Origin: Candidatus Eiseniibacteriota bacterium
GTDB taxonomy: Bacteria > Orphanbacterota > Orphanbacteria > Orphanbacterales > Orphanbacteraceae
Length of the DNA stretch: 64,000 bases
Direction of reading: 5' to 3'
NCBI GenBank assembly: GCA_029262235.1
Contig: JAJCZU010000004.1
Span: 1-64,000 of the forward strand
This document shows, one piece after another, positions 1-64,000 of the stretch (the stretch's first letter is position 1; each line of letters begins with the position of its first letter). Under the pieces are notes generated by a model. The model had not been told where the DNA came from and did not search any database. It saw only the letters and a list, made by a program, of their open reading frames with translations. A program made the translations under genes and the position numbers.

Positions 1-1
1 G

Positions 2-148
2 GGCGGCAGCAAGCCGAACGTGCAGAAGCTGCAGACGGAACTGCAGAGCCTGATGCAGAAGCGTCAGCAGATGTTCCAGACGATGCAGAACATCATGAAG
101 TCGCTGCACGACTCGTCGATGGCGGCGGTTCGCAATCTGAAGGCTTAA
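2..148 (+). CDS. C-terminal fragment of an unidentified helical protein
   Basis: An open frame enters from the left edge and stops with TAA at 146-148, giving 48 residues. The fragment is rich in Gln, Met, Lys and Leu with no Pro after the first few residues, so it is probably a long amphipathic helix (for example LQTELQSLMQKRQQMF) ending in RNLKA. A strong terminator follows within 40 bases, so this is the true end of a transcription unit. Helical tails of this kind occur in type III filament/needle proteins and many others; nothing here decides between them. Confidence 0.6.
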   Translation, partial: GGSKPNVQKLQTELQSLMQKRQQMFQTMQNIMKSLHDSSMAAVRNLKA

Positions 149-188
149 TCGATCGCGATGAGCTGACAGAGATATCGCAACAAGCAAG

Positions 189-217
189 GGCCCGGGCGGA
201 AACGCTCGGGCCTTTTT
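189..217 (+). terminator. Intrinsic terminator after the first gene
   Basis: A GC-rich stem GGCCCGGGCG / CGCTCGGGCC with a GAAA-like loop is followed directly by five T. One position is a G-U pair. It closes the transcription unit that enters from the left edge. Confidence 0.85.
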
Positions 218-268
218 CGTGTGCGTTCCTGTGCTAATCTCCACTCAGTTTTCAGCGAAGGGGTGCTC

Positions 269-1099
269 ATGAGTTATCTCGAACCGATCGACTATACGAC
301 CCCCGACGGGGGCGACCTGTATGACGAGCTTCCGCTCTGGTCGGCACTGTTCGGGCAACGGCTTCTGGAACGCGTGCCGCTCACGAACGGACTCACGTAT
401 CTCGATGTCGGGTGCGGCACCGGCTTTCTGACCGTAGAGCTGGCGCAGCGAGCCGGCGCGCAGTCGAAAGTGATCGCCGTCGATCCGTGGAGCACCGCGA
501 TGGATCGTCTGCGGCGCAAGCTCGCGTACATGCAGATCGAGAACGTCGCGCTCCACGAACAGGACGCACTTTCACTCGCGCTTCCGGACGAATGCGTCGA
601 CGTCATCGTCTCGAACCTGGGCGTCAACAACTTCGAAGACCCCGTTGCGGTTCTGAAAGTACTGCATCGGACGGCGAAGCCCGACGCGCGCCTCATTCTG
701 ACGACGAATCTTTCCGGACACATGGACGAATTCTTCGCCGTGTTTCGGGAAACGCTGATCGAACGCGACATGCGCGATCGGCTGATTCCGCTCGAAGAGC
801 ATATCGCGCATCGCGGCACCGTGGACTCTGTCAGTGAAATGCTTCGCCGCGCGCAGTTTACCGTGTCGAACGTGGAAACGAGTTCGTTCGTCATGCGGTA
901 TGCCGACGGGTCGTCGTTTCTCCGGCACCACTTCATTCGCATGGGATTTCTGCAGAGCTGGGTTGCGGTCGTCGGAGAGGAGGTGCCGCAGCCTGTGTTC
1001 GACGCGCTGGAGCGCAATCTGAACGCAGCCGCCGTCACGAACGGAGAGCTTCGGCTCACGGTTCCGATGGCATGTATAGAAGCGCGAAGGGACGCGTGA
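269..1099 (+). CDS. Class I SAM-dependent methyltransferase
   Basis: 276 residues. The glycine-rich motif I YLDVGCGTGFLTVEL lies near residues 43-57, followed by an acidic residue in VIAVDPW and a VDVIVSNLGVNNF motif IV, the normal order of a UbiE-like methyltransferase. The substrate is not evident. The start at 269 is chosen over an upstream frame extension because GCGAAGGGG sits just before the ATG and the extension lacks a ribosome site. It stands alone after a terminator and is convergent with the FixJ-like gene. Confidence 0.8.
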   Translation: MSYLEPIDYTTPDGGDLYDELPLWSALFGQRLLERVPLTNGLTYLDVGCGTGFLTVELAQRAGAQSKVIAVDPWSTAMDRLRRKLAYMQIENVALHEQDALSLALPDECVDVIVSNLGVNNFEDPVAVLKVLHRTAKPDARLILTTNLSGHMDEFFAVFRETLIERDMRDRLIPLEEHIAHRGTVDSVSEMLRRAQFTVSNVETSSFVMRYADGSSFLRHHFIRMGFLQSWVAVVGEEVPQPVFDALERNLNAAAVTNGELRLTVPMACIEARRDA

Positions 1100-1176
1100 C
1101 GGCACCCGGTGTCTACTGGCGCTTGAACGGATTCAGCAGCAACGGAAGCAGCAGGGTCAGTAGTGAAAATCGAAAT

Positions 1177-1192
1177 GAATGAACGTTCATTC
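1177..1192. promoter_or_regulatory. Perfect 16-bp palindrome, TetR-operator-like
   Basis: GAATGAACGTTCATTC is a perfect inverted repeat of the kind bound by TetR/AcrR repressors. It lies between two convergent gene ends with no T-run, so it does not look like a terminator, and no TetR gene is adjacent. Confidence 0.4.
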
Positions 1193-1251
1193 GGCGGGGC
1201 AATGTCATCGAATCTTTGCCCGGTCGCTGAGTCGAACAGTTTGTGGTTCGT

Positions 1252-1857
1252 CTATCCCCGCGCGCGCATGATCAGCTGCACGAGTTCGGCAAGCGAGTAT
1301 GCTTTCATCTTCTTCATGACGCGCGCACGGTGAATTTCCACGGTACGTTCGCTGAGTTCCAGGTCGTATGCGATCTTCTTGTTGGGGTCGCCGGCGACCA
1401 CGCTCTCCATGACCTGCGTTTCGCGCGGTGTAAGAGTTTCGATGCGGCGCTGGAGCTCCTCGCGGTCGGCTCCGCGTGCCCGCCGCGCAAGATCCGTTGC
1501 CAGCGCTTTCTGTACGAGATCGATCAGATCCTGGTCGCGAAACGGCTTCTGCAGAAAATCGAGCGCGCCCTTTTGAATTGCGTGCACGGCCATCGGGATG
1601 TCGCCGTGCGCCGTAATGAAGATGATCGGGATTTCGATGCTGCGTTCGGCCAGCACGTTCTGCAGATCGAGCCCGCTCATGCCCGGCATGCGCACATCGA
1701 GAAGAAGGCACGCGTTCTCCGGTTCTTCGTATGCGGCAAGAAACGCGTCGGCCGTGTCGAACGCACGCGCTTCGAGATTGATCGACTGCATGAGGAGCGA
1801 GACGGATTTCCTCACGCCCTCGTCGTCGTCCACGATGAACACGATTTCATGGCTCAT
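1252..1857 (-). CDS. fixJ: FixJ-type response regulator
   Basis: 201 residues. The receiver domain covers residues 1-120 with the acidic pocket at D10-D12 and the phosphoacceptor D54 in LLLDVRMPGMSG, followed by the T/A and K residues of ITAHGD and LQKPF. A LuxR/NarL-type HTH (LTPRETQVMESVVAG ... SERTVEIHRARVMKKM) fills residues 140-200. Size and domain order match FixJ. It is the second gene of an operon: its ATG overlaps the stop of the histidine kinase gene by 4 bases, so they are probably translationally coupled. Its targets are unknown; the divergent stress genes are one candidate. Confidence 0.85.
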   Translation of the reverse strand: MSHEIVFIVDDDEGVRKSVSLLMQSINLEARAFDTADAFLAAYEEPENACLLLDVRMPGMSGLDLQNVLAERSIEIPIIFITAHGDIPMAVHAIQKGALDFLQKPFRDQDLIDLVQKALATDLARRARGADREELQRRIETLTPRETQVMESVVAGDPNKKIAYDLELSERTVEIHRARVMKKMKAYSLAELVQLIMRARG

Positions 1858-3374
1858 GTGCGCCCTCCGATCGGGAGCGTAAACCGAAACGTCGCGCCCC
1901 CGTTTTCGTTTCGTTCATACGACATGATACCACCATGCGACTCGACGATGGTGCGACTGATCGAAAGGCCCATGCCCATTCCCTTGCTCTTTGTGGTGAA
2001 GAAAAGTTCGAAAAGGCGGCTCTCTTCATCCTCCGTGATGCCGGCGCCGCGATCGGCCACGGCAAACAGAACCGCGTTCTCTCCCGTCCGGGTCACCGAC
2101 ACGCGGATCGTGCGATCTTTTTTGCTGTCGGTGGTCGCTTTTGTCGCGTCGATCGCGTTCCGTATCAGGTTCAGAAGCACCTGCTGAATCTGGATCGTGT
2201 CTGCCGTGAGGTCCGGGATGCCGGGTTCGACCTCACTCACGATCGCCACGTCCACTTCGTTCGCGTCCGACCGGCAGAGCACGATGGTTTCCTGCACGAG
2301 CTGATCCACCGGAATCGTTTCGAGGCGGCTCGGTCGTTTCCGCACGAGGTCGCGCAGCCTGTGCACGATGCCGCCCGCGCGCCGCGCCTCCTTCTCCACG
2401 TCGGTCAGCGTGTTCTTCAGCAGATCACGGTCGACATCGTCCCGCTCGAGAAAGCGGAGACAGGCAGAGGCGTACGTAGCGATCGATGCGAGCGGTTGAT
2501 TGATCTCATGCGCGATGCCCGACGCCATCTCCGACATCAGGTTCATGCGCCCCACATGGGCGAGACGTTCGCGCATGTCGCGCGCCTCGTTCTCCGCCGA
2601 CTCGACTTCCGTGCGATCTTCGAGCTGGATCACGATCTGCAGTGGAAGACCCGACGAGTCGCGCACCACACCGCAGTGCAGGATCACGCGGACGTCTTCC
2701 CCGCGGCTGTTCCTGATGCGGATCGGGGCCGAGAACGAGTCTGACCCGTGACTGTCCTGCAGCGTGGCGAGGTGACTTTCGCATCCGGGGGTATCGTCTT
2801 CGTGCACGAGGTCGAGGATGGCCTGGCCCGTCAGATCCTTCTCCTTCATATGAAGGATGCGGCAGAAGGCGCGGTTCGGGGAAAGCAGTCGACCGCTCAT
2901 GTCGAGCGTGGCGATCCCGAGCGGCGTTCCCTCGAACGTCATGCGAAGCTCTTCGCTCTGCTGGTGCACGACGTCTTCGAGGTGCCGGCGATTCGTGATG
3001 TCCTTGATGATCGCCAGGAACCGATTCTCGTCGGGGCTGTTTTCGATTTCGCCGATCGACAGTTCGATCGGGAAGAGGGAACCGTCCTTCTTGCGCGCGA
3101 TGACCTCACGCCCGATGCCGATGATCTTCTTCTCGCCCGTCTCGAGGTAGTTCCGGAGGTATCCGTCGTGGGCGGAGTGGTGCGGTTCCGGCATCAGGAA
3201 GTGCACGTTCCGCCCCATCACTTCTTCTTCCGTATATCCGAAGAGCCGCTCCGCGCCCGGGCTGAACACGCGGATGTGCCCTTTCTTGTCGCTGACCACG
3301 ATCGCTTCGACGGCCGCCTGCAGAATGGCGTGGAACGAAGCCGAGCCCTGGTTGTTCTTCTCCGGAGGATTCAT
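1854..3374 (-). CDS. fixL: FixL-like PAS sensor histidine kinase, probable haem-PAS
   Basis: 506 residues with no membrane segment, so a soluble sensor. PAS-1 (about 12-128) has the FixL signature LMPEP ... H69 ... IIGIGR89 ... KKDGSLFPIELSIGE. H69 and R89 are spaced 20 residues apart, exactly as the haem-ligand His and distal Arg of Bradyrhizobium FixL. A second PAS domain (about 140-256) follows, then a dimerisation domain with phosphoacceptor H289 in GIAHEINQPL, the N box (LLNLIRNAIDA), and ATP-lid motifs DRGAGI, LFELFFTTK and GMGMGLSIS. It autophosphorylates and passes phosphate to the overlapping FixJ-like gene. The start is the ATG at 3374; no clear Shine-Dalgarno precedes it and a small inverted repeat overlaps that region. 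Confidence 0.85.
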   Translation of the reverse strand: MNPPEKNNQGSASFHAILQAAVEAIVVSDKKGHIRVFSPGAERLFGYTEEEVMGRNVHFLMPEPHHSAHDGYLRNYLETGEKKIIGIGREVIARKKDGSLFPIELSIGEIENSPDENRFLAIIKDITNRRHLEDVVHQQSEELRMTFEGTPLGIATLDMSGRLLSPNRAFCRILHMKEKDLTGQAILDLVHEDDTPGCESHLATLQDSHGSDSFSAPIRIRNSRGEDVRVILHCGVVRDSSGLPLQIVIQLEDRTEVESAENEARDMRERLAHVGRMNLMSEMASGIAHEINQPLASIATYASACLRFLERDDVDRDLLKNTLTDVEKEARRAGGIVHRLRDLVRKRPSRLETIPVDQLVQETIVLCRSDANEVDVAIVSEVEPGIPDLTADTIQIQQVLLNLIRNAIDATKATTDSKKDRTIRVSVTRTGENAVLFAVADRGAGITEDEESRLFELFFTTKSKGMGMGLSISRTIVESHGGIMSYERNENGGATFRFTLPIGGRT

Positions 3375-3391
3375 ATTGGCAGTGTACCAAT
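3375..3391. promoter_or_regulatory. Inverted repeat abutting the kinase start codon
   Basis: ATTGG-N7-CCAAT directly borders the ATG of the FixL-like gene, in the divergent region shared with the universal stress gene. It occupies the place where a ribosome site would be, so it could be an operator or a small RNA hairpin limiting translation. Confidence 0.3.
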
Positions 3392-3511
3392 TTTCGTGCC
3401 TGATGCCGTACGTACCTTCCGAACCCCCCTCTCAGAAGATCACGATGCCGCGCCATGCCCTGCCCGCCGTATATTATGGACAGGAGGACAAGGTCCGAAA
3501 GGAGGTCCGCA

Positions 3512-4450
3512 ATGAATGGCACGAAGCAGGGCAACGGAGCCTGGAAACCCCGGCGAATTCTGGTGACGACGGATTTCAGCGAGAACGCGCGTGCCGCCTT
3601 TCCCTACGCGAGGGCGTTTGCGAAAGCGTACGACGCCGACGTGGATCTGCTCTCCATCGTTTACTCCTACGAGATGGCCGTCGGGCCGATGGTGCCGCTT
3701 TCCGCCGCCCCCGATTACCTCGATGGTCTGCGCGACGACGTCCTGAAGAGCCTGAAGGAGCTCGCCGCAACCGAGGCCGAGGCCGAAGGCGGCATTCAGA
3801 TGCGTCCTTTCGTCACGATTTCTTCGACACCCGTCGAGGGTATCCTCGATTTCGCGAACGAGCATGATGTCGATCTCATCGTCATGGGGACGCGCGGCCA
3901 CGGAGTCTGGCGTCAGTTCCTGTTCGGCAGCGTGGCGCGCTCGGTCACGCAGCACGCGAAATGCCCGGTTCTTTGCGTCAAGCCCGGCGAGGAAGGGCTG
4001 CTCGACGAGAATGGCAACGTATCCCTTCGCCGGCTCGTCGTGCCGATGGATCTGTCGGAGTACTCCGAAACGCTGCTCCGCATGGCCGATGACCTCGCAC
4101 GGCCGCACGTCAGCAAAATCGCGGCCCTGCATGTCGTCGATACGCTGATTCCGCCCATGTATCAACTCGTGGGCATCGAATCGCTGTTCGATCTCGATCG
4201 CGACATGCGGAAGCGCCTCGAGGTTCGCGTCGACAAACTCCTGAGCGATTGTGTGAGGCCCGAGATCGAGACCGAACACCACGTGCTCGAAGGGCACGCC
4301 TCACGCGAGATCGCGCGCTTTGCCGACGAGTTCAAGGCCGATCTCGTCATCATGGGTCGAAGGGGCGTGGGCGACACGCCGCATCTTATCGGTGGAGTCA
4401 CGGAACGCATGATGCACGACACGCATCACCCGGTTCTGGTCCTTCCGTAA
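3512..4450 (+). CDS. Tandem universal stress protein
   Basis: 312 residues forming two UspA domains in tandem (about 12-165 and 172-312). Domain 1 keeps the nucleotide-binding signature MGTRGHG ... FGSVARSV; domain 2 has a weaker version, MGRRGVG ... IGGVTERM, where the small residue after Gly is altered. The start at 3512 follows an ideal AAAGGAGGT site; an upstream in-frame ATG at 3455 has none. It diverges from the FixL/FixJ pair and lies 24 bases before a CBS-domain gene, a pairing typical of dormancy or low-oxygen regulons. Confidence 0.9.
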   Translation: MNGTKQGNGAWKPRRILVTTDFSENARAAFPYARAFAKAYDADVDLLSIVYSYEMAVGPMVPLSAAPDYLDGLRDDVLKSLKELAATEAEAEGGIQMRPFVTISSTPVEGILDFANEHDVDLIVMGTRGHGVWRQFLFGSVARSVTQHAKCPVLCVKPGEEGLLDENGNVSLRRLVVPMDLSEYSETLLRMADDLARPHVSKIAALHVVDTLIPPMYQLVGIESLFDLDRDMRKRLEVRVDKLLSDCVRPEIETEHHVLEGHASREIARFADEFKADLVIMGRRGVGDTPHLIGGVTERMMHDTHHPVLVLP

Positions 4451-4474
4451 CTCACAGCACGAAAGAGGTTTCGC

Positions 4475-4897
4475 ATGTACGTGAAGGTCCGTGACCTCAT
4501 GACCGCCAACGTTCTTACCATTCAGCCCCATCATTCCGTCGAGAGGGCGCGCAAGCTGATGGACACACACCAGCTGAGCGCCCTTCCCGTTGTCGACAGC
4601 GACGACATCGTGGTCGGCATGGTGAGCTCCAGCGACCTCGTGCGACCGGGCGGAAGCGAGAACTCCCCCGTGCGCACGATCATGTCGACCCGTGTTTTCA
4701 CGATCTCCGAGTACGACGACGCCCGCAACGTGGCGCGCCTGATGCGAAACCAGCACATTCATCACGTCGTCGTGACGAACGAGAAACGCGTGGTGGGCAT
4801 GATCAGTTCGTACGACCTGCTGCGGCTCGTGGAGAATCATCGGTTTGTCATGCGGGATGCGCCGAGTGGGCCAAGGGGGAAACAGGGGAAGGGATAG
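4475..4897 (+). CDS. Tandem CBS-domain protein
   Basis: 140 residues, made almost entirely of two CBS motifs (about 5-60 and 66-125), each with the pattern DLMT..V.T....SVE.A...M.....S.LPVVD, DIVVGMVSSSDL, then a second copy ending VVGMISSYDLL. Such proteins bind adenine nucleotides and act as energy sensors on a partner. It follows the universal stress gene closely, with its own AAAGAGG site, and is probably co-transcribed with it. The last 15 residues (PSGPRGKQGKG) are likely disordered. Confidence 0.9.
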   Translation: MYVKVRDLMTANVLTIQPHHSVERARKLMDTHQLSALPVVDSDDIVVGMVSSSDLVRPGGSENSPVRTIMSTRVFTISEYDDARNVARLMRNQHIHHVVVTNEKRVVGMISSYDLLRLVENHRFVMRDAPSGPRGKQGKG

Positions 4898-4921
4898 GAT
4901 AAGAGAAGAACGTAAGAGTAA

Positions 4922-5009
4922 GCACGAGCGAGGGGCTCCCCTCGGCCGCGAGTCCTGGCCAACTGGCCAAGTGGAGGCCTCGCGGATCCGGGGAGCCCCT
5001 CACTCGTGC
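4922..5009. repeat. Palindromic element family P1, copy 1
   Basis: An 88-base near-perfect palindrome. The outer arms GCACGAGCGAGGGGCTCCCC and their complement differ at one G-U position, and the inner arms are CGCGAG/CTCGCG. The core reads TCCTGGCCAACTGGCC then AAGTGGAGGCC. A run of T follows on the + strand, so it may also end transcription from the CBS gene. Related copies are at 5088, 35211 and 48076. Confidence 0.85.
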
Positions 5010-5087
5010 TTTTCTTTCATCTTCTTTGGTGAGGGGTGGAGGGGGAGAAGCGGGAAGAGAAGAGAGAAGAGAAGAAGGAAAGAGTGG

Positions 5088-5175
5088 GCACGAGCAAGGG
5101 GCTCCCCTCGACCGCGAGTCCTGGCCAACTGGCCAAGTGGAGGCCTCGCGGATCCGGGGAGCCCCTCGCTCGTGC
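5088..5175. repeat. Palindromic element family P1, copy 2
   Basis: A second 88-base copy in the same orientation as copy 1, 166 bases downstream, differing at only a few positions, all of which keep or restore pairing. The flanking sequence (TTTTCTT...GTCTTCTTTGGTGAGG) is also duplicated, so this looks like a tandem duplication of roughly 165 bases. Confidence 0.85.
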
Positions 5176-5297
5176 TTTTCTTACGTCTTCTTTGGTGAGG
5201 GAGTGAGGGAAAGGCGGGAAGAGAAGATAAGTGAGAGGAAGAAGAAACCGGACGATCATTTTCTTTCCGATCCGGATTCCTCACTTCGCAAAGTGGC

Positions 5298-5379
5298 CTG
5301 GGCGGGTGGCGCGCCGGACGGGGACCCCGACCGAGCCTCGTCGAGGACGGGGTGTCCGGGCGCGGCAGGGCCCGCCCAG
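5298..5379. repeat. Palindromic element family P2, copy 1
   Basis: An 82-base palindrome with outer arms CTGGGCGGG/CCCGCCCAG and a second internal stem ACCCCG.../...CGGGGT. The signature GTGGCGCGCCGGACGGGG is shared with copies at 6260 and 9595. It lies between the 3' ends of convergent genes (CBS and the secreted protein). Confidence 0.85.
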
Positions 5380-5426
5380 TCGGACCGGGAGAAGCGAGAG
5401 GAATCGAGCTTCTTTCTAGTGAGCAC

Positions 5427-5960
5427 TCATCTCCACAGGCTCTTCAATTCTGTCCAGGAGATGTTCTCTGCGACGCTTAGAACCAGTGGCACGGATGCAA
5501 CGATCGAAGGTTCCATTGCCGTATCAAAGATTCCCGAGAGCGGGGCGTAACCTGTCAGAACTCCTCCCGTGAAGCCCTCCGGGACAATGTATGAAACGGT
5601 ACCGACATGGATGGGAACACTCCGAAGATCTGCGAATGTGAAGTCGAATGCCGAAAACACATCACATGTGTCGTCCTGAATCGCGGGAGGAGAAATCGTC
5701 CAGGCACCGCCGATTGAATCAGAATACTGTTCGAGCAGGATGCCGCCTGGCCGACATACAGTGAAACCCACCCCCAGAACATCACACTGCCCCGAGCCAA
5801 GCACCCAGAGCTGTGCGTCGACAGTATCACTCTCCAGCACGAGAAGTGTGTCCGGCCCGTTTTCCACGACTCCATCGGCATCAACCACAAGAGTGTATTG
5901 AGCGTTTGCCGAAAAGGTTGATAGGAGAACAAGTCCGAACATGGTCAACAGCCTGCCCAA
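5427..5960 (-). CDS. Small secreted protein of unknown function
   Basis: 177 residues. The N-terminus MGRLLTMFGLVLLSTFSANA is a signal peptide with an ANA-Q cleavage site. The rest is beta-rich with three Cys (QCDVLGVGFTVC, DTCDVFSAFDF), no catalytic motif seen, and a pattern reminiscent of secreted immunoglobulin-like proteins. The start is TTG at 5960, supported by GAGGTG 8 bases upstream; an ATG at 5942 would trim the signal peptide and lacks a ribosome site. It is a single gene, flanked on both sides by palindromic elements. The family was not recognised. Confidence 0.7.
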   Translation of the reverse strand: MGRLLTMFGLVLLSTFSANAQYTLVVDADGVVENGPDTLLVLESDTVDAQLWVLGSGQCDVLGVGFTVCRPGGILLEQYSDSIGGAWTISPPAIQDDTCDVFSAFDFTFADLRSVPIHVGTVSYIVPEGFTGGVLTGYAPLSGIFDTAMEPSIVASVPLVLSVAENISWTELKSLWR

Positions 5961-6259
5961 TTCTTTATCACCTCATCAAACGCCCTTGGCGAGCGTTCAG
6001 GAGTTCCGCGCTTTCCTATAGCTTACATGAGTTGATGTGAAAAGATGCGCGGAAGAGCGAACTGTTTCGATCCTCAAACAGTATGGAGCCGTTTCACGAG
6101 GAAACTCTTACTTGACAGGAAGGGGACAGCACTTCCCCCTCTTCTCCCCCTCCGGATTCCGCCGTTCGCGCGAAAAACTTCAGGGTCTAGCGTGGGGCGC
6201 TGCTGTCGTACGTGCGGGGGTGACGAAGCAGACCCGGAGCTGCTCTCTTTCATGACAGC

Positions 6260-6340
6260 CTGAGCGGGTGGCGCGCCGGACGGGGACCCCTGCCGAGCCT
6301 GCCGAGGCAGGGGTGTCGCGGCGCGACAGGACCCGCTCAG
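6260..6340. repeat. Palindromic element family P2, copy 2
   Basis: An 81-base palindrome with outer arms CTGAGCGGG/CCCGCTCAG and a perfect inner stem ACCCCTGCC/GGCAGGGGT. Outer and inner arms differ from copy 1 by paired changes. It lies in the otherwise empty 450-base stretch 5961-6410, downstream of gapA on the minus strand, where it could end gapA transcription. No gene was seen in that stretch. Confidence 0.85.
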
Positions 6341-6410
6341 CCTCCCACCGAAACAAGCATTCCGGTTCTTCTTCTTCTTCCCCGCACCACCGACAATCAG
6401 CAGCCCCCCG

Positions 6411-7421
6411 CTACACCCCTGCCGCGTGGATTTTGCGCGCGAAGTCGACAAGCCGCGCGGAGTAGCCGACTTCGTTGTCGTACCAGGCAAGGATCTTCAC
6501 GGTGCGGTCGCCGAGCATCATCGTGCATTCGCTGTCGACGATCGAAGAGTGCGTGTCGCCAAGAATGTCGCGGGAAACGAGGGCTTCGTCGGTGACGCGA
6601 AGGATTCCCGTGAGGGGGCCTTCGAGCGAGGCGCGCGTGAGCGCCTTGTTCACGTCATCGACCGACGCGTCCATTTCGAGGCGAACCACGGCGTCGGTGA
6701 TCGAGCCGTCGGGAATCGGGACACGCATGGCCATGCCGAGCACTTTGCCGGCGAGTTCGGGGATGACCCGTTCGGTGGCGCCGGCGGCGCCGGTCGTCGT
6801 CGGCACTACGGAGAGCGCGGCGGCGCGTCCCCGGCGGCGCTTGCGGATCGGCCGGTCCATCAGCGACTGGCTGGCGGTGTAGGCATGGATGGTCGTGAAC
6901 ACGATGTCTTTGACGCCGAACTCGTCGATCAGCACGCGGGCTACGGGGGCGATGCAGTTCGTGGTGCAGGACGCCATGGAAACGACGGTGTGCTTTTTCG
7001 CGTCGTAGAGATCGTCGTTCACGCCGAGAACGAACATGCCGTCGGCGTCGTCGGAGGGCGCGGCGATGATCACGCGTCTGGCGCCGGACACCATGTGGCC
7101 GGATGCGCGTTCGCGGGAGCGGTGCGCGCCGGTGGCTTCGATGACGATATCGGCGCCGGAGTCGCCCCACGGGATTTCGCGCGGTTCGGGGCTCGAGTAG
7201 AAGTCGAGTGAGCGCCCGTCGACGAACAGCTTGCCGCCGCCGTGGTCGATCTTGCGCGGGTTCCACCCGTGCACGGAATCGTATTTCAGCAGATAGGCGA
7301 GGTCGCCGAGATCCGCGAGGTCGTTGAATGCCACGACCTCCATGTCGGGCTCCCGCTCGATCAAATTGAAGACTGTGCGGCCGATGCGGCCAAATCCGTT
7401 GATACCAACGCGTATGCTCAT
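6411..7421 (-). CDS. gapA: Glyceraldehyde-3-phosphate dehydrogenase
   Basis: 336 residues, the usual length. The NAD-binding motif INGFGRIGR is at residues 8-16 with Asp34 favouring NAD. The catalytic site SCTTNC has nucleophile C152, and H179 lies in TTIHAYT. The phosphate-binding stretch VPTTTGAA and the C-terminal WYDNEVGYS motif are intact, so it should be active in glycolysis/gluconeogenesis. The start follows AGGGAGCAG. It is a single gene, divergent from the CoA-transferase gene; palindromic element P2 lies after its stop. Confidence 0.97.
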   Translation of the reverse strand: MSIRVGINGFGRIGRTVFNLIEREPDMEVVAFNDLADLGDLAYLLKYDSVHGWNPRKIDHGGGKLFVDGRSLDFYSSPEPREIPWGDSGADIVIEATGAHRSRERASGHMVSGARRVIIAAPSDDADGMFVLGVNDDLYDAKKHTVVSMASCTTNCIAPVARVLIDEFGVKDIVFTTIHAYTASQSLMDRPIRKRRRGRAAALSVVPTTTGAAGATERVIPELAGKVLGMAMRVPIPDGSITDAVVRLEMDASVDDVNKALTRASLEGPLTGILRVTDEALVSRDILGDTHSSIVDSECTMMLGDRTVKILAWYDNEVGYSARLVDFARKIHAAGV

Positions 7422-7451
7422 GAGCTCTGCTCCCTGATGGTCAAAAAGTGC

Positions 7452-7482
7452 GGTCTATCTCTCGGTCTATCCTGAATCTATC
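7452..7482. promoter_or_regulatory. Three spaced direct 8-mers in a divergent promoter region
   Basis: GGTCTATC at 7452 and 7464, and AATCTATC at 7475, are spaced 12 and 11 bases apart, about one helical turn. They sit between the starts of gapA and the CoA-transferase gene and could be a regulator's direct-repeat operator. Confidence 0.3.
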
Positions 7483-7609
7483 TCTATTAGAGTACGGTCG
7501 CTGCATGCTTCCCCCCATACGGGGAAACCGAAACGGGACTGCGCCTGTCGCGGATCGCAGCGTCCGGGCCGGTTCCCTACATTGTAATAGGAAAGGCGGT
7601 TTGCCGGGT

Positions 7610-9505
7610 ATGAATTGGAAGAAGGAATACGATTCGAAGAAGACGTCTGCGGTCGAGGCCGTTCAGCGCGTCCGTTCGGGCGACCGGGTCTATCTGGGCT
7701 CCGGGTGCGCCGTTCCGCAGGAACTCACGCGCGCTCTGGTCGAGCGGGCGGAAGAGCTGCACGATGTCGAAATCGTCCATCTTCTCACCTTCGGCATGGC
7801 GCCTTACAGTAAGCGCCAGCACGCCAAGAGCTTCCATCATAACGCGTTCTTCATCGGGGGAAATGTCCGCGATGCGGTCAATGAGGGCAGGGCCGATTAC
7901 ACGCCCGTCTTCCTGAGCGAGATCCCCGCGCTGTTCCGGTCGGGCCAGATGCCGCTCGATTGCGCGCTCGTCATGGTTTCTCCCCCCGACAAGAACGGTT
8001 ATTGCAGTCTGGGGATCCACCCGGATCTCGGCATGACCGCCGTGAATACGGCGAAGACCGTCATCGCCGAGGTGAATCGTGCGATGCCGCGCGTGCACGG
8101 AGATACGTTCGTGCACGTTCGCGACATCGACGTGTTCATCGAGAACACGCATGAACTCGTGGAATTCGTTTCCGAAGCGCCCGGGCCGATCTCGTCGGCG
8201 ATCGGGCGACATATCGCTTCTCTCGTCCCTGACGGCGCCACGCTCCAGCTCGGTATCGGCAAGATCCCCGATGCAATCCTGCCGCTGCTCATCAATCACA
8301 AAGATCTCGGCATTCATTCCGAAATGATCGGGAACGGCGTGATCGATCTGATGGAACGCGGCGTCATCACGAACGCGAGGAAGCCCATTCACGCCGGCAA
8401 GGTCGTCTCGAGTTTCGCAATGGGGACGTTCGAGCTGTACGAATATCTGAGAGACAATCCGGCGTTCGAATTTCATCCGACTGAATATGTGAACGACCCG
8501 CGCATTATTGCGCAGCATCCGAAGATGGTAAGCGTCAACTCAGCCGTCGAAGTCGACCTCACCGGTCAGGTGGTTTCCGACTCGATGGGACACCGGTTCT
8601 ATTCCGGTATCGGCGGCCAGGTGGACTTTATTCGTGGAGCGGCTATGTCCGACGGTGGCCGCCCTGTGCTGGCGCTTCCTTCGACCGCAGCGGGCGGCAC
8701 TCGATCCCGTATCGTGACCGAACTGACGCCGGGTGCCGGCGTTGTCACGAGCCGGGGCGACGTGCACTACGTGGTCACCGAATATGGTGTCGCGTATCTG
8801 CACGGAAAAAGCGTTCGTGAGCGCGCGATGGCTCTCGTCGAAATTGCGCACCCCGATTTTCGCCCCGAGCTTCGCGCGCACGCGGTCAACCGCAAGCTGA
8901 TTCCGTCGCACTGGCAGGTTCCTTCCGAGCTCGACCGCTATCCCGACGGGCTCGAAAAGCAGAAGCAGTTCGGCGACCAGCAGTTTTTCGTGCGGCCGAT
9001 TCGGTCCGATGACGCCGATCGTCTCATGCGCTTTTTCTATTCGCACGATCCCGAAACCGTGTACGGCCGTTATCGCTTTCCCAAACAGTCGATGCCCCGG
9101 GAAGAAGCGGTGCGGCTCTGCACGATGGACTACAAGTATCGATTCGCGCTCGGTGTGTTTCGCGACGCGGGCAAGAGCATCGAACTGGTTGCGATCGGGC
9201 GCTATGAAGGCGACGAAACGACGAAGGTCGCCGAGCCCGCGTTTGTGGTGCACGAAAAATTCAGGCGCCGGGGCATGGCGAACTATTTGTACGACCAGCT
9301 GCGTGTGCGAGCCGCGGAGTGCGGCCTCACGTCGTTCGAAGGCAGCTTTTCGATCGAGAACCGTGCTTCGATCGAACTGCATCGCGCGCGCGGCAACGAT
9401 GTTCACTATGCCGATGGATTGTACTGGTATCAAGATTCGCTCGAGTCACTCGAGCCACCTGGAACGCTCGAACTAGGCGAGGCCTCGACCTCACTCTCCA
9501 CATAA
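7610..9505 (+). CDS. Acetyl-CoA hydrolase/4-hydroxybutyrate CoA-transferase fused to GNAT acetyltransferase
   Basis: 631 residues. Residues 1-430 form the two-domain CoA-transferase fold, with GSGCAVPQEL, VSPPDKNGYCSLG, GIGKIPDAIL and the catalytic-type Glu in HSEMIGNGVIDLM. Residues 455-600 form a GNAT domain (FFVRPIRSDDADRL ... VVHEKFRRRGMANYLYDQL), whose RRRGMA loop binds acyl-CoA. The first half would move CoA between short acids such as acetate and 4-hydroxybutyrate; the GNAT half may acetylate a protein, or act in cis. The start at 7610 follows GGAAAGGCGG; the longer upstream frame is GC-skewed non-coding sequence. Single gene, with its own terminator. Confidence 0.9.
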   Translation: MNWKKEYDSKKTSAVEAVQRVRSGDRVYLGSGCAVPQELTRALVERAEELHDVEIVHLLTFGMAPYSKRQHAKSFHHNAFFIGGNVRDAVNEGRADYTPVFLSEIPALFRSGQMPLDCALVMVSPPDKNGYCSLGIHPDLGMTAVNTAKTVIAEVNRAMPRVHGDTFVHVRDIDVFIENTHELVEFVSEAPGPISSAIGRHIASLVPDGATLQLGIGKIPDAILPLLINHKDLGIHSEMIGNGVIDLMERGVITNARKPIHAGKVVSSFAMGTFELYEYLRDNPAFEFHPTEYVNDPRIIAQHPKMVSVNSAVEVDLTGQVVSDSMGHRFYSGIGGQVDFIRGAAMSDGGRPVLALPSTAAGGTRSRIVTELTPGAGVVTSRGDVHYVVTEYGVAYLHGKSVRERAMALVEIAHPDFRPELRAHAVNRKLIPSHWQVPSELDRYPDGLEKQKQFGDQQFFVRPIRSDDADRLMRFFYSHDPETVYGRYRFPKQSMPREEAVRLCTMDYKYRFALGVFRDAGKSIELVAIGRYEGDETTKVAEPAFVVHEKFRRRGMANYLYDQLRVRAAECGLTSFEGSFSIENRASIELHRARGNDVHYADGLYWYQDSLESLEPPGTLELGEASTSLST

Positions 9506-9557
9506 AAAGGAGAGTGAGTACCAACCCGGCTGATTCCCGTCTGAGGTCTCGCCTTTT
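9476..9557 (+). terminator. Two-tier terminator overlapping the gene end
   Basis: The outer stem GGCGAGGCCTC/GAGGTCTCGCC (one G-U) encloses a perfect inner stem CTCACTCTCC/GGAGAGTGAG whose loop contains the TAA stop. TTTTATT follows the outer stem. It ends the CoA-transferase transcript. Confidence 0.75.
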
Positions 9558-9594
9558 ATTGATTACGAAACAGGGCCCGCTTCTCTGAGGAGAG

Positions 9595-9672
9595 GAGCGG
9601 GTCCTGTCGCGCCCGGATACCCCGTCCTCGACGGGGCTCGGCCGGGGTCCCCGTCCGGCGCGCCACCCGCTC
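9595..9672. repeat. Palindromic element family P2, copy 3 (inverted)
   Basis: In reverse complement it matches copies 1 and 2 along 78 bases, with arms GAGCGGG/CCCGCTC. It lies between the convergent ends of the CoA-transferase and PLP-enzyme genes. A further hairpin (CAGGGCCCGCT ... AGCGGGTCCTG, 9571-9606) overlaps its left arm, so two folds compete. Confidence 0.85.
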
Positions 9673-9720
9673 TCAGTTTCAGAAGCTCGCCCTGTGTGCA
9701 ATGTTCAAGCGTGAAGAAGT

Positions 9721-10956
9721 CTAGGCGCTCTTTCCCACTGCGCCGACTTCGCGCAGTGCGTGTTCGAACTGTTCCCAGCGCTGTTCGAGGGCGCCGGTGT
9801 AGCCGATCGAGACGCGTACGAGTCCGGGGAGAATGCCGGCCTGTCGCTGTTCGTCGCCTGTGAGTTCGCTGGATGTGGAGCTTGCGGGTGAGGACATGAG
9901 GGTGTCGAAGTAGCCGAGGCTGACGGCCATGAAACCGAACTTGCCGCGGTTCTGCAGGCATTCCATGAACTGTTGCGCGCGTTTCGTGCTGCCGAGGTCG
10001 ACGCAGAAGATGCCTCCGAGACCGTAGCCGTTGTTGGCGAGGCGTGTCAGGAGAGTGTGGTCGGGGTGGTCGGTGAGGCCGGGGTAGATGACGGGGACGC
10101 CGAGCTTCTGCACGCGTTCTGCGAAGATCATCGCGCGGCGGCTGTGCTCGACCATGCGAAGACCGAGATGCGGCAGGCGCGAGCTGATGCTGAAGGCGAT
10201 GCGCGGGTCCATGGTGGGGCCGAGCAGCATGAGCGAACCCATGTGCAGGTCCATGAGGCTTGTTACGAACTCGGTGCTGCCGCAGACGGCGCCGGCCACG
10301 ACGTCCGAGGCGCCGTTGATGAACTTCGTGAGACTGTGAACGACGACGTCGGCGCCGTGCCGGATCGGCGATACGATGACGGGGCAGAACGTGTTGTCGA
10401 CGACGAGCTTTGCGCCCCGAGCGTGCGCGATTTTGGCGAGCCTCGGAATGTCGGCGACGCGCAGTGTCGGGTTCGACATCGTTTCGACGTAGAGCAGGCG
10501 CGTCTTGTTCGTGAACGCGGCTTCGACTTCTTCGATGTTCGTCATGTCGACGAACGAAACGTGCAGACCGGCTTTTGCGGGCAGGTACTCTTTGAACAGC
10601 GCGAACGTGCCGCCGTAAACCGTGTCGCTGGAAACGACGTGGTCACCGCCGGCACAGAGCTGAAGAACGGTGGCGGCGATCGCGCTCATGCCGCTTGCCG
10701 TGCAGTAGCCGGTTTCCGCTCCTTCGAGCGAGGCGACCTGCTTGCCGAGTACGTAGACTGTGGGGTTGAAATGACGGCCGTAGAGATAACACCCGCCTTC
10801 TTCCGGCCCCCGGTTTCCCTGAAAGATCGCGGGCATCGTTTCGGCATCCAGCACGGTAAACGTGGTGCTCGTCTCGATGCTCATGTTCACGCCGCCGTGT
10901 TCGCCGAATTCGTGGCGCATGTTCGCGAGTGATTCGATCGGATCGAAGTCTTTCAT
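9721..10956 (-). CDS. Methionine gamma-lyase/cystathionine gamma-synthase family PLP enzyme
   Basis: 411 residues, a full-length Cys/Met metabolism PLP enzyme. The PLP lysine is K211 in HSLTKFINGASD, the phosphate-binding loop is ASGMSAI (residues 87-93), and Asp in VVDNTF holds the pyridine nitrogen. YLYGRHFNPTV is the tetramer tyrosine/arginine segment. Members act as methionine gamma-lyase, cystathionine gamma-lyase/synthase or O-acetylhomoserine sulfhydrylase; which one cannot be read from sequence, though the internal GCYLYGRHFNPT and lack of neighbours from Met biosynthesis fit a catabolic lyase. The start at 10956 follows CGGAGGACCCC; the in-frame extension upstream has no ribosome site. 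Confidence 0.9.
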   Translation of the reverse strand: MKDFDPIESLANMRHEFGEHGGVNMSIETSTTFTVLDAETMPAIFQGNRGPEEGGCYLYGRHFNPTVYVLGKQVASLEGAETGYCTASGMSAIAATVLQLCAGGDHVVSSDTVYGGTFALFKEYLPAKAGLHVSFVDMTNIEEVEAAFTNKTRLLYVETMSNPTLRVADIPRLAKIAHARGAKLVVDNTFCPVIVSPIRHGADVVVHSLTKFINGASDVVAGAVCGSTEFVTSLMDLHMGSLMLLGPTMDPRIAFSISSRLPHLGLRMVEHSRRAMIFAERVQKLGVPVIYPGLTDHPDHTLLTRLANNGYGLGGIFCVDLGSTKRAQQFMECLQNRGKFGFMAVSLGYFDTLMSSPASSTSSELTGDEQRQAGILPGLVRVSIGYTGALEQRWEQFEHALREVGAVGKSA

Positions 10957-11191
10957 GGGGTCCTCCGTAGATGCACCGTGGTGTGCGCGGCGATCGCGCC
11001 TGGCGTCACGAACCGGCCGCGTGACGCCTTCGCCTCCTTCCATCTATACATCGGGCGGCTGCGCACGGATATCAGAGAAACTACGTACAGGGACGACGCG
11101 GGTATTGTCCCTTGAGGATCCGGTTCCATGTGCCAGGAGTCATGTCCTATACTGGAGTGAAGTCGGGGGCGGACTGACGAGGACTTTGTAA

Positions 11192-12442
11192 ATGGACTGG
11201 AATCAGCATAATCGGGGGAATGGCGAACGGAGAGGCGCGTCTCGGGTGTCGGCGCCGGGGTCGTCACTTGTGTGGTCACTGGCGGCGTCACTTGCGGCGG
11301 TGGTTTTCACGCTCCTTGGGCCTCTTGCGATACTCCTGGCGCCCGCGCCGGCGGACGCCTACGGGTTCCAGGTGCACCGACTCGTCAATCGGGCGGCTAC
11401 GACGCACCTTCCCGCGCGCTTTGCGGGCTTCGCGCAGTGGGTCGACGATCTGGAGCGGCTCTCGACGGCCGCTGACGAGCGCAAAGGATCGGTCCAGGGC
11501 GAGCGCATCAAGCACTACATCGATATCGACGACTACCCCGAGTTCTTCGCCGGCACGCTGCCGCACACGTTCGACGGGATGGTGGCGAAGTACGGGCGCG
11601 CGCGCGTGGACGGCAACGGCACGGTGCCGTGGGCGATCGAGGACAACTACGAGGCGCTTGTGGCGCAGTTTGCGGCCAACGACTGGTCGGGCGCCGTCGC
11701 GACTGCGGCGGACATCGGGCACTACGTGGCCGACACCCACAACCCGATGCATCTCACGCTCAATTTCAACGGACAGCTCACCGGGCAGAACGGCATTCAT
11801 TCGCGCCACGAGAGTCAGATGACGGGCCAGCATTTGGGCGAGCTCGTTCCCGACCCGTCTCCGCAAAGCGTGACGCGGATCGCGAACCCGCGCGAAGCCG
11901 TGTTCGACTGGATCGACGATCTCTATCCCGGCGTGCGGATGATTCTGGACGCCGACACGAATGCGCGCGATGAAGCGCGCGGTTCGACATCGAGCCAGAC
12001 GTACTTCGACGCGCTCTGGCGCGAAGTGGGCCCCGAGACGACGGTGTGGATCCGCGACGCGAGCGTGAACCTGGCGCGCGTCTGGTATTCGGCGTGGCTC
12101 GAAGCCGGTTCGCCTGCGCTGCCGGGCGATCCCCCGGGCTCCGGGCCGCCGCCGACTGCGCTCAGCACGCGCATGCTCGCGAACATCCCGAACCCGTTCA
12201 ACCCCACGACAACGCTTCGCTTCGAACTGGCACACGCGGGCGCGGCGGATCTGCGCATCGTCGACGCGGTCGGACGCGAAGTGCAGGCGTTCGAGCTCGG
12301 GCCGCGGGAGGCGGGGTTGAACGAATACGTGTGGGATGGAACCGGAGTTTCGGGTGAACGCGCCGTGAGCGGCGTCTACTTCGTGATCGTGACGGACGCG
12401 ACCGGGGCGAACGCGACGGGGCGTGTGGTTCTGCTGAAGTAA
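11192..12442 (+). CDS. Secreted S1/P1 nuclease-like (zinc phospholipase C superfamily) protein with FlgD-type C-terminal domain
   Basis: 416 residues. A long signal peptide (membrane stretch about 28-52) ends near ADA-YGF. The mature part has the zinc-site pattern of S1/P1 enzymes: H after YGFQV, HYIDIDDY, then IGHYVADTHNPMH (the HxxxDxHxPxH signature) and GIHSRHES. A Pro-rich linker leads to a C-terminal beta domain (about 325-416), LANIPNPFNPTTTLRFEL ... SGVYFVIV, the FlgD/secretion-sorting domain common in FCB-related bacteria. It should be exported and act on phosphodiesters. A TATACT at 11148 may be its -10 element. An in-frame tandem duplication follows the stop. Confidence 0.8.
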   Translation: MDWNQHNRGNGERRGASRVSAPGSSLVWSLAASLAAVVFTLLGPLAILLAPAPADAYGFQVHRLVNRAATTHLPARFAGFAQWVDDLERLSTAADERKGSVQGERIKHYIDIDDYPEFFAGTLPHTFDGMVAKYGRARVDGNGTVPWAIEDNYEALVAQFAANDWSGAVATAADIGHYVADTHNPMHLTLNFNGQLTGQNGIHSRHESQMTGQHLGELVPDPSPQSVTRIANPREAVFDWIDDLYPGVRMILDADTNARDEARGSTSSQTYFDALWREVGPETTVWIRDASVNLARVWYSAWLEAGSPALPGDPPGSGPPPTALSTRMLANIPNPFNPTTTLRFELAHAGAADLRIVDAVGREVQAFELGPREAGLNEYVWDGTGVSGERAVSGVYFVIVTDATGANATGRVVLLK

Positions 12443-12493
12443 GGTCGCACTTCGACGGGGCACGTCGTGCTGCTCAAGTACGGTCGTACTTCG
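12416..12493 (+). repeat. 39-bp tandem duplication spanning the stop codon
   Basis: Unit 1 (12416-12454) contains the last codons and TAA of the nuclease-like gene. Unit 2 (12455-12493) follows directly, 32 of 39 bases identical and in the same frame, with TAC in place of TAA. Unit 2 therefore still reads TGHVVLLKY, a fossil of the preceding TGRVVLLK. Confidence 0.8.
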
Positions 12494-12542
12494 TCGCTCC
12501 TGGACGTACGACGACACTCCTCGACGCTCGACACGCCACTCG

Positions 12543-13118
12543 CTATCCGGCCCCCTTCGCCCACTTGTCGATTTTCGGCGGCTCGTAAGCCCCCATCCTG
12601 TCGAGCAGATCGTCGGGTTCGGTCGAAACGAGCAGCAGGTCGAGATGATTCGCGTGCATGAATCCGCCGGCGGCCGCGTGATCGAAGAACGTGAGCAGCG
12701 AGTCGTAATACCCGTTCTGATTGATGAGGCCGCACGGTTTCGTATGAAAGCCGAGCTGCGACCAGGTCAGCAGCTCCGAGAGTTCGTCGAGAGTGCCGAA
12801 CCCGCCGGGCAGCGCGATGTAGCCGTCGGAGAGGTCGAACATGAGCTTCTTCCGCTCGGCCATCGATCCTACAACGTGTTTTTCCGTGAGGCCGGGGTGT
12901 GCCACACGATTCGCGAACGCCTCGGGGATGATGCCGACCGCGGTGCTCCCGCCCGCGAGCGCCGCGTCCGCTACCGCGCCCATCAGGCCGACGCTCGCGC
13001 CGCCGTAAACGAGCCCGAGCCCGCGTTCCGCCAGCGACGTTCCAAGCCGGCGCGCCATGGCCACGTACGCCGGATCCTTGCCCGGGCTCGACCCGCAGTA
13101 CACACAGATCCGTTTCAT
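12543..13118 (-). CDS. LOG-family nucleotide 5'-monophosphate phosphoribohydrolase
   Basis: 191 residues, TIGR00730/LOG family. The N-terminal GSSPGKDP nucleotide loop, GLVYGGASVGLMGAVADAAL and the diagnostic PGGFGTLDE (residues 104-112) with the upstream MAERK Arg/Lys site are all present. The family removes ribose 5-phosphate from cytokinin-type or other nucleoside monophosphates. It is the downstream gene of a close pair with mtgA (24 bases apart), although nothing links the functions. The start is an ATG after GGGGGAGC. Confidence 0.9.
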   Translation of the reverse strand: MKRICVYCGSSPGKDPAYVAMARRLGTSLAERGLGLVYGGASVGLMGAVADAALAGGSTAVGIIPEAFANRVAHPGLTEKHVVGSMAERKKLMFDLSDGYIALPGGFGTLDELSELLTWSQLGFHTKPCGLINQNGYYDSLLTFFDHAAAGGFMHANHLDLLLVSTEPDDLLDRMGAYEPPKIDKWAKGAG

Positions 13119-13142
13119 GGGAGCTCCCCCGTCATTTGTCGG

Positions 13143-13838
13143 TCAAAGTTCATTGTCGAGCCAGCCTGCCCTGGCGGCGCGATACTGTATCTTCTCGAAC
13201 CGTTCGCGCCAGGCCTCGTCTTCATGCGGCGGAACGGAGTTCGCGGGGTTCGGCAGACACGCCGCAAGCGCGGCGGCCTGCACCGCGGTCAGGTTCGACG
13301 CCGCGCAGCCGTAACGATTCTTTGCCGCCGCCTCGATTCCGTAAACGCCGGGCGCCCACTCCGCCACATTCAGGTAGATCTCGAGGATCCTGTGCTTCGT
13401 CAGCGAGCGCTCCAGTTTTACGGTCAGGGCTGCTTCGCGCAACTTGCGCAGCGGTGTGCGCTCCGTAGTCAACCACAGGTTCTTTGCCACCTGCTGGCTG
13501 ATCGTCGAGCCCCCGCGCAGCGCTTTCCGTTCGAGAATCGCCTCTGCTACGGACTTTCTGATGTCCAGCAGCGAAAAACCGTGATGATCGAAGAAGAACT
13601 TGTCTTCGGCGATGACCACGGCGCGCTTCAGTTCGAGGGAGATACTGTCGTAAGGCGTCCATTGCCATTCAAGGTCTGCCGCGGCGTTCGCCTCCCGATA
13701 CCGGTCGATGAAAGCGGTAGACGGCGGATTCGCTTCGGACAGCGCGGCGATGTCAGGCAGCGTAAACCATTGATACGCAAGGACAGCCGCGAGAAGGATC
13801 AGAATCGCGCCGATCGTGCGACAAAGGAGCGTGACCAT
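13143..13838 (-). CDS. mtgA: Monofunctional biosynthetic peptidoglycan transglycosylase
   Basis: 231 residues. One N-terminal membrane anchor (about 5-25) is followed by a GT51 glycosyltransferase domain with catalytic Glu78 in IAEDKFFFDHHG, the second motif GGSTISQQVAKNLWL, KLREAALTVKLE and KHRILEIYLN. There is no transpeptidase domain. It polymerises lipid II glycan strands outside the cytoplasmic membrane. The start at 13838 gives the usual family length; the reading frame continues upstream as low-complexity Arg/Ser codons that are not family sequence. Confidence 0.93.
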   Translation of the reverse strand: MVTLLCRTIGAILILLAAVLAYQWFTLPDIAALSEANPPSTAFIDRYREANAAADLEWQWTPYDSISLELKRAVVIAEDKFFFDHHGFSLLDIRKSVAEAILERKALRGGSTISQQVAKNLWLTTERTPLRKLREAALTVKLERSLTKHRILEIYLNVAEWAPGVYGIEAAAKNRYGCAASNLTAVQAAALAACLPNPANSVPPHEDEAWRERFEKIQYRAARAGWLDNEL

Positions 13839-13887
13839 GGAACATCCCGTCTTGAATGAAGGGGAGATCGCCGAGGCCGACAGCCAG

Positions 13888-14310
13888 TCAGATGTCGTAC
13901 GTCGTGATCTCGACCTTGTGATTGTCCGGGTCGTAGACGTAGATCGAAAGGGCGATGTCAAAATTCCGTTCACTGAACGGAACGCCGAGCCCGGTGAGCG
14001 ATGTCTTTACGCTCTCGAAATCCGCCATCGTCTCCGCGAGAAAAGCGAAGTGGTCGATCCGCACGCCGGGCCGTTGTTCCTTCGCGGGGTTCGCGTCTTG
14101 ACCAGCATCGCCGGTCGTCGCCCGCTCCGGCTTGTCCGCACTCTCCTGAAAGATCGCGATGCGCGCGGAGCCCTTCTCCAGAAAGACAGGGTTGTTGTTC
14201 CATCGCCCCTGGTGAACCCACTCCATGCCGAGTACGCGCTCATACCATTCCCGTGATACCCGCGAGTCGGAGCTCGTGATCGCCACGTGATCGAGAGCGC
14301 GAAAACTCAT
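13888..14310 (-). CDS. VOC-family (glyoxalase/bleomycin-resistance fold) protein
   Basis: 140 residues with paired beta-alpha-beta-beta-beta modules. Metal ligands are likely H8 (ALDHVAITSSD), H in IDHFAFLAE and the late Glu in HKVEITTYD, which fits a one-metal vicinal oxygen chelate enzyme. It resembles fosfomycin/extradiol-type VOC proteins, but the substrate is unknown. Its ATG overlaps the stop of the next upstream VOC gene by 4 bases, so the two form a coupled operon. Confidence 0.82.
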   Translation of the reverse strand: MSFRALDHVAITSSDSRVSREWYERVLGMEWVHQGRWNNNPVFLEKGSARIAIFQESADKPERATTGDAGQDANPAKEQRPGVRIDHFAFLAETMADFESVKTSLTGLGVPFSERNFDIALSIYVYDPDNHKVEITTYDI

Positions 14311-14699
14311 GCATGGTCCTTGGCGCCGAGATCCGCGTAAAACGTGAGGCCGTTCCTGTCGCCGTCGAAGAACGCGAACTCGCGTGTTCCCCACGGCGTT
14401 TCGCGGATCGAGGTGTTCTTCTGTAAGACCTTGCGCGTTTCGTACTCAGCGAACAGGTCGTCGAGTCCTGCCGCAACGATGCGAAGAGAGGGGCGCTCGA
14501 CCGCGCTCCATTCCGCCGGGTCGTGCCACTGAAGATGAAGCTGGACCGAGTCGCGTTCGATCACCGCATAGCGCGGAGTTTCCGGCGAGTCCTGGCCTCG
14601 CAGCGTGAAACCGAGGCGCTTCGTGTAGTACTCGATCGCCGCCGCGACATCCTGCGACGGCAGAACGGGATGGACGGCTGCGAGCTTTGCGTTTGACAT
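14307..14699 (-). CDS. VOC-family (bleomycin-resistance-like) protein
   Basis: 130 residues. The pattern VHPVLPSQDVAAAIEYYTKRLGFTLRG ... LHLQWHDPAEW ... REFAFFDGDRNGLTFYA is typical of small dimeric VOC proteins that bind or modify hydrophobic or glycopeptide compounds. The start at 14699 follows AAGGAGAT six bases upstream; an ATG at 14717 is less well placed. First gene of the pair with the next VOC gene. Confidence 0.82.
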   Translation of the reverse strand: MSNAKLAAVHPVLPSQDVAAAIEYYTKRLGFTLRGQDSPETPRYAVIERDSVQLHLQWHDPAEWSAVERPSLRIVAAGLDDLFAEYETRKVLQKNTSIRETPWGTREFAFFDGDRNGLTFYADLGAKDHA

Positions 14700-14775
14700 T
14701 CCGATCTCCTTATACATTTCGCCGGCGAAAGTGCCGACAGATCGAACGATATAAGCATTAAGGATCGATTTGATC

Positions 14776-15312
14776 TTACGACGTCTTCTTCGAACCCGGC
14801 CCCTCCGGCCACTTTTCGAACGGCTCGACCGGCTCGGGCTGCCGCGCGCTCAGATTACCGGGCGTAATCGCAGCCGCCATGAAACTCTCCGGCGGAATCG
14901 GCGAGCCGGCCATGCGTCGCAGCATCGCGAGCTGTCCCGCGTGCGTCATCGCGTCCGAGAACGGGCCCTGGAGAAGACGTTCGAGCGTTGCCCCCGCCGG
15001 CGGGGTGTCTTCTATCGGTGCCGTGCCGGCCGCGCAGTGCGCGCCGAGCGTTTCCAGAATCGCATGAAAGCGTGCGATCTCCTCTTCGAACGTCGGGAGC
15101 GGCTCGAGCATCGCGCGCTCGTCACCGAAGCAGCGGCAGGCATGATTCATGACGTCGCTCATGTGCTTCACGAGCAGGTGCGGAGTGCGGAGGCCGTGAC
15201 CCGCTTCGAATGTCGCGAAGTCAGGCGGCGCACCGCGAAGCGCTTTCTGCGTCCTATACGCGAGCGCGGCGAGATAATGGTGCAGAACTTCGTGTTTGTC
15301 GTTTGCGGTCAT
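14776..15312 (-). CDS. DinB-like four-helix protein
   Basis: About 178 residues, all-helical. The His pattern HHYLAALAYR ... LVKHMSDVMNHA ... DAMTHAGQLAMLRRMAGSPIPPE matches the DinB/YfiT fold, with three metal His. Members include metal-dependent thiol transferases; the substrate is unknown here. The start at 15312 is chosen for the GGGAG before it; 15336 and 15360 are alternatives. It lies in a run of small same-strand genes (15385-16091) that suggests one transcription unit. Confidence 0.75.
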   Translation of the reverse strand: MTANDKHEVLHHYLAALAYRTQKALRGAPPDFATFEAGHGLRTPHLLVKHMSDVMNHACRCFGDERAMLEPLPTFEEEIARFHAILETLGAHCAAGTAPIEDTPPAGATLERLLQGPFSDAMTHAGQLAMLRRMAGSPIPPESFMAAAITPGNLSARQPEPVEPFEKWPEGPGSKKTS

Positions 15313-15384
15313 GGGGTAAAAGTCTCCCGTGCTCATGTTCGCTGTCTGGATTGCCGTCATCGGGCATGGGCAATCGGCCCGGGC

Positions 15385-15792
15385 TCACGGACAGTTCTTG
15401 TCGACCACCCAGCACGGATTGCCTTCCGGGTCCGCAAAGCTGCCGAACCAGAAGTTGTCCTGCTTGTTGAAGGTCGGCTCGCCCGTGATCTTCCCGCCGG
15501 CCCGCTCGATATGCCCGAACAGCGCTTTCACGTCGTCCACTTCAAACTGCAGGACCACCGTGTTGTTCGCGCGGTCACCCGGCACGACGCCCATCTCTTC
15601 CGCGCTCGCGATGCCGATTCCAATGCCCGACGGCGTTGCGAGATTCGCGTAGTGGAAACTGTCTTCGATCAGGCTCGTAACCGCGAAGCCGAGCACGTCC
15701 CTGTACCAGGCAACGAGCGAGGCGAAGTCGGCCGCTAGGATGACGGTTTCCCGCGGGCGAAGGTCGATCGGATTGTCGTCTGGCTTCTTCAC
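15385..15792 (-). CDS. VOC-family protein
   Basis: 135 residues. PRETVILAADFASLVAWYRDVLGFAVT opens the first VOC module, and LQFEVDDVKALFGHIERAGGKI with FADPEGNPCWVVD the second. Start is a GTG at 15792, which overlaps the stop of the YCII gene as GTGA, preceded by CTGGGGAT. The longer frame upstream runs inside the YCII gene and has no ribosome site. A binding or lactoylglutathione-lyase-like role is possible, but the substrate is not evident. Confidence 0.82.
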   Translation of the reverse strand: MKKPDDNPIDLRPRETVILAADFASLVAWYRDVLGFAVTSLIEDSFHYANLATPSGIGIGIASAEEMGVVPGDRANNTVVLQFEVDDVKALFGHIERAGGKITGEPTFNKQDNFWFGSFADPEGNPCWVVDKNCP

Positions 15793-16091
15793 GCCATCCC
15801 CAGGTGGTTGTTTTCCTCGCACGAAATCAGCCAGGCGCGCACGCCGGGCGTGTCATAGCCGCTTGTGACGAACGGGTCCGCCGACGCGATCGCTTTCGCC
15901 GCCGCCAGGGACGGCGCGCGCACGATCAGCATGCCTCCTCCTCCGTCTTCGAACGGTCCGGCGAGCTCGAGCTGGCCCTTGCGGTCGAGTTCCTGCAGGT
16001 ACGCCACGTGCTTCCTGATCAGCGCTTCATTTCCCGCCACGGCAGAGTCGCGCGTCAGCGTGATCACGTAGCGTCTGTACTCGTCGTGCAC
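15789..16091 (-). CDS. YCII-related domain protein
   Basis: 100 residues with a ferredoxin-like fold. RKHVAYLQELDRKGQLELAGPFEDGGGGMLIVRAPSLAAAKAIASADPF is the YCII signature, with the His/Asp pair (H27 area and ADPF) of the putative catalytic site. GTG start after CGGAGGG. First gene of a coupled unit with the VOC gene downstream; such sets often occur in hydrolase or detoxification operons, but no specific reaction is supported. Confidence 0.85.
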   Translation of the reverse strand: MHDEYRRYVITLTRDSAVAGNEALIRKHVAYLQELDRKGQLELAGPFEDGGGGMLIVRAPSLAAAKAIASADPFVTSGYDTPGVRAWLISCEENNHLGMA

Positions 16092-16118
16092 GGGGCTGCC
16101 CTCCGTTCGAAATCGACT

Positions 16119-17600
16119 TTACTCCATGACCGGACCGCGAATGGCCCGTCCCGGAAACACATCGTCCTGAATCACACCATCACGCACGACCGGCACTCCC
16201 ATGACGAGCACGAAATCGATCCCGGTCGGCCGAAGGAGACACTCTTTGTATGTTGCGTTGTCGATCACAGTGTCGGGGTCGAAGACGACGAGGTCCGCGT
16301 CGGCGCCGACCTGGACGCGTCCTTTGTTCGCCATGCCGGGGACGCGCTTCGCAAGATGTTCCGCGGGTGCGAGCGACATCTTGCGCACCGCGTCCATGAG
16401 TGTGAGCGTTCCATACTCGCGAACGTAGCGCCCGAGGACTCGGCTGTTGGTCCCGGCCGAGCGCGGATGTGTCATGCCGTCGTCCCACGCGCCGTCACTC
16501 GCGATCATCGGCAGCGGATGCGCGAGGCACGCGCGCACGCCTTCTTCTATCGACTCCGGGTTGCGTGGATGGATGATCATGACGCCTCCCTCCTCGCGAT
16601 ACTTCCCGAAGGCTTCGCGCGTCAGGCGCTCGCCGGTCGGCGGCCATTCGTAGCGCGCGAACCTTTCGTCGGACCACTCCTCCCAGTCGTCAAAGAGGGC
16701 GGACTCGATGAACGTCAGGGCCGCCGTGTATGGATAGGCTTCCGTTGTGATGTTTAGGCCGTGAGCGCGCGCGCTGTCCAGGAACGCGAGTGCATTCGGC
16801 GAGTAGGAACCGTAAATGCTGTTCATATGATTGATATGGATGTCACCGCCCGCATGGAGCGCTGCACCGAACATCTCGAACATCTCGCCCCATTGGCGCG
16901 TTCTATGAAAATCGCGGACATGGTAGTGCGAGGAGGCGTTGTAGTCCTTGGCAACGCGCGCGAGGCGCAGGACTTCCGAATGCGTCGTGCCCGGGCTGTA
17001 CGCGATGCCGTAACCGACCGCGACCGCGCCTGCCCGTAGTTCGCGTTCCACCAGCGCAGCAAGTGTGTCGAGTTCATCCGGTGACAGGGCGTGGTAGATG
17101 AGCGAGTCTTCGTCGCCCGACTCGACCATGCCGTCTACGATCACGAGCGTGGAATCCCCCTGCGCGATCGCGCGCAGCGAACCATGCCCGGCCGCAACGC
17201 CGTGGTGGATGAGGGCGCGCCCTTCGAGCGCGGCATAGTACGCGGCCACATCGACGGCGCCGTCTTCGAGGTGCAGTACCGACGTGACTCCGTCGGCCGC
17301 CCGCAGACGAAAGAGCGGATCCCCGTGCTGGTACGTGTTCATGTCGATGAAGCCCGGCGCGACCGCGTATCCGGCGGCGTCGATCGTGTCACGACCCGCG
17401 AGCGGAGTTTCGCTGATGGCCGTGATCGTACCGCCATTGATACCGACGTGGCGAATGGCATCAAGATTCGTGGCCGGGTCGAGCACACGGCCGCCCGCGA
17501 TCACCAGATCGTACGGCTGAGCCTGGAGCGTAACAGGGAGAAGCAGAAGCAGGAGGGTTGGAACACAGTGCCTCAAACCGACTGGGATCAGATCGAGCAT
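16119..17600 (-). CDS. Exported D-aminoacylase/D-glutamate-deacylase-like amidohydrolase, altered HxH motif
   Basis: 493 residues. It begins with a signal peptide (LLLLLLPVTLQAQ), then an amidohydrolase barrel: YDLVIAGGRVLDPATNLD, SSHYHVRDF, HINHMNSIYG, MIASDGAWDDGMTHPRS and a closing beta-sandwich GADADLVVFDPDTV. These match N-acyl-D-amino-acid deacylases. The usual metal motif FIDxHxH is replaced by FIDMNTYQH (N88, Y90, H92), so one or two ligands are missing. The exported location fits hydrolysis of D-amino-acid conjugates from outside. GGAGGT precedes both TTG (17603) and ATG (17600); ATG is chosen. Confidence 0.85.
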   Translation of the reverse strand: MLDLIPVGLRHCVPTLLLLLLPVTLQAQPYDLVIAGGRVLDPATNLDAIRHVGINGGTITAISETPLAGRDTIDAAGYAVAPGFIDMNTYQHGDPLFRLRAADGVTSVLHLEDGAVDVAAYYAALEGRALIHHGVAAGHGSLRAIAQGDSTLVIVDGMVESGDEDSLIYHALSPDELDTLAALVERELRAGAVAVGYGIAYSPGTTHSEVLRLARVAKDYNASSHYHVRDFHRTRQWGEMFEMFGAALHAGGDIHINHMNSIYGSYSPNALAFLDSARAHGLNITTEAYPYTAALTFIESALFDDWEEWSDERFARYEWPPTGERLTREAFGKYREEGGVMIIHPRNPESIEEGVRACLAHPLPMIASDGAWDDGMTHPRSAGTNSRVLGRYVREYGTLTLMDAVRKMSLAPAEHLAKRVPGMANKGRVQVGADADLVVFDPDTVIDNATYKECLLRPTGIDFVLVMGVPVVRDGVIQDDVFPGRAIRGPVME

Positions 17601-17844
17601 CAAGTATTGACCTCCGTTTCGACGATTATGAAAGTCGCAATTACGGCCTGGAAAGGCCCTCCCAATCCTAGCAGAACCTGATCGGGCGCTGAACAGCGAG
17701 GACGATTCCGAGCCGGGTTGCCTAAGGACCGGTTCTGCGTGTCTGCGGCTGCACGACCGCGGTCGAAGAAACCTCGTGGTCGGACGTGAAGGGTCTCTTT
17801 CGCTAGAGCGGGGTATCGGCTCTCAACTGCTGCATCCGTTCGCT

Positions 17845-18108
17845 CTACCCGCGATAGACGTCGCGGCGATGGCCCACTTTTACAACATGCACGACCAGGC
17901 GGTCGTCTTCGATCGAGTAGACGATTCTGTAATCACCCTGGCGCACGCGGTAGCGATCCTGGCTCGAGAGCTTCTCGCAGCCGGGCGGCCTGGGATTACC
18001 GGCGAGGTCCTGGATCCGGCGAACCACGCGGCGCCGGTCCACTCGACTCGCGATCCGTTCGATCTCTTTTGCGGCCGACGTCTTGATCAGGATCTTATAG
18101 CTTGCCAC
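17845..18108 (-). CDS. RelE/ParE-family toxin
   Basis: 87 residues. YKILIKTSAAKEIERIASRVDRRRVVRRIQDLAGNPRPPGCEKLSSQDRYRVRQGDYRIVYSIEDDRLVVHVVKVGHRRDVYR has the whole RelE fold, with the basic C-terminal HRRDVYR and the GDYRIVY strand. RelE members cleave mRNA on the ribosome, ParE members target gyrase; sequence does not decide. It overlaps the antitoxin gene by 14 bases, antitoxin first. Confidence 0.9.
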   Translation of the reverse strand: MASYKILIKTSAAKEIERIASRVDRRRVVRRIQDLAGNPRPPGCEKLSSQDRYRVRQGDYRIVYSIEDDRLVVHVVKVGHRRDVYRG

Positions 18109-18328
18109 GGCGCTTCAGATCCGTGACGACGTCTTCGAAAGGCGTTTCGCGCTCCCGGACCCGATCCGCGAATGCGCCCAGGTCTTCCGCATCTTCTGCC
18201 AGCGAAAGCCGGACCGCCTCATTGACGAGTGCGGAGACCGAGCGAGCAGTCTCCGCTGCTTTGAGGCGAAGAGCGCGATGAAGCTCGGCGTCGAAGTAGA
18301 TCGTGGCTCGCTTGTTCTCCGTATCCAT
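18095..18328 (-). CDS. Ribbon-helix-helix antitoxin
   Basis: 77 residues. RATIYFDAELHRALRLKAAETARSVSALVNEAVRLSLAE is a CopG/Arc-like ribbon-helix-helix DNA-binding domain; the acidic C-terminus (DLGAFADRVRERETPFEDVVTDLK) would wrap the toxin. It heads a two-gene operon with the RelE-like toxin and should repress it through the palindrome just upstream of its start. Confidence 0.88.
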   Translation of the reverse strand: MDTENKRATIYFDAELHRALRLKAAETARSVSALVNEAVRLSLAEDAEDLGAFADRVRERETPFEDVVTDLKRRGKL

Positions 18329-18340
18329 GACACGAGCGTA

Positions 18341-18370
18341 GCGTCATGACGTTGTAACGTCAAGACGTTA
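18341..18370. promoter_or_regulatory. Antitoxin operator
   Basis: Perfect inverted repeat TGACGTTGTAACGTCA at 18347-18362, with extra half-sites CGTCA on one side and GACGT on the other, 13 bases upstream of the antitoxin ATG. Repeated half-sites at this position are the normal binding array of a ribbon-helix-helix antitoxin. Confidence 0.6.
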
Positions 18371-18432
18371 AGTGCGTGGTCCCCGCGGCCTTCATCACCA
18401 CGTTTCGCATTCTGGCAGCCCGGGGTCTCCGA

Positions 18433-19527
18433 TCATTCACTCCCGGGCGGTTTCCATTCCATGCCGTCAAACCGGGCAATGTTCTGCAGGCTGGTTCCTT
18501 CGATCTCGGAGAAGATTCCGCCTACGTAGAGTTCGCTGTTCCATTTCGCAATGGAACGGCATCTGCTGGTGCGCCAGGTTTCCCACTCTGTCCCGTAGTC
18601 GCGGCGACCGACTCCGGCGAAGCTCGCGGCCCAGAAGAAACCATTATGGAATTGAAGATCGTTGAGATCATCAAGGATACTGATTGGTTCGAGTAACGAC
18701 CACTGATCGTCTTCAAGACCGACCAGTGCCACAGCCGCAATGGATCCGTTGATTCCAGACGAGGTGAATGACGCGATCAAATCCTCATCGATCGCGAGAT
18801 GCTCCGGTCCCGCTCCCCCCGGTCCACTGGATATCTGACCATCAGGGCCATCCCAGATTCTGGGGGCCAGCTCTTTCCACTCCCCGTTTTCCAGAACGAC
18901 GACTGTTCTTGTCGACAAAACGATTTCAGGAAAGTAGCCGGAGACGACGAGTTGTCCCCGCCACTCGATCATGTCATTGACCCGGCGCGAAGGATGACCG
19001 GGGGCCTCCAGTTCGCTCCATGCGGAACCATTCCAGACACGGATCCTGGTGCCCGACACGCTGCCGCCACTGTACGATCGGCCCTCAGCGTACAAATCGT
19101 CTCCCACGACGACAAAACGACGGACGACATCCCAGTTCTGCGGCGATCCCATGGAGTGCCACGCCCTGCCATCCCAACGTGCAATGTGGCGAACCGGCTG
19201 GCCACCGGCACTCTCGAAGGACCCCCCCACGATGAGGTCGCCCTCGTATTCGATCATGGCCCATACACTGCCGTTGATCGGATCGTCTCCGATCGGAACC
19301 CAGAAAGATCCGTTCCAGCCTACGATGGAACCGGTTGTATCGGTGCCGGTCGTCTGAAACGAACCTCCCACCACAAGGAGGTCTCTCCAGGCGAGGAGGC
19401 TGAGGACTTCGCCGTCCGGGCCGAGGGCCCGATTGTGATTCTCGGAAACGACGGGATCGACAGAGTTGCCGTGGCAGCCGTGCAGTGCGAACAGAAACGT
19501 GCAGACAAGATAGAATCGGGATCTCAT
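18433..19527 (-). CDS. Secreted lipoprotein with beta-propeller-like repeats
   Basis: 364 residues. Signal peptide with lipobox LHGC (Cys18), so a probable outer-surface lipoprotein. The body has repeats of the form DDLYVGG.F..AGG.....IARWDGRAW..MG, for example GDLIVGGSFESAGGQPVRHIARWDGRAWHSMG and SELYVGGIFSEIEGTSLQNIARFDGMEWKP. These resemble the delta-60/kelch-like propeller repeats of secreted proteins in FCB and planctomycete relatives. Probably a folded binding protein; no enzymatic residues are recognised. Single gene, no operon partner. Confidence 0.75.
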   Translation of the reverse strand: MRSRFYLVCTFLFALHGCHGNSVDPVVSENHNRALGPDGEVLSLLAWRDLLVVGGSFQTTGTDTTGSIVGWNGSFWVPIGDDPINGSVWAMIEYEGDLIVGGSFESAGGQPVRHIARWDGRAWHSMGSPQNWDVVRRFVVVGDDLYAEGRSYSGGSVSGTRIRVWNGSAWSELEAPGHPSRRVNDMIEWRGQLVVSGYFPEIVLSTRTVVVLENGEWKELAPRIWDGPDGQISSGPGGAGPEHLAIDEDLIASFTSSGINGSIAAVALVGLEDDQWSLLEPISILDDLNDLQFHNGFFWAASFAGVGRRDYGTEWETWRTSRCRSIAKWNSELYVGGIFSEIEGTSLQNIARFDGMEWKPPGSE

Positions 19528-19666
19528 GATAGCGGCGCCTGTCGTTTACGTGGGTTCGCTCCACTATTCCCCCTCTTGCGAAATCCGTCAACTTCGGGAG
19601 ATCTTGCGCGTTCCCCCAACATTTCGACTGTACGCACCCCCGTCTCGCACACTAATATAGGAAACC

Positions 19667-21841
19667 ATGGCGAACCCGTTCCAGACACTTCTAGCCGACA
19701 TCAAGTCCGGCAACGTCGAGAAGGTCGTAACCCAGTACAGCGACATCATGCTGGCGGGTTTCATCATGTCGATCGTCGGGATGATGCTGATCCCGCTCCC
19801 GACGGCTCTGCTCGATATCCTGCTCACGGTCAACATCACGGCGGCGGTCACGCTGCTTCTCGTCTCCATATATATAGGCGACGCCACGAAGATTTCGGCG
19901 TTCCCGACGATTCTGCTGGTCACGACGCTGTTCCGGCTCGGCCTGAACGTCTCGACCACGCGCCTGATCCTGCTCCAGGCCGACGCCGGGGAAGTGGTCA
20001 AAGCGTTCGGCGCGTTCGTGGCAGGCGGGAATCTGGTCGTCGGGATGGTCATCTTCCTGATTTTGACGCTGATCCAGTTCCTCGTGATCACGAAGGGTGC
20101 GGAGCGCGTGGCGGAAGTGTCCGCGCGCTTTACGCTGGATGCGCTGCCCGGTAAGCAGATGTCGATCGACGCGGATATGCGCGCGGGCCTCATGGACGTC
20201 AACGAGGCGCGTCTCAAGCGCGAGCATCTGCAGCGCGAATCGCAGCTTTACGGCGCGATGGACGGCGCGATGAAGTTCGTGAAGGGCGACGCGATCGCCG
20301 GGATCATCATCACGCTGATCAACATCGTAGGGGGCCTCGCGATCGGGATTCTGCAGCGCGGCATGGAAGCCGGCGCGGCGCTCCAGACGTACTCGATTCT
20401 GACCATTGGTGACGGCCTCGTGAGCCAGATTCCGGCGCTGCTGATCTCCGTTTGCGCCGGGATCGTCGTAACACGCGTCGCGAGCGAGGATAAAGACAGC
20501 CATCTCGGCAAAGATATCGGCATGCAGATCATGGCGGAGCCGAAAGCGATCGCGATCGCGTCGGTGCTTCTGCTCCTGCTCGCCATCGTGCCGGGGCTCC
20601 CGACCGTGCCGTTCCTGTTGCTGTCGGTGATTGTGGGCGCGTCGGCGTACGGCATCTTTCACACGCGCAAGATCGCCCTGGCCGGCCCGACCCCGGCCCA
20701 GCGGCAGCAGCAGCAGGAGGAAGAGGACGAGCCGACGGGCGAGCCCGGATTCAGCCTCGCCGTGCCGGTTCTCGTGCAGGTGAGCGAAACGCTGACCGCG
20801 GCCATCGACCGCGACGGCGAAGGCGGCCAGAAGCTCGCCGCCCTGATCCCCGAGCTGCGCGAATCGCTCTACTACGAAGTGGGCGTCCAGTTTCCGCCGA
20901 TCCAGATCCAGGGGAACCAGCCGATCGGCGAGAACGTCTTCGCCATACTATTGAAAGAAGTGCCCATTCATCAGGGAACGATCCCGGCCGACCGCGTGTT
21001 CGTGAACGAAAGCGCCGAGAACCTGGCCGTCTTCCAGATCGACGCCGAGCCGACCGAGAATCCCGCGAACGGCTCGCCCGCGTCGTGGATCCCCGAAGAG
21101 TCCGCCGAACTGGCCACGCAGGCCGGCATCGCGGTTGTTTCGCACCCCGAAGTGCTCGTGCTGCACATCGCCGGTTTCCTGAAGCGCTACGCGCATGAGT
21201 TCGTGGGGCTTCAGGAGTCGCGGACGATGCTCGATCAGCTCGCGCAATCGCACCCGAATCTCGTCGAAGAAGTCGTGCCGAAGGTCGTGAATCTGTTCCA
21301 GTTCACCGAAGTCATTCAGCGGCTCGTGCGCGAAAGCGTTTCGATTCGCGATCTGAAAGGCATTCTCGAGTCGCTCAGCGAATGGGGCCGCGTCGAAAGC
21401 GATCCGCTGCAGCTGACCGAACTCGTACGCTCGAGCCTCGCGCGCCAGATCTGTTTCAAGAACGCGCGCAGCGACGGGAAGCTGATCGTTTACACCGTGG
21501 AGCCCGAGATTCAGCAGACCATTACCGACTCGATCCGCCATACGCCCACCGGCACGTATCTCGGACTGTCGCCCGACATCCAGGGTGACATTCTGAACGC
21601 GATCCGCGACGAACTCGGCCAGCGCCCGTTCACGGCCGGCCCCGCCACCGTGCTTGTCGAAGCCGAAGTGCGCCCGTACTTCCGGCGCCTTGTCGAAGTG
21701 GAATTCCCCGACGCCGCCGTGATCTCGACGCGCGAACTCGCCGCGGAACTGATCCCGCAGCCGATGGGCATGATCTCGCTGGGTGGCGGCGGCATGTACG
21801 GCATGCCCGACGAACCCGAGCCCGAAGAGGCGACAGGGTAA
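19667..21841 (+). CDS. sctV: Type III secretion export-gate protein (SctV/FlhA family)
   Basis: 724 residues. Several N-terminal membrane segments (to about residue 335) precede a cytosolic C-terminal domain (about 365-724). The FHIPEP signature RLGLNVSTTRLIL is present. RESQLYGAMDGAMKFVKGDA, LKEVPIHQGTIP and EVRPYFRRLVEVEFPD are closer to SctV (YscV/InvA) than to FlhA, which usually reads EADFYGAMDGASKFVRGD; this is from memory, not alignment. It forms the nonameric export gate of an injectisome or flagellum. No other export-apparatus gene is in this window, so its partners are elsewhere. Convergent with the FHA gene. flhA is the alternative name. Confidence 0.8.
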   Translation: MANPFQTLLADIKSGNVEKVVTQYSDIMLAGFIMSIVGMMLIPLPTALLDILLTVNITAAVTLLLVSIYIGDATKISAFPTILLVTTLFRLGLNVSTTRLILLQADAGEVVKAFGAFVAGGNLVVGMVIFLILTLIQFLVITKGAERVAEVSARFTLDALPGKQMSIDADMRAGLMDVNEARLKREHLQRESQLYGAMDGAMKFVKGDAIAGIIITLINIVGGLAIGILQRGMEAGAALQTYSILTIGDGLVSQIPALLISVCAGIVVTRVASEDKDSHLGKDIGMQIMAEPKAIAIASVLLLLLAIVPGLPTVPFLLLSVIVGASAYGIFHTRKIALAGPTPAQRQQQQEEEDEPTGEPGFSLAVPVLVQVSETLTAAIDRDGEGGQKLAALIPELRESLYYEVGVQFPPIQIQGNQPIGENVFAILLKEVPIHQGTIPADRVFVNESAENLAVFQIDAEPTENPANGSPASWIPEESAELATQAGIAVVSHPEVLVLHIAGFLKRYAHEFVGLQESRTMLDQLAQSHPNLVEEVVPKVVNLFQFTEVIQRLVRESVSIRDLKGILESLSEWGRVESDPLQLTELVRSSLARQICFKNARSDGKLIVYTVEPEIQQTITDSIRHTPTGTYLGLSPDIQGDILNAIRDELGQRPFTAGPATVLVEAEVRPYFRRLVEVEFPDAAVISTRELAAELIPQPMGMISLGGGGMYGMPDEPEPEEATG

Positions 21842-21894
21842 GGGCAGGCCATTGGCCGTGATCACGGCAACTCCGCAACAAACGCTTTTTTTCT

Positions 21895-23058
21895 TTATCC
21901 CTTGAACATCATGAAGCCGATGACGGCGAATAGAATGATTACGATCACGGCCACGCCGATCACGATCAGCGTGAAGAGGTCGCGTTCTCTGGGTGAATTC
22001 TCAGTCCCATCGTCCGGCGCGTGCGAGTCACCTGGCCCGCCTGGCTCGCCGGAATGCTCTTCGCCGAAGTCGTTCTGTTCTTCCGCGCCCGCGTCATCGT
22101 CGGGAGGATCTTTCGCGTCGTCGACCCGCGGATGTTCGTTTTCGTCCGCGGCACTCTCGTCGGGCAGCCCCTCCGCGTCCTCGGCCCACGGATGCTCTTC
22201 GGATGCGGCGCGCTCGCCCGGATCGAAATCGCCCGCGCCGAATGAACCGAGCGGTCCGCCCGCGCCCGCGCTTCCAGCATCGGCGCCTCCGGCTTTCGCG
22301 CCGGCGGCCGTTACCGCTTCGCGATACACGAGTGTCGGCGCGGCCGCTTTCACTTCGGCGATCGCGAGCGTAATTCTGTCGCCGTCTTTCAGGTCGCGCA
22401 CGTCGTCGATCGGTTCCCCGTTCACGTAAACGCCGTTCCGGCTCAGGTCGTAGAGAAACGTGCCGGCCCAGCTTCGTTCGATCTTCGCGTGCAAACCCGA
22501 AATGATGCGATAGGGATCGTCGAGGCGAACGTGACATTCGGCGCTCCGCCCGATCAACAGCGTCGACCCTTCCCCGCCGATCGTCTGCCGGGCGGTCTCC
22601 TTGCCGTCGATCACGACATGAAGAGTGCCGGTAGCCGGTCCGCCGCTTCCGGACTCCGTTTCGCCCTCGCCCTCCGCGCCCAGATCCTTCGCCATCGCGA
22701 GCAGATCGTGAAAGCCTCCGGTGTCTTCCACGTTCATGCCTGCGCCGTGAATGTGGAGCGTGATCTGAAAGCCGGGCATCGTGAGCACGTCGCCGTCCGC
22801 AAGAAGGGTTGGCGTTTTTTTCGGGAGCGGTTCGCCATTTCGCTGCGTGCCGAGGCTGCTTTCGTCCGTCACCACGAACCCGTCGGGCGCTTTTTCGATC
22901 ACGGCATGCCTGCGCGAAATCGACTGCGCGGCCAGATGCACGTGACTCTCTTCGTCGCGCCCGATCACGATCGGCCCCGTGTCGGGTTCGAAACGGAGAA
23001 CGCGCGCGATGCCGCTTCGTTCGTCTTCGATCTGGAGTTCGATACCGGCGGGTGACAT
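21895..23058 (-). CDS. Tail-anchored protein with two FHA domains
   Basis: 387 residues. FHA-1 (about 20-95) carries IGRDEESHV ... SISRRHAVIEK and FHA-2 (about 150-235) carries IGRSAECHV ... ISGLHAKIER; both keep the Arg/Ser/His core that binds phosphothreonine. An acidic, Glu/Asp/Gly-rich disordered linker (about 255-355) leads to one membrane segment (LFTLIVIGVAVIVIILFAVI) and a short basic tail, so it is C-terminally anchored with FHA domains in the cytoplasm. FHA domains occur in type III basal-body proteins and in Ser/Thr kinase signalling. Third gene of a minus-strand unit, five bases after the YjbQ gene. Confidence 0.85.
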   Translation of the reverse strand: MSPAGIELQIEDERSGIARVLRFEPDTGPIVIGRDEESHVHLAAQSISRRHAVIEKAPDGFVVTDESSLGTQRNGEPLPKKTPTLLADGDVLTMPGFQITLHIHGAGMNVEDTGGFHDLLAMAKDLGAEGEGETESGSGGPATGTLHVVIDGKETARQTIGGEGSTLLIGRSAECHVRLDDPYRIISGLHAKIERSWAGTFLYDLSRNGVYVNGEPIDDVRDLKDGDRITLAIAEVKAAAPTLVYREAVTAAGAKAGGADAGSAGAGGPLGSFGAGDFDPGERAASEEHPWAEDAEGLPDESAADENEHPRVDDAKDPPDDDAGAEEQNDFGEEHSGEPGGPGDSHAPDDGTENSPRERDLFTLIVIGVAVIVIILFAVIGFMMFKG

Positions 23059-23063
23059 GCGAT

Positions 23064-23456
23064 TTATCCGGCGATGGTTTTCACGAACACGCGGCGCGTG
23101 CGCGGCCCGTCGAATTCGCAGAAGTAAACGGATTGCCAGCGCCCGAGAACGAGATTGCCGTCTTCGACGAGAATCGTGGCGGAAGCGCCGGTCAGAATCG
23201 ACTTGAGATGAGAGTCCGAGTTGCCTTCGTAATGGCGGTAGTCGCCGTCTTTCGGGAAGAGTTTCGCGAGCGTTCGCTCGACGTCGCGCGCCACGTCCGG
23301 GTCCGCGCCTTCGTTGATCGTGACGCCCGTGGTCGTGTGGGGCGAGTAGACGACGCAGATCCCGTCGCCGAGCGCACCGAGCGCGGCCTGCACATCCGCC
23401 GTAATGTCGAGGGTCTGGATTCGCTGCGAAGTGGACACTTCGATCGTCTGTTTCAT
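23064..23456 (-). CDS. yjbQ: YjbQ/UPF0047 family protein
   Basis: 130 residues. CVVYSPHTTTGVTINEGADPDVARDVERTLAKLFP and NSDSHLKSILTGASATILVEDGNLVLGRWQSVYFCEFDGPR are the family signature, with conserved His/Asp/Glu residues and GTWQ-like ending (LGRWQSVYFCEFDGP). Some members have weak thiamin-phosphate-synthase activity; physiological role is unsettled. Middle gene of a three-gene unit: lipoprotein, YjbQ, FHA, with gaps of 2 and 5 bases. Confidence 0.92.
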   Translation of the reverse strand: MKQTIEVSTSQRIQTLDITADVQAALGALGDGICVVYSPHTTTGVTINEGADPDVARDVERTLAKLFPKDGDYRHYEGNSDSHLKSILTGASATILVEDGNLVLGRWQSVYFCEFDGPRTRRVFVKTIAG

Positions 23457-23458
23457 GC

Positions 23459-25150
23459 TCAGAACACCCTTCGGAAAGCGGTTCGCGCGAACAGCAAGTC
23501 TAACTCAGGATCCGCGTTCGCGGGAAACAGAACTTCCGTTTCGATGCCGTCGATGGGGAGCTCCTGGCGCCGTTCGTACAGCTTCAGGAAGTGGCTGAAG
23601 TCGACCGTGACCGGCGCGTCCCCGTCGCAGAAGAGATTCGCAAACAGGGTGGAGTCGGGCAGCGTAAGGTTCAGCTCCATCGAGTTTTCAAATCGCGTTC
23701 CTTCGATCGTGAAGGATACAGCGGCGGGCGCCGGAGTTTCGTAGGTGCAACCGCTGCCGCTGCGGCGCTGCAGCCGGAAGCCGCCCGATCCCGTGCCGTG
23801 GATCGAGGGGCTGTCGCAATCGATGATGATCCGGAACGTGCCTTCCGCGACCATCAGATGAACGTTCGGCTCGGCCTCTCCCGGGTCGAAGATCGGCCAC
23901 TGGAAGTACGTGGTCCCTTCGTAGATTTCCGTATTGCACGAACAGTTGCAGAAGTTCGTCAAGTGGGGGCCGGGCGCGGGCAGGTAGACCCAGCTGTCGA
24001 CGCGGCCCGCGGGCGCCGGGCATCCTGGATCGACCAATGATTTATAGGTAAAGTAAGTGGTGTCGGGGGTCGCGGCGATCGTAATGGACTCGATCAGCGC
24101 CGGCTCGCCGAAGCTGGCGAATACAAGAGCGTCGTAAGTCCCGGGAGAAAGGCCGGTTAGGTTGAGTCCACGGCTCAGGAAGAAGGACTGGAAGAAGCTG
24201 CCGGATCCATCGTGCGGGAGCAGAATACCTACCGCCTCCCCCTCGAGTCGAGTCGAATTCTCCTCCGGCGTCTTCGTGGCCCGGGCTTCAGAAACCCGCG
24301 CAGTGTCTGCCTCGGCTACGGGGCGCAGAAAGTGAGCGGTGTCCTGAAGCCGCCACTTCGTGATGGCGTCGCCCGGGACACCGGCCTCCGTGATTTCAGG
24401 AAGCAGATTGTAGGAGACCACGCCCCATGCCGGACGGTGCCAGCCCGTGAACGCTTCGAAGAGATGCTGGCTGAACGCGTACCACTCGTTCGACCAGAGG
24501 GGACGGATGCAGCCGAAGACCGTGGGTATCAATGCGGCCCAGTCGGATTCGCTTCCCTCTTCGATGAATTCTTCGATCGATGGATATCCCGGACCGATGG
24601 TGCGGAGGCGACATCCCATCGCCTCTTTCTCGTTCGGAAGGTCACTGTCGATGGTGCGGAAGATCTGCTGGCCCCGTTCGATGCAGAGTGCGAAGAGCGA
24701 GTCGGAAAGGGCGAGTTGATCGTCGATCGACTGCGACCAGGCGTCGATGGCGGGGGTGAGCCGTACCGTCGACGAATCACCGGATGCGATCGTTTTCATG
24801 CGCGCGAGCATGGACCGGATCCGCCCGGCCCGCTCGAACATGCGCAGGATCCCCGAGCTGGCGTCGTAGATTTCTCCGCGCTCGTAGAACGCATCGTGGC
24901 CGGCGATGGTCTGGCGAAAGCCGTCCGTGGCCCCTTTCATGAGGAGCGAAAACCCGACGTCCACGTCGTACAGTGCGTTGACCAGATCGCCTGCAATCTC
25001 GTTAAGCTCAGTGGCGGCAGAGGGTTCGCACGAAGGGGGTAACGGGCCGGGAGGCTCCGCACCGTGATCGCCGCATGCCAGCAGGCCCGCGATGATTCCC
25101 ACCGCCGGAATCGCAGCTATTCGCCGGATCCTGCCTCGAAACGCCTTCAA
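23459..25150 (-). CDS. Large lipoprotein of unknown function
   Basis: 563 residues. Signal peptide with lipobox LLAC (Cys26) and the next residue Gly, so outer-membrane or surface lipoprotein is plausible. The mature region is alpha/beta with an N-terminal helical half (about 40-300) and a beta-rich C-terminal half containing paired cysteines (NCSCN, PGCP, IDCDSPS, SGCTYET). No catalytic motif is recognised. It heads the unit with YjbQ and FHA genes, though a functional link is not evident. Confidence 0.7.
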   Translation of the reverse strand: MKAFRGRIRRIAAIPAVGIIAGLLACGDHGAEPPGPLPPSCEPSAATELNEIAGDLVNALYDVDVGFSLLMKGATDGFRQTIAGHDAFYERGEIYDASSGILRMFERAGRIRSMLARMKTIASGDSSTVRLTPAIDAWSQSIDDQLALSDSLFALCIERGQQIFRTIDSDLPNEKEAMGCRLRTIGPGYPSIEEFIEEGSESDWAALIPTVFGCIRPLWSNEWYAFSQHLFEAFTGWHRPAWGVVSYNLLPEITEAGVPGDAITKWRLQDTAHFLRPVAEADTARVSEARATKTPEENSTRLEGEAVGILLPHDGSGSFFQSFFLSRGLNLTGLSPGTYDALVFASFGEPALIESITIAATPDTTYFTYKSLVDPGCPAPAGRVDSWVYLPAPGPHLTNFCNCSCNTEIYEGTTYFQWPIFDPGEAEPNVHLMVAEGTFRIIIDCDSPSIHGTGSGGFRLQRRSGSGCTYETPAPAAVSFTIEGTRFENSMELNLTLPDSTLFANLFCDGDAPVTVDFSHFLKLYERRQELPIDGIETEVLFPANADPELDLLFARTAFRRVF

Positions 25151-25213
25151 CTGCGAACTCCTGGTCCCACCGGGCCACTATACGAAAAAGGCGGAAAGAC
25201 GGCTGTGCCGTGA

Positions 25214-26620
25214 TCAGACCTGATACTTTTTGCCGTACTTGATCGCCTCGACATCCCGATAGCCACGCTCTGTCATTTTTTCCTGGAGGCTGGCCTGTGC
25301 CGGCTTTTCGCCGTGGACCAGCAGGATCTTGCGAAGCTCGTCTTTCGAATAATGATCGAGATAGCCGAGCAGCTCATTGTAGTCCGCGTGGGCCGAGAAT
25401 GCGTTCAGTACTTTCACGCGTGCCCGAAGCGAAAACTCTTCCCCGAAGATACGCACTTTCTCCTGGCGTTCGACGATCCGTCTGCCCAGTGTGTGCTCCG
25501 CCATGAAGCCCACGACCAGAATCGTGTTTTTCGGATCCTCGATGTTATTGCGCAGGTGGTGCAGGATCCGTCCGGCTTCCGCCATGCCCGACGCCGAGAT
25601 GATGATCGCGGGCTTGTCGAGGTCATTCAGCCTCTTCGATTCTTCGGCCGAGCGGGTTACGCGCAGGTTCTCGAAACCGAATGGATTCGCATCTTTGCCG
25701 AAAGCATCGCGCGTTTCCTGGTCGTAGCATTCGGGGTGCCGGGTGAAGATGGTCGTTGCCTTGATCGCCATCGGACTGTCGATATAGATCGGGATCTTCG
25801 GGATGCGTCCTTCCCTCTGCAGCAGATGGAGGCAGTAAACGATCTCCTGCGTTCGCCCGATGGCAAATGCCGGAATGATCACCTTGCCCCCCTTCTTGAT
25901 CGTCCAGTTGACGACTTCCGCCATCTGGCCGTCGACCTCCGAGACTTCGTCATGAAGCCGGTTCCCGTAGGTGCTCTCGGAAACGTAAACCTCGGGCTGC
26001 GGCGGATGCTGGGGATCGCGCAGGATCGGCAGTCCGTTCCTGCCCAGATCGCCCCCGAACAGGATCTTGCGCGTCTTGCCCCCTTCTTCGACTTCCAGAA
26101 ACGCCATCGCGGATCCGAGGATATGCCCGGCGTCGAAGAAGGTCAGGAAGACGCCCGGCGCGATCTCCTTGCGCTCCCGGTACTTCAGATTCGCGAAGCG
26201 CGTCATCGTGTGCTCCGTATCCTCGTGGTCGTAAAGCGGTTTTGGAACGAAACCCCGCCGCCCTTTCTTCGCATTGCGCCGTTCGGCCCAGGCGGCGTCG
26301 CTTGCCTGTATGTGGGCGGAATCGGCAAGCACCAGCTGGCTGATATCGCGCGTTGCCGGAGTGGCGTAAACAGGGCCGTCATATCCGCCCTTATATAGAG
26401 AGGGAAGATTTCCGCAATGGTCGAAGTGCCCGTGGGTCAGAACAACCGCGTTGACATTCCGCGGATCAAACGGCAGCTTCCTGTTCTTTTCGTACGACTC
26501 TTCGCGTCGGCCCTGGAACATTCCGCAGTCGATCTGCACCAGCGCGCGCGGGGTCTCCAGAAAATGCTTGGAACCGGTGACTTCCTCTGCCGCGCCCCAG
26601 GAATAGATATTGATGGCCAT
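25214..26620 (-). CDS. MBL-fold beta-CASP RNA-processing nuclease
   Basis: 468 residues, full-length. The metal site HGHFDHCG, DAGHILGSA, GDLGRNG and the beta-CASP motifs (SESTYGNRLH, FAIGRTQEIVYCL, SASGMAEAGRILHHL, FSAHADYNELLGYL) match the Ysh1/CPSF-73-like bacterial subfamily. It cleaves RNA with two zinc ions. The start at 26620 follows AGGAGCTTGC; the frame continues upstream through repetitive intergenic DNA and a parS site, which are not family sequence. Convergent with nothing; it faces away from parA across the parS region. Confidence 0.92.
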   Translation of the reverse strand: MAINIYSWGAAEEVTGSKHFLETPRALVQIDCGMFQGRREESYEKNRKLPFDPRNVNAVVLTHGHFDHCGNLPSLYKGGYDGPVYATPATRDISQLVLADSAHIQASDAAWAERRNAKKGRRGFVPKPLYDHEDTEHTMTRFANLKYRERKEIAPGVFLTFFDAGHILGSAMAFLEVEEGGKTRKILFGGDLGRNGLPILRDPQHPPQPEVYVSESTYGNRLHDEVSEVDGQMAEVVNWTIKKGGKVIIPAFAIGRTQEIVYCLHLLQREGRIPKIPIYIDSPMAIKATTIFTRHPECYDQETRDAFGKDANPFGFENLRVTRSAEESKRLNDLDKPAIIISASGMAEAGRILHHLRNNIEDPKNTILVVGFMAEHTLGRRIVERQEKVRIFGEEFSLRARVKVLNAFSAHADYNELLGYLDHYSKDELRKILLVHGEKPAQASLQEKMTERGYRDVEAIKYGKKYQV

Positions 26621-26632
26621 GCAAGCTCCTAT

Positions 26633-26648
26633 TGTTTCACGTGAAACG
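26633..26648. promoter_or_regulatory. parS: parS site, one mismatch
   Basis: TGTTTCACGTGAAACG matches the 16-bp consensus TGTTTCACGTGAAACA at 15 positions. It sits 13 bases upstream of the MBL nuclease start, 484 bases from a second, perfect site. Confidence 0.85.
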
Positions 26649-26699
26649 TACGAGACGTCAAATCGCTCCGCATCATAGCGAGTCCGATGGTGTGCTGTC

Positions 26700-27010
26700 A
26701 AAAAAGCAGTGCTATGGCGTGAGCGCGGCTCGAGTTCGGGCGCGGCACGAGCGCGGCACGAGCTCATCCCCTGCGGAGCCTGCCCCGATGCCCCAGGAAG
26801 GATAGAGTGAGACAGGAAGGAGGCGCGATGCACGACTGATCGTGAAGGATCGTGCGACCAGTGCGACCACTGCGGTCGGCTCTGTCGGTGCGGCCGGTGC
26901 AGCCACTGCGGCCAGGCTCTGTCGGTGCGGCCGGTGCGGCCGGTGCGGCCGGTGCAGGCCACTGCGGCCAGGCAGCCAGTGCGGCCCGGCAGGCCACCAT
27001 CTTTTAAGTG
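26700..27010. repeat. GC-rich degenerate repeats between two parS sites
   Basis: The 515-base stretch 26649-27131 holds no gene. Within it are GCGCGGCACGAG repeats (about 26730-26762) and two copies of CACTGCGG(T/C)C..GCTCTGTCGGTGC with four adjacent GGTGCGGCC units (26887-26955). The repeats are tandem, direct and lacking coding periodicity. Confidence 0.6.
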
Positions 27011-27131
27011 TCTGTGAAATTTAGTGTTATGGCTGTGCTGGCCAGGTCGACACGGCATTTTCATGGCTGGAGCGCGATTTTCTTGCAGATTCCACGGGCA
27101 TGCCGTAACATCCGGCTGCCGGCAGGGTGTT

Positions 27132-27147
27132 TGTTTCACGTGAAACA
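27132..27147. promoter_or_regulatory. parS: Perfect parS site upstream of parA
   Basis: TGTTTCACGTGAAACA is the exact chromosomal parS consensus bound by ParB. It lies 17 bases upstream of the parA start, so ParB bound here would also affect parA transcription. Confidence 0.95.
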
Positions 27148-27164
27148 GTACGGAGAAGATTCCT

Positions 27165-27971
27165 ATGGGTAGGGTAATCGCCGTCGCCAACCAAAAGGGA
27201 GGCGTCGGCAAGACGACGACAGCCGTGAATCTTTCGGCGAGTCTCGCAGTTGCGGAAAAGCGCGTTCTGCTCGTGGACATGGATCCACAGGCCAACGCGG
27301 GCAGCGGGCTCGGTTTCAGGCCGGACGCACAGAAGGAAACCGTGTATCAGGTTCTTCTGAACCACTCCAGCATTTCCCAGATTTCCCGGGAAACCGACAT
27401 CAAGTTCCTGGATCTCGTTCCTTCGGGGCGGAATCTGGTGGGTGCCGAAGTCGAGCTCGTAAACGAAATGGCCCGTGAGTACAGGCTCAAGACCGCGCTC
27501 GACGAAGTGAAGGACAAGTACGATTACATCCTGATCGACTGTCCTCCGTCGCTCGGCCTCCTGACGTTGAATGCGCTGGCGGCCGCAGACACGGTGCTCA
27601 TTCCGATTCAGTGCGAGTACTACGCACTCGAGGGCCTGACTCAGCTTCTGAACACGATTCGCCTGATTCAAAAAAATCTGAACCAGGCGCTTCGCCTCGA
27701 GGGCGTGCTCCTCACGATGTACGATCAACGTCTCAACCTGTGCCGTCAGGTTGCGGATGAAGCTCGTGCCCATTTTCCTGATAAGGTATACAAGACCGTG
27801 ATCCCGCGGAACGTGCGTCTCAGTGAGGCACCCAGCTTCGGAAAACCGATACTGTTGTACGACGTAACTTGTTTGGGTTCAAAGTGTTATCTTCAGCTTG
27901 CGAGAGAGGTGATCGAGCATGACCAAGAGAGTGTTGGGGCGGGGACTCGAAGCACTGCTGTCGGACAATGA
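27165..27971 (+). CDS. parA: Chromosome-partitioning ATPase ParA/Soj
   Basis: 268 residues. Deviant Walker A KGGVGKTT (residues 11-18), switch DMDPQANAG, and [15 protein letters not shown] are the ParA signatures; the N-terminus has no DNA-binding extension, so it is a chromosomal Soj type. It works with ParB and parS in origin segregation. The stop lies 53 bases inside parB, so its last 17 residues ([13 protein letters not shown]...) overlap coding sequence for ParB. Confidence 0.96.
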
Positions 27972-28827
27972 GGCCGAAGCAAAGTCGAACGAGCCGGTAG
28001 CGGGGGTGCAGGAAGTCTCGGTCGGGCAGATCATCCCGAACGACGAGCAGCCGCGCAAGCGATTCGATCCGGACAAAATTGCCGACCTCGCTCACTCGAT
28101 CGAGGCGAAGGGCATTATCCAGCCCATCATAGTGCGTCCCCATGGCGAGCGCTTTCAGATCATCGCCGGCGAGCGCCGTTTTCTCGCGGCGCAGCAGGCG
28201 GGTCTGACACGGGTGCCGGTTGTCGTGCGCGCGGTTTCGGATACGGAGCTGCTTGAGTGGGCGCTCATCGAAAACATCCAGCGGGACGATCTGGATGCGG
28301 TAGAAGAAGCGGAAGCATTTCGGCATCTTATTGAGGATAAAGGACTTACGCACGACGACCTGTCCGCGCTCGTCGGACGCGACCGCTCATCCATCACGAA
28401 CTCGATTCGCCTCTTGAAGCTTTCCGAGCCGATTCTTCGCGCGCTCTCCGAGTCGAGAATTACGGCCGGCCACGGGCGCGCTCTTCTGCAGGCGCCCGCG
28501 GGACCCGTGCGCGACAGGCTCTTTCACCGGTGCCTTCGCGAGGGACTTTCCGTTCGCAAACTCGAATCCCTGGCTCGCGGGGATCGAAGCGGCCCGACCG
28601 CCGCGCCGAAGCCGAAGGCACGGCCGAAGAAGGACCCGCAGATCAGCCATTTCGAAGAGAAGCTTCGTTTACGTCTCGGCACCAGGGTCGAGATCAAGCC
28701 CGCCGCCAAGGGGGGGGCGATCGAAATCGAGTTCTATTCCGCCGAGGATTTCGAGCGCATTTACGACGAAATCATGAGCGGTACGGAGAGCGCAGAACAG
28801 GGCGAGCGAGGCGAACTCGCTGTCTAG
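27919..28827 (+). CDS. parB: Chromosome-partitioning protein ParB
   Basis: 302 residues. [12 protein letters not shown] at the start is the conserved ParA-contacting peptide. The CTP-binding domain includes [31 protein letters not shown] (box GERRF) and [17 protein letters not shown] (box II, with D for the usual E/N). The HTH ([22 protein letters not shown]) binds parS. The last 60 residues form the dimerisation domain ([12 protein letters not shown]). Located beside two parS sites, and overlapping parA by 53 bases, so the start was checked: ATG after GAGCATG context and full N-terminal peptide support it. Confidence 0.96.
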
Positions 28828-28837
28828 AAACAAGTTA

Positions 28838-28933
28838 CAGTCGCAAATTACGAATTTTCTTCCCTCGATGCTCGATCCATCGTAGGGTCACGGCAATCGA
28901 TTCGCGCAGAGGATGCACCATGATTTGCGACTG
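28838..28933. repeat. Distant inverted repeat in the parB downstream gap
   Basis: CAGTCGCAAAT (28838-28848) and its exact complement ATTTGCGACTG (28923-28933) enclose 74 bases of non-coding DNA between parB and the zinc-ribbon gene. It could be a stem holding a small RNA or an inverted insertion remnant. Confidence 0.35.
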
Positions 28934-28967
28934 GCGAATCTGACTCGGGCCAAACGAAAGCGGAGTC

Positions 28968-29945
28968 ATGAATCGACAGGTGAAAGTCCTTCTGGAGATC
29001 GACAAGCTCCGGAAGCAGCGACTTGCAAAAAAGAAGAAAGACGAGCAGATCGCCGTTCTCGAGGCGAAGCTGGATCGGAATCTCCGCCATTATTACCGAC
29101 TTCGCGTCGAGCGAAGCGGGACGGCGACGGCGTCCGTCATCGGCGGAGTCTGCCAGGGGTGCGGTATGCACTATCCCGATACCCACTTCGTGATGCGTGA
29201 CATGAAAGAATCCGTTGTTCTGTGCGAGTCATGCGGTCGAATCCTCTACCCTGGTCCGAAACCCAAAAAAGTCGACCCTCCTGCTCCTCCGGCACCGAAA
29301 CCCAGGGCAAAACCGAAGAAGAAAGTCGCAGCCGGCAAGAAGTCGGACAGCGAGAAGAAGGTCGCTGCGAAGAAGCCGCTCAAGAAGAAAGTGGCGGCCG
29401 GCGAGAAGAAGGTCGCTGCGAAGAAGCCGCTCAAGAAGAAAGTGGCGACCGGCAAGAAGAAGGTCGCTGCGAAGAAGCTGCTCAAGAAGAAAGTGGCGGC
29501 CGGCAAGAAGAAGGTCGCTGCGAAGAAGCCGCTCAAGAAGAAAGTGACGGCCGGCAAGAAGAAGGTCGCTGCGAAGAAGCCGCTCAAGAAGAAAGTGATG
29601 GCCGGCAAGAAGAAGGTCGCTGCGAAGAAGCCGCTCAAGAAAAAAACGGCGGCCGGCAGGAAGAAAGTTACGGCGAAGAAGCCGCTCAAGAAAAAAGCGC
29701 CGACCCGGAAAAAGGCGACCGGCAAAAAGGTCGTTCGGAAAGCCTCGACCGGGAAAACGGCTCCGAAGAAGAAGGCGCCGGCGCGCGGCAAGAAGACAGC
29801 AACCGCGAAGAAGAAGGCGGCCTCGAACAAGAAAGCCGGCAGCAGGAAAACGACCGGCAAAAAGAAGACCACGCGCAGACAGACGGCAAAGAAATCCACT
29901 TCGAAGTCGAACCGCAAGCGCTCCGCGCGACGCGCGTCCCGGTAA
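28968..29945 (+). CDS. C4 zinc-ribbon protein with a long histone-H1-like tail
   Basis: 325 residues. Residues 1-50 are a short basic coiled-coil, and 55-95 a zinc ribbon with C62-C65 and C86-C89 (CQGCG ... CESCG) as in the bacterial C4 zinc-ribbon family that often sits by parB-type genes. Residues 100-325 are a Lys/Ala/Pro tail with seven near-identical 17-residue units (AAKKPLKKKVAAGKKKV) from about residue 131 to 249, then a further basic stretch ending NRKRSARRASR. Usual family members have a long N-terminal coiled-coil and no such tail. It should bind nucleic acid, most likely chromosomal DNA. It follows parB on the same strand by 140 bases. Confidence 0.85.
   Translation: MNRQVKVLLEIDKLRKQRLAKKKKDEQIAVLEAKLDRNLRHYYRLRVERSGTATASVIGGVCQGCGMHYPDTHFVMRDMKESVVLCESCGRILYPGPKPKKVDPPAPPAPKPRAKPKKKVAAGKKSDSEKKVAAKKPLKKKVAAGEKKVAAKKPLKKKVATGKKKVAAKKLLKKKVAAGKKKVAAKKPLKKKVTAGKKKVAAKKPLKKKVMAGKKKVAAKKPLKKKTAAGRKKVTAKKPLKKKAPTRKKATGKKVVRKASTGKTAPKKKAPARGKKTATAKKKAASNKKAGSRKTTGKKKTTRRQTAKKSTSKSNRKRSARRASR
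29358..29714 (+). repeat. 51-bp in-frame tandem repeats
   Basis: Seven units of 51 bases (17 codons) starting at 29358, 29409, 29460, 29511, 29562, 29613 and 29664. The first six are almost identical at the DNA level; the seventh drifts. They encode the H1-like tail, so repeat number may vary between strains by slippage. Confidence 0.9.
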
Positions 29946-30068
29946 CCTGAGTCCCGATGATTCGCCCGCGCGGCATCATTCCACGTTCGCTATCATTATA
30001 TATACCGATACCGTCCCGTTCGATCGGAGCCGTCGTATTCCCGACACACGAGAAACTCTGGTTGCCGG

Positions 30069-31325
30069 ATGAGTAAAGTACTGGTCGACGGATTCAATCT
30101 GGCGCTCCGCCATGGCACCGGAATCCAGACATACGGCATGACGCTGCTGCGAACGCTTGCCGGAATGGGGCACAGCACCGCGGTACTGTACGATCGCCCC
30201 TCGGTCTACAAACAGTCAGGACTGGACGAAGTCTCGTTCTGGGATCGCGCGGAGGAGGGGGAACTTTCGCGTCGCAAGCTCCTCCTGTCTGCGGCGCGCG
30301 GAGCAGCCGGCATGGACCGCCTGCAGCGCATCGAGTTCAGCGATCGCGTCATTCGTCCCCCGAAACTCCCGTTTACAGAAGTTTACAATCGCCCCCACGG
30401 ATTTCAGACGAGCATCGCCCTGTTTCGCAAGACGGGATTGGTTTCGCGCTTTCGTGCGCCGCGGAAGCCCGCAGTATGGCACGCGACGTATCCACTCCCC
30501 GTCCGCATTCAGGGGGTCCCGACGATCACGACCATTCACGACGTGATTCCGCTGAAGCTCCCGTACACGACACTCGACGACAAGCGCTACTTCTACCGGG
30601 TCGTGAAGCGAGCGCTCCGCGACAGCAGGAGAATCGCCGCGGTATCCGAATGCACGAAAAGAGACATTCTTTCATTTTTCGACGTCGATCCGGATCGCAT
30701 CGTCGTTACTCATCAGACGTATCCGGAAACGCCGGAAAGTTCGGACCTCGTGTCGGAGGAACGCTTCCTGAAACTGCATGGACTCGATACGAATTCGTTC
30801 CTGCTCTTCGTGGGAAACATCGAGCCGAAGAAGAACGTGGGGCGCGTTCTGAAAGCATACGCCGCACTGGATACGGAACTGCCGCTCGTCGTTGTGGGCC
30901 GCAAGGCGTGGCTTTCCGATGACGAACTCGGTCCCGGCCTCAGGCAACTCGGCTGGCGCGAAAAGACACAGCTTCGCATGCTCGATTACGTGACGCGTCA
31001 AGAACTCGACATCCTCTATCGCAATGCGCGTCTGTTCGTGTTCCCTTCGCTCTATGAAGGGTTCGGGCTGCCGCCGCTCGAGGCCATGACGCACGGGTGT
31101 CCGGTCATCACTTCTTCGACCTCGTCCCTTCCCGAAGTGTGCGGCGACGCGGCATTGTATGTGGACCCGCTCTCGCAGAAGGAAATCAAGGGCGCCCTCG
31201 AGCGGCTTCTGGAAGACGACAGGTTGTGCGCGGATCTCAGTGCCCGCGGGCGGGAACAGGCGAAGAAGTTTTCGGCCGAAAATTATGCGAAGCGCCTGGC
31301 GGTTCTCTACGAAGGGCTCGTGTAG
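30069..31325 (+). CDS. GT4-family glycosyltransferase
   Basis: 418 residues, GT-B fold. The donor half carries LLFVGNIEPKKNVGRVLKAYAAL, the diphosphate-binding EGFGLPPLEAM (E-x7-E) and SSTSSLPEVCGDAALYVDP. The acceptor half begins MSKVLVDGFNLALRHGTGIQTYG. It should add a hexose to a lipid-linked glycan at the cytoplasmic face. The reading frame ends on the last 19 bases of the convergent second GT4 gene. Part of a polysaccharide cluster with ABC exporter genes downstream. Confidence 0.9.
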   Translation: MSKVLVDGFNLALRHGTGIQTYGMTLLRTLAGMGHSTAVLYDRPSVYKQSGLDEVSFWDRAEEGELSRRKLLLSAARGAAGMDRLQRIEFSDRVIRPPKLPFTEVYNRPHGFQTSIALFRKTGLVSRFRAPRKPAVWHATYPLPVRIQGVPTITTIHDVIPLKLPYTTLDDKRYFYRVVKRALRDSRRIAAVSECTKRDILSFFDVDPDRIVVTHQTYPETPESSDLVSEERFLKLHGLDTNSFLLFVGNIEPKKNVGRVLKAYAALDTELPLVVVGRKAWLSDDELGPGLRQLGWREKTQLRMLDYVTRQELDILYRNARLFVFPSLYEGFGLPPLEAMTHGCPVITSSTSSLPEVCGDAALYVDPLSQKEIKGALERLLEDDRLCADLSARGREQAKKFSAENYAKRLAVLYEGLV

Positions 31326-32602
31326 TTCGCCTTCGCGTGAATCCATGTGAGAAGCGTGCGCGCCGTTTCGTCCCATGAAAAAAGGGCGGCTCTCTCCCGG
31401 CCGCGCGCGCGCAGGTCGGCGCGAAGCCCCGCATCGCGCGTAACTTCTCGCACGGCATCGGCCAGTTCCTGCTCCTCGACACTCTCTACCCAGCGCACCG
31501 CATCTCCCACGGCCTCTGTCACCGCCGGTTCCCGGGCGGCAAGTACCGGCGTTCCGCACGCCATCGCCTCGAGAGGCGGCAGGCCGAATCCTTCGTGCGT
31601 GCTCAGGAAAGCCAGGGCCTGGGCGCGCTGATAAAGCGCCGGAAGCGCGGCGAATGGAAGCTGCGGCAGGCGATGGATGAACACGCGTGCGGCGCTCCGT
31701 TCGATCTCGCCACGAAGTTCGGTTTCCCACTCGGCCCTGGTCGGGCTCCCCGCAATCACGAGGTGCAGCGGCCCGTCGGGCGCGTCGAGTTCGCGCGTGG
31801 TGTCGCCCGTCACGCCCGTCACCTGGCGCGTCGTCCCGCCCGCCGACTTCCCCGCGGCGCTTTCGGGCAAGGTTCCTTCGTCCCCCAGCACGCGGGGCCA
31901 CATCCGAACGAGCGCTCGATTTCGTTTGCGGGGATCGGCGCCCCCGGTCGCGAGCACATACCGAGCAGGCAGGCCGAGTTCAAGAAGCGCGTCGTGCTCG
32001 GGCGGGTCGCTCCCTCCTGCCGCAAACTGCGGATGCGGCGCCGGCATCAGCAGGGCGACTTCATCGGGTTCGATGTCGAAGAGACGGGCGAGGTCGTTTC
32101 GCGTGGTGCGTGAGATCGCGGCCACCTGCGCGCCACGCAGAATGCGGCGCGCCATGAGTGCGCGCACGGAGCGAAGGATCGCGGCGCGCTTGTAGGGACC
32201 GTCGTCGTGAAACGGAATGCAGTCGTGAACGGTAACGAACCGCTGCGGTCCGCCGGCCTGTCGCGGGGCATCTTCGAAATGCGGGAAGTAAATGGCGTCG
32301 CACGGGAGCGCCCGGAACCGGCGCCCGTGTTCCCAGGGCACGCGTTCGGACAGGGGAGAAACGCCGCCGGACGGAGGGAGCTCGATCGTTTCGAATGCGG
32401 CCGCCCCGTGATCTGCGCCCGTCGACGAAAACGCGGGATCGATCGCGCTGTACGAGGGGTCGACGATCAGGGACAGCGTGTCCCCCTTGCCGGCCCCGCG
32501 CGCGATCGCCTCGTAAAGCGAACGCGTGAACGCGCCGATTCCGCGATGCGCGTGCGTTTTGTACCCGTCCTGCAACGGTCTCGCGTCGAGCCCGATCCTC
32601 AT
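31307..32602 (-). CDS. GT4-family glycosyltransferase
   Basis: 431 residues. MRIGLDARPLQDGYKTHAHRGIGAFTRSL opens an acceptor half; YVLATGGADPRKRNRALVRMW, THEGFGLPPLEAMACGTPVLA and AVTEAVGDAVRWVESVEEQEL form the donor half with E-x7-E. A low-complexity insertion (about residues 235-270) widens one loop. The start at 32602 follows GGGGTGCGCC. It is convergent with the first GT4 gene and divergent from the wzm gene. Confidence 0.88.
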   Translation of the reverse strand: MRIGLDARPLQDGYKTHAHRGIGAFTRSLYEAIARGAGKGDTLSLIVDPSYSAIDPAFSSTGADHGAAAFETIELPPSGGVSPLSERVPWEHGRRFRALPCDAIYFPHFEDAPRQAGGPQRFVTVHDCIPFHDDGPYKRAAILRSVRALMARRILRGAQVAAISRTTRNDLARLFDIEPDEVALLMPAPHPQFAAGGSDPPEHDALLELGLPARYVLATGGADPRKRNRALVRMWPRVLGDEGTLPESAAGKSAGGTTRQVTGVTGDTTRELDAPDGPLHLVIAGSPTRAEWETELRGEIERSAARVFIHRLPQLPFAALPALYQRAQALAFLSTHEGFGLPPLEAMACGTPVLAAREPAVTEAVGDAVRWVESVEEQELADAVREVTRDAGLRADLRARGRERAALFSWDETARTLLTWIHAKANYTSPS

Positions 32603-32677
32603 GGCGCACCCCGGGTAGTTTCCACACCCCGCGTGCATAGGCTTGACGCCCGCCCGACTATCTCGTTACATGGTCGC

Positions 32678-33460
32678 ATGGGTATCCTGACGACAATGAA
32701 AACCTGCTGGCGGCACCGCGCCCTGATCGGGGCCCTCGTGACACGCCAGCTGAACGCCCGCTACCGTGGCTCGATCCTGGGCTTTTTTTGGACATTCCTC
32801 AACCCGATTTTTCTGATGCTGATCTACGCGCTCGTTTTTCGAGTCTACATGCGTTTTGACATGGACCACTACCCGGCTTTCGTATTCGCGGGGCTCCTCC
32901 CGTGGATCTGGTTCACGACCTCGATGAGCGAGGGGGCGAACTCGCTGATCGCGAACGGCAACCTGATCACGCGCGCGATGTTTCCGCCCGAGATTCTGCC
33001 GGTCGTGGCGGTCATCGCGAACCTCATGAACTTCGTGTTCACGATCCCGGTTCTTCTGGTCGTCTTTCTGATCTCGGGAATTCCGTTCGGCTGGCAACTC
33101 GCCTGGCTTCCTGTGATCGTCGCGATCCAGTGCATCTTCACGCTCGCGCTGACGTTCCTGTTCGCGGCGCTCAACGTGCCGTTCCGTGACGTGCAGCATC
33201 TGCTGACGAATGCGCTGACGTTCTGGTTCTTCCTCTGCCCGATTCTCTACCCGCTCGAGCGCGTTCCCGACGCACTGAAACCCGTCGCGCTCGGCAACGG
33301 CATGGGAACACTGATCACGTCGTACCAGAACATCTTCGTGCATCAGCAGGGGCCCGGGATCGCGGCGCTCTTCGCGATGCTCTTCGGTTCGATCCTGCTG
33401 CTCATTCTCGGCGACGCGGTGTTCCGTCACTATCGCGACACGTTCGCGGAGTATCTGTAA
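32678..33460 (+). CDS. ABC-2 polysaccharide export permease (Wzm type)
   Basis: 260 residues with six predicted membrane segments; RYRGSILGFFWTFLNPIFLMLIYALVFRVYMRF and the LPWIWFTTSMSEGANSLIANGNLI loop match O-antigen/capsule ABC permeases (Wzm/KpsM/TagG). The start at 32678 is the ATG of MGILTTM; the longer upstream frame is opposite the GT4 gene. Its stop overlaps the ATP-binding gene (TAATG), so they are coupled and form one exporter of a lipid-linked glycan. Confidence 0.92.
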   Translation: MGILTTMKTCWRHRALIGALVTRQLNARYRGSILGFFWTFLNPIFLMLIYALVFRVYMRFDMDHYPAFVFAGLLPWIWFTTSMSEGANSLIANGNLITRAMFPPEILPVVAVIANLMNFVFTIPVLLVVFLISGIPFGWQLAWLPVIVAIQCIFTLALTFLFAALNVPFRDVQHLLTNALTFWFFLCPILYPLERVPDALKPVALGNGMGTLITSYQNIFVHQQGPGIAALFAMLFGSILLLILGDAVFRHYRDTFAEYL

Positions 33461-34266
33461 TGAGGAGCAGGCGCCGAGCGAGCGGGGACGTCGGTGCGCG
33501 CGTGCACCCTGCGTCGTCGCCGCCCGCACTCGAAGTTTCGCATGTGTCGAAGCGCTTCCGTTCGCACCGTCAGGGGAGCGGGTACTCCACGCTCAAGTCG
33601 CTCTTTCTCGGCAAGGGGCGCAAGCAGAGCGCGCCGGCACAGTCGTGGCACCAGGCGCTCACGGATGTTTCGCTCGTCGTGCCGAAGGGGGAAGTGGGCG
33701 GTGTGATCGGGCGGAACGGTTCGGGCAAGACGACGCTTCTGAAACTGATCACCGGGATCTATCGACCCGACGAAGGGACGATCCGTTACGAAGGAAGGCT
33801 TGCGAGCCTCATCGAACTCGGTGCCGGTTTTCATCCCGATTTCACCGGGCGCGAAAACGCATTGATCAACGGCATGGTTCTCGGTATGACGAAGCGCGAA
33901 ATTCTGGCAAGGATGGATACGATCATCGCCTACGCGGAAATCGAGGAGTTCATCGACGAACCCGTGCGCACGTACTCGACCGGGATGTACATGCGACTCG
34001 CATTCGCGATCGCGGTAAACGTCGAACCGGACGTGCTGCTGCTCGACGAGATCCTGTCAGTCGGCGACGAACAGTTCGCCCGCAAATGCGCGCATGAGAT
34101 CGAACGCTTCCGCGCGAGCGGGACGACGATCCTGATCGTGTCCCACGACCTCGAAGCCGTAAAACGGTACTGCTCCCACGTGATCCATCTCGAAGACGGA
34201 CGTGTGCGCAACGAAGGCCCCGCCGTGGAAGTCGTCGAAGCGTACCGGGCCCAGTTCGCGGAGTAG
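33460..34266 (+). CDS. ABC transporter ATP-binding protein, polysaccharide export (Wzt type)
   Basis: 268 residues. Walker A GRNGSGKTTLLKLI, Q-loop region GAGFHPDFTGRENALINGM, signature TYSTGMYMRLAFAIAV, Walker B VLLLDEILSVGDEQF and the switch His in IVSHDLEAV are intact. It lacks the C-terminal carbohydrate-binding domain of E. coli O9 Wzt, so it is the short KpsT/TagH-like form. Starts with ATG overlapping the permease stop. Confidence 0.93.
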   Translation: MRSRRRASGDVGARVHPASSPPALEVSHVSKRFRSHRQGSGYSTLKSLFLGKGRKQSAPAQSWHQALTDVSLVVPKGEVGGVIGRNGSGKTTLLKLITGIYRPDEGTIRYEGRLASLIELGAGFHPDFTGRENALINGMVLGMTKREILARMDTIIAYAEIEEFIDEPVRTYSTGMYMRLAFAIAVNVEPDVLLLDEILSVGDEQFARKCAHEIERFRASGTTILIVSHDLEAVKRYCSHVIHLEDGRVRNEGPAVEVVEAYRAQFAE

Positions 34267-34331
34267 ACAGTTCGCTATTCTGTTGCCATGATGGTCCGTA
34301 CGCTGCTGCGGGAAAGGAGTGGCAAGGCGCA

Positions 34332-35128
34332 GTGGGAATATTTGAAAAGGCCTATCGGCGTATCGGGCCTCGCATCGGACCCATGTGGAAAGCGCGTATT
34401 CGCAGGCAGTGCGAGCTGTTTCTCGACACGGGGAAAATCACATCGTTCGCTCAGTTCGGGGAAGACGCCTTCCTCCTGGGATACTTCGAGAAGAAAGCAT
34501 TTGCGGCGGGAGCGCGATCCTCCCCGCTCGGTCGACCCAGCATCCCCACCGGCTACTATGTGGACATCGGCGCGTACTCTCCCAAACACTTCTCCAACTC
34601 GTACCTGTCTACAAACGTGGATGGCGCGGAATCTGTGTGGACGCGACGCCGGGTTCGATCCGGGCGTTCGAGAAAGTAAGACCGCGTGACGTGAATGTGG
34701 AAAGCGCCGTATCCGGCACCAGAGGTTCTATCGACTTCTACTGGTGGGCGATTCCGGGGAACGTGAATACGGCGTCCGAAGAACACGCCCGCGTCTGGAC
34801 GCGGAAGCTCGGGCGTGCGCCGCAGATCACGCGGGTTCCGGCCGTCACTCTCGAAGAACTTCTTGCGACGCACCTGCCCGAAGGGCAGCACATCGACTTT
34901 CTGTCGGTCGATGTCGAAGGGCATGACATGGACGTGATCAGTTCGAACGACTGGACGAAGTATCGACCCGAGCTGGTGATGATCGAAAGCGAGGTAACTG
35001 CGGACGAAAGCCTGATCGCAATGACGGTCACTCAATACATGATGAAGGTGGGGTATTCGCTCCACGCCTGGCTGCCGCCGAACCTGATCTTCCGCGATCG
35101 CGCGCAAACAGACCACACAGAATCCTGA
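34332..35128 (+). pseudogene. FkbM-family methyltransferase with a frameshift
   Basis: GTG start at 34332 after AAAGGAG, then 115 residues in frame 1 (FAQFGEDAFLLGYFEKK ... GYYVDIGAYSPKHFSNSYL). Homology continues in another frame from TAC AAA CGT at 34610 (YKRGWRGICVDATPGS ... DFLSVDVEGHDMDVI ... PELVMIES), which is the typical FkbM middle and end. Restoring one base between 34605 and 34609 joins them into one protein of about 265 residues. It would O-methylate a sugar of the exported glycan. Either the gene is broken or the read is wrong. Confidence 0.8.
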
Positions 35129-35210
35129 TCTCCCCTTTCCCTCTTCTCCGTCCGCCGTTCCCTCCTCCCACGACCCCCACACGGCGGATTCCGAGCCCGA
35201 GCCGCGAGGA

Positions 35211-35285
35211 GTATGTTCCCGGGAGCCCGCTCGGCCTCCGTACTTGGCCATTTGGCCAGGACGAGCGGGCCTCCGGGAATCATAC
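35211..35285. repeat. Palindromic element family P1, copy 3 (inverted)
   Basis: 75-base palindrome, stem GTATG/CATAC outside and CCCGCTCG/CGAGCGGG inside. In reverse complement its core matches copies 1 and 2 (TCCTGGCCAAATGGCC then AAGTACGGAGGCC). It lies between convergent genes (FkbM remnant and PCD). Confidence 0.85.
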
Positions 35286-35335
35286 GGACTCGCGGTCCGA
35301 GATCCGGATTCCGATTCCGACTCTTATTCCTGTTC

Positions 35336-35644
35336 CTACTCTGAATCTTCGAAGAGAAGCGTGCTCGCGATTACGTCGTCGATCTTTCGCGCGGTCGCGA
35401 AATCGTTCTGCGTGATCCCCTTTTCGGTGCGGGATGCGCAGTAGACGGTCACTTCGTTATCGCGGATCTCGAGATCGGGATGATGGTCCCATCTTTCGAT
35501 GAGGTCGGCGAAGATGCAGACGAAGTCGATCCCCTGTCGAAACGTGTCGAAGGCGATGGTGCGTTTGATGGAGTGACCGGCGCTTTTCCAGTCGGGAAGG
35601 CTTTCGAGTTTCTGTCGGATGGCTTGTTCGCCGAGCAGGGTCAC
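35336..35644 (-). CDS. phhB: Pterin-4a-carbinolamine dehydratase
   Basis: 102 residues. IKRTIAFDTFRQGIDFVCIFADLIERWDHHPDLEIRDNEVTVYCASRTEKGITQNDF is the diagnostic core: E-x-x-x-HHP-D with His pair that catalyse dehydration of the carbinolamine. Start is GTG at 35644 after GGAGAG, giving the usual size; the frame upstream is not family sequence. It recycles tetrahydropterin or acts in moco/folate-related chemistry. No aromatic hydroxylase is adjacent. Confidence 0.9.
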   Translation of the reverse strand: MTLLGEQAIRQKLESLPDWKSAGHSIKRTIAFDTFRQGIDFVCIFADLIERWDHHPDLEIRDNEVTVYCASRTEKGITQNDFATARKIDDVIASTLLFEDSE

Positions 35645-35731
35645 GAGTGATCTCTCCTTCTCGCGGATTGAGGCGTTCCAGCAGGACAACGCGAGAGTAT
35701 AGGGAGGGCACCCGGCGTGTGCAAGCACGGT

Positions 35732-36064
35732 TCAGTCGTTTTTCTGAGGAGAACTTTCGGGCTCGCCGAGCGAGCGAAGGAGATCGAACGTGTAGAGTCC
35801 GGTGTCGTGGCGATCGCTCCAGTGGAAGCGAAGCGCGTAGCGGCCGACCGGTTCGATGCGGACGGGTTTCACGGTCTCGAGAACGGAGAGCGGGTCGAGA
35901 ATCTGCTCGCCGGTCCATTCGTGAATGCACGAAGCGCACGGGCAGGCGCGACGGAGTGAGGCGGTGTTGTAATGCATCACGACGCCGTCATCCCATTCGA
36001 CGCGCAGGTCGTATTCGCCGGCCTTTTCGAGCTTGCGGATCGTGTGTTTCGCGTCGGCGGTCAA
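35732..36064 (-). CDS. DUF971 protein
   Basis: 110 residues. DLRVEWDDGVVMHYNTASLRRACPCASCIHEWTG and VGRYALRFHWSDRHDTGLYTFDLLRSL are typical, with the CPCASC cysteines. The family matches the N-terminal domain of gamma-butyrobetaine hydroxylase and often sits beside Mrp. TTG start overlapping the mrp stop as TTGA, so it is coupled to it; a role in iron-sulphur or metal handling is plausible but not shown. Confidence 0.9.
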   Translation of the reverse strand: MTADAKHTIRKLEKAGEYDLRVEWDDGVVMHYNTASLRRACPCASCIHEWTGEQILDPLSVLETVKPVRIEPVGRYALRFHWSDRHDTGLYTFDLLRSLGEPESSPQKND

Positions 36065-37149
36065 TTGTCGTCCCAGTCGAGATGGAGTGCGGCGGCTCCG
36101 CGGCTCTGAATCGCGAGTTCGGCGAGCTGGGCCGAGACTTTTTCCGCGATCGTGGCGATTGCCCGGGCGGCGGGCGATTCCGGATTCCGCCGCACGATCG
36201 GCATCCCGTCGTCTCCTCCGCGCGCGACTTCGGGATCGATGGGCACTTCGCCGAGAAACGGGATCGAAAGCTCATCGGCCGTCCGTCTTCCTCCGCCGTG
36301 CCCGAAGATTTCCGTTCGGTTCCCCGAACCGGGGTCGATAAAGTAGCTCATGTTCTCGACGACGCCGAGTACGGGCACCTTCACCTGCTGGAACATGCGC
36401 AGCCCCTTGCGCGCGTCGATCAGACTCACTTCCTGCGGCGTTGTCACGATCACGGATCCGGAAAGCGGGGCGAGCTGCGTCAGCGTGAGCTGGGCGTCAC
36501 CGGTCCCTGGCGGAAGATCGATCACGAGGTAGTCGAGGTCGCCCCACGCCACGTTCGCGAGAAACTGCTGAATCAGGCCGTGCACCATCGGGCCGCGCCA
36601 GATGACGGGGGTATCGTCGCCGGCGAGAAACGCCATCGACATGAGCCGGATGCCTTGCGCGTCGATCGGGATCAGCGTCTTTTCGTCGGCCATCGTGGGA
36701 CGTCCGGACGCGCCGAGCATGAGGCCCATGCTCGGGCCGTATACGTCGGCGTCCATGAGGCCGACAGAAGCGCCGGCCCTGGCCAGGGAAAGCGCGAGGT
36801 TGGCGGAGATGGTCGATTTGCCGACGCCCCCTTTGCCAGAGGCGACCGCAATGATGTTCTTGACGCCGGGCAGGAGCGATTTCTCACTCTGGCGAGGATG
36901 CGCCGGAATCTCGACCTGTTCCTGAAAATGAGTTCTGTTTACCCCGATTTCTCTTAACTTCCGCTCTACGGCCTCCTTGACCGACTGATGGCTCGCCGGA
37001 AACGGTGTCGGCCATTGAAAGCGGATCAATACGTCGTCATTCTTGACGCGCAGATCGTCGATGATTTCCCCGGCCTCGAGAGTGAGATCGGTGCCGGGGT
37101 AGCGCAGCTCGCGGAGAGCCGCGCGCAGGTTGTTCTGGTCCAGGTTCAT
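36061..37149 (-). CDS. mrp: Mrp/ApbC P-loop ATPase (iron-sulphur carrier), Cys motif absent
   Basis: 362 residues. An N-terminal MIP18-like domain (about 1-85) precedes the deviant Walker A SGKGGVGKST, LMDADVYGPSMGLMLG, WRGPMVHGLIQQFL, VIDLPPGTGDAQLTL and PQEVSLIDARKGLRMF. Where most Mrp proteins carry C-x-x-C after ENMSYF, this one reads DPGSGNRTEIFG, so cluster binding is altered. It probably still hydrolyses ATP. Start at 37149 after AGAGGAAC; the upstream frame has no ribosome site. It overlaps DUF971 by 4 bases. Confidence 0.92.
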   Translation of the reverse strand: MNLDQNNLRAALRELRYPGTDLTLEAGEIIDDLRVKNDDVLIRFQWPTPFPASHQSVKEAVERKLREIGVNRTHFQEQVEIPAHPRQSEKSLLPGVKNIIAVASGKGGVGKSTISANLALSLARAGASVGLMDADVYGPSMGLMLGASGRPTMADEKTLIPIDAQGIRLMSMAFLAGDDTPVIWRGPMVHGLIQQFLANVAWGDLDYLVIDLPPGTGDAQLTLTQLAPLSGSVIVTTPQEVSLIDARKGLRMFQQVKVPVLGVVENMSYFIDPGSGNRTEIFGHGGGRRTADELSIPFLGEVPIDPEVARGGDDGMPIVRRNPESPAARAIATIAEKVSAQLAELAIQSRGAAALHLDWDDN

Positions 37150-37254
37150 TTCGTTCCTCTTCAGCCTCTGCAAGTTACGGTGAATGCATACGATAATCGA
37201 TTCCGCCCGAGATTCCCAGTAGACACATGCGGGCGAAAGGCCGATATTCAGCGT

Positions 37255-37635
37255 ATGGAACGAATTCGATGGGCCACGATTTTTGCGGACGGCACGCCGG
37301 TGGAACTGGCGTACCGCTTCCCAGGCGCGCACAGGAGAACCGGAACCGCCTACGACATGGCGCTTTACCTCGGGAGTGAGCTGGAAGAGGCCGAGTACGA
37401 AGAGTGGCGCCGCCGTCTGGCCGAGCGGGTCGCGGTGGTAACGGGAAAAATGGATGTGGGGCTCTTCATATTGAATGGCACTTCGTCGAATCTCGCACAC
37501 GGGGTCGTCACGCAGGGAAAACTCCTCTATGCCCGCGACGAGTCGGTTCTGAAGGAGTTCGAGGCCGACGTTCGGACGGCGTTTCTGCGCACGGTCTACG
37601 AGTCAAGCGTCGCCTCCTGGCGCCCGATCACCTAA
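37255..37635 (+). CDS. Degenerate MntA-like nucleotidyltransferase
   Basis: 126 residues. The later part, KMDVGLFILNGTSSNLAHGVVTQGKLLYARDESVLKEFEADVRTAFLRTVYE, matches MntA-family antitoxin-type nucleotidyltransferases that act on HEPN toxins. The expected GS...DxD active-site motif is replaced by FPGAHRRTGTAYDMALYL, with Gly-Ser lost and the acidic pair reduced. No HEPN gene is adjacent; 313 bases of non-coding DNA follow. It may be a decayed antitoxin or a catalytically inactive regulator. Confidence 0.6.
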   Translation: MERIRWATIFADGTPVELAYRFPGAHRRTGTAYDMALYLGSELEEAEYEEWRRRLAERVAVVTGKMDVGLFILNGTSSNLAHGVVTQGKLLYARDESVLKEFEADVRTAFLRTVYESSVASWRPIT

Positions 37636-37813
37636 TCTTACCCGCTCTAACAACTTATGGCCGTTGAAAAACTGTCCACATCGACCATGGACACTTATCC
37701 ACCGCGCCCTCGAGCCCGATTGAGACCCCCTGAGACGGCCTGAGACGGCCGAACAACCCCGCCCCGTCGGTTTGACAGCCCCCTGCGCCATATTGACTGT
37801 TCGACTCCCGATT

Positions 37814-37843
37814 TGACGACCACCGCTAAATGCGCGTATACTA
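37814..37843 (+). promoter_or_regulatory. Sigma-70-type promoter
   Basis: TTGACG and TATACT are separated by 18 bases, about 106 bases upstream of the small secreted gene. It is the clearest promoter in the 313-base gap 37636-37949, which also contains CTGAGACGGC repeats and TGTCCA/TGGACA pairs but no gene. Confidence 0.6.
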
Positions 37844-37949
37844 TTGAGTAATAGAACCCGTCCCCTCGGGTTCCGGCTGAACGAAGCACGGCGTCCCACC
37901 CACCAGGCCGCCGCGCAGCCAGGACTCCCCGCTCGAAAGGAGAATCAGT

Positions 37950-38228
37950 ATGTTGCGTTGGCGCACGAAACTCGGGATCGTGGCCCTCATGCTTGCATTT
38001 CTGCTCGTCACACCGGCGGCTTTTGCCTGGGAAGAGGTCCCTCCAGGACCTGACCCCGGTATGGAAAACTCCGGCGCGCCGGGCGGAGGCGATACGGATC
38101 CTGATGACTTTCCCATCATCTTGAACAATCAGACCAGCGTCCGGGAAGAAGTCACCGCTCCTCCGATCAGCAACAGTTTGAAACTGCTGAGGCTGACGAT
38201 CTATCTGTCGCGCTTTCTGTCCATCTGA
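37950..38228 (+). CDS. Small secreted protein of unknown function
   Basis: 92 residues. MLRWRTKLGIVALMLAFLLVTPAAFA is a clear signal peptide (AFA-WEE cleavage). The mature 66 residues are acidic and Pro/Gly-rich (WEEVPPGPDPGMENSGAPGGG) with a short hydrophobic end (LLRLTIYLSRFLSI). No family recognised. AAAGGAGAAT precedes the start. It lies 48 bases before the large TPR/sigma-54 regulator and is probably in the same transcript. Confidence 0.7.
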   Translation: MLRWRTKLGIVALMLAFLLVTPAAFAWEEVPPGPDPGMENSGAPGGGDTDPDDFPIILNNQTSVREEVTAPPISNSLKLLRLTIYLSRFLSI

Positions 38229-38276
38229 CGGGCGATGACCGGTAGTTAAGGGAAGCAGTCGATCCAGGGAGAGAGA

Positions 38277-41200
38277 ATGACCTACCGAAACCAACCAAGG
38301 TTGGGTCGTAAACTAAAGGAAATCAGCGAGGTTCTGGGTGTCCCCGACCGGACGGCGACTTCTGTCGGCGATCTCGGTTCGCTCTATCTCGGGACGGACC
38401 ATTACCTCGATGCGATCCGTGAATTCGAAGCAGTGCTGCAGAACGAAACCGCGACGACTGCGACGGCCGCGCAGGCTGCGATTCGCGAGAAACTCGCCTG
38501 GTGTCATTACTACACGGGTCATTTCGATCAAGCGGAAGCGACGATGCGTGCGCTGGATGCCTCGGTCGAAAGCCGGCCCGGGCTTCTGCTGCTGCTGGCC
38601 CGGATCGACCTCGAACGTGGCGAGTCGCAGCTGAGCCGCAAAAAAGCCGAAAGATCACTCGCCCTCTCCCGGGAACTGGGGGACGAGGAATGGCTCGGTC
38701 AGACGCATTCACTGCTCGGCGTGATCGCTCACCGAAGCGGGCAGACCGAAGCCGCGCGCGGACATTTTGAAGAAGCACTCCTTTCGTACCGCATTGCGGG
38801 CGACCCCGACGGGGAAGCGCGCTCATTCATTCATCTCGGCACGCTCGCGAAATCGGAATGCCGGTGGGACGAAGCGCTCCGCTATCTGCAGCGGGCCCGC
38901 GCGCGCGCCGACGAAGAAGGCTTCTACTATTTATTCGGATCGGCCTCGCTTAATCTGGGCAACCTTCGCTATCGCCTGGGTGAACTTCCGCAGGCGTTCG
39001 ACGCGACCCGCGAAGCGAAACGCGTCTTCCATGAAATCGGATACCGGCTCGGAGAGGCGCGCGCCCTTCTCGCGGAAGCGCGTGTGCATCTGGACCGCGA
39101 CGATCGCGCCAGTTTCGATCGCTGCGTGAACGAAGGCGAAGCGATCTGCCGCGACGGCGGATTCAAGCGCGAGCTCGCGTTCTGGGAAGTGCTGAAGGGC
39201 GAAGCGGCCCTTCATGTCGGCGACGAAGGAGCAGCGAAGATTCACCTGCAGGAGGGGCTGCAACTTGCGCGCGCGATCTCGCCGAACGGCGACCTTGCCG
39301 TGCGCGCCACACTCCATCTTGCGGGGCTGTGCCTCCGCAGCCGCGACGCAGCCAGCTGCCGCGCCCTTCTCGACTCGATCGCCGACGCGCAGCATGAAGT
39401 CGGCGACCCGGCGCAGGAAGGCTGGATGCATCGTCTGCACGCCGAAGCGTCGCGCCACGAAGAACGGTACGAAGAAGCGAGCGACTACGCGCAGCGCGCC
39501 ATCACCTGTTTCGAACGCATCGGATACCGCCAGGAACTCGCCGAGGCGCTGACCGTCTCCGGGCGCGTGGCCGCATCCGATTCACTCGGTGACGACACCG
39601 AGCGGGTCCTTTCGCACTATCTGCGCGCGAAGCGAATCTGGGACGACCTGGCCTCGCACCGTAACGCGGCGGGCGTATCGCTCGAAATCGCGCGCTTCTG
39701 GCTCGGGAAAGAGGACCTCGACGAAGCCCTGTCGTACGTCCAGAAAGCGCACGCCCTGTTTGCGCGCGCGCAGGACGACGCGGGGCTCTTCACATGCACG
39801 GAACTGCTGCGTCACGTGGAAAGCCGCTTCGCGGACTCGATGTCGGAGGCGCCCGACCCGGCGTTTGCGTCACGCAACGCCACGCGCGGCGACCTCTCCG
39901 AGGGACTCGCGTATCTGCTCGGCGACGCGCTGCGGCGCTCCCGCTCGGCACGCGGCTGGATTGCGTCGGGAACGAACCTGGCCGATCTGAACGTACTCGC
40001 GCATCAGGGACTGCCCGGCGACGAAGCCGAAGCGGCCATCGCGCAACTGCTCGCGGACGACCCGACGTTTCTGGACAGCGACCGCCCGCTCTTCCTGAGC
40101 GGCCTCGACGCGCGCAATCAACTGGCACGCGATCGCAGCGTCGTCGCTCTCCCGTTTGCGATTCACGACGGCGCGCGCGGACTTCTTTACGTCGACCGCC
40201 CGTCCCGGAGCGGATGCGAGAGCTACCGGTTCCGCGACCTGCAGATTCTGTCGTCGGCGACGCACGCGATCGCGAAACGGATCGCGGAGCATCAGAAGAG
40301 TGAATTGCTTCGCGAAAACTTCTACCTGAAAGAGAAGCTCGAGAATCGCTATCCGTTTGCCAATATCGTGACCGAACATCCGAAGATGATCGAGACGCTT
40401 TCGATCGCGTCGCGCATCGCCGACTATCCGATCACGGCGATGCTGGACGGCGAAACCGGTACGGGCAAACAGCTGCTCGCGCGCGCCATTCACGATTCGA
40501 GCGACCGCGCGAAAGAGCCGTTCGTTACGCTCAACTGCGCTTCGCTTCCCGAGCAGATTCTGGAGTCGGAACTGTTCGGCTATGTGAAGGGCGCTTTCAC
40601 GGGCGCTCTGGAAGATCGTAAGGGTCTTTTCGAAGAGGCGAACGGCGGCACGATCTTCCTCGACGAAATCGGAAAGGCGGGCGGCCATGTCCAGCGCGCG
40701 CTGCTGCACGTGCTCGACCAGGGAATCATTCGCCCGGTCGGTTCGAATACGCATCGCGAAGTCGATGTGCGCGTGATCTGCGCCACGTCGAACACGCAGC
40801 TTCTGAAGGACATCGAGGACGGCCTCTTCCTGAAGGATCTCTACTATCGTGTGAACGATATCTGTCTCAGCCTGCCGCCGCTCCGTGAGCGCGCGTCGGA
40901 CATTCCGCTTCTCGCCGACACGTTTCTCGAAGCGTTCCGCCAGAAGATCGGGCGCGAAGAGATGCGTTTCGACGCGGCCGTGTACGCGGCGCTCGAGGCG
41001 TACGACTGGCCCGGCAACGTGCGTGAGCTCGAGAAAGCCGTGCAGCGCGCGACGCTTCTGACTCCGACGCCGATCATTACGGTCGAATCCCTGCCCGCCG
41101 AAGTGCGTGCCGGCGCCGCGGACGCAGCGTCGGCCGGGACCTCGTCGGGGCGGAACGGGAACGCGCAACCGCTGAAGGACGAAGTCGAAGAACTCGAACG

Positions 41201-41318
41201 CCGTCGTGTCGCCGAAGCGCTCCTCGAAACGAACGGCAACCGAAGCGCCGCCGCGCGTCTGCTCGGTCTGTCGATTCGGGGATTACGCAACAAGATCCAG
41301 CGTTACGAGCTGGGTTAG
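38277..41318 (+). CDS. TPR-sensor sigma-54-dependent transcriptional activator
   Basis: 1013 residues. TPR-like helical repeats fill about 30-500, and a GAF-like domain about 545-665. The AAA+ domain (about 693-925) has Walker A GETGTGKQL (near 725), the sigma-54 loop GAFTGA (near 771), Walker B GGTIFLDEI, sensor RVICATSN and the arginine finger region LKDLYYRVND. A Fis-type HTH is at 975-1011 (NRSAAARLLGLSIRGLRNKIQRY). There is no phosphoreceiver, so TPR/GAF regions sense protein or ligand signals. Start ATG after GGGAGAGAG. A sigma-54-like promoter lies 224 bases downstream. Confidence 0.92.
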   Translation: MTYRNQPRLGRKLKEISEVLGVPDRTATSVGDLGSLYLGTDHYLDAIREFEAVLQNETATTATAAQAAIREKLAWCHYYTGHFDQAEATMRALDASVESRPGLLLLLARIDLERGESQLSRKKAERSLALSRELGDEEWLGQTHSLLGVIAHRSGQTEAARGHFEEALLSYRIAGDPDGEARSFIHLGTLAKSECRWDEALRYLQRARARADEEGFYYLFGSASLNLGNLRYRLGELPQAFDATREAKRVFHEIGYRLGEARALLAEARVHLDRDDRASFDRCVNEGEAICRDGGFKRELAFWEVLKGEAALHVGDEGAAKIHLQEGLQLARAISPNGDLAVRATLHLAGLCLRSRDAASCRALLDSIADAQHEVGDPAQEGWMHRLHAEASRHEERYEEASDYAQRAITCFERIGYRQELAEALTVSGRVAASDSLGDDTERVLSHYLRAKRIWDDLASHRNAAGVSLEIARFWLGKEDLDEALSYVQKAHALFARAQDDAGLFTCTELLRHVESRFADSMSEAPDPAFASRNATRGDLSEGLAYLLGDALRRSRSARGWIASGTNLADLNVLAHQGLPGDEAEAAIAQLLADDPTFLDSDRPLFLSGLDARNQLARDRSVVALPFAIHDGARGLLYVDRPSRSGCESYRFRDLQILSSATHAIAKRIAEHQKSELLRENFYLKEKLENRYPFANIVTEHPKMIETLSIASRIADYPITAMLDGETGTGKQLLARAIHDSSDRAKEPFVTLNCASLPEQILESELFGYVKGAFTGALEDRKGLFEEANGGTIFLDEIGKAGGHVQRALLHVLDQGIIRPVGSNTHREVDVRVICATSNTQLLKDIEDGLFLKDLYYRVNDICLSLPPLRERASDIPLLADTFLEAFRQKIGREEMRFDAAVYAALEAYDWPGNVRELEKAVQRATLLTPTPIITVESLPAEVRAGAADAASAGTSSGRNGNAQPLKDEVEELERRRVAEALLETNGNRSAAARLLGLSIRGLRNKIQRYELG

Positions 41319-41331
41319 CCCCGGCACCTGC

Positions 41332-41354
41332 TGCACACCCTGCGTAATCGTGCA
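41332..41354 (+). promoter_or_regulatory. Possible enhancer-type inverted repeat
   Basis: TGCAC-N13-GTGCA lies 188 bases upstream of the sigma-54-like promoter, a normal distance for binding of an activator such as the gene just upstream. Tentative, as no footprint-like array is seen. Confidence 0.25.
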
Positions 41355-41541
41355 CGAAGTTCCTCCTCGCATAACCTCATGATTAAAATGCCTTTGCGCT
41401 GAATTCTGCCGGATTTCGAGTACCTGGTTCCCGGTGGAATCCCGCTCGTTTCCTCGTCCTGACCCCGCCCGCTTCATGCCCGAACACCGTAACTCGCTGT
41501 AAACCAAGACCTTTCCAATCTTTTTGCACATTTCGATAAGA

Positions 41542-41557
41542 TGGCACGTCCCTTGAT
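41542..41557 (+). promoter_or_regulatory. Sigma-54-like promoter
   Basis: TGGCACGTCCCTTGAT matches the -24/-12 consensus TGGCACG-N4-TTGCW at all positions but one; the invariant-looking C of the -12 GC is A. The spacing GG-N10-GA is correct. Transcription would start near 41568. The nearest regulator is a sigma-54 activator ending at 41318. Confidence 0.5.
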
Positions 41558-41567
41558 ATGTACAGGG

Positions 41568-41899
41568 GTGAATCGTTCGGAAATTAGGGGCCGGACGGTT
41601 CAATCGGCCTCAGCCACCTCCTGCCCTCCTCAATTCGTAGGTGGTGGCCCGAGGGTTTTGATTCCTGGTGGGTTGAACCCGCGGGCCGATCGATGTGCGG
41701 GTCTCGTTATGGAGACCGGGTGTACTTTATTCAGGCGATCGTTTCGGCGATTGTGGCGAGAGTCACTTCCGTGTCGTGGTCGAAAAGGGGAGCTAGGGCG
41801 CGGGACAGCTTGAATAAGGGTTGGGGTGCAAAACACCGGTAGCCGTGAGGCCCGCCGCATTCTGGAACGGGGTAGTCGCTTGACGGCTACCCCGTTTTT
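41568..41899 (+). ncRNA. Candidate structured leader or small RNA with terminator/antiterminator pairing
   Basis: About 330 bases without a convincing gene. Stems seen: GCCACCT/AGGTGGT (41613-41619 with 41639-41645), GGTCTC/GAGACC (41700-41705 with 41712-41717), GGTG/CACC (41825-41828 with 41834-41837). At the end, CGGGGTAG/CTACCCCG (41868-41875 with 41887-41894) and five T form a terminator. GGTAGCCGT (41838-41846) pairs perfectly with ACGGCTACC (41883-41891), which shares CTACC with the terminator, so the two folds exclude each other. This is the architecture of an attenuator. It precedes the GT-C/TPR gene by 80 bases. Confidence 0.6.
41868..41899 (+). terminator. Intrinsic terminator of the structured leader
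   Basis: Perfect 8-bp stem CGGGGTAG/CTACCCCG with an 11-base loop followed by TTTTT. It lies 82 bases upstream of the glycosyltransferase start, so readthrough would be needed to express that gene from the upstream promoter. Confidence 0.85.
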
Positions 41900-41980
41900 G
41901 CCGTTGTGGAAGGCAGCCCCGGCGGGGATGCGCCCCCAATCTTCCGTGCGCCGCTCCGCCCGTTCGTTTACTCTGCGTGC

Positions 41981-44062
41981 ATGGCTTCCAGGACTCAATG
42001 GCTCCGTGTGAACCGGGCACGCATTCTGCTCGGTCTTCTGATTCTGCTTGCTCTGTTCGCGCGCGGCAACTACCTCGGCGAGCTCAAGACCAACCCCTTC
42101 TACGGCTACCCCATCATCGACGCGGCCGAGTACCTCGGCTGGGGGACGGCGATCGCGCACGGCGATTTCCCGTGGACGCGCGTTCATATCCACGGTCCTC
42201 TCTATCCGCACCTGCTCGCCGTCCTTTTCAAGATGGGTGGTTCGCCGGACTGGATTTATCCATTGCAGTTCGCGCTGGGGATTCTGGTAATCCTGCTGGT
42301 GTTTTATCTGGGGAAGCGGAGCGAAGGTCGTGTTCCCGGCATCTTCGCGGCGGGGATGCTCGTCTTCTACGCGCGCGAGCTTTTCTTCGAAGGGCTTGTT
42401 TTCGCGACGACTCTCGCTACTTTTCTTACGCTCGCCTTCGTGCTGCTCGGCGTCGTGTTCTCGTTCGGGGATCAAAAGCGGCGCGCGCGGGTCTGGGCGC
42501 TCACGGGGATCGCTCTCGGCCTCTCTGCGATTACGCGCCCCACGATTCTGATCGCGGTGCCGTTCGTGCTCGGTTTCTTCCTGTGGCGCTTCGACCGCAG
42601 GCAGGCGCTCGCGGTGGCCGCCTGGTTCGTGCTCGGCGCCGCGCTCGTGATCGGGCCTGTTACGCTTCGCAATATCGCGATCGGTGACCCTGTGCTCGTG
42701 CAGGGGAACGGCGGGATGAACTTCTATCTCGGGAATCGCGCGGGCGCCGACGGCCTGGCTTCGGTTCGCCCGGGTGTGCAATGGAACGACCTCGAGCGCA
42801 TCGGGAACGAAGCGGGCATGATCCGCGCGGCCGACCGGGATCGTTTCTACTACGCGCGCGCCTGGAGCGAAATCGCCGCGCATCCGGGAGAAGCGATTGC
42901 GCGCGCGCTGAAACGCGTGCTCTATTTCTGGAGCGGCGCCGAAGTCGACACGAGCCAGAGCTTTCCGTACTTTCGCAACAACAGCGAAACGTTGCGCCTG
43001 CTCTTTCTCCCCGTCGGCTGGATCACGGCGATCGGGCTGATCGGCTGGCTGCGCTACGGTTTCGGTCGCCATCGTCCGCTCACGTTTGCCGGCGTCGTTC
43101 TGCTCGCGTACACGTTCTCGGCGCTGCTGTTTCCGTTCGCGTCACGCTATCGCATGCCGATGGTGCCGATCATGGCGCTCTTCGCCGCCGCGGAACTGTA
43201 CGGCATCGGGAAACGGTGGCGCAAGCCCGACGGCCTCGTGCGCATGGGCGTTGTGCTCGTTTCTCTTGTCGTTTTGAACCTTCCCGCGACGGCTCCGCAG
43301 CGCGATCTCGTGCGCGTCGAACTTCATTTAGGGAAGAAATATTACGATGCGAAGCGGTATGCGTCCTCGGAGCTCTACTATAAGGAGGCGCTTGCGAAGT
43401 ACGGCGAGGACCCCGATCTGCTGAACAATTTCGGCCTCCTTCGGGAGGCCATGGGGAATGCGGACGAAGCGGAGCAGTGGTACCGGCGCGCGGCGGCCGC
43501 CGGGCCGACGCATGCCAAGGCGCTCGCGAACCTCGCCGGCATGCACATGCGGCGCGGCGACATCGAGGGGACGCTCCGCGAACTGGGCCGCGCGCTCGCA
43601 CTCGAGCCGCGCAATCCCGACTTCCGGAACAATCACGGCGCGCTTCTATTACAGATGGGACGGACGAATGAAGCGATCGCGACGCTCGAAAGGGGGCGCG
43701 CGGTCGACCCCGCGCATGCGGATCTGCTGATCAATCTGTCGCGTGCGTATGAAGCGGCCGGGCGATATGAAGACGCGAAAGAGGCGATGGCGATTTCCGC
43801 GTCGGTCGAACCGCGGCCCGCGGCGTTTCACATGCTGGGCCGGCTCGAGGAGCGGACCGGCGATCCTGCGGCCGCGCTCCAGTCGTATGATCGCGCCCTC
43901 GCGGGCGGCGCGTATCCCCCGGCGCTCCGGTCGCGCGGAATCCTGCTCGTCCGAGCCGGGCGCTCGCCCGAAGGGATCCGGGACTTGCGCGCGTATGTCG
44001 CGGGCAATCCGGACGACACGCAGGCCGCACTCTTTCTCAGACAGGCCGAAGGGTCGCCTTGA
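41981..44062 (+). CDS. Membrane glycosyltransferase (GT-C/PMT-like) fused to TPR repeats
   Basis: 693 residues. Residues 1-430 have about ten membrane segments with the early acidic site IDAAEYLGWGTAI and HGPLYPHLLAVLFKM loop of ArnT/PMT-like glycosyltransferases that use polyprenyl-phosphate sugars. Residues 445-690 are at least six TPR units (YYKEALAKYGEDPDLLNNFGLLREAMGNADEAEQWYRRA...). The fusion suggests a protein-glycosylation or surface glycan enzyme held in a complex. ATG at 41981 is chosen; the frame is open upstream to a GTG at 41906. No ribosome site is clear at either. A paralogue lies at 45689-47827. Confidence 0.8.
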   Translation: MASRTQWLRVNRARILLGLLILLALFARGNYLGELKTNPFYGYPIIDAAEYLGWGTAIAHGDFPWTRVHIHGPLYPHLLAVLFKMGGSPDWIYPLQFALGILVILLVFYLGKRSEGRVPGIFAAGMLVFYARELFFEGLVFATTLATFLTLAFVLLGVVFSFGDQKRRARVWALTGIALGLSAITRPTILIAVPFVLGFFLWRFDRRQALAVAAWFVLGAALVIGPVTLRNIAIGDPVLVQGNGGMNFYLGNRAGADGLASVRPGVQWNDLERIGNEAGMIRAADRDRFYYARAWSEIAAHPGEAIARALKRVLYFWSGAEVDTSQSFPYFRNNSETLRLLFLPVGWITAIGLIGWLRYGFGRHRPLTFAGVVLLAYTFSALLFPFASRYRMPMVPIMALFAAAELYGIGKRWRKPDGLVRMGVVLVSLVVLNLPATAPQRDLVRVELHLGKKYYDAKRYASSELYYKEALAKYGEDPDLLNNFGLLREAMGNADEAEQWYRRAAAAGPTHAKALANLAGMHMRRGDIEGTLRELGRALALEPRNPDFRNNHGALLLQMGRTNEAIATLERGRAVDPAHADLLINLSRAYEAAGRYEDAKEAMAISASVEPRPAAFHMLGRLEERTGDPAAALQSYDRALAGGAYPPALRSRGILLVRAGRSPEGIRDLRAYVAGNPDDTQAALFLRQAEGSP

Positions 44063-44111
44063 GAGCGACCCCTGACCTGGAACCTGGAATGTCGGACAGA
44101 AGAGAAGCGTA

Positions 44112-44297
44112 CTAGACGCTGATCGGCTCTTCTTCTTTCTCACGGATCCATTCGTTTAACTGGGTCCGTTCGAATCGCCATTGATTCATGATCTTTTTCG
44201 CGGGAAGTACCCCGGCGCGAGCCAGACGGTAAACCGACTTCCGGCTCAGTCTCAGATAATCAGCAACCTGTTCAGCGGTGAGAATCTCGCGTTCCAT
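44112..44297 (-). CDS. Excisionase/AlpA-like helix-turn-helix protein
   Basis: 61 residues. ILTAEQVADYLRLSRKSVYRLARAGVLPAKKIMNQWRFERTQLNEWI is the MerR-like winged helix-turn-helix of excisionase-family proteins, followed by an acidic tail (REKEEEP). The AAAAGGAGGCCC before its ATG is a strong ribosome site. Such proteins switch phage/integrative elements or act as small regulators; no integrase is in the window. Confidence 0.85.
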   Translation of the reverse strand: MEREILTAEQVADYLRLSRKSVYRLARAGVLPAKKIMNQWRFERTQLNEWIREKEEEPISV

Positions 44298-44356
44298 TTG
44301 GGCCTCCTTTTAACTCCCTCAGACATACTAGTGTTCGGCAGTACCTATGAATCCAT

Positions 44357-44538
44357 TAGGGGTTCTCCTTGGTTTTTTCCTGAAAGAATAGGACTGTCCG
44401 TCTCTTTTCGTCTAATTCCTTGCAAGCTAATACGATAGGAAACACGAAGCAACAAAATACAGCAAGCAAAAGCGAGAAATCACTCAGGTTTGTCCCATCC
44501 AGGGTCTTACTGGCCACATAGGGGTTCCCCGTGGTTTC
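44357..44538. repeat. Pair of 20-base direct repeats in a low-GC gap
   Basis: TAGGGGTTCTCCTTGGTTTT (44357-44376) and TAGGGGTTCCCCGTGGTTTC (44519-44538) match at 17 of 20 positions, 142 bases apart. They lie in the 369-base gap upstream of the HTH gene. This gap looks clearly more AT-rich than its surroundings and contains no gene. Confidence 0.5.
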
Positions 44539-44666
44539 AGATTCTCACGCAGGGCAAATGTAGGGCAAACCCGACCTTTCGAGGGCATTCCCGTACACGG
44601 CAGGGTTCGCCGGACGCACGCGGGATCAGGGAAGGTGCTGCCGGGGTCATCCCGGGTCACGCAGGC

Positions 44667-45692
44667 CTAGTACTTGCGCCCGAGCGCGTACTCCCAGATG
44701 CCCCAGAACAGGCCGGCATTCACGGCGAGCACGTCCAGATGCAGCAGAACGACCCCTTTCAGCGCAAACAGCGGTCCCTCGCGCCGGGCGAGATACCCGA
44801 TCCACGGGAAATTCAGCAGGATCACGATGAGCGGCGGGATCAGGAGCAGCATCTTCCAGGCGACGATTCCGGGAATCGTGCCGAGCAGCAGAATCGAGAG
44901 CACGAGCCAGGGGGCGAAGCAGGATACGAGGAAGCCGGTGGGGATCGAGGTGTAATTTTCGCGCCGGATCCGTTTGAAGCGGTCGCGGAGCTGCACCTTC
45001 GTCATGCCGACCGTGCGATCGAAATCGGTCCGCAGCATCGACGAGAGGTTGTAGCGCTTGATATGCAGAAAGTGCAGCTTCTCGACGAGTCCCACGCGAT
45101 AGCCCGCTTCGCTCATGCGCTTCCCGAGCTCGCTGTCTTCGATGTTCGGCTTGCGGTAGTTCGCGTCGAATCCCCCCACGGCTTCGAACGCCTCTTTTCG
45201 AATCGCGACCGCGCTCGAATAGATGACCGAGAAGCGGCCCGACCGAACCCAGTACGTGTGCCGGAGCCAGAGGTTCTTGTAGATGCTCGTCGCGTTCGGG
45301 AATGCGGACTCTGCGGATTGCAGTCCGACCGCGACGTCGAGCCCTTCGCTCTGAATCGCGCGCTCCCCCGCTTCAATCGCGCCCGGCTCGAGGATCACAT
45401 CCGCGTCGACAAAGAGGACGATGCCGCCCGTGGCGAGCGAGGCGCCGTAGTTGCGTGCCTGTGCAACGCCGCCCGGCTTCCGGTTCGGTACGATCGTGAC
45501 CGCGAGCCCGGCTTCCCGCGCGACACGCTCCGCGATGGCCGGCGTGCCGTCCGCGCAGCCGTCGTCGATCAGCAGCACTTCGCGCGGCGACACAGTCGAT
45601 GCGCCGATCGCGCGAAGGCACCGTTCGATCGTGTGCTCGGCGTCGCGCACGGGAATGATGACGCTGATAGTGGATGACGTCGTTACGGTCAC
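44667..45692 (-). CDS. GT2-family glycosyltransferase with C-terminal membrane segments
   Basis: 341 residues. The GT-A fold shows VIIPVRDAEHTIERCLRAI, LLIDDGCADGTPAI, VLFVDADVILEPGAIEAGE (DxD) and FDANYRKPNIEDSELGKRM (ED acceptor motif). Three or four membrane spans occupy about 245-335, so it should elongate a lipid-linked saccharide. GTG start at 45692, overlapping the stop of the next upstream gene as GTGA, so it is coupled to the GT-C/TPR gene. Confidence 0.9.
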   Translation of the reverse strand: MTVTTSSTISVIIPVRDAEHTIERCLRAIGASTVSPREVLLIDDGCADGTPAIAERVAREAGLAVTIVPNRKPGGVAQARNYGASLATGGIVLFVDADVILEPGAIEAGERAIQSEGLDVAVGLQSAESAFPNATSIYKNLWLRHTYWVRSGRFSVIYSSAVAIRKEAFEAVGGFDANYRKPNIEDSELGKRMSEAGYRVGLVEKLHFLHIKRYNLSSMLRTDFDRTVGMTKVQLRDRFKRIRRENYTSIPTGFLVSCFAPWLVLSILLLGTIPGIVAWKMLLLIPPLIVILLNFPWIGYLARREGPLFALKGVVLLHLDVLAVNAGLFWGIWEYALGRKY

Positions 45693-47827
45693 GGGGACAA
45701 CCCTTCCCCCGGTTCGCCAGGAGTCGCCAGCGCAGAATCGCGCGCAAGCGTTATCAGCATGACCTCGCCGCCCGCGCGCACGAGACTGTCCCGCATCGAA
45801 AGAAGAACGCCACGGTCCGTCCCGTTCGACGCGGCAAGGCTTCGCATCTCTCCGTAGATCCGCTCGGCGTCGAGCAGCGCGCGTCGTTTCTCGAGTAGCG
45901 CCGGATTGCCTCCGTTGCGCGCAGCCCCGGCCGCAAGCGCCGCGCGCGCTCCCTCGAAGTCGCCCTGCGCCAGACGCACGTCGGCTTTGTTCGACCACGC
46001 GCTCAGGAACGCCGGGTCGCGCCGGATCGCCTCGTCGAAGCTCGCCTCGGCTTCCGGGAGTCGCCGCGCGGCAAAGTGCGCGCGCCCGATATTGTCGTAT
46101 GCTCCTGCGTAGTTCGGGTCGATCCGCCGTGCCTGCTCGAACGCGATCAGCGCGCGTTCCGGCTGCCCCGCGCTCATCATCACGTTGCCGAGGTTGTGCC
46201 ACGCGCCGTAGTGGCTCGGCTGAATCTGCGTCACGCGCCCGAACGAAAGTTCCGCCTCGTCGTAACGCCCGGCTTCGAAGTAGAGCAGGCCCCGGTTCAT
46301 GTGCGTATCGAGGTGCTCGGGCACGACCGCCAGCGCCTTGCCGTAGAGTTCGTCCGCCCGCTCGAGGTCGCCCGCCCGCGCGAACGCCTTGCCCGCGATT
46401 CCGTACGCGCGTGCGAGGCTCGTGTCTTTGCCCGGGTAGAGCGGCCATTGAAAGAGCGCGAAGAGCATCGCGAACGAACCCGCGAGCATGGCGCCCCTTC
46501 CCCATCGCTTCGCACGGAAACAGTCCCACGCCAGGGAGATCGGAACCGCGCCCAGAATGGCAAGCGCCGGAACGCCCGTCTGTCGATAGCGAGCCGTAAT
46601 GAAAAACGCGATTACCGATATCGCATTCGCGAGTACGAAGAAAACGAGAAGCCACGCGCGGTTCGGTTCCGGCGCGGGCGCTTCGGCCGTTGAGCCGCGA
46701 TCAGACACGGACGCGGTCCGGCGCGCGACAAGAAACGCTCCGATCACGCCGAGCGGAAAAAGCCACGCCAGCCCGAAAGGCAGAACGCGAAGCGAGCGAT
46801 AGAGCTCGCGGTCGGCTTCATAATTGACGTCGAGCGGGATTTCGTACGCGTTGAAGTAGAGCGCCACTTTGCGCAGCATGAGCCGCGCGTATCCGCCGGG
46901 ATCCGCCTTCATGTATTCGACGCTCTTCCCGAACCAGTATTGCGAGATTTCACTCGCCTTGAGTCCCGAGCGGCCGAGTTCGCGCTCGGCGACACGCCTC
47001 GAGTCGTAGATGTCGATCGCCTCGGGATTGCCGCCGATTTCGGGCGGCGGAACGTACGTGCCCTGGGTGAAGTCGTTGTTTCCCAGATAGAAGCTGATCC
47101 CGCCATGCGTCGAGATCAGGACCCAGTCGTTCGCGACCACTCTATTATAGACAGCAGCGGGCGAGAGCCCGATCGCCGCCGCCACGCAGAAAATCGCGAG
47201 CTTCCGAATGCCCGCCCGCTCCGCAATCATGAGCCAGAGCGCCGCGAACGGCAGGAAGAAGAGCAGGTTCGGGCGCGCCACCGAAGCGAAACCGAGCAGC
47301 AGCCCCGCGATCCAGAGCACCCGCCCCCTCTGCAGCGCCGCGATGAACGCGTAGAAGCCTATGAGACCGAGGAAGATACCGAGAAACGAGGCGAGCAGCT
47401 GCCCTTCGAAGTAGAGAAACGGCGCGTATCCGAGCCCCAGAGCGAACGCGATCCAGGCGATCCGACGTCCGAAGAGCCGATGGGCGATCAGGAACACCAG
47501 TACGGCGCTGACCGCCCCGAGCCCGTGCTGCACCGCCCGCACGATCACGAGATCCCGCCCCGTCACCGCATACAGCCCGCCGAGGAAGTACGGATAGACC
47601 GGCGCCATATGGAACGCACGCTCTCCCAGCAGCTTACCCCCGGCAATCTCCGTCGCCCAGCGGTCGTAGGACTGTGTATCGAGGTAAAACTGGTCGAAGA
47701 GCGGCAGTTCCTTTGCTTCGAGCAGGAACCAGACCCGTGGGATCAGTGCGATGACGAACAGGAGCGCCAGGAGACGCCACGATACTCCGCCGCGCGAGCC
47801 AAGTAAGGAGTTACGATCAGGCGACAT
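45689..47827 (-). CDS. Membrane glycosyltransferase (GT-C/PMT-like) fused to TPR repeats
   Basis: 712 residues. About ten membrane spans (17-450) with the early LFDQFYLDTQSYDRWATEIAGG acidic loop and MAPVYPYFLGGLYAV, then TPR repeats (about 475-690, for example HLDTHMNRGLLYFEAGRYDEAELSFGRVTQI). It shares with the gene at 41981 both the order of domains and details such as GGxxFYLGN (THGGISFYLGNNDF vs GNGGMNFYLGNRAG), so they are paralogues in inverted orientation. Upstream gene of the GT2 pair. Start ATG; no terminator was seen upstream. Confidence 0.82.
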   Translation of the reverse strand: MSPDRNSLLGSRGGVSWRLLALLFVIALIPRVWFLLEAKELPLFDQFYLDTQSYDRWATEIAGGKLLGERAFHMAPVYPYFLGGLYAVTGRDLVIVRAVQHGLGAVSAVLVFLIAHRLFGRRIAWIAFALGLGYAPFLYFEGQLLASFLGIFLGLIGFYAFIAALQRGRVLWIAGLLLGFASVARPNLLFFLPFAALWLMIAERAGIRKLAIFCVAAAIGLSPAAVYNRVVANDWVLISTHGGISFYLGNNDFTQGTYVPPPEIGGNPEAIDIYDSRRVAERELGRSGLKASEISQYWFGKSVEYMKADPGGYARLMLRKVALYFNAYEIPLDVNYEADRELYRSLRVLPFGLAWLFPLGVIGAFLVARRTASVSDRGSTAEAPAPEPNRAWLLVFFVLANAISVIAFFITARYRQTGVPALAILGAVPISLAWDCFRAKRWGRGAMLAGSFAMLFALFQWPLYPGKDTSLARAYGIAGKAFARAGDLERADELYGKALAVVPEHLDTHMNRGLLYFEAGRYDEAELSFGRVTQIQPSHYGAWHNLGNVMMSAGQPERALIAFEQARRIDPNYAGAYDNIGRAHFAARRLPEAEASFDEAIRRDPAFLSAWSNKADVRLAQGDFEGARAALAAGAARNGGNPALLEKRRALLDAERIYGEMRSLAASNGTDRGVLLSMRDSLVRAGGEVMLITLARDSALATPGEPGEGLSP

Positions 47828-48075
47828 AGGGAATCCGGGCCTCGAATCGATGGTACAACGGGCTCTCCGGGACGAACGTATTTGACGCGGGAGGCAAGGA
47901 TCCGTATCGTATCAATCGCTCGGGTAGAGAAGCAAGAGTGATCGAAGCCGCCCCACCGGCCGCTTCCGGGTCCGACTCCGGCCCCACTCCGGTCCGAATT
48001 CCGGCTCTTCTCTGCTTCTTCCCGCGCCGCTCCACCGGGTACGCCCCCTAGAAGGGCCTATGGCCGTTCCGGTTC

Positions 48076-48165
48076 GAGGCCGCGATGTGCTCTCCGTAGC
48101 CCACCCGGCCTCCACTTGGCCATTCGGCCAGGACGGGTGGGCTACCGGAGAGTACAAGCGGCCTC
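48076..48165. repeat. Palindromic element family P1, copy 4 (inverted)
   Basis: 90-base palindrome with outer arms GAGGCCGC/GCGGCCTC and inner CCCACCCG/CGGGTGGG. In reverse complement the core TCCTGGCCGAATGGCC then AAGTGGAGGCC matches copies 1-3. It lies in the 459-base gap between the GT-C gene start and the tRNA operon, which otherwise holds only the promoter below and no gene. Confidence 0.85.
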
Positions 48166-48213
48166 GCCCTGAACCGTGCATAGGCCAATCGCAAAAAAAT
48201 AGATCCTTTTCGG

Positions 48214-48242
48214 TTGACCTCCCCTATCCCCCTCGGTACCCT
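48214..48242 (+). promoter_or_regulatory. Sigma-70-type promoter of the tRNA-tuf operon
   Basis: TTGACC and TACCCT are separated by 17 bases, about 45 bases upstream of the first tRNA. This is the most likely start of the tRNA(Thr-Tyr-Gly-Thr)-tuf transcript. Confidence 0.5.
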
Positions 48243-48252
48243 ATATGTTCTG

Positions 48253-48282
48253 CCTTCGCATCTGTGCACCAGTATGCGAAGG
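48253..48282 (+). other. Leader hairpin before tRNA-Thr
   Basis: A perfect 9-bp stem CCTTCGCAT/ATGCGAAGG with a 12-base loop ends four bases before the first tRNA. It may mark a 5' processing site; it is not followed by T. Confidence 0.5.
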
Positions 48283-48286
48283 AAGT

Positions 48287-48362
48287 GCTGGCGTAGCTCA
48301 ATTGGTAGAGCGCCTCACTTGTAATGAGGTGGTTGGGGGTTCAAGTCCTCTCGCCAGCTCCA
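48287..48362 (+). tRNA. tRNA-Thr(TGT)
   Basis: Acceptor GCTGGCG/CGCCAGC, anticodon loop CTTGTAA with anticodon TGT, T-loop GGTTCAAGTCC and encoded CCA. First of four tRNAs in the order Thr-Tyr-Gly-Thr preceding tuf, as in E. coli thrU-tyrU-glyT-thrT-tufB. Confidence 0.97.
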
Positions 48363-48402
48363 TTCGTGGAGCCGGCGTGGAGCCGTCCTCGACTCCGTTA
48401 GC

Positions 48403-48484
48403 GGGGAGGTTCCCGAGTGGCCAAAGGGGGCAGACTGTAAATCTGTTGGCGAAGCCTTCGAAGGTTCGAATCCTTCCCTCCCCA
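48403..48484 (+). tRNA. tRNA-Tyr(GTA)
   Basis: Acceptor GGGGAGG/CCTCCCC, anticodon loop CTGTAAA (GTA), long variable arm (class II) and T-loop GGTTCGAATCC. No CCA is encoded. Confidence 0.95.
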
Positions 48485-48579
48485 TACCGTTTCGATGAGT
48501 CGCCCCTTCCCTGTGGGAAGGTCAACTATATATAGATAGCATTTTGTCAGTCGAGCCCTCGATCGGCTGCATTTAATAA

Positions 48580-48656
48580 GCGGGAATAGCTCAGTTGGCT
48601 AGAGCATCAGCCTTCCAAGCTGAGGGTCGCGGGTTCGAGTCCCGTTTCCCGCTCCA
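48580..48656 (+). tRNA. tRNA-Gly(TCC)
   Basis: Acceptor GCGGGAA/TTCCCGC, anticodon loop CTTCCAA (TCC), T-loop GGTTCGAGTCC and encoded CCA. Confidence 0.97.
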
Positions 48657-48709
48657 TAGTTTCATCGAGGGATATCATTCATAGGCGTTTCGACGGATCC
48701 GCAAGAGAT

Positions 48710-48785
48710 GCCCACGTAGCTCAGCTGGTAGAGCATTTGCATGGTAAGCAAAAGGTCATCAGTTCAAATCTGATCGTGGGCTCCA
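48710..48785 (+). tRNA. tRNA-Thr(GGT)
   Basis: Acceptor GCCCACG/CGTGGGC, anticodon stem TTTGC/GCAAA with loop ATGGTAA (GGT), T-loop AGTTCAAATCT and encoded CCA. It lies 61 bases before tuf. Confidence 0.96.
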
Positions 48786-48846
48786 TTCCAGGGTATCCGT
48801 CCGATTGATTGCCAGTTGCCTTAAAGGCAGGAGGAACGAGAGAGAA

Positions 48847-50052
48847 ATGGCAAAGGAGAAGTTCGTACGAACAAAACCTCACGTCAACGTAGGAACGATT
48901 GGTCACGTTGACCATGGAAAGACTACGCTCACGTCCGCTATCACTGCCGTGCAGGGAGCGAAGGGTTTGGCAACCGTAATTTCATACGACGAAGTGGCCA
49001 AGGCGTCCGAAAGCCAGGGTCGCCGCGATGCGACGAAGATCATGACGATCGCCACGTCGCACGTCGAGTATGAAAGTGACAACCGCCATTACGCCCACGT
49101 GGACTGCCCGGGACATGCGGATTACGTGAAGAACATGGTTACCGGAGCGGCTCAGATGGACGGCGCGATTCTCGTGGTGTCCGCTGCAGACGGTCCGATG
49201 CCTCAGACCCGTGAGCATGTGCTCCTGGCTCGCCAGGTGAACGTGCCTTACATCGTGGTCTTCCTCAATAAAGTCGACACCGTCGACGACCCCGAGCTGC
49301 TCGATCTCGTCGAACTCGAAGTTCGCGAGCTCCTCAGCGCCTACGACTTCCCGGGCGATGACGCGCCGGTGATTCGTGGTTCGGCCCTTGGCGCCATGAA
49401 CAATCCGACGGATCCTGAAGCCACCAAGTGCATTCAGGAACTGATGGAAGCGATCGACACGGCGATTGAAGAGCCGGAGCGCGAAGTGGACAAGCCCTTC
49501 CTCCTCGCGGTGGAAGACGTCTTCTCGATCACCGGTCGTGGCACGGTTGCCACGGGTCGTGTGGAGCGCGGCAAAGTCAAAGTCGGCGACAAAGTCCAGC
49601 GAGTCGGTATTCGCGAGCCCATGGAGACGGTCGTTACGGGCGTCGAAATGTTCCGCAAGGAGATGGGCGAGGCACAGGCCGGTGACAACATCGGACTCCT
49701 GCTTCGCGGCGTCGGCAAAGACGATATCGAACGCGGCATGGTGCTGATCAAGCCGGGCTCAGTGAATCCGCATACGAAGTTCCGCGGAGAGGTTTATATC
49801 CTTACGAAAGAAGAAGGGGGTCGTCATACGCCGTTCTTCACGGGATACCGTCCGCAGTTCTTCTTCCGCACGACCGACGTGACGGGCACCCTGACGCTTC
49901 CGGAAGGTCGCGAAATGGTGATGCCCGGCGACAACGTTGAAATGTCTGTGGAACTCCACACTCCGATCGCCATGGAGCAGTCGCTCCGGTTCGCGATTCG
50001 TGAAGGTGGTCGCACCGTCGGTGCAGGCGTGATCGCTGAGATCCTCGACTAA
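48847..50052 (+). CDS. tuf: Elongation factor Tu with non-canonical switch I
   Basis: 401 residues. G1 [17 protein letters not shown] and the domain II/III sequence are normal, and it should bring aminoacyl-tRNA to the ribosome. Switch I is unusual: E. coli DNAPEEKARGITINTSHVE is replaced by [22 protein letters not shown] (residues 53-74), so R58 and G59 of the E. coli protein are K and I; the Mg-binding Thr (T67) remains. The start at 48847 follows GGCAGGAGGAAC. Co-transcribed with the preceding tRNAs. A second tuf may follow fusA outside the window. Confidence 0.97.
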
Positions 50053-50071
50053 GGACCTCGTAAGATAAATA

Positions 50072-50095
50072 GGGCGCGTCCTTCGGGGCGCGCCC
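50072..50095 (+). terminator. GC hairpin downstream of tuf
   Basis: GGGCGCGTCC-TTCG-GGGCGCGCCC forms a stable hairpin 20 bases after the tuf stop, but only single T residues follow. It is a weak or processing hairpin, as tRNA-Trp starts 21 bases later. Confidence 0.45.
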
Positions 50096-50115
50096 GTTAC
50101 AACGTTTGTGAACGA

Positions 50116-50189
50116 AGGCCTGTAGCTCAATTAGGTAGAGCACCGGTCTCCAAAACCGGGGGTTGCAGGTTCGATTCCTGCCGGGCCTG
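50116..50189 (+). tRNA. tRNA-Trp(CCA)
   Basis: Acceptor AGGCCTG/CGGGCCT (one G-U), anticodon loop CTCCAAA (CCA), T-loop GGTTCGATTCC, discriminator G and no encoded CCA. It sits between tuf and secE, as in E. coli. Confidence 0.96.
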
Positions 50190-50215
50190 CGTTCCCTTAC
50201 CTTTAGAGAGAAGTC

Positions 50216-50410
50216 ATGAGTGAGTCAGTCGTTCAGAAGTCCAGCCGCTTCCTGCGGGAAGTCTGGATCGAGCTACAGAAAGTGTCCTGGCCGACAGTCC
50301 CCGAGATCCGGCAGTCAACGATCGTTGTGCTCGTTGCTGTGTTTCTCTGTGCGATTTTCATCGGGATCATTGATTGGGGCCTTTCGCGGCTCGTGCGTCT
50401 GGTCTTTTAA
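50216..50410 (+). CDS. secE: Preprotein translocase subunit SecE
   Basis: 64 residues, the short single-span form. RFLREVWIELQKVSWPTVPEIRQST is the conserved cytosolic amphipathic helix, followed by one membrane segment (VVLVAVFLCAIFIGIIDWGL). It holds SecY and SecG in the translocon. Precedes nusG by 29 bases. Confidence 0.95.
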   Translation: MSESVVQKSSRFLREVWIELQKVSWPTVPEIRQSTIVVLVAVFLCAIFIGIIDWGLSRLVRLVF

Positions 50411-50439
50411 ACAGTAACTGATTCAACGATCGGGACCTT

Positions 50440-51219
50440 ATGTCGGAAGACATCAAACAGAACCAGGACTCTCTCGAGGAAACTGCCTCGGCTGAGGAGA
50501 AAGCTGAAATGGAAGAAAATCCTTCCGTCGATGAAACAGCGACCTTGACCGAATCTTCGGCTGACGACGCGGAAGAGGCGAAAGCCCCTGAAGCGAAAGA
50601 GGCGAAAGCGGAAGTGACCGCGGACGCGAAGGCTGAAGAAGGCGAGGCTGAAGCGCCCCAGGAGGGCGAACTCCCTGACGAACTGGACGAACGATACGGT
50701 TGGTACGTCGTCCACACCTATTCCGGACATGAAGGAAAGGTGCGGCGCAACATTCTGCGTGCCGTCGAACAGGAGAAACTCCAGCATCTCGTCCCGCGCG
50801 TTCTGATCCCCATGGAAAAAGTGGCGGAGATGAAGAACGGCAAGAAGACGACCCTCGAGAAGAAGTTCTTCCCCAGCTATGTGCTCGTTCAGATGATGAT
50901 GTCTGACGACGCGTGGCGGGTGGTCTCGAACACACCGGGCGTGACACGCTTCGTCGGCACCGGGTCGAAGCCGCAGCCGATTTCGCATGACGAAATCGGG
51001 CGGATCGTCGGCCGCATCGCCGAGACGAAGGAAAAGCCGACACCGACGGTTCCGTACCGCGTCGGCGAACACGTCAGCGTGATCGATGGTCCCTTCACGG
51101 AGTTCACCGGTGTGGTGGACGAAGTGAATCCGGAACGCGGCAAGCTGAAGGTGATGGTATCCATCTTCGGTCGCGCGACACCGGTGGAACTCGACTTCTT
51201 GCAGGTCAAGAGTATATAG
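50440..51219 (+). CDS. nusG: Transcription antitermination factor NusG with acidic N-terminal extension
   Basis: 259 residues, about 80 longer than usual. Residues 1-85 are Glu/Ala/Asp-rich and disordered. The NGN domain begins [15 protein letters not shown] (about 88) and includes [14 protein letters not shown] and [12 protein letters not shown]; the KOW domain [38 protein letters not shown] ends the protein. It links RNA polymerase to Rho or the ribosome. Start ATG; no better internal start is apparent because the extension is in frame without stops and has a ribosome site. Confidence 0.93.
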
Positions 51220-51254
51220 CCGCGGAGCACGGTCTCCGCAGATAGGTAAAAGTC

Positions 51255-51686
51255 ATGGCTAAGAAAGTCATTGGGCTGATCAAATTGCAGATCGCCGCAG
51301 GCGCTGCAACACCCGCCCCGCCGGTGGGGCCAGCTCTCGGACAGCATGGCGTGAATATCATGGATTTCTGCAAGTCGTTCAACGCGAAGACGCAGCAGGA
51401 TTCCGGCCTGATCATTCCTGTAGTGATTACGGTCTACGCGGATCGTTCTTTCACGTTCATTACGAAGTCGCCGCCGGCGGCCGTCCTTCTGAAGAAGGCG
51501 GCCAAGCTCGCGAAGGGTTCGGGCGAACCGAACCGTACGAAAGTGGCTTCGGTTACCGTGGATCAGCTGAAAGAGATCGCGGAGATGAAGAAGGAAGATC
51601 TGAACGCGAATGATGTGAATCACGCCGCGCGCATGATTGCCGGCACCGCCCGCAGCATGGGCATTACAGTCGAAGGAGAGCTTTGA
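51255..51686 (+). CDS. rplK: Ribosomal protein L11
   Basis: 143 residues. [37 protein letters not shown] is the conserved N-terminal domain and MGITVEG the C-terminus. Binds the GTPase centre of 23S rRNA. Followed at once by rplA. Confidence 0.97.
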
Positions 51687-51688
51687 TC

Positions 51689-52390
51689 ATGGGACGTGGT
51701 AAGCGATTTGGCGCCGCGGCTGAAAAGATCGAGCATCTCAAGCCGTACGCACTGGAAGAAGCGGTCGCTCTCGTAAAAGAGAACGCCAAGGCAAAATTCG
51801 ACGAGACGGTCGAGGTCGCCGCCCGCCTGGGTGTCGACCCGCGTCATTCCGATCAGCAGATGCGCGGCACGATCTCCCTTCCGCACGGGACCGGTAAAGA
51901 GGTGAAGGTTCTTGTGTTCGCGAGGGGTGAGAAGGTCACGGAAGCTGAAGAAGCCGGCGCCGATTTCGTCGGTGCCGAAGAACTCGTGCAGAAGGTGTCG
52001 GACGGCTGGATGGAGTTCGATGCCATCATCTCGACGCCGGATATGATGAAGGACGTGGGGAAACTCGGGCGTGTTCTCGGACCGCGCGGCCTCATGCCGA
52101 ATCCGAAGTCCGGGTCCGTGACGTTCGATGTCGCGCGCGCGGTCAAGGAAGTCAAGGCGGGACGGATCGAGTATCGCACCGACAAGAGCGGCAACATTCA
52201 TGTTCCGGTCGGACGCGCCTCGTTCTCCGCCGAGCAGCTGGCCGACAACATCCGTACCGTCGTCAGTGAACTTCATCGCGCAAAACCGGCAGCGGCCAAG
52301 GGCACATTCTGGAGAAGTCTCACGGTTACTTCGACCATGGGCCCCGGTGTCCGCGTCGTCGTCGCTGAAGAGATTCTCAAAGTTTCGTAA
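51689..52390 (+). CDS. rplA: Ribosomal protein L1
   Basis: 233 residues. [46 protein letters not shown] and [20 protein letters not shown] are diagnostic. ATG at 51689 is chosen; a TTG two codons earlier is in frame. It binds the L1 stalk and usually represses its own operon. Confidence 0.96.
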
Positions 52391-52407
52391 TAGAGAGAGG
52401 TTGAAGA

Positions 52408-53061
52408 ATGGCTACAGCAACAAAAGTAGAACTCGTCGCCGATCTCGCGGAACGGTTCAAGGGCGCCCAGGGCGTGGTGCTCGCTGACTTCACCGGCCTC
52501 ACGGTCGAGAAGATCACCGAGCTCAGGCGAGCCTGTCTCAAGGGTGAGTCGAAGTTCTACGTAGTGAAGAACACGCTCGCGAAACTTGCCTTGAAAGAGG
52601 CGGGGATCACGGGCCTTGATCAGTATCTCGAGGGACCGACGGGATGGGCCATCACGGAAGTGGATGCCGTGGCGCCGGCCAAGGTCCTCAGCGATTTTGC
52701 GAAGGCGAACAAGCTTCCCAGGATCAAAGCGGGATATATCGATGGGAGTGTCCTGGACGCCGCGGGTGTCGGTGCGATTGCCGACCTGCCGCCCAAGCCG
52801 GTGCTCATCGCACAGATTGCCGGACTCATCAACGCGCCGGTTACGGGCATTGCCGCGGGCTTGAACGCCGTGATGCAGGGCCTCGCCGTCGGTCTGGATG
52901 AAGTACGGAAGCAGAAAGAAGCCGGGGGAGGGACCACTTCCTCCTCTAATGATAGCGCGGGCGATGCCGGCGCATCCTCAAAAGCGGAAGATGCAGCCGC
53001 GCCTGAGGAAACGAAAGAAGCCGAGGCTCCCGCAGCGCCCGCAGAGGGTGCGGCGGAATAG
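52408..53061 (+). CDS. rplJ: Ribosomal protein L10, extended C-terminus
   Basis: 217 residues. VELVADLAERFKGAQGVVLADFTGLTVEKITELRR and KNTLAKLALKEAG are typical. The last 45 residues (GGGTTSSSNDSAGDAGA... APAAPAEGAAE) are an Ala/Glu-rich disordered extension that follows the L7/L12-binding helix. It anchors the L7/L12 stalk. Confidence 0.95.
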   Translation: MATATKVELVADLAERFKGAQGVVLADFTGLTVEKITELRRACLKGESKFYVVKNTLAKLALKEAGITGLDQYLEGPTGWAITEVDAVAPAKVLSDFAKANKLPRIKAGYIDGSVLDAAGVGAIADLPPKPVLIAQIAGLINAPVTGIAAGLNAVMQGLAVGLDEVRKQKEAGGGTTSSSNDSAGDAGASSKAEDAAAPEETKEAEAPAAPAEGAAE

Positions 53062-53158
53062 CCGGGCTACATCACAGTCAAGGATCATGAATCGAAAGCG
53101 GTTCTATTAGATTGGAACGAGCCCGATGGCCATGAGCCCTCGTTCCCGGAGGAATGAA

Positions 53159-53563
53159 ATGTCTGAAGCAGGTACGTTGGAAGTTTCCCCGAAGATCGCC
53201 GGTGTTCTCGAGTCGATCGAAAAACTGACGGTTCTCGAAGCGTCTGAACTCGTCAAAGCGATCGAAGATCGTTTCGGCGTTTCGGCCGCTCCGCAGGCGA
53301 TGGCGATGCCGATGGGCGGCGGCGGTGGCGAAGCTGCCGTTGTCGAAGAGAAGGACGAGTTCGATGTCATTCTCACGGGTCCCGGCGACAAGAAGATCCA
53401 GGTGATCAAGGTCGTTCGCTCGATCACGGGCCTCGGTCTGAAAGAAGCCAAGGATCTCGTCGACAATCCGCCGAAGGCAGTCAAAGAAGGCGCCAACAAG
53501 ACGGAAGCGGAAGAAATCAAGAAGCAGATTGAAGAAGCCGGCGGGTCGTGTGAGCTCAAGTAG
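53159..53563 (+). CDS. rplL: Ribosomal protein L7/L12
   Basis: 134 residues. N-terminal dimerisation helix ([25 protein letters not shown]), hinge ([15 protein letters not shown]) and C-terminal factor-binding domain [39 protein letters not shown]. Start at 53159 after CGGAGGAAT; an upstream ATG at 53126 has no ribosome site. Confidence 0.96.
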
Positions 53564-53592
53564 CGCCGCGATTCACAGGTTCGATTTACCGT

Positions 53593-53645
53593 ACGCAGGG
53601 ATCCGAAGACTCCACTGATCGGAGTTCTTCGGATTTTCCTGCGTG
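53593..53645 (+). terminator. Attenuator-like hairpin between rplL and rpoB
   Basis: An inner stem ATCCGAAG.CTCC/GGAG..CTTCGGAT is extended by CGCAGG/CCTGCG. Only TTTT follows the inner stem. The position matches the E. coli rplL-rpoB attenuator/RNase III region. Confidence 0.55.
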
Positions 53646-53677
53646 TGGCGTAACGGCTTTGTAAAAGGAGAGGGAAC

Positions 53678-57460
<3,783 letters not shown>

Positions 57461-57490
57461 CGTAGAGCGCGTTTCAACTCGTTGGGGGCA

Positions 57491-61603
<4,113 letters not shown>

Positions 61604-61672
61604 GGCAAAAATTAGTCTAGATAGTCTGCGTCCTATGTATTTGAGCGCCTGAGGTTTTAGGAGGATAGATCT

Positions 61673-62047
61673 TTGCCGACCATCAACCAACTCGTCCGAA
61701 AAGGGCGTAAGGTGGTGAAAAAGAAGACGAAAGCACCCGCGCTGCAAGCGTGCCCCCAGAAGCGTGGGGTCTGTACGCGCGTGTACACGTCTTCTCCCAA
61801 GAAGCCGAACTCGGCCCTGCGGAAAGTGGCTCGTGTTCGTCTCACGAACGGGATCGAGGTTACCTCGTACATTCCGGGCGAAGGACACAACCTGCAGGAG
61901 CACTCACTCGTGCTCGTCCGCGGCGGCCGTGTAAAGGATTTACCGGGCGTTCGATACCACATCGTCCGGGGAACCCTGGATGCGTCGGGTGTCGACGGAC
62001 GGACGCAGTCACGTTCCAAGTACGGGACGAGAAAGCCGAAATCGTAG
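61673..62047 (+). CDS. rpsL: Ribosomal protein S12
   Basis: 124 residues. [44 protein letters not shown] (streptomycin region, K43-type) and [16 protein letters not shown] are standard. Start is TTG at 61673 after TAGGAGGAT. First gene of the str operon; tightly followed by rpsG with a one-base gap. Confidence 0.97.
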
Positions 62048-62048
62048 G

Positions 62049-62519
62049 ATGCCCAGAAAAAAGTATAAAAAGAAGTTCGAACTGAAGCCGGATCCGATGT
62101 GCGGCAACCTGACCGTCGCCAAGTTCATCAACAGCATGATGTACGGCGGGAAGAAGAGCACGGCCGAGGGAATCGTTTACGGTTCGTTCCAGATTATCGA
62201 AGAGCGCACGGGCCAGACCGGCCTCGCGATCTTCAAGCAGGCCCTTACGAACGCGAAGCCCGTGGTGGAAGTGAAGTCACGGCGCGTCGGGGGTGCCACG
62301 TATCAGGTCCCGGTCGAAGTGCGGCCTGAGCGCCGTACGTCGCTCGCAATGCGCTGGCTGATCACGTTCGCGAAAGCCCGGTCGGAGAAGTCCATGACCG
62401 AGAGGCTGGCCGCCGAGCTGATCGCAGCATCAAAACGGGAAGGGAACACGATCAAGAAACGGGAAGACACGCACCGTATGGCCGAGGCGAACAAAGCCTT
62501 CGCCCACTACCGCTGGTAG
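62049..62519 (+). CDS. rpsG: Ribosomal protein S7
   Basis: 156 residues. [81 protein letters not shown] and a C-terminal basic helix are typical. It assembles the 30S head and often represses the str operon. Confidence 0.97.
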
Positions 62520-62611
62520 GCGTCTCTTACGTTTTTGTTTCGCGCGTTCCTTGCAATCGACCACGAGGCGTTCGACGTCCGTTCCAGTCGAGGCGAGAGT
62601 GAGAAGGATTC

Positions 62612-64000
62612 ATGAGTCGGGACTATCCGCTGAACAGAGTGCGGAATATCGGCATCATGGCGCACATCGATGCCGGAAAGACGACAACGACTGAGCGGAT
62701 CCTTTTCTATACAGGTCGGCTTCATCGCATGGGCGAGGTTCACGACGGAACCGCCACGATGGACTGGATGGACCTGGAACGTGAACGTGGAATCACGATT
62801 ACTTCCGCAGCAACGACCAGTCACTGGCACGACTGCAGAATCAATATTATCGACACGCCCGGTCACGTCGACTTTACGGTCGAGGTGGAACGATCACTCC
62901 GGGTGTTGGACGGCGCGGTTGCCGTCTTCTGTTCGGTCGGCGGCGTAGAGCCGCAGTCCGAAACGGTCTGGCGGCAGGCCGACAAATACGAAGTTCCCCG
63001 GATCGCGTTCGTCAATAAGATGGACCGGACAGGGGCCGACTTCTCCCACGTCCTGCAAATGTTGCGGGAAAAGCTGGGCGCCCACGCGGTGCCGTTACAG
63101 CTTCCGGTTGGAGAGGGCGAGGAATTTCGGGGTCTGATCGACCTCGTGCGGATGAAGTTCCTTGTATGGGACATTGAGTCGCTCGGCGTGCAGTTCCAGG
63201 AAGAAGAAATTCCCGGAGAACACCGATCGAGCGCGGAGGAGGCACGGAACGAGCTGATTGATGCCGTTTCGGAGTACGACGACCGGTTTACCGAGAAATA
63301 TCTCGAAGGTCGTGAGCTGACAGAAGAGGATTTCCATCGCGCCATTCGCGCGGGAACTCTGTCCGGGGGTTTCTTCCCGGTCCTGCTCGGCACTGCTCTG
63401 AAAAACGTGGGTATCCAAAAGCTTCTCGACGCTATCGTCGCGTACCTGCCTTCGCCTCTCGATGTACCACCAGTACAAGGTCTGAATCCGAACACGAATA
63501 AAGAAGAAAGCCGGAAGCCAAGCGACAAGGAACCGTTCGCGGCTCTGAGTTTCAAGGTGGCGGCCGACGCGTATGTCGGCAAGCTGAACTACTTCCGGGT
63601 TTACTCCGGGACGCTCAAAGTCGGCGATCAGGTCGTCAACGCGCGCACCGGAAAGAAAGAGCGGGTCGGGCGCATCCTTCTGATGCACGCCAACAAGCGC
63701 GAAGAGATTCCGGAGATTTTTTCCGGGGAGATCGCAGCCGCCGTCGGCCTCAAGGCCGTGGCGACGGGCGACACACTCGCCGACCCGAAACGGCCGATCG
63801 TGCTCGAGTCGATGACCTTTCCGAATCCGGTCATCAGCGTCGCGATCGAAGCGAAGACCGGGGGCGACGAGGCGAAACTGCTCGCCGCGCTCGAACGGCT
63901 CGCGGAAGAGGACCCGACGTTTCGACACTTCGTCGATGACGAAACGGGCCAGACAATCATCTCGGGGATGGGTGAGCTTCATCTCGAAGTCATCACGAGC
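62612..64000 (+). CDS. fusA: Elongation factor G, 3' end beyond the window
   Basis: 463 residues visible before the right edge. [19 protein letters not shown] (G1), [23 protein letters not shown] (canonical switch I, unlike the tuf above), [27 protein letters not shown] and domain II/III motifs. It drives translocation. ATG at 62612 after GAGAAGGATT. Third gene of the str operon; tuf may follow. Confidence 0.96.

Follow-up and report, generated by a model that had tools for sequence, protein, structure and literature searches.

A conserved structured RNA beside a TPR-type sigma-54 activator in Candidatus Eiseniibacteriota, probably a sigma-54-dependent small RNA

In the RtcR-controlled RNA-repair operon, a sigma-54 activator is encoded next to its target and the structured yrlA RNA belongs to the regulated unit. 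In Pseudomonas, the small RNA CrcZ forms a separate sigma-54-dependent unit downstream of cbrB, the gene of an NtrC-type activator, and this synteny is kept in one family (PMC8871633); in Vibrio, the gene of the sigma-54-dependent small RNA Qrr1 adjoins the activator gene luxO within a signalling circuit (PMC8043402). The RRNPP pairs of Firmicutes place a small exported propeptide gene adjacent to the gene of an intracellular TPR regulator (PMC10075063). Here we describe a locus of Candidatus Eiseniibacteriota whose layout is the same in kind as those of CrcZ and Qrr1 but which differs from them in sequence, fold, partner protein and input domains. It lies in what we call the window, i.e., the whole stretch of 64,000 nt that was analysed (GCA_029262235.1, contig JAJCZU010000004.1, positions 1-64,000 of the forward strand), to which the coordinates below refer. 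Like CrcZ, the RNA found here appears as a separate sigma-54 unit beside an activator gene in conserved synteny; unlike CrcZ, it has no Rfam match, adopts a compact multi-domain fold and has no Hfq at its side, while the input of its activator is TPR/GAF and not a receiver domain. It stands next to the activator gene as Qrr1 does, yet the two share no sequence match, and the RNA here is about 300 nt long and single copy, with Hfq absent. Set against the RtcR-controlled operon (PMC7790460), the neighbours scanned here with Pfam include no RtcB, RtcA or Rsr, and the activator has a TPR/GAF-like input and no CARF. The likeness to RRNPP pairs is one of logic only: an exported peptide gene directly adjoins a TPR regulator here as well, but the regulator is a sigma-54 AAA+ activator, the phylum is not Firmicutes, and peptide processing and binding are putative.

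The predicted transcript spans 41568..41899 (+), about 332 nt with its terminator, if it starts 12 nt past the -12 element of the promoter described below. A first-pass annotation of the window had pointed to a structured stretch at this place, and folding bears this out: the 41566-41905 strand reaches -165.6 kcal/mol, whereas dinucleotide shuffles come to -134.6 +/- 4.6 (z = -6.7), none of 100 being equally stable. Our comparison set consisted of seven genomes of this small phylum, the window's own and six others (G001-G006), and six of the seven carry a homologue. Four homologues are clear (window, G001, G002 and G005), those of G001 (a sister, 94% identical), G002 and G005 having been found by DNA search. 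The two diverged ones, in G004 and G006, were added by reading the syntenic locus, and what identifies them is synteny, the P1 hairpin and a GGGGAGC loop; outside this hairpin and loop they align poorly, and they score weakly with the model (18 bits). Covariance models were built for two domains of the RNA, and the first model returned a single copy per genome in four genomes and no significant match in G003, G004 or G006. No Rfam family scored above its gathering cut-off, the two sub-threshold listings being far under theirs, and none of Rfam's riboswitch families matched. When 84,980 GTDB species genomes were scanned with a sequence pattern, 12 loci turned up; the three known relatives alone among them scored with the models, the others being chance, and no true member emerged outside this group, although so strict a pattern could miss diverged homologues elsewhere. 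Viral contigs held no homologue of the RNA, and 24 nt of G017 that match the sequence ahead of the promoter were set aside as probable chance. Between the window and G001, identity amounts to 95% in domain B, 89% in domain A, 94% in the terminator and 88% in the promoter region, and outside the RNA to 67% in the upstream intergenic region, 56% downstream and 69% at four-fold degenerate sites of the activator gene. These values point to purifying selection on the RNA, which we count in favour of the preferred reading given below. On comparative sequence evidence, 41568-41899 is a conserved, structured and previously undescribed non-coding RNA.

Its fold opens with the hairpin P1 (41571..41600, +), whose loop is AAATTAGGGG in the window; the relatives share GGAAUAGGGGCC, with a conserved core GG-AAUAGGGG-CC. 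The P1 stem covaries in six genomes, where 98.1% of cells pair and 7 cells are double-changed, with none of 500 shuffles as high. Domain A (41603..41690, +) is closed by AUCGGC/GCCGAU (41603-41608 with 41685-41690) and contains the hairpin P3 (41613..41648, +), whose CCUCCUC loop is invariant in four genomes amid varying surroundings and is missing from G004 and G006. Domain B (41694..41857, +) is closed by 41694-41705 with 41847-41857 (GCGGGUC/GRCCCGC) and comprises a long covarying helix (41725-41735 with 41809-41819, +) and a hairpin with the conserved loop AANAAGGGGAGC (41767-41805, +). The first-pass annotation had suggested a covariance comparison across relatives, and in this comparison the stems proved to be conserved with compensatory changes: in domain A together with P1, 10 of 38 pairs are changed on both sides and 94.7% of cells pair; in domain B the figures are 9 of 51 and 96.1%, which makes 19 double-changed pairs out of 89 in all among just four sequences. 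When the partners are slid by one column, pairing drops to 30-51%, an advantage that is expected in part, since these sequences also served to derive the structure, and with which the shuffle control agrees. These compensatory base changes lend support to the two domains. In addition, CUCCUC at 41626-41631, in the loop of domain A, can pair with GGGGAG at 41787-41792, in the domain B hairpin, through six pairs including one G-U; an internal kissing contact is possible, on which covariation is silent, both sides being invariant in the four clear homologues.

Upstream of the RNA stands a motif match to a sigma-54 (-24/-12) promoter, TGGCACGTCCCTTGAT (41542..41557, +). The statement that it deviates at one base is correct, and no other place on either strand of the 64 kb fits TGGCACG-N4-TTGC with one mismatch or fewer, 16 others in the window having two each. 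Each of the six genomes that carry the RNA has a -24/-12 element before it: TGGCACGTCCCTTGAT in the window and G001, GGGCACGTCTCTTGCA in G002, TGGCACTCTCTATGCG in G005 and GGGCCCGCCATTTGCT in G004 and G006. The -12 dinucleotide is GA in the window genus (window and G001) and GC in G002, G004, G005 and G006, so that GG and GC 10 bp apart are strictly found in the relatives only; GA at this crucial position may weaken the promoter in the window genus. Two palindromes resembling GGAACnnnGTTCC lie further upstream (no strand assigned), TGCACGAAGTTCC at 41351..41363 and AGTACCTGGTTCC at 41419..41431, i.e., 191 and 123 bp before the -24 element, with two mismatches each. Such a pair is present before the -24 element in the six genomes, at -191/-123, -192/-124, -190/-121, -194/-125, -192/-123 and -192/-123; the sites are perfect or near-perfect in G004-G006, and their left half is degenerate in the window genus. 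Within 488 kb, including some duplicate loci, pairs spaced 67-70 bp apart in which neither site has more than two mismatches occur at this promoter only, the pair of G001 just missing that cut-off through one 3-mismatch site. A whole-genome search for a 69-bp pair with at most three mismatches, limits that the pairs of the window, G001 and G002 exceed, returned one pair in G004 and one in G005, both at the RNA promoter, and three in G006, one of which is the RNA promoter. Because a pair at such spacing was found nowhere else in the 488 kb, we take the two sites to be the enhancer of the TPR-GAF-AAA+ activator encoded next door; no other evidence speaks as strongly for the RNA being the target of this neighbour, which would bind the pair directly. 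In G002, enhancer pair and promoter remain with the RNA despite a sensor kinase gene between activator and RNA. This gene (L008:6284-10180, minus), located between the activator and the RNA promoter, encodes a 1298-aa hybrid sensor kinase (Reg_prop, PAS, HATPase, receiver).

The activator gene (38277..41318, +) encodes a TPR superhelix, a GAF-like domain, a sigma-54 AAA+ domain with an intact GAFTGA and a Fis-type HTH. Its earlier description as a TPR/GAF sigma-54 activator holds by Pfam for the TPR, sigma-54 AAA+ and Fis-HTH parts, while the GAF part has no Pfam GAF hit and comes from the predicted model. In that model (mean pLDDT 82), the TPR superhelix covers ~32-521 and a GAF-like alpha/beta domain ~540-645, with a long linker helix, and the AAA+ domain matches NtrC1, FleQ, LuxO and other sigma-54 activator structures. 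Sigma-54 is encoded in all seven genomes, and a bEBP with GAFTGA and upstream enhancer sites, as expected of a sigma-54-dependent unit, are present beside it. The gene before the activator, likewise noted earlier as small and secreted, encodes an exported protein of 92 aa (37950..38228, +) with a signal peptide, a PGP...DTDPDDFP motif, a hydrophobic/basic C-terminal tail and no Pfam family. The motif and a mostly hydrophobic tail are kept in all five readable orthologous loci, and the protein may serve the activator as signal or partner. Peptide gene, activator and RNA co-occur, and G003, which keeps the GT-C gene found downstream of the RNA, is without all three at the locus. With promoter and paired sites conserved before the RNA in six genomes, the activator appears to exist mainly to switch it on.

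Small exported proteins are also encoded upstream of paralogous TPR-sigma-54 activators (L060, L061, L062, L064, L065, L066, L067, L069 and L032). These proteins combine an acidic motif of Gly, Asp and Pro (GGGDPDNPVPV, DVDPDGLEGL or SGDGDIPE) with a C-terminus that is short and hydrophobic; at L063 and L068, no clear exported-peptide candidate was found. Most of the paralogues examined look like a family of peptide-activator pairs, and the fact that most of these activators follow small exported peptides suggests a pheromone-like control. The downstream regions read behind paralogous activators contain no similar RNA and hold ordinary genes, named by eye from their translations (methyltransferase, archease-like, ETF-type dehydrogenase, Cys-rich small protein, two-component system). 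In one paralogue group, a sigma-54-like promoter is located 510-735 nt behind the activator and before a two-component system (L062:8086, L067:7418, L065 reverse 7814), with a GTACCATTTnGTAC-like palindrome upstream of it in L062 and L067. We found nothing in the open-access literature on Eisenbacteria sigma-54 systems or on peptide-paired sigma-54 activators of the TPR type.

The first-pass annotation had offered two options for the RNA, a regulated attenuator or a sigma-54-dependent small RNA, of which the second fits better. The RNA is probably a stand-alone, structured small RNA of ~300-330 nt that depends on sigma-54 and serves the activator next to it as dedicated output, and we prefer this reading to that of a 5' leader of the GT-C/TPR gene, in which sigma-54 would supply the transcript and a ligand, a protein or an RNA would control the terminator (attenuator or riboswitch). 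Such a leader, though the chief competing explanation, seems unlikely to us. The gene that had been said to follow, for a PMT_2 (GT-C type) membrane protein with C-terminal TPRs, is indeed there (41981..44062, +; PMT_2 and TPR by Pfam), although it does not belong to the module in every genome. The RNA stands shortly before a same-strand gene in every genome, and in five of them this is the GT-C gene; in G005, however, a gene with an FGE-sulfatase domain (L009:4557-5492, minus) lies between the RNA and the GT-C gene, and G003 has the GT-C gene but neither RNA nor activator. The strong terminator reported at the end of the stretch is present as an intrinsic hairpin with U tract (41867..41899, +; -21.5 kcal/mol, TTTTT tail), which in the window genus follows immediately on the conserved fold and is fully paired in G001 too. 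Terminators are uneven elsewhere: the hairpin of G005 has a poor U tract, G002 shows a U tract only, after the closing helix of domain B, and G004 and G006 have no clear terminator. As for the proposed 9-base antiterminator, the exact complement exists, GGTAGCCGT (41838..41846, +) with ACGGCTACC (41883-41891), and a complement of this length arises in 1.7% of shuffles, but the competing fold is not borne out. G001 has ACGACTGCC in place of ACGGCTACC, two 3'-arm changes through which the antiterminator loses pairs (duplex of -8.3 kcal/mol vs -15.6 in the window) and the terminator stays fully paired; enforcing the antiterminator in the window costs ~13 kcal/mol; and GGTAGCCGT belongs, in the conserved fold, to the covarying inner helix of domain B. 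For these three reasons the attenuator switch as drawn, and with it a conserved antiterminator, was dropped. Inspection of G002 and G005 by eye revealed no equivalent, and mutually exclusive pairings are not conserved in the relatives. The spacer after the terminator also argues against a leader, being fast-evolving (56% to G001) except for 20 bp before the GT-C start. These 20 bp (41961..41980, +; 19/20 identical in G001), just before the start codon, are possibly the own promoter or start signal of the GT-C gene, in which TTTACT could be a -10 box, the promoter being a weak sequence match. Further along, the window holds five tRNA genes on the + strand (48287-50189), four of them clustered at 48287-48782.

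That the element is instead a small protein-coding or decayed gene is hardly credible and was ruled out. Open frames of up to 90 aa can be read in the window, but indels of 1, 1, 1, 2 and 1 nt between the 94%-identical sisters break the frame, from which we conclude that the RNA is not translated; the frames are not conserved in G002 or G005, and base pairs covary. The first-pass annotation, which had seen no credible gene here, was right on this point, and the coding pattern with codon conservation that it had named as contrary evidence was not found. For the preferred stand-alone RNA, two modes of action can be put forward, neither of them likely. One would be the sequestration of an RNA-binding regulator by repeated loops, as in CrcZ (Hfq/Crc) or RsmY/Z (RsmA/CsrA), a doubtful proposal to which the motif AAUA(A)GGGG common to two loops and the CrcZ-like layout beside a sigma-54 activator lend some appeal; yet Hfq is absent from all seven genomes (control genomes were positive), and G004 (100% complete) and G006, both of which keep the RNA, lack CsrA. 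A sponge for CsrA or Hfq is accordingly improbable, and another protein is possible. The other, somewhat less plausible still, would have the anti-Shine-Dalgarno-like CCUCCUC loop base-pair with ribosome-binding sites; its invariance in four genomes speaks for this, whereas its loss in G004 and G006, and the ability of the same letters to pair with GGGGAG of domain B, speak against it.

Taking the RNA as a stand-alone small RNA, we propose the following course of events. The TPR/GAF part of the activator would sense a signal, plausibly the exported protein or a peptide cut from it, and the activator would bind the two GGAACnnnGTTCC palindromes, conserved sites ~123 and ~191 bp upstream. It would then remodel the sigma-54 polymerase at 41542-41557, with transcription presumably starting near 41568, directly before P1, and in the window genus probably ending at the 41899 terminator, where the hairpin is present. 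The RNA would fold into the 5' hairpin and the two closed domains, a fold supported by covariation, and would present the loops AAUAGGGG, CCUCCUC and AANAAGGGGAGC, through which it may act in trans on a protein or on mRNAs, without Hfq.

This work adds a structured RNA class without Rfam match, together with its promoter, paired enhancer and dedicated activator, all from sequence alone, so that induction becomes directly testable. In this deep, uncultivated phylum, regulatory RNAs seem to have received little attention, and an Hfq-free small RNA system with a layout like that of CrcZ or Qrr1 raises the question of which protein or target is used. One may speculate, with due reserve, about a peptide circuit outside Firmicutes, in which a propeptide would be sensed by the TPR part of a sigma-54 activator, the main paired-enhancer target would be a large structured RNA of a new class that carries the response, and the paralogous pairs of the same genomes would make up a repertoire. 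That peptide and activator genes are linked in pairs suggests signalling by peptides through sigma-54 activators.
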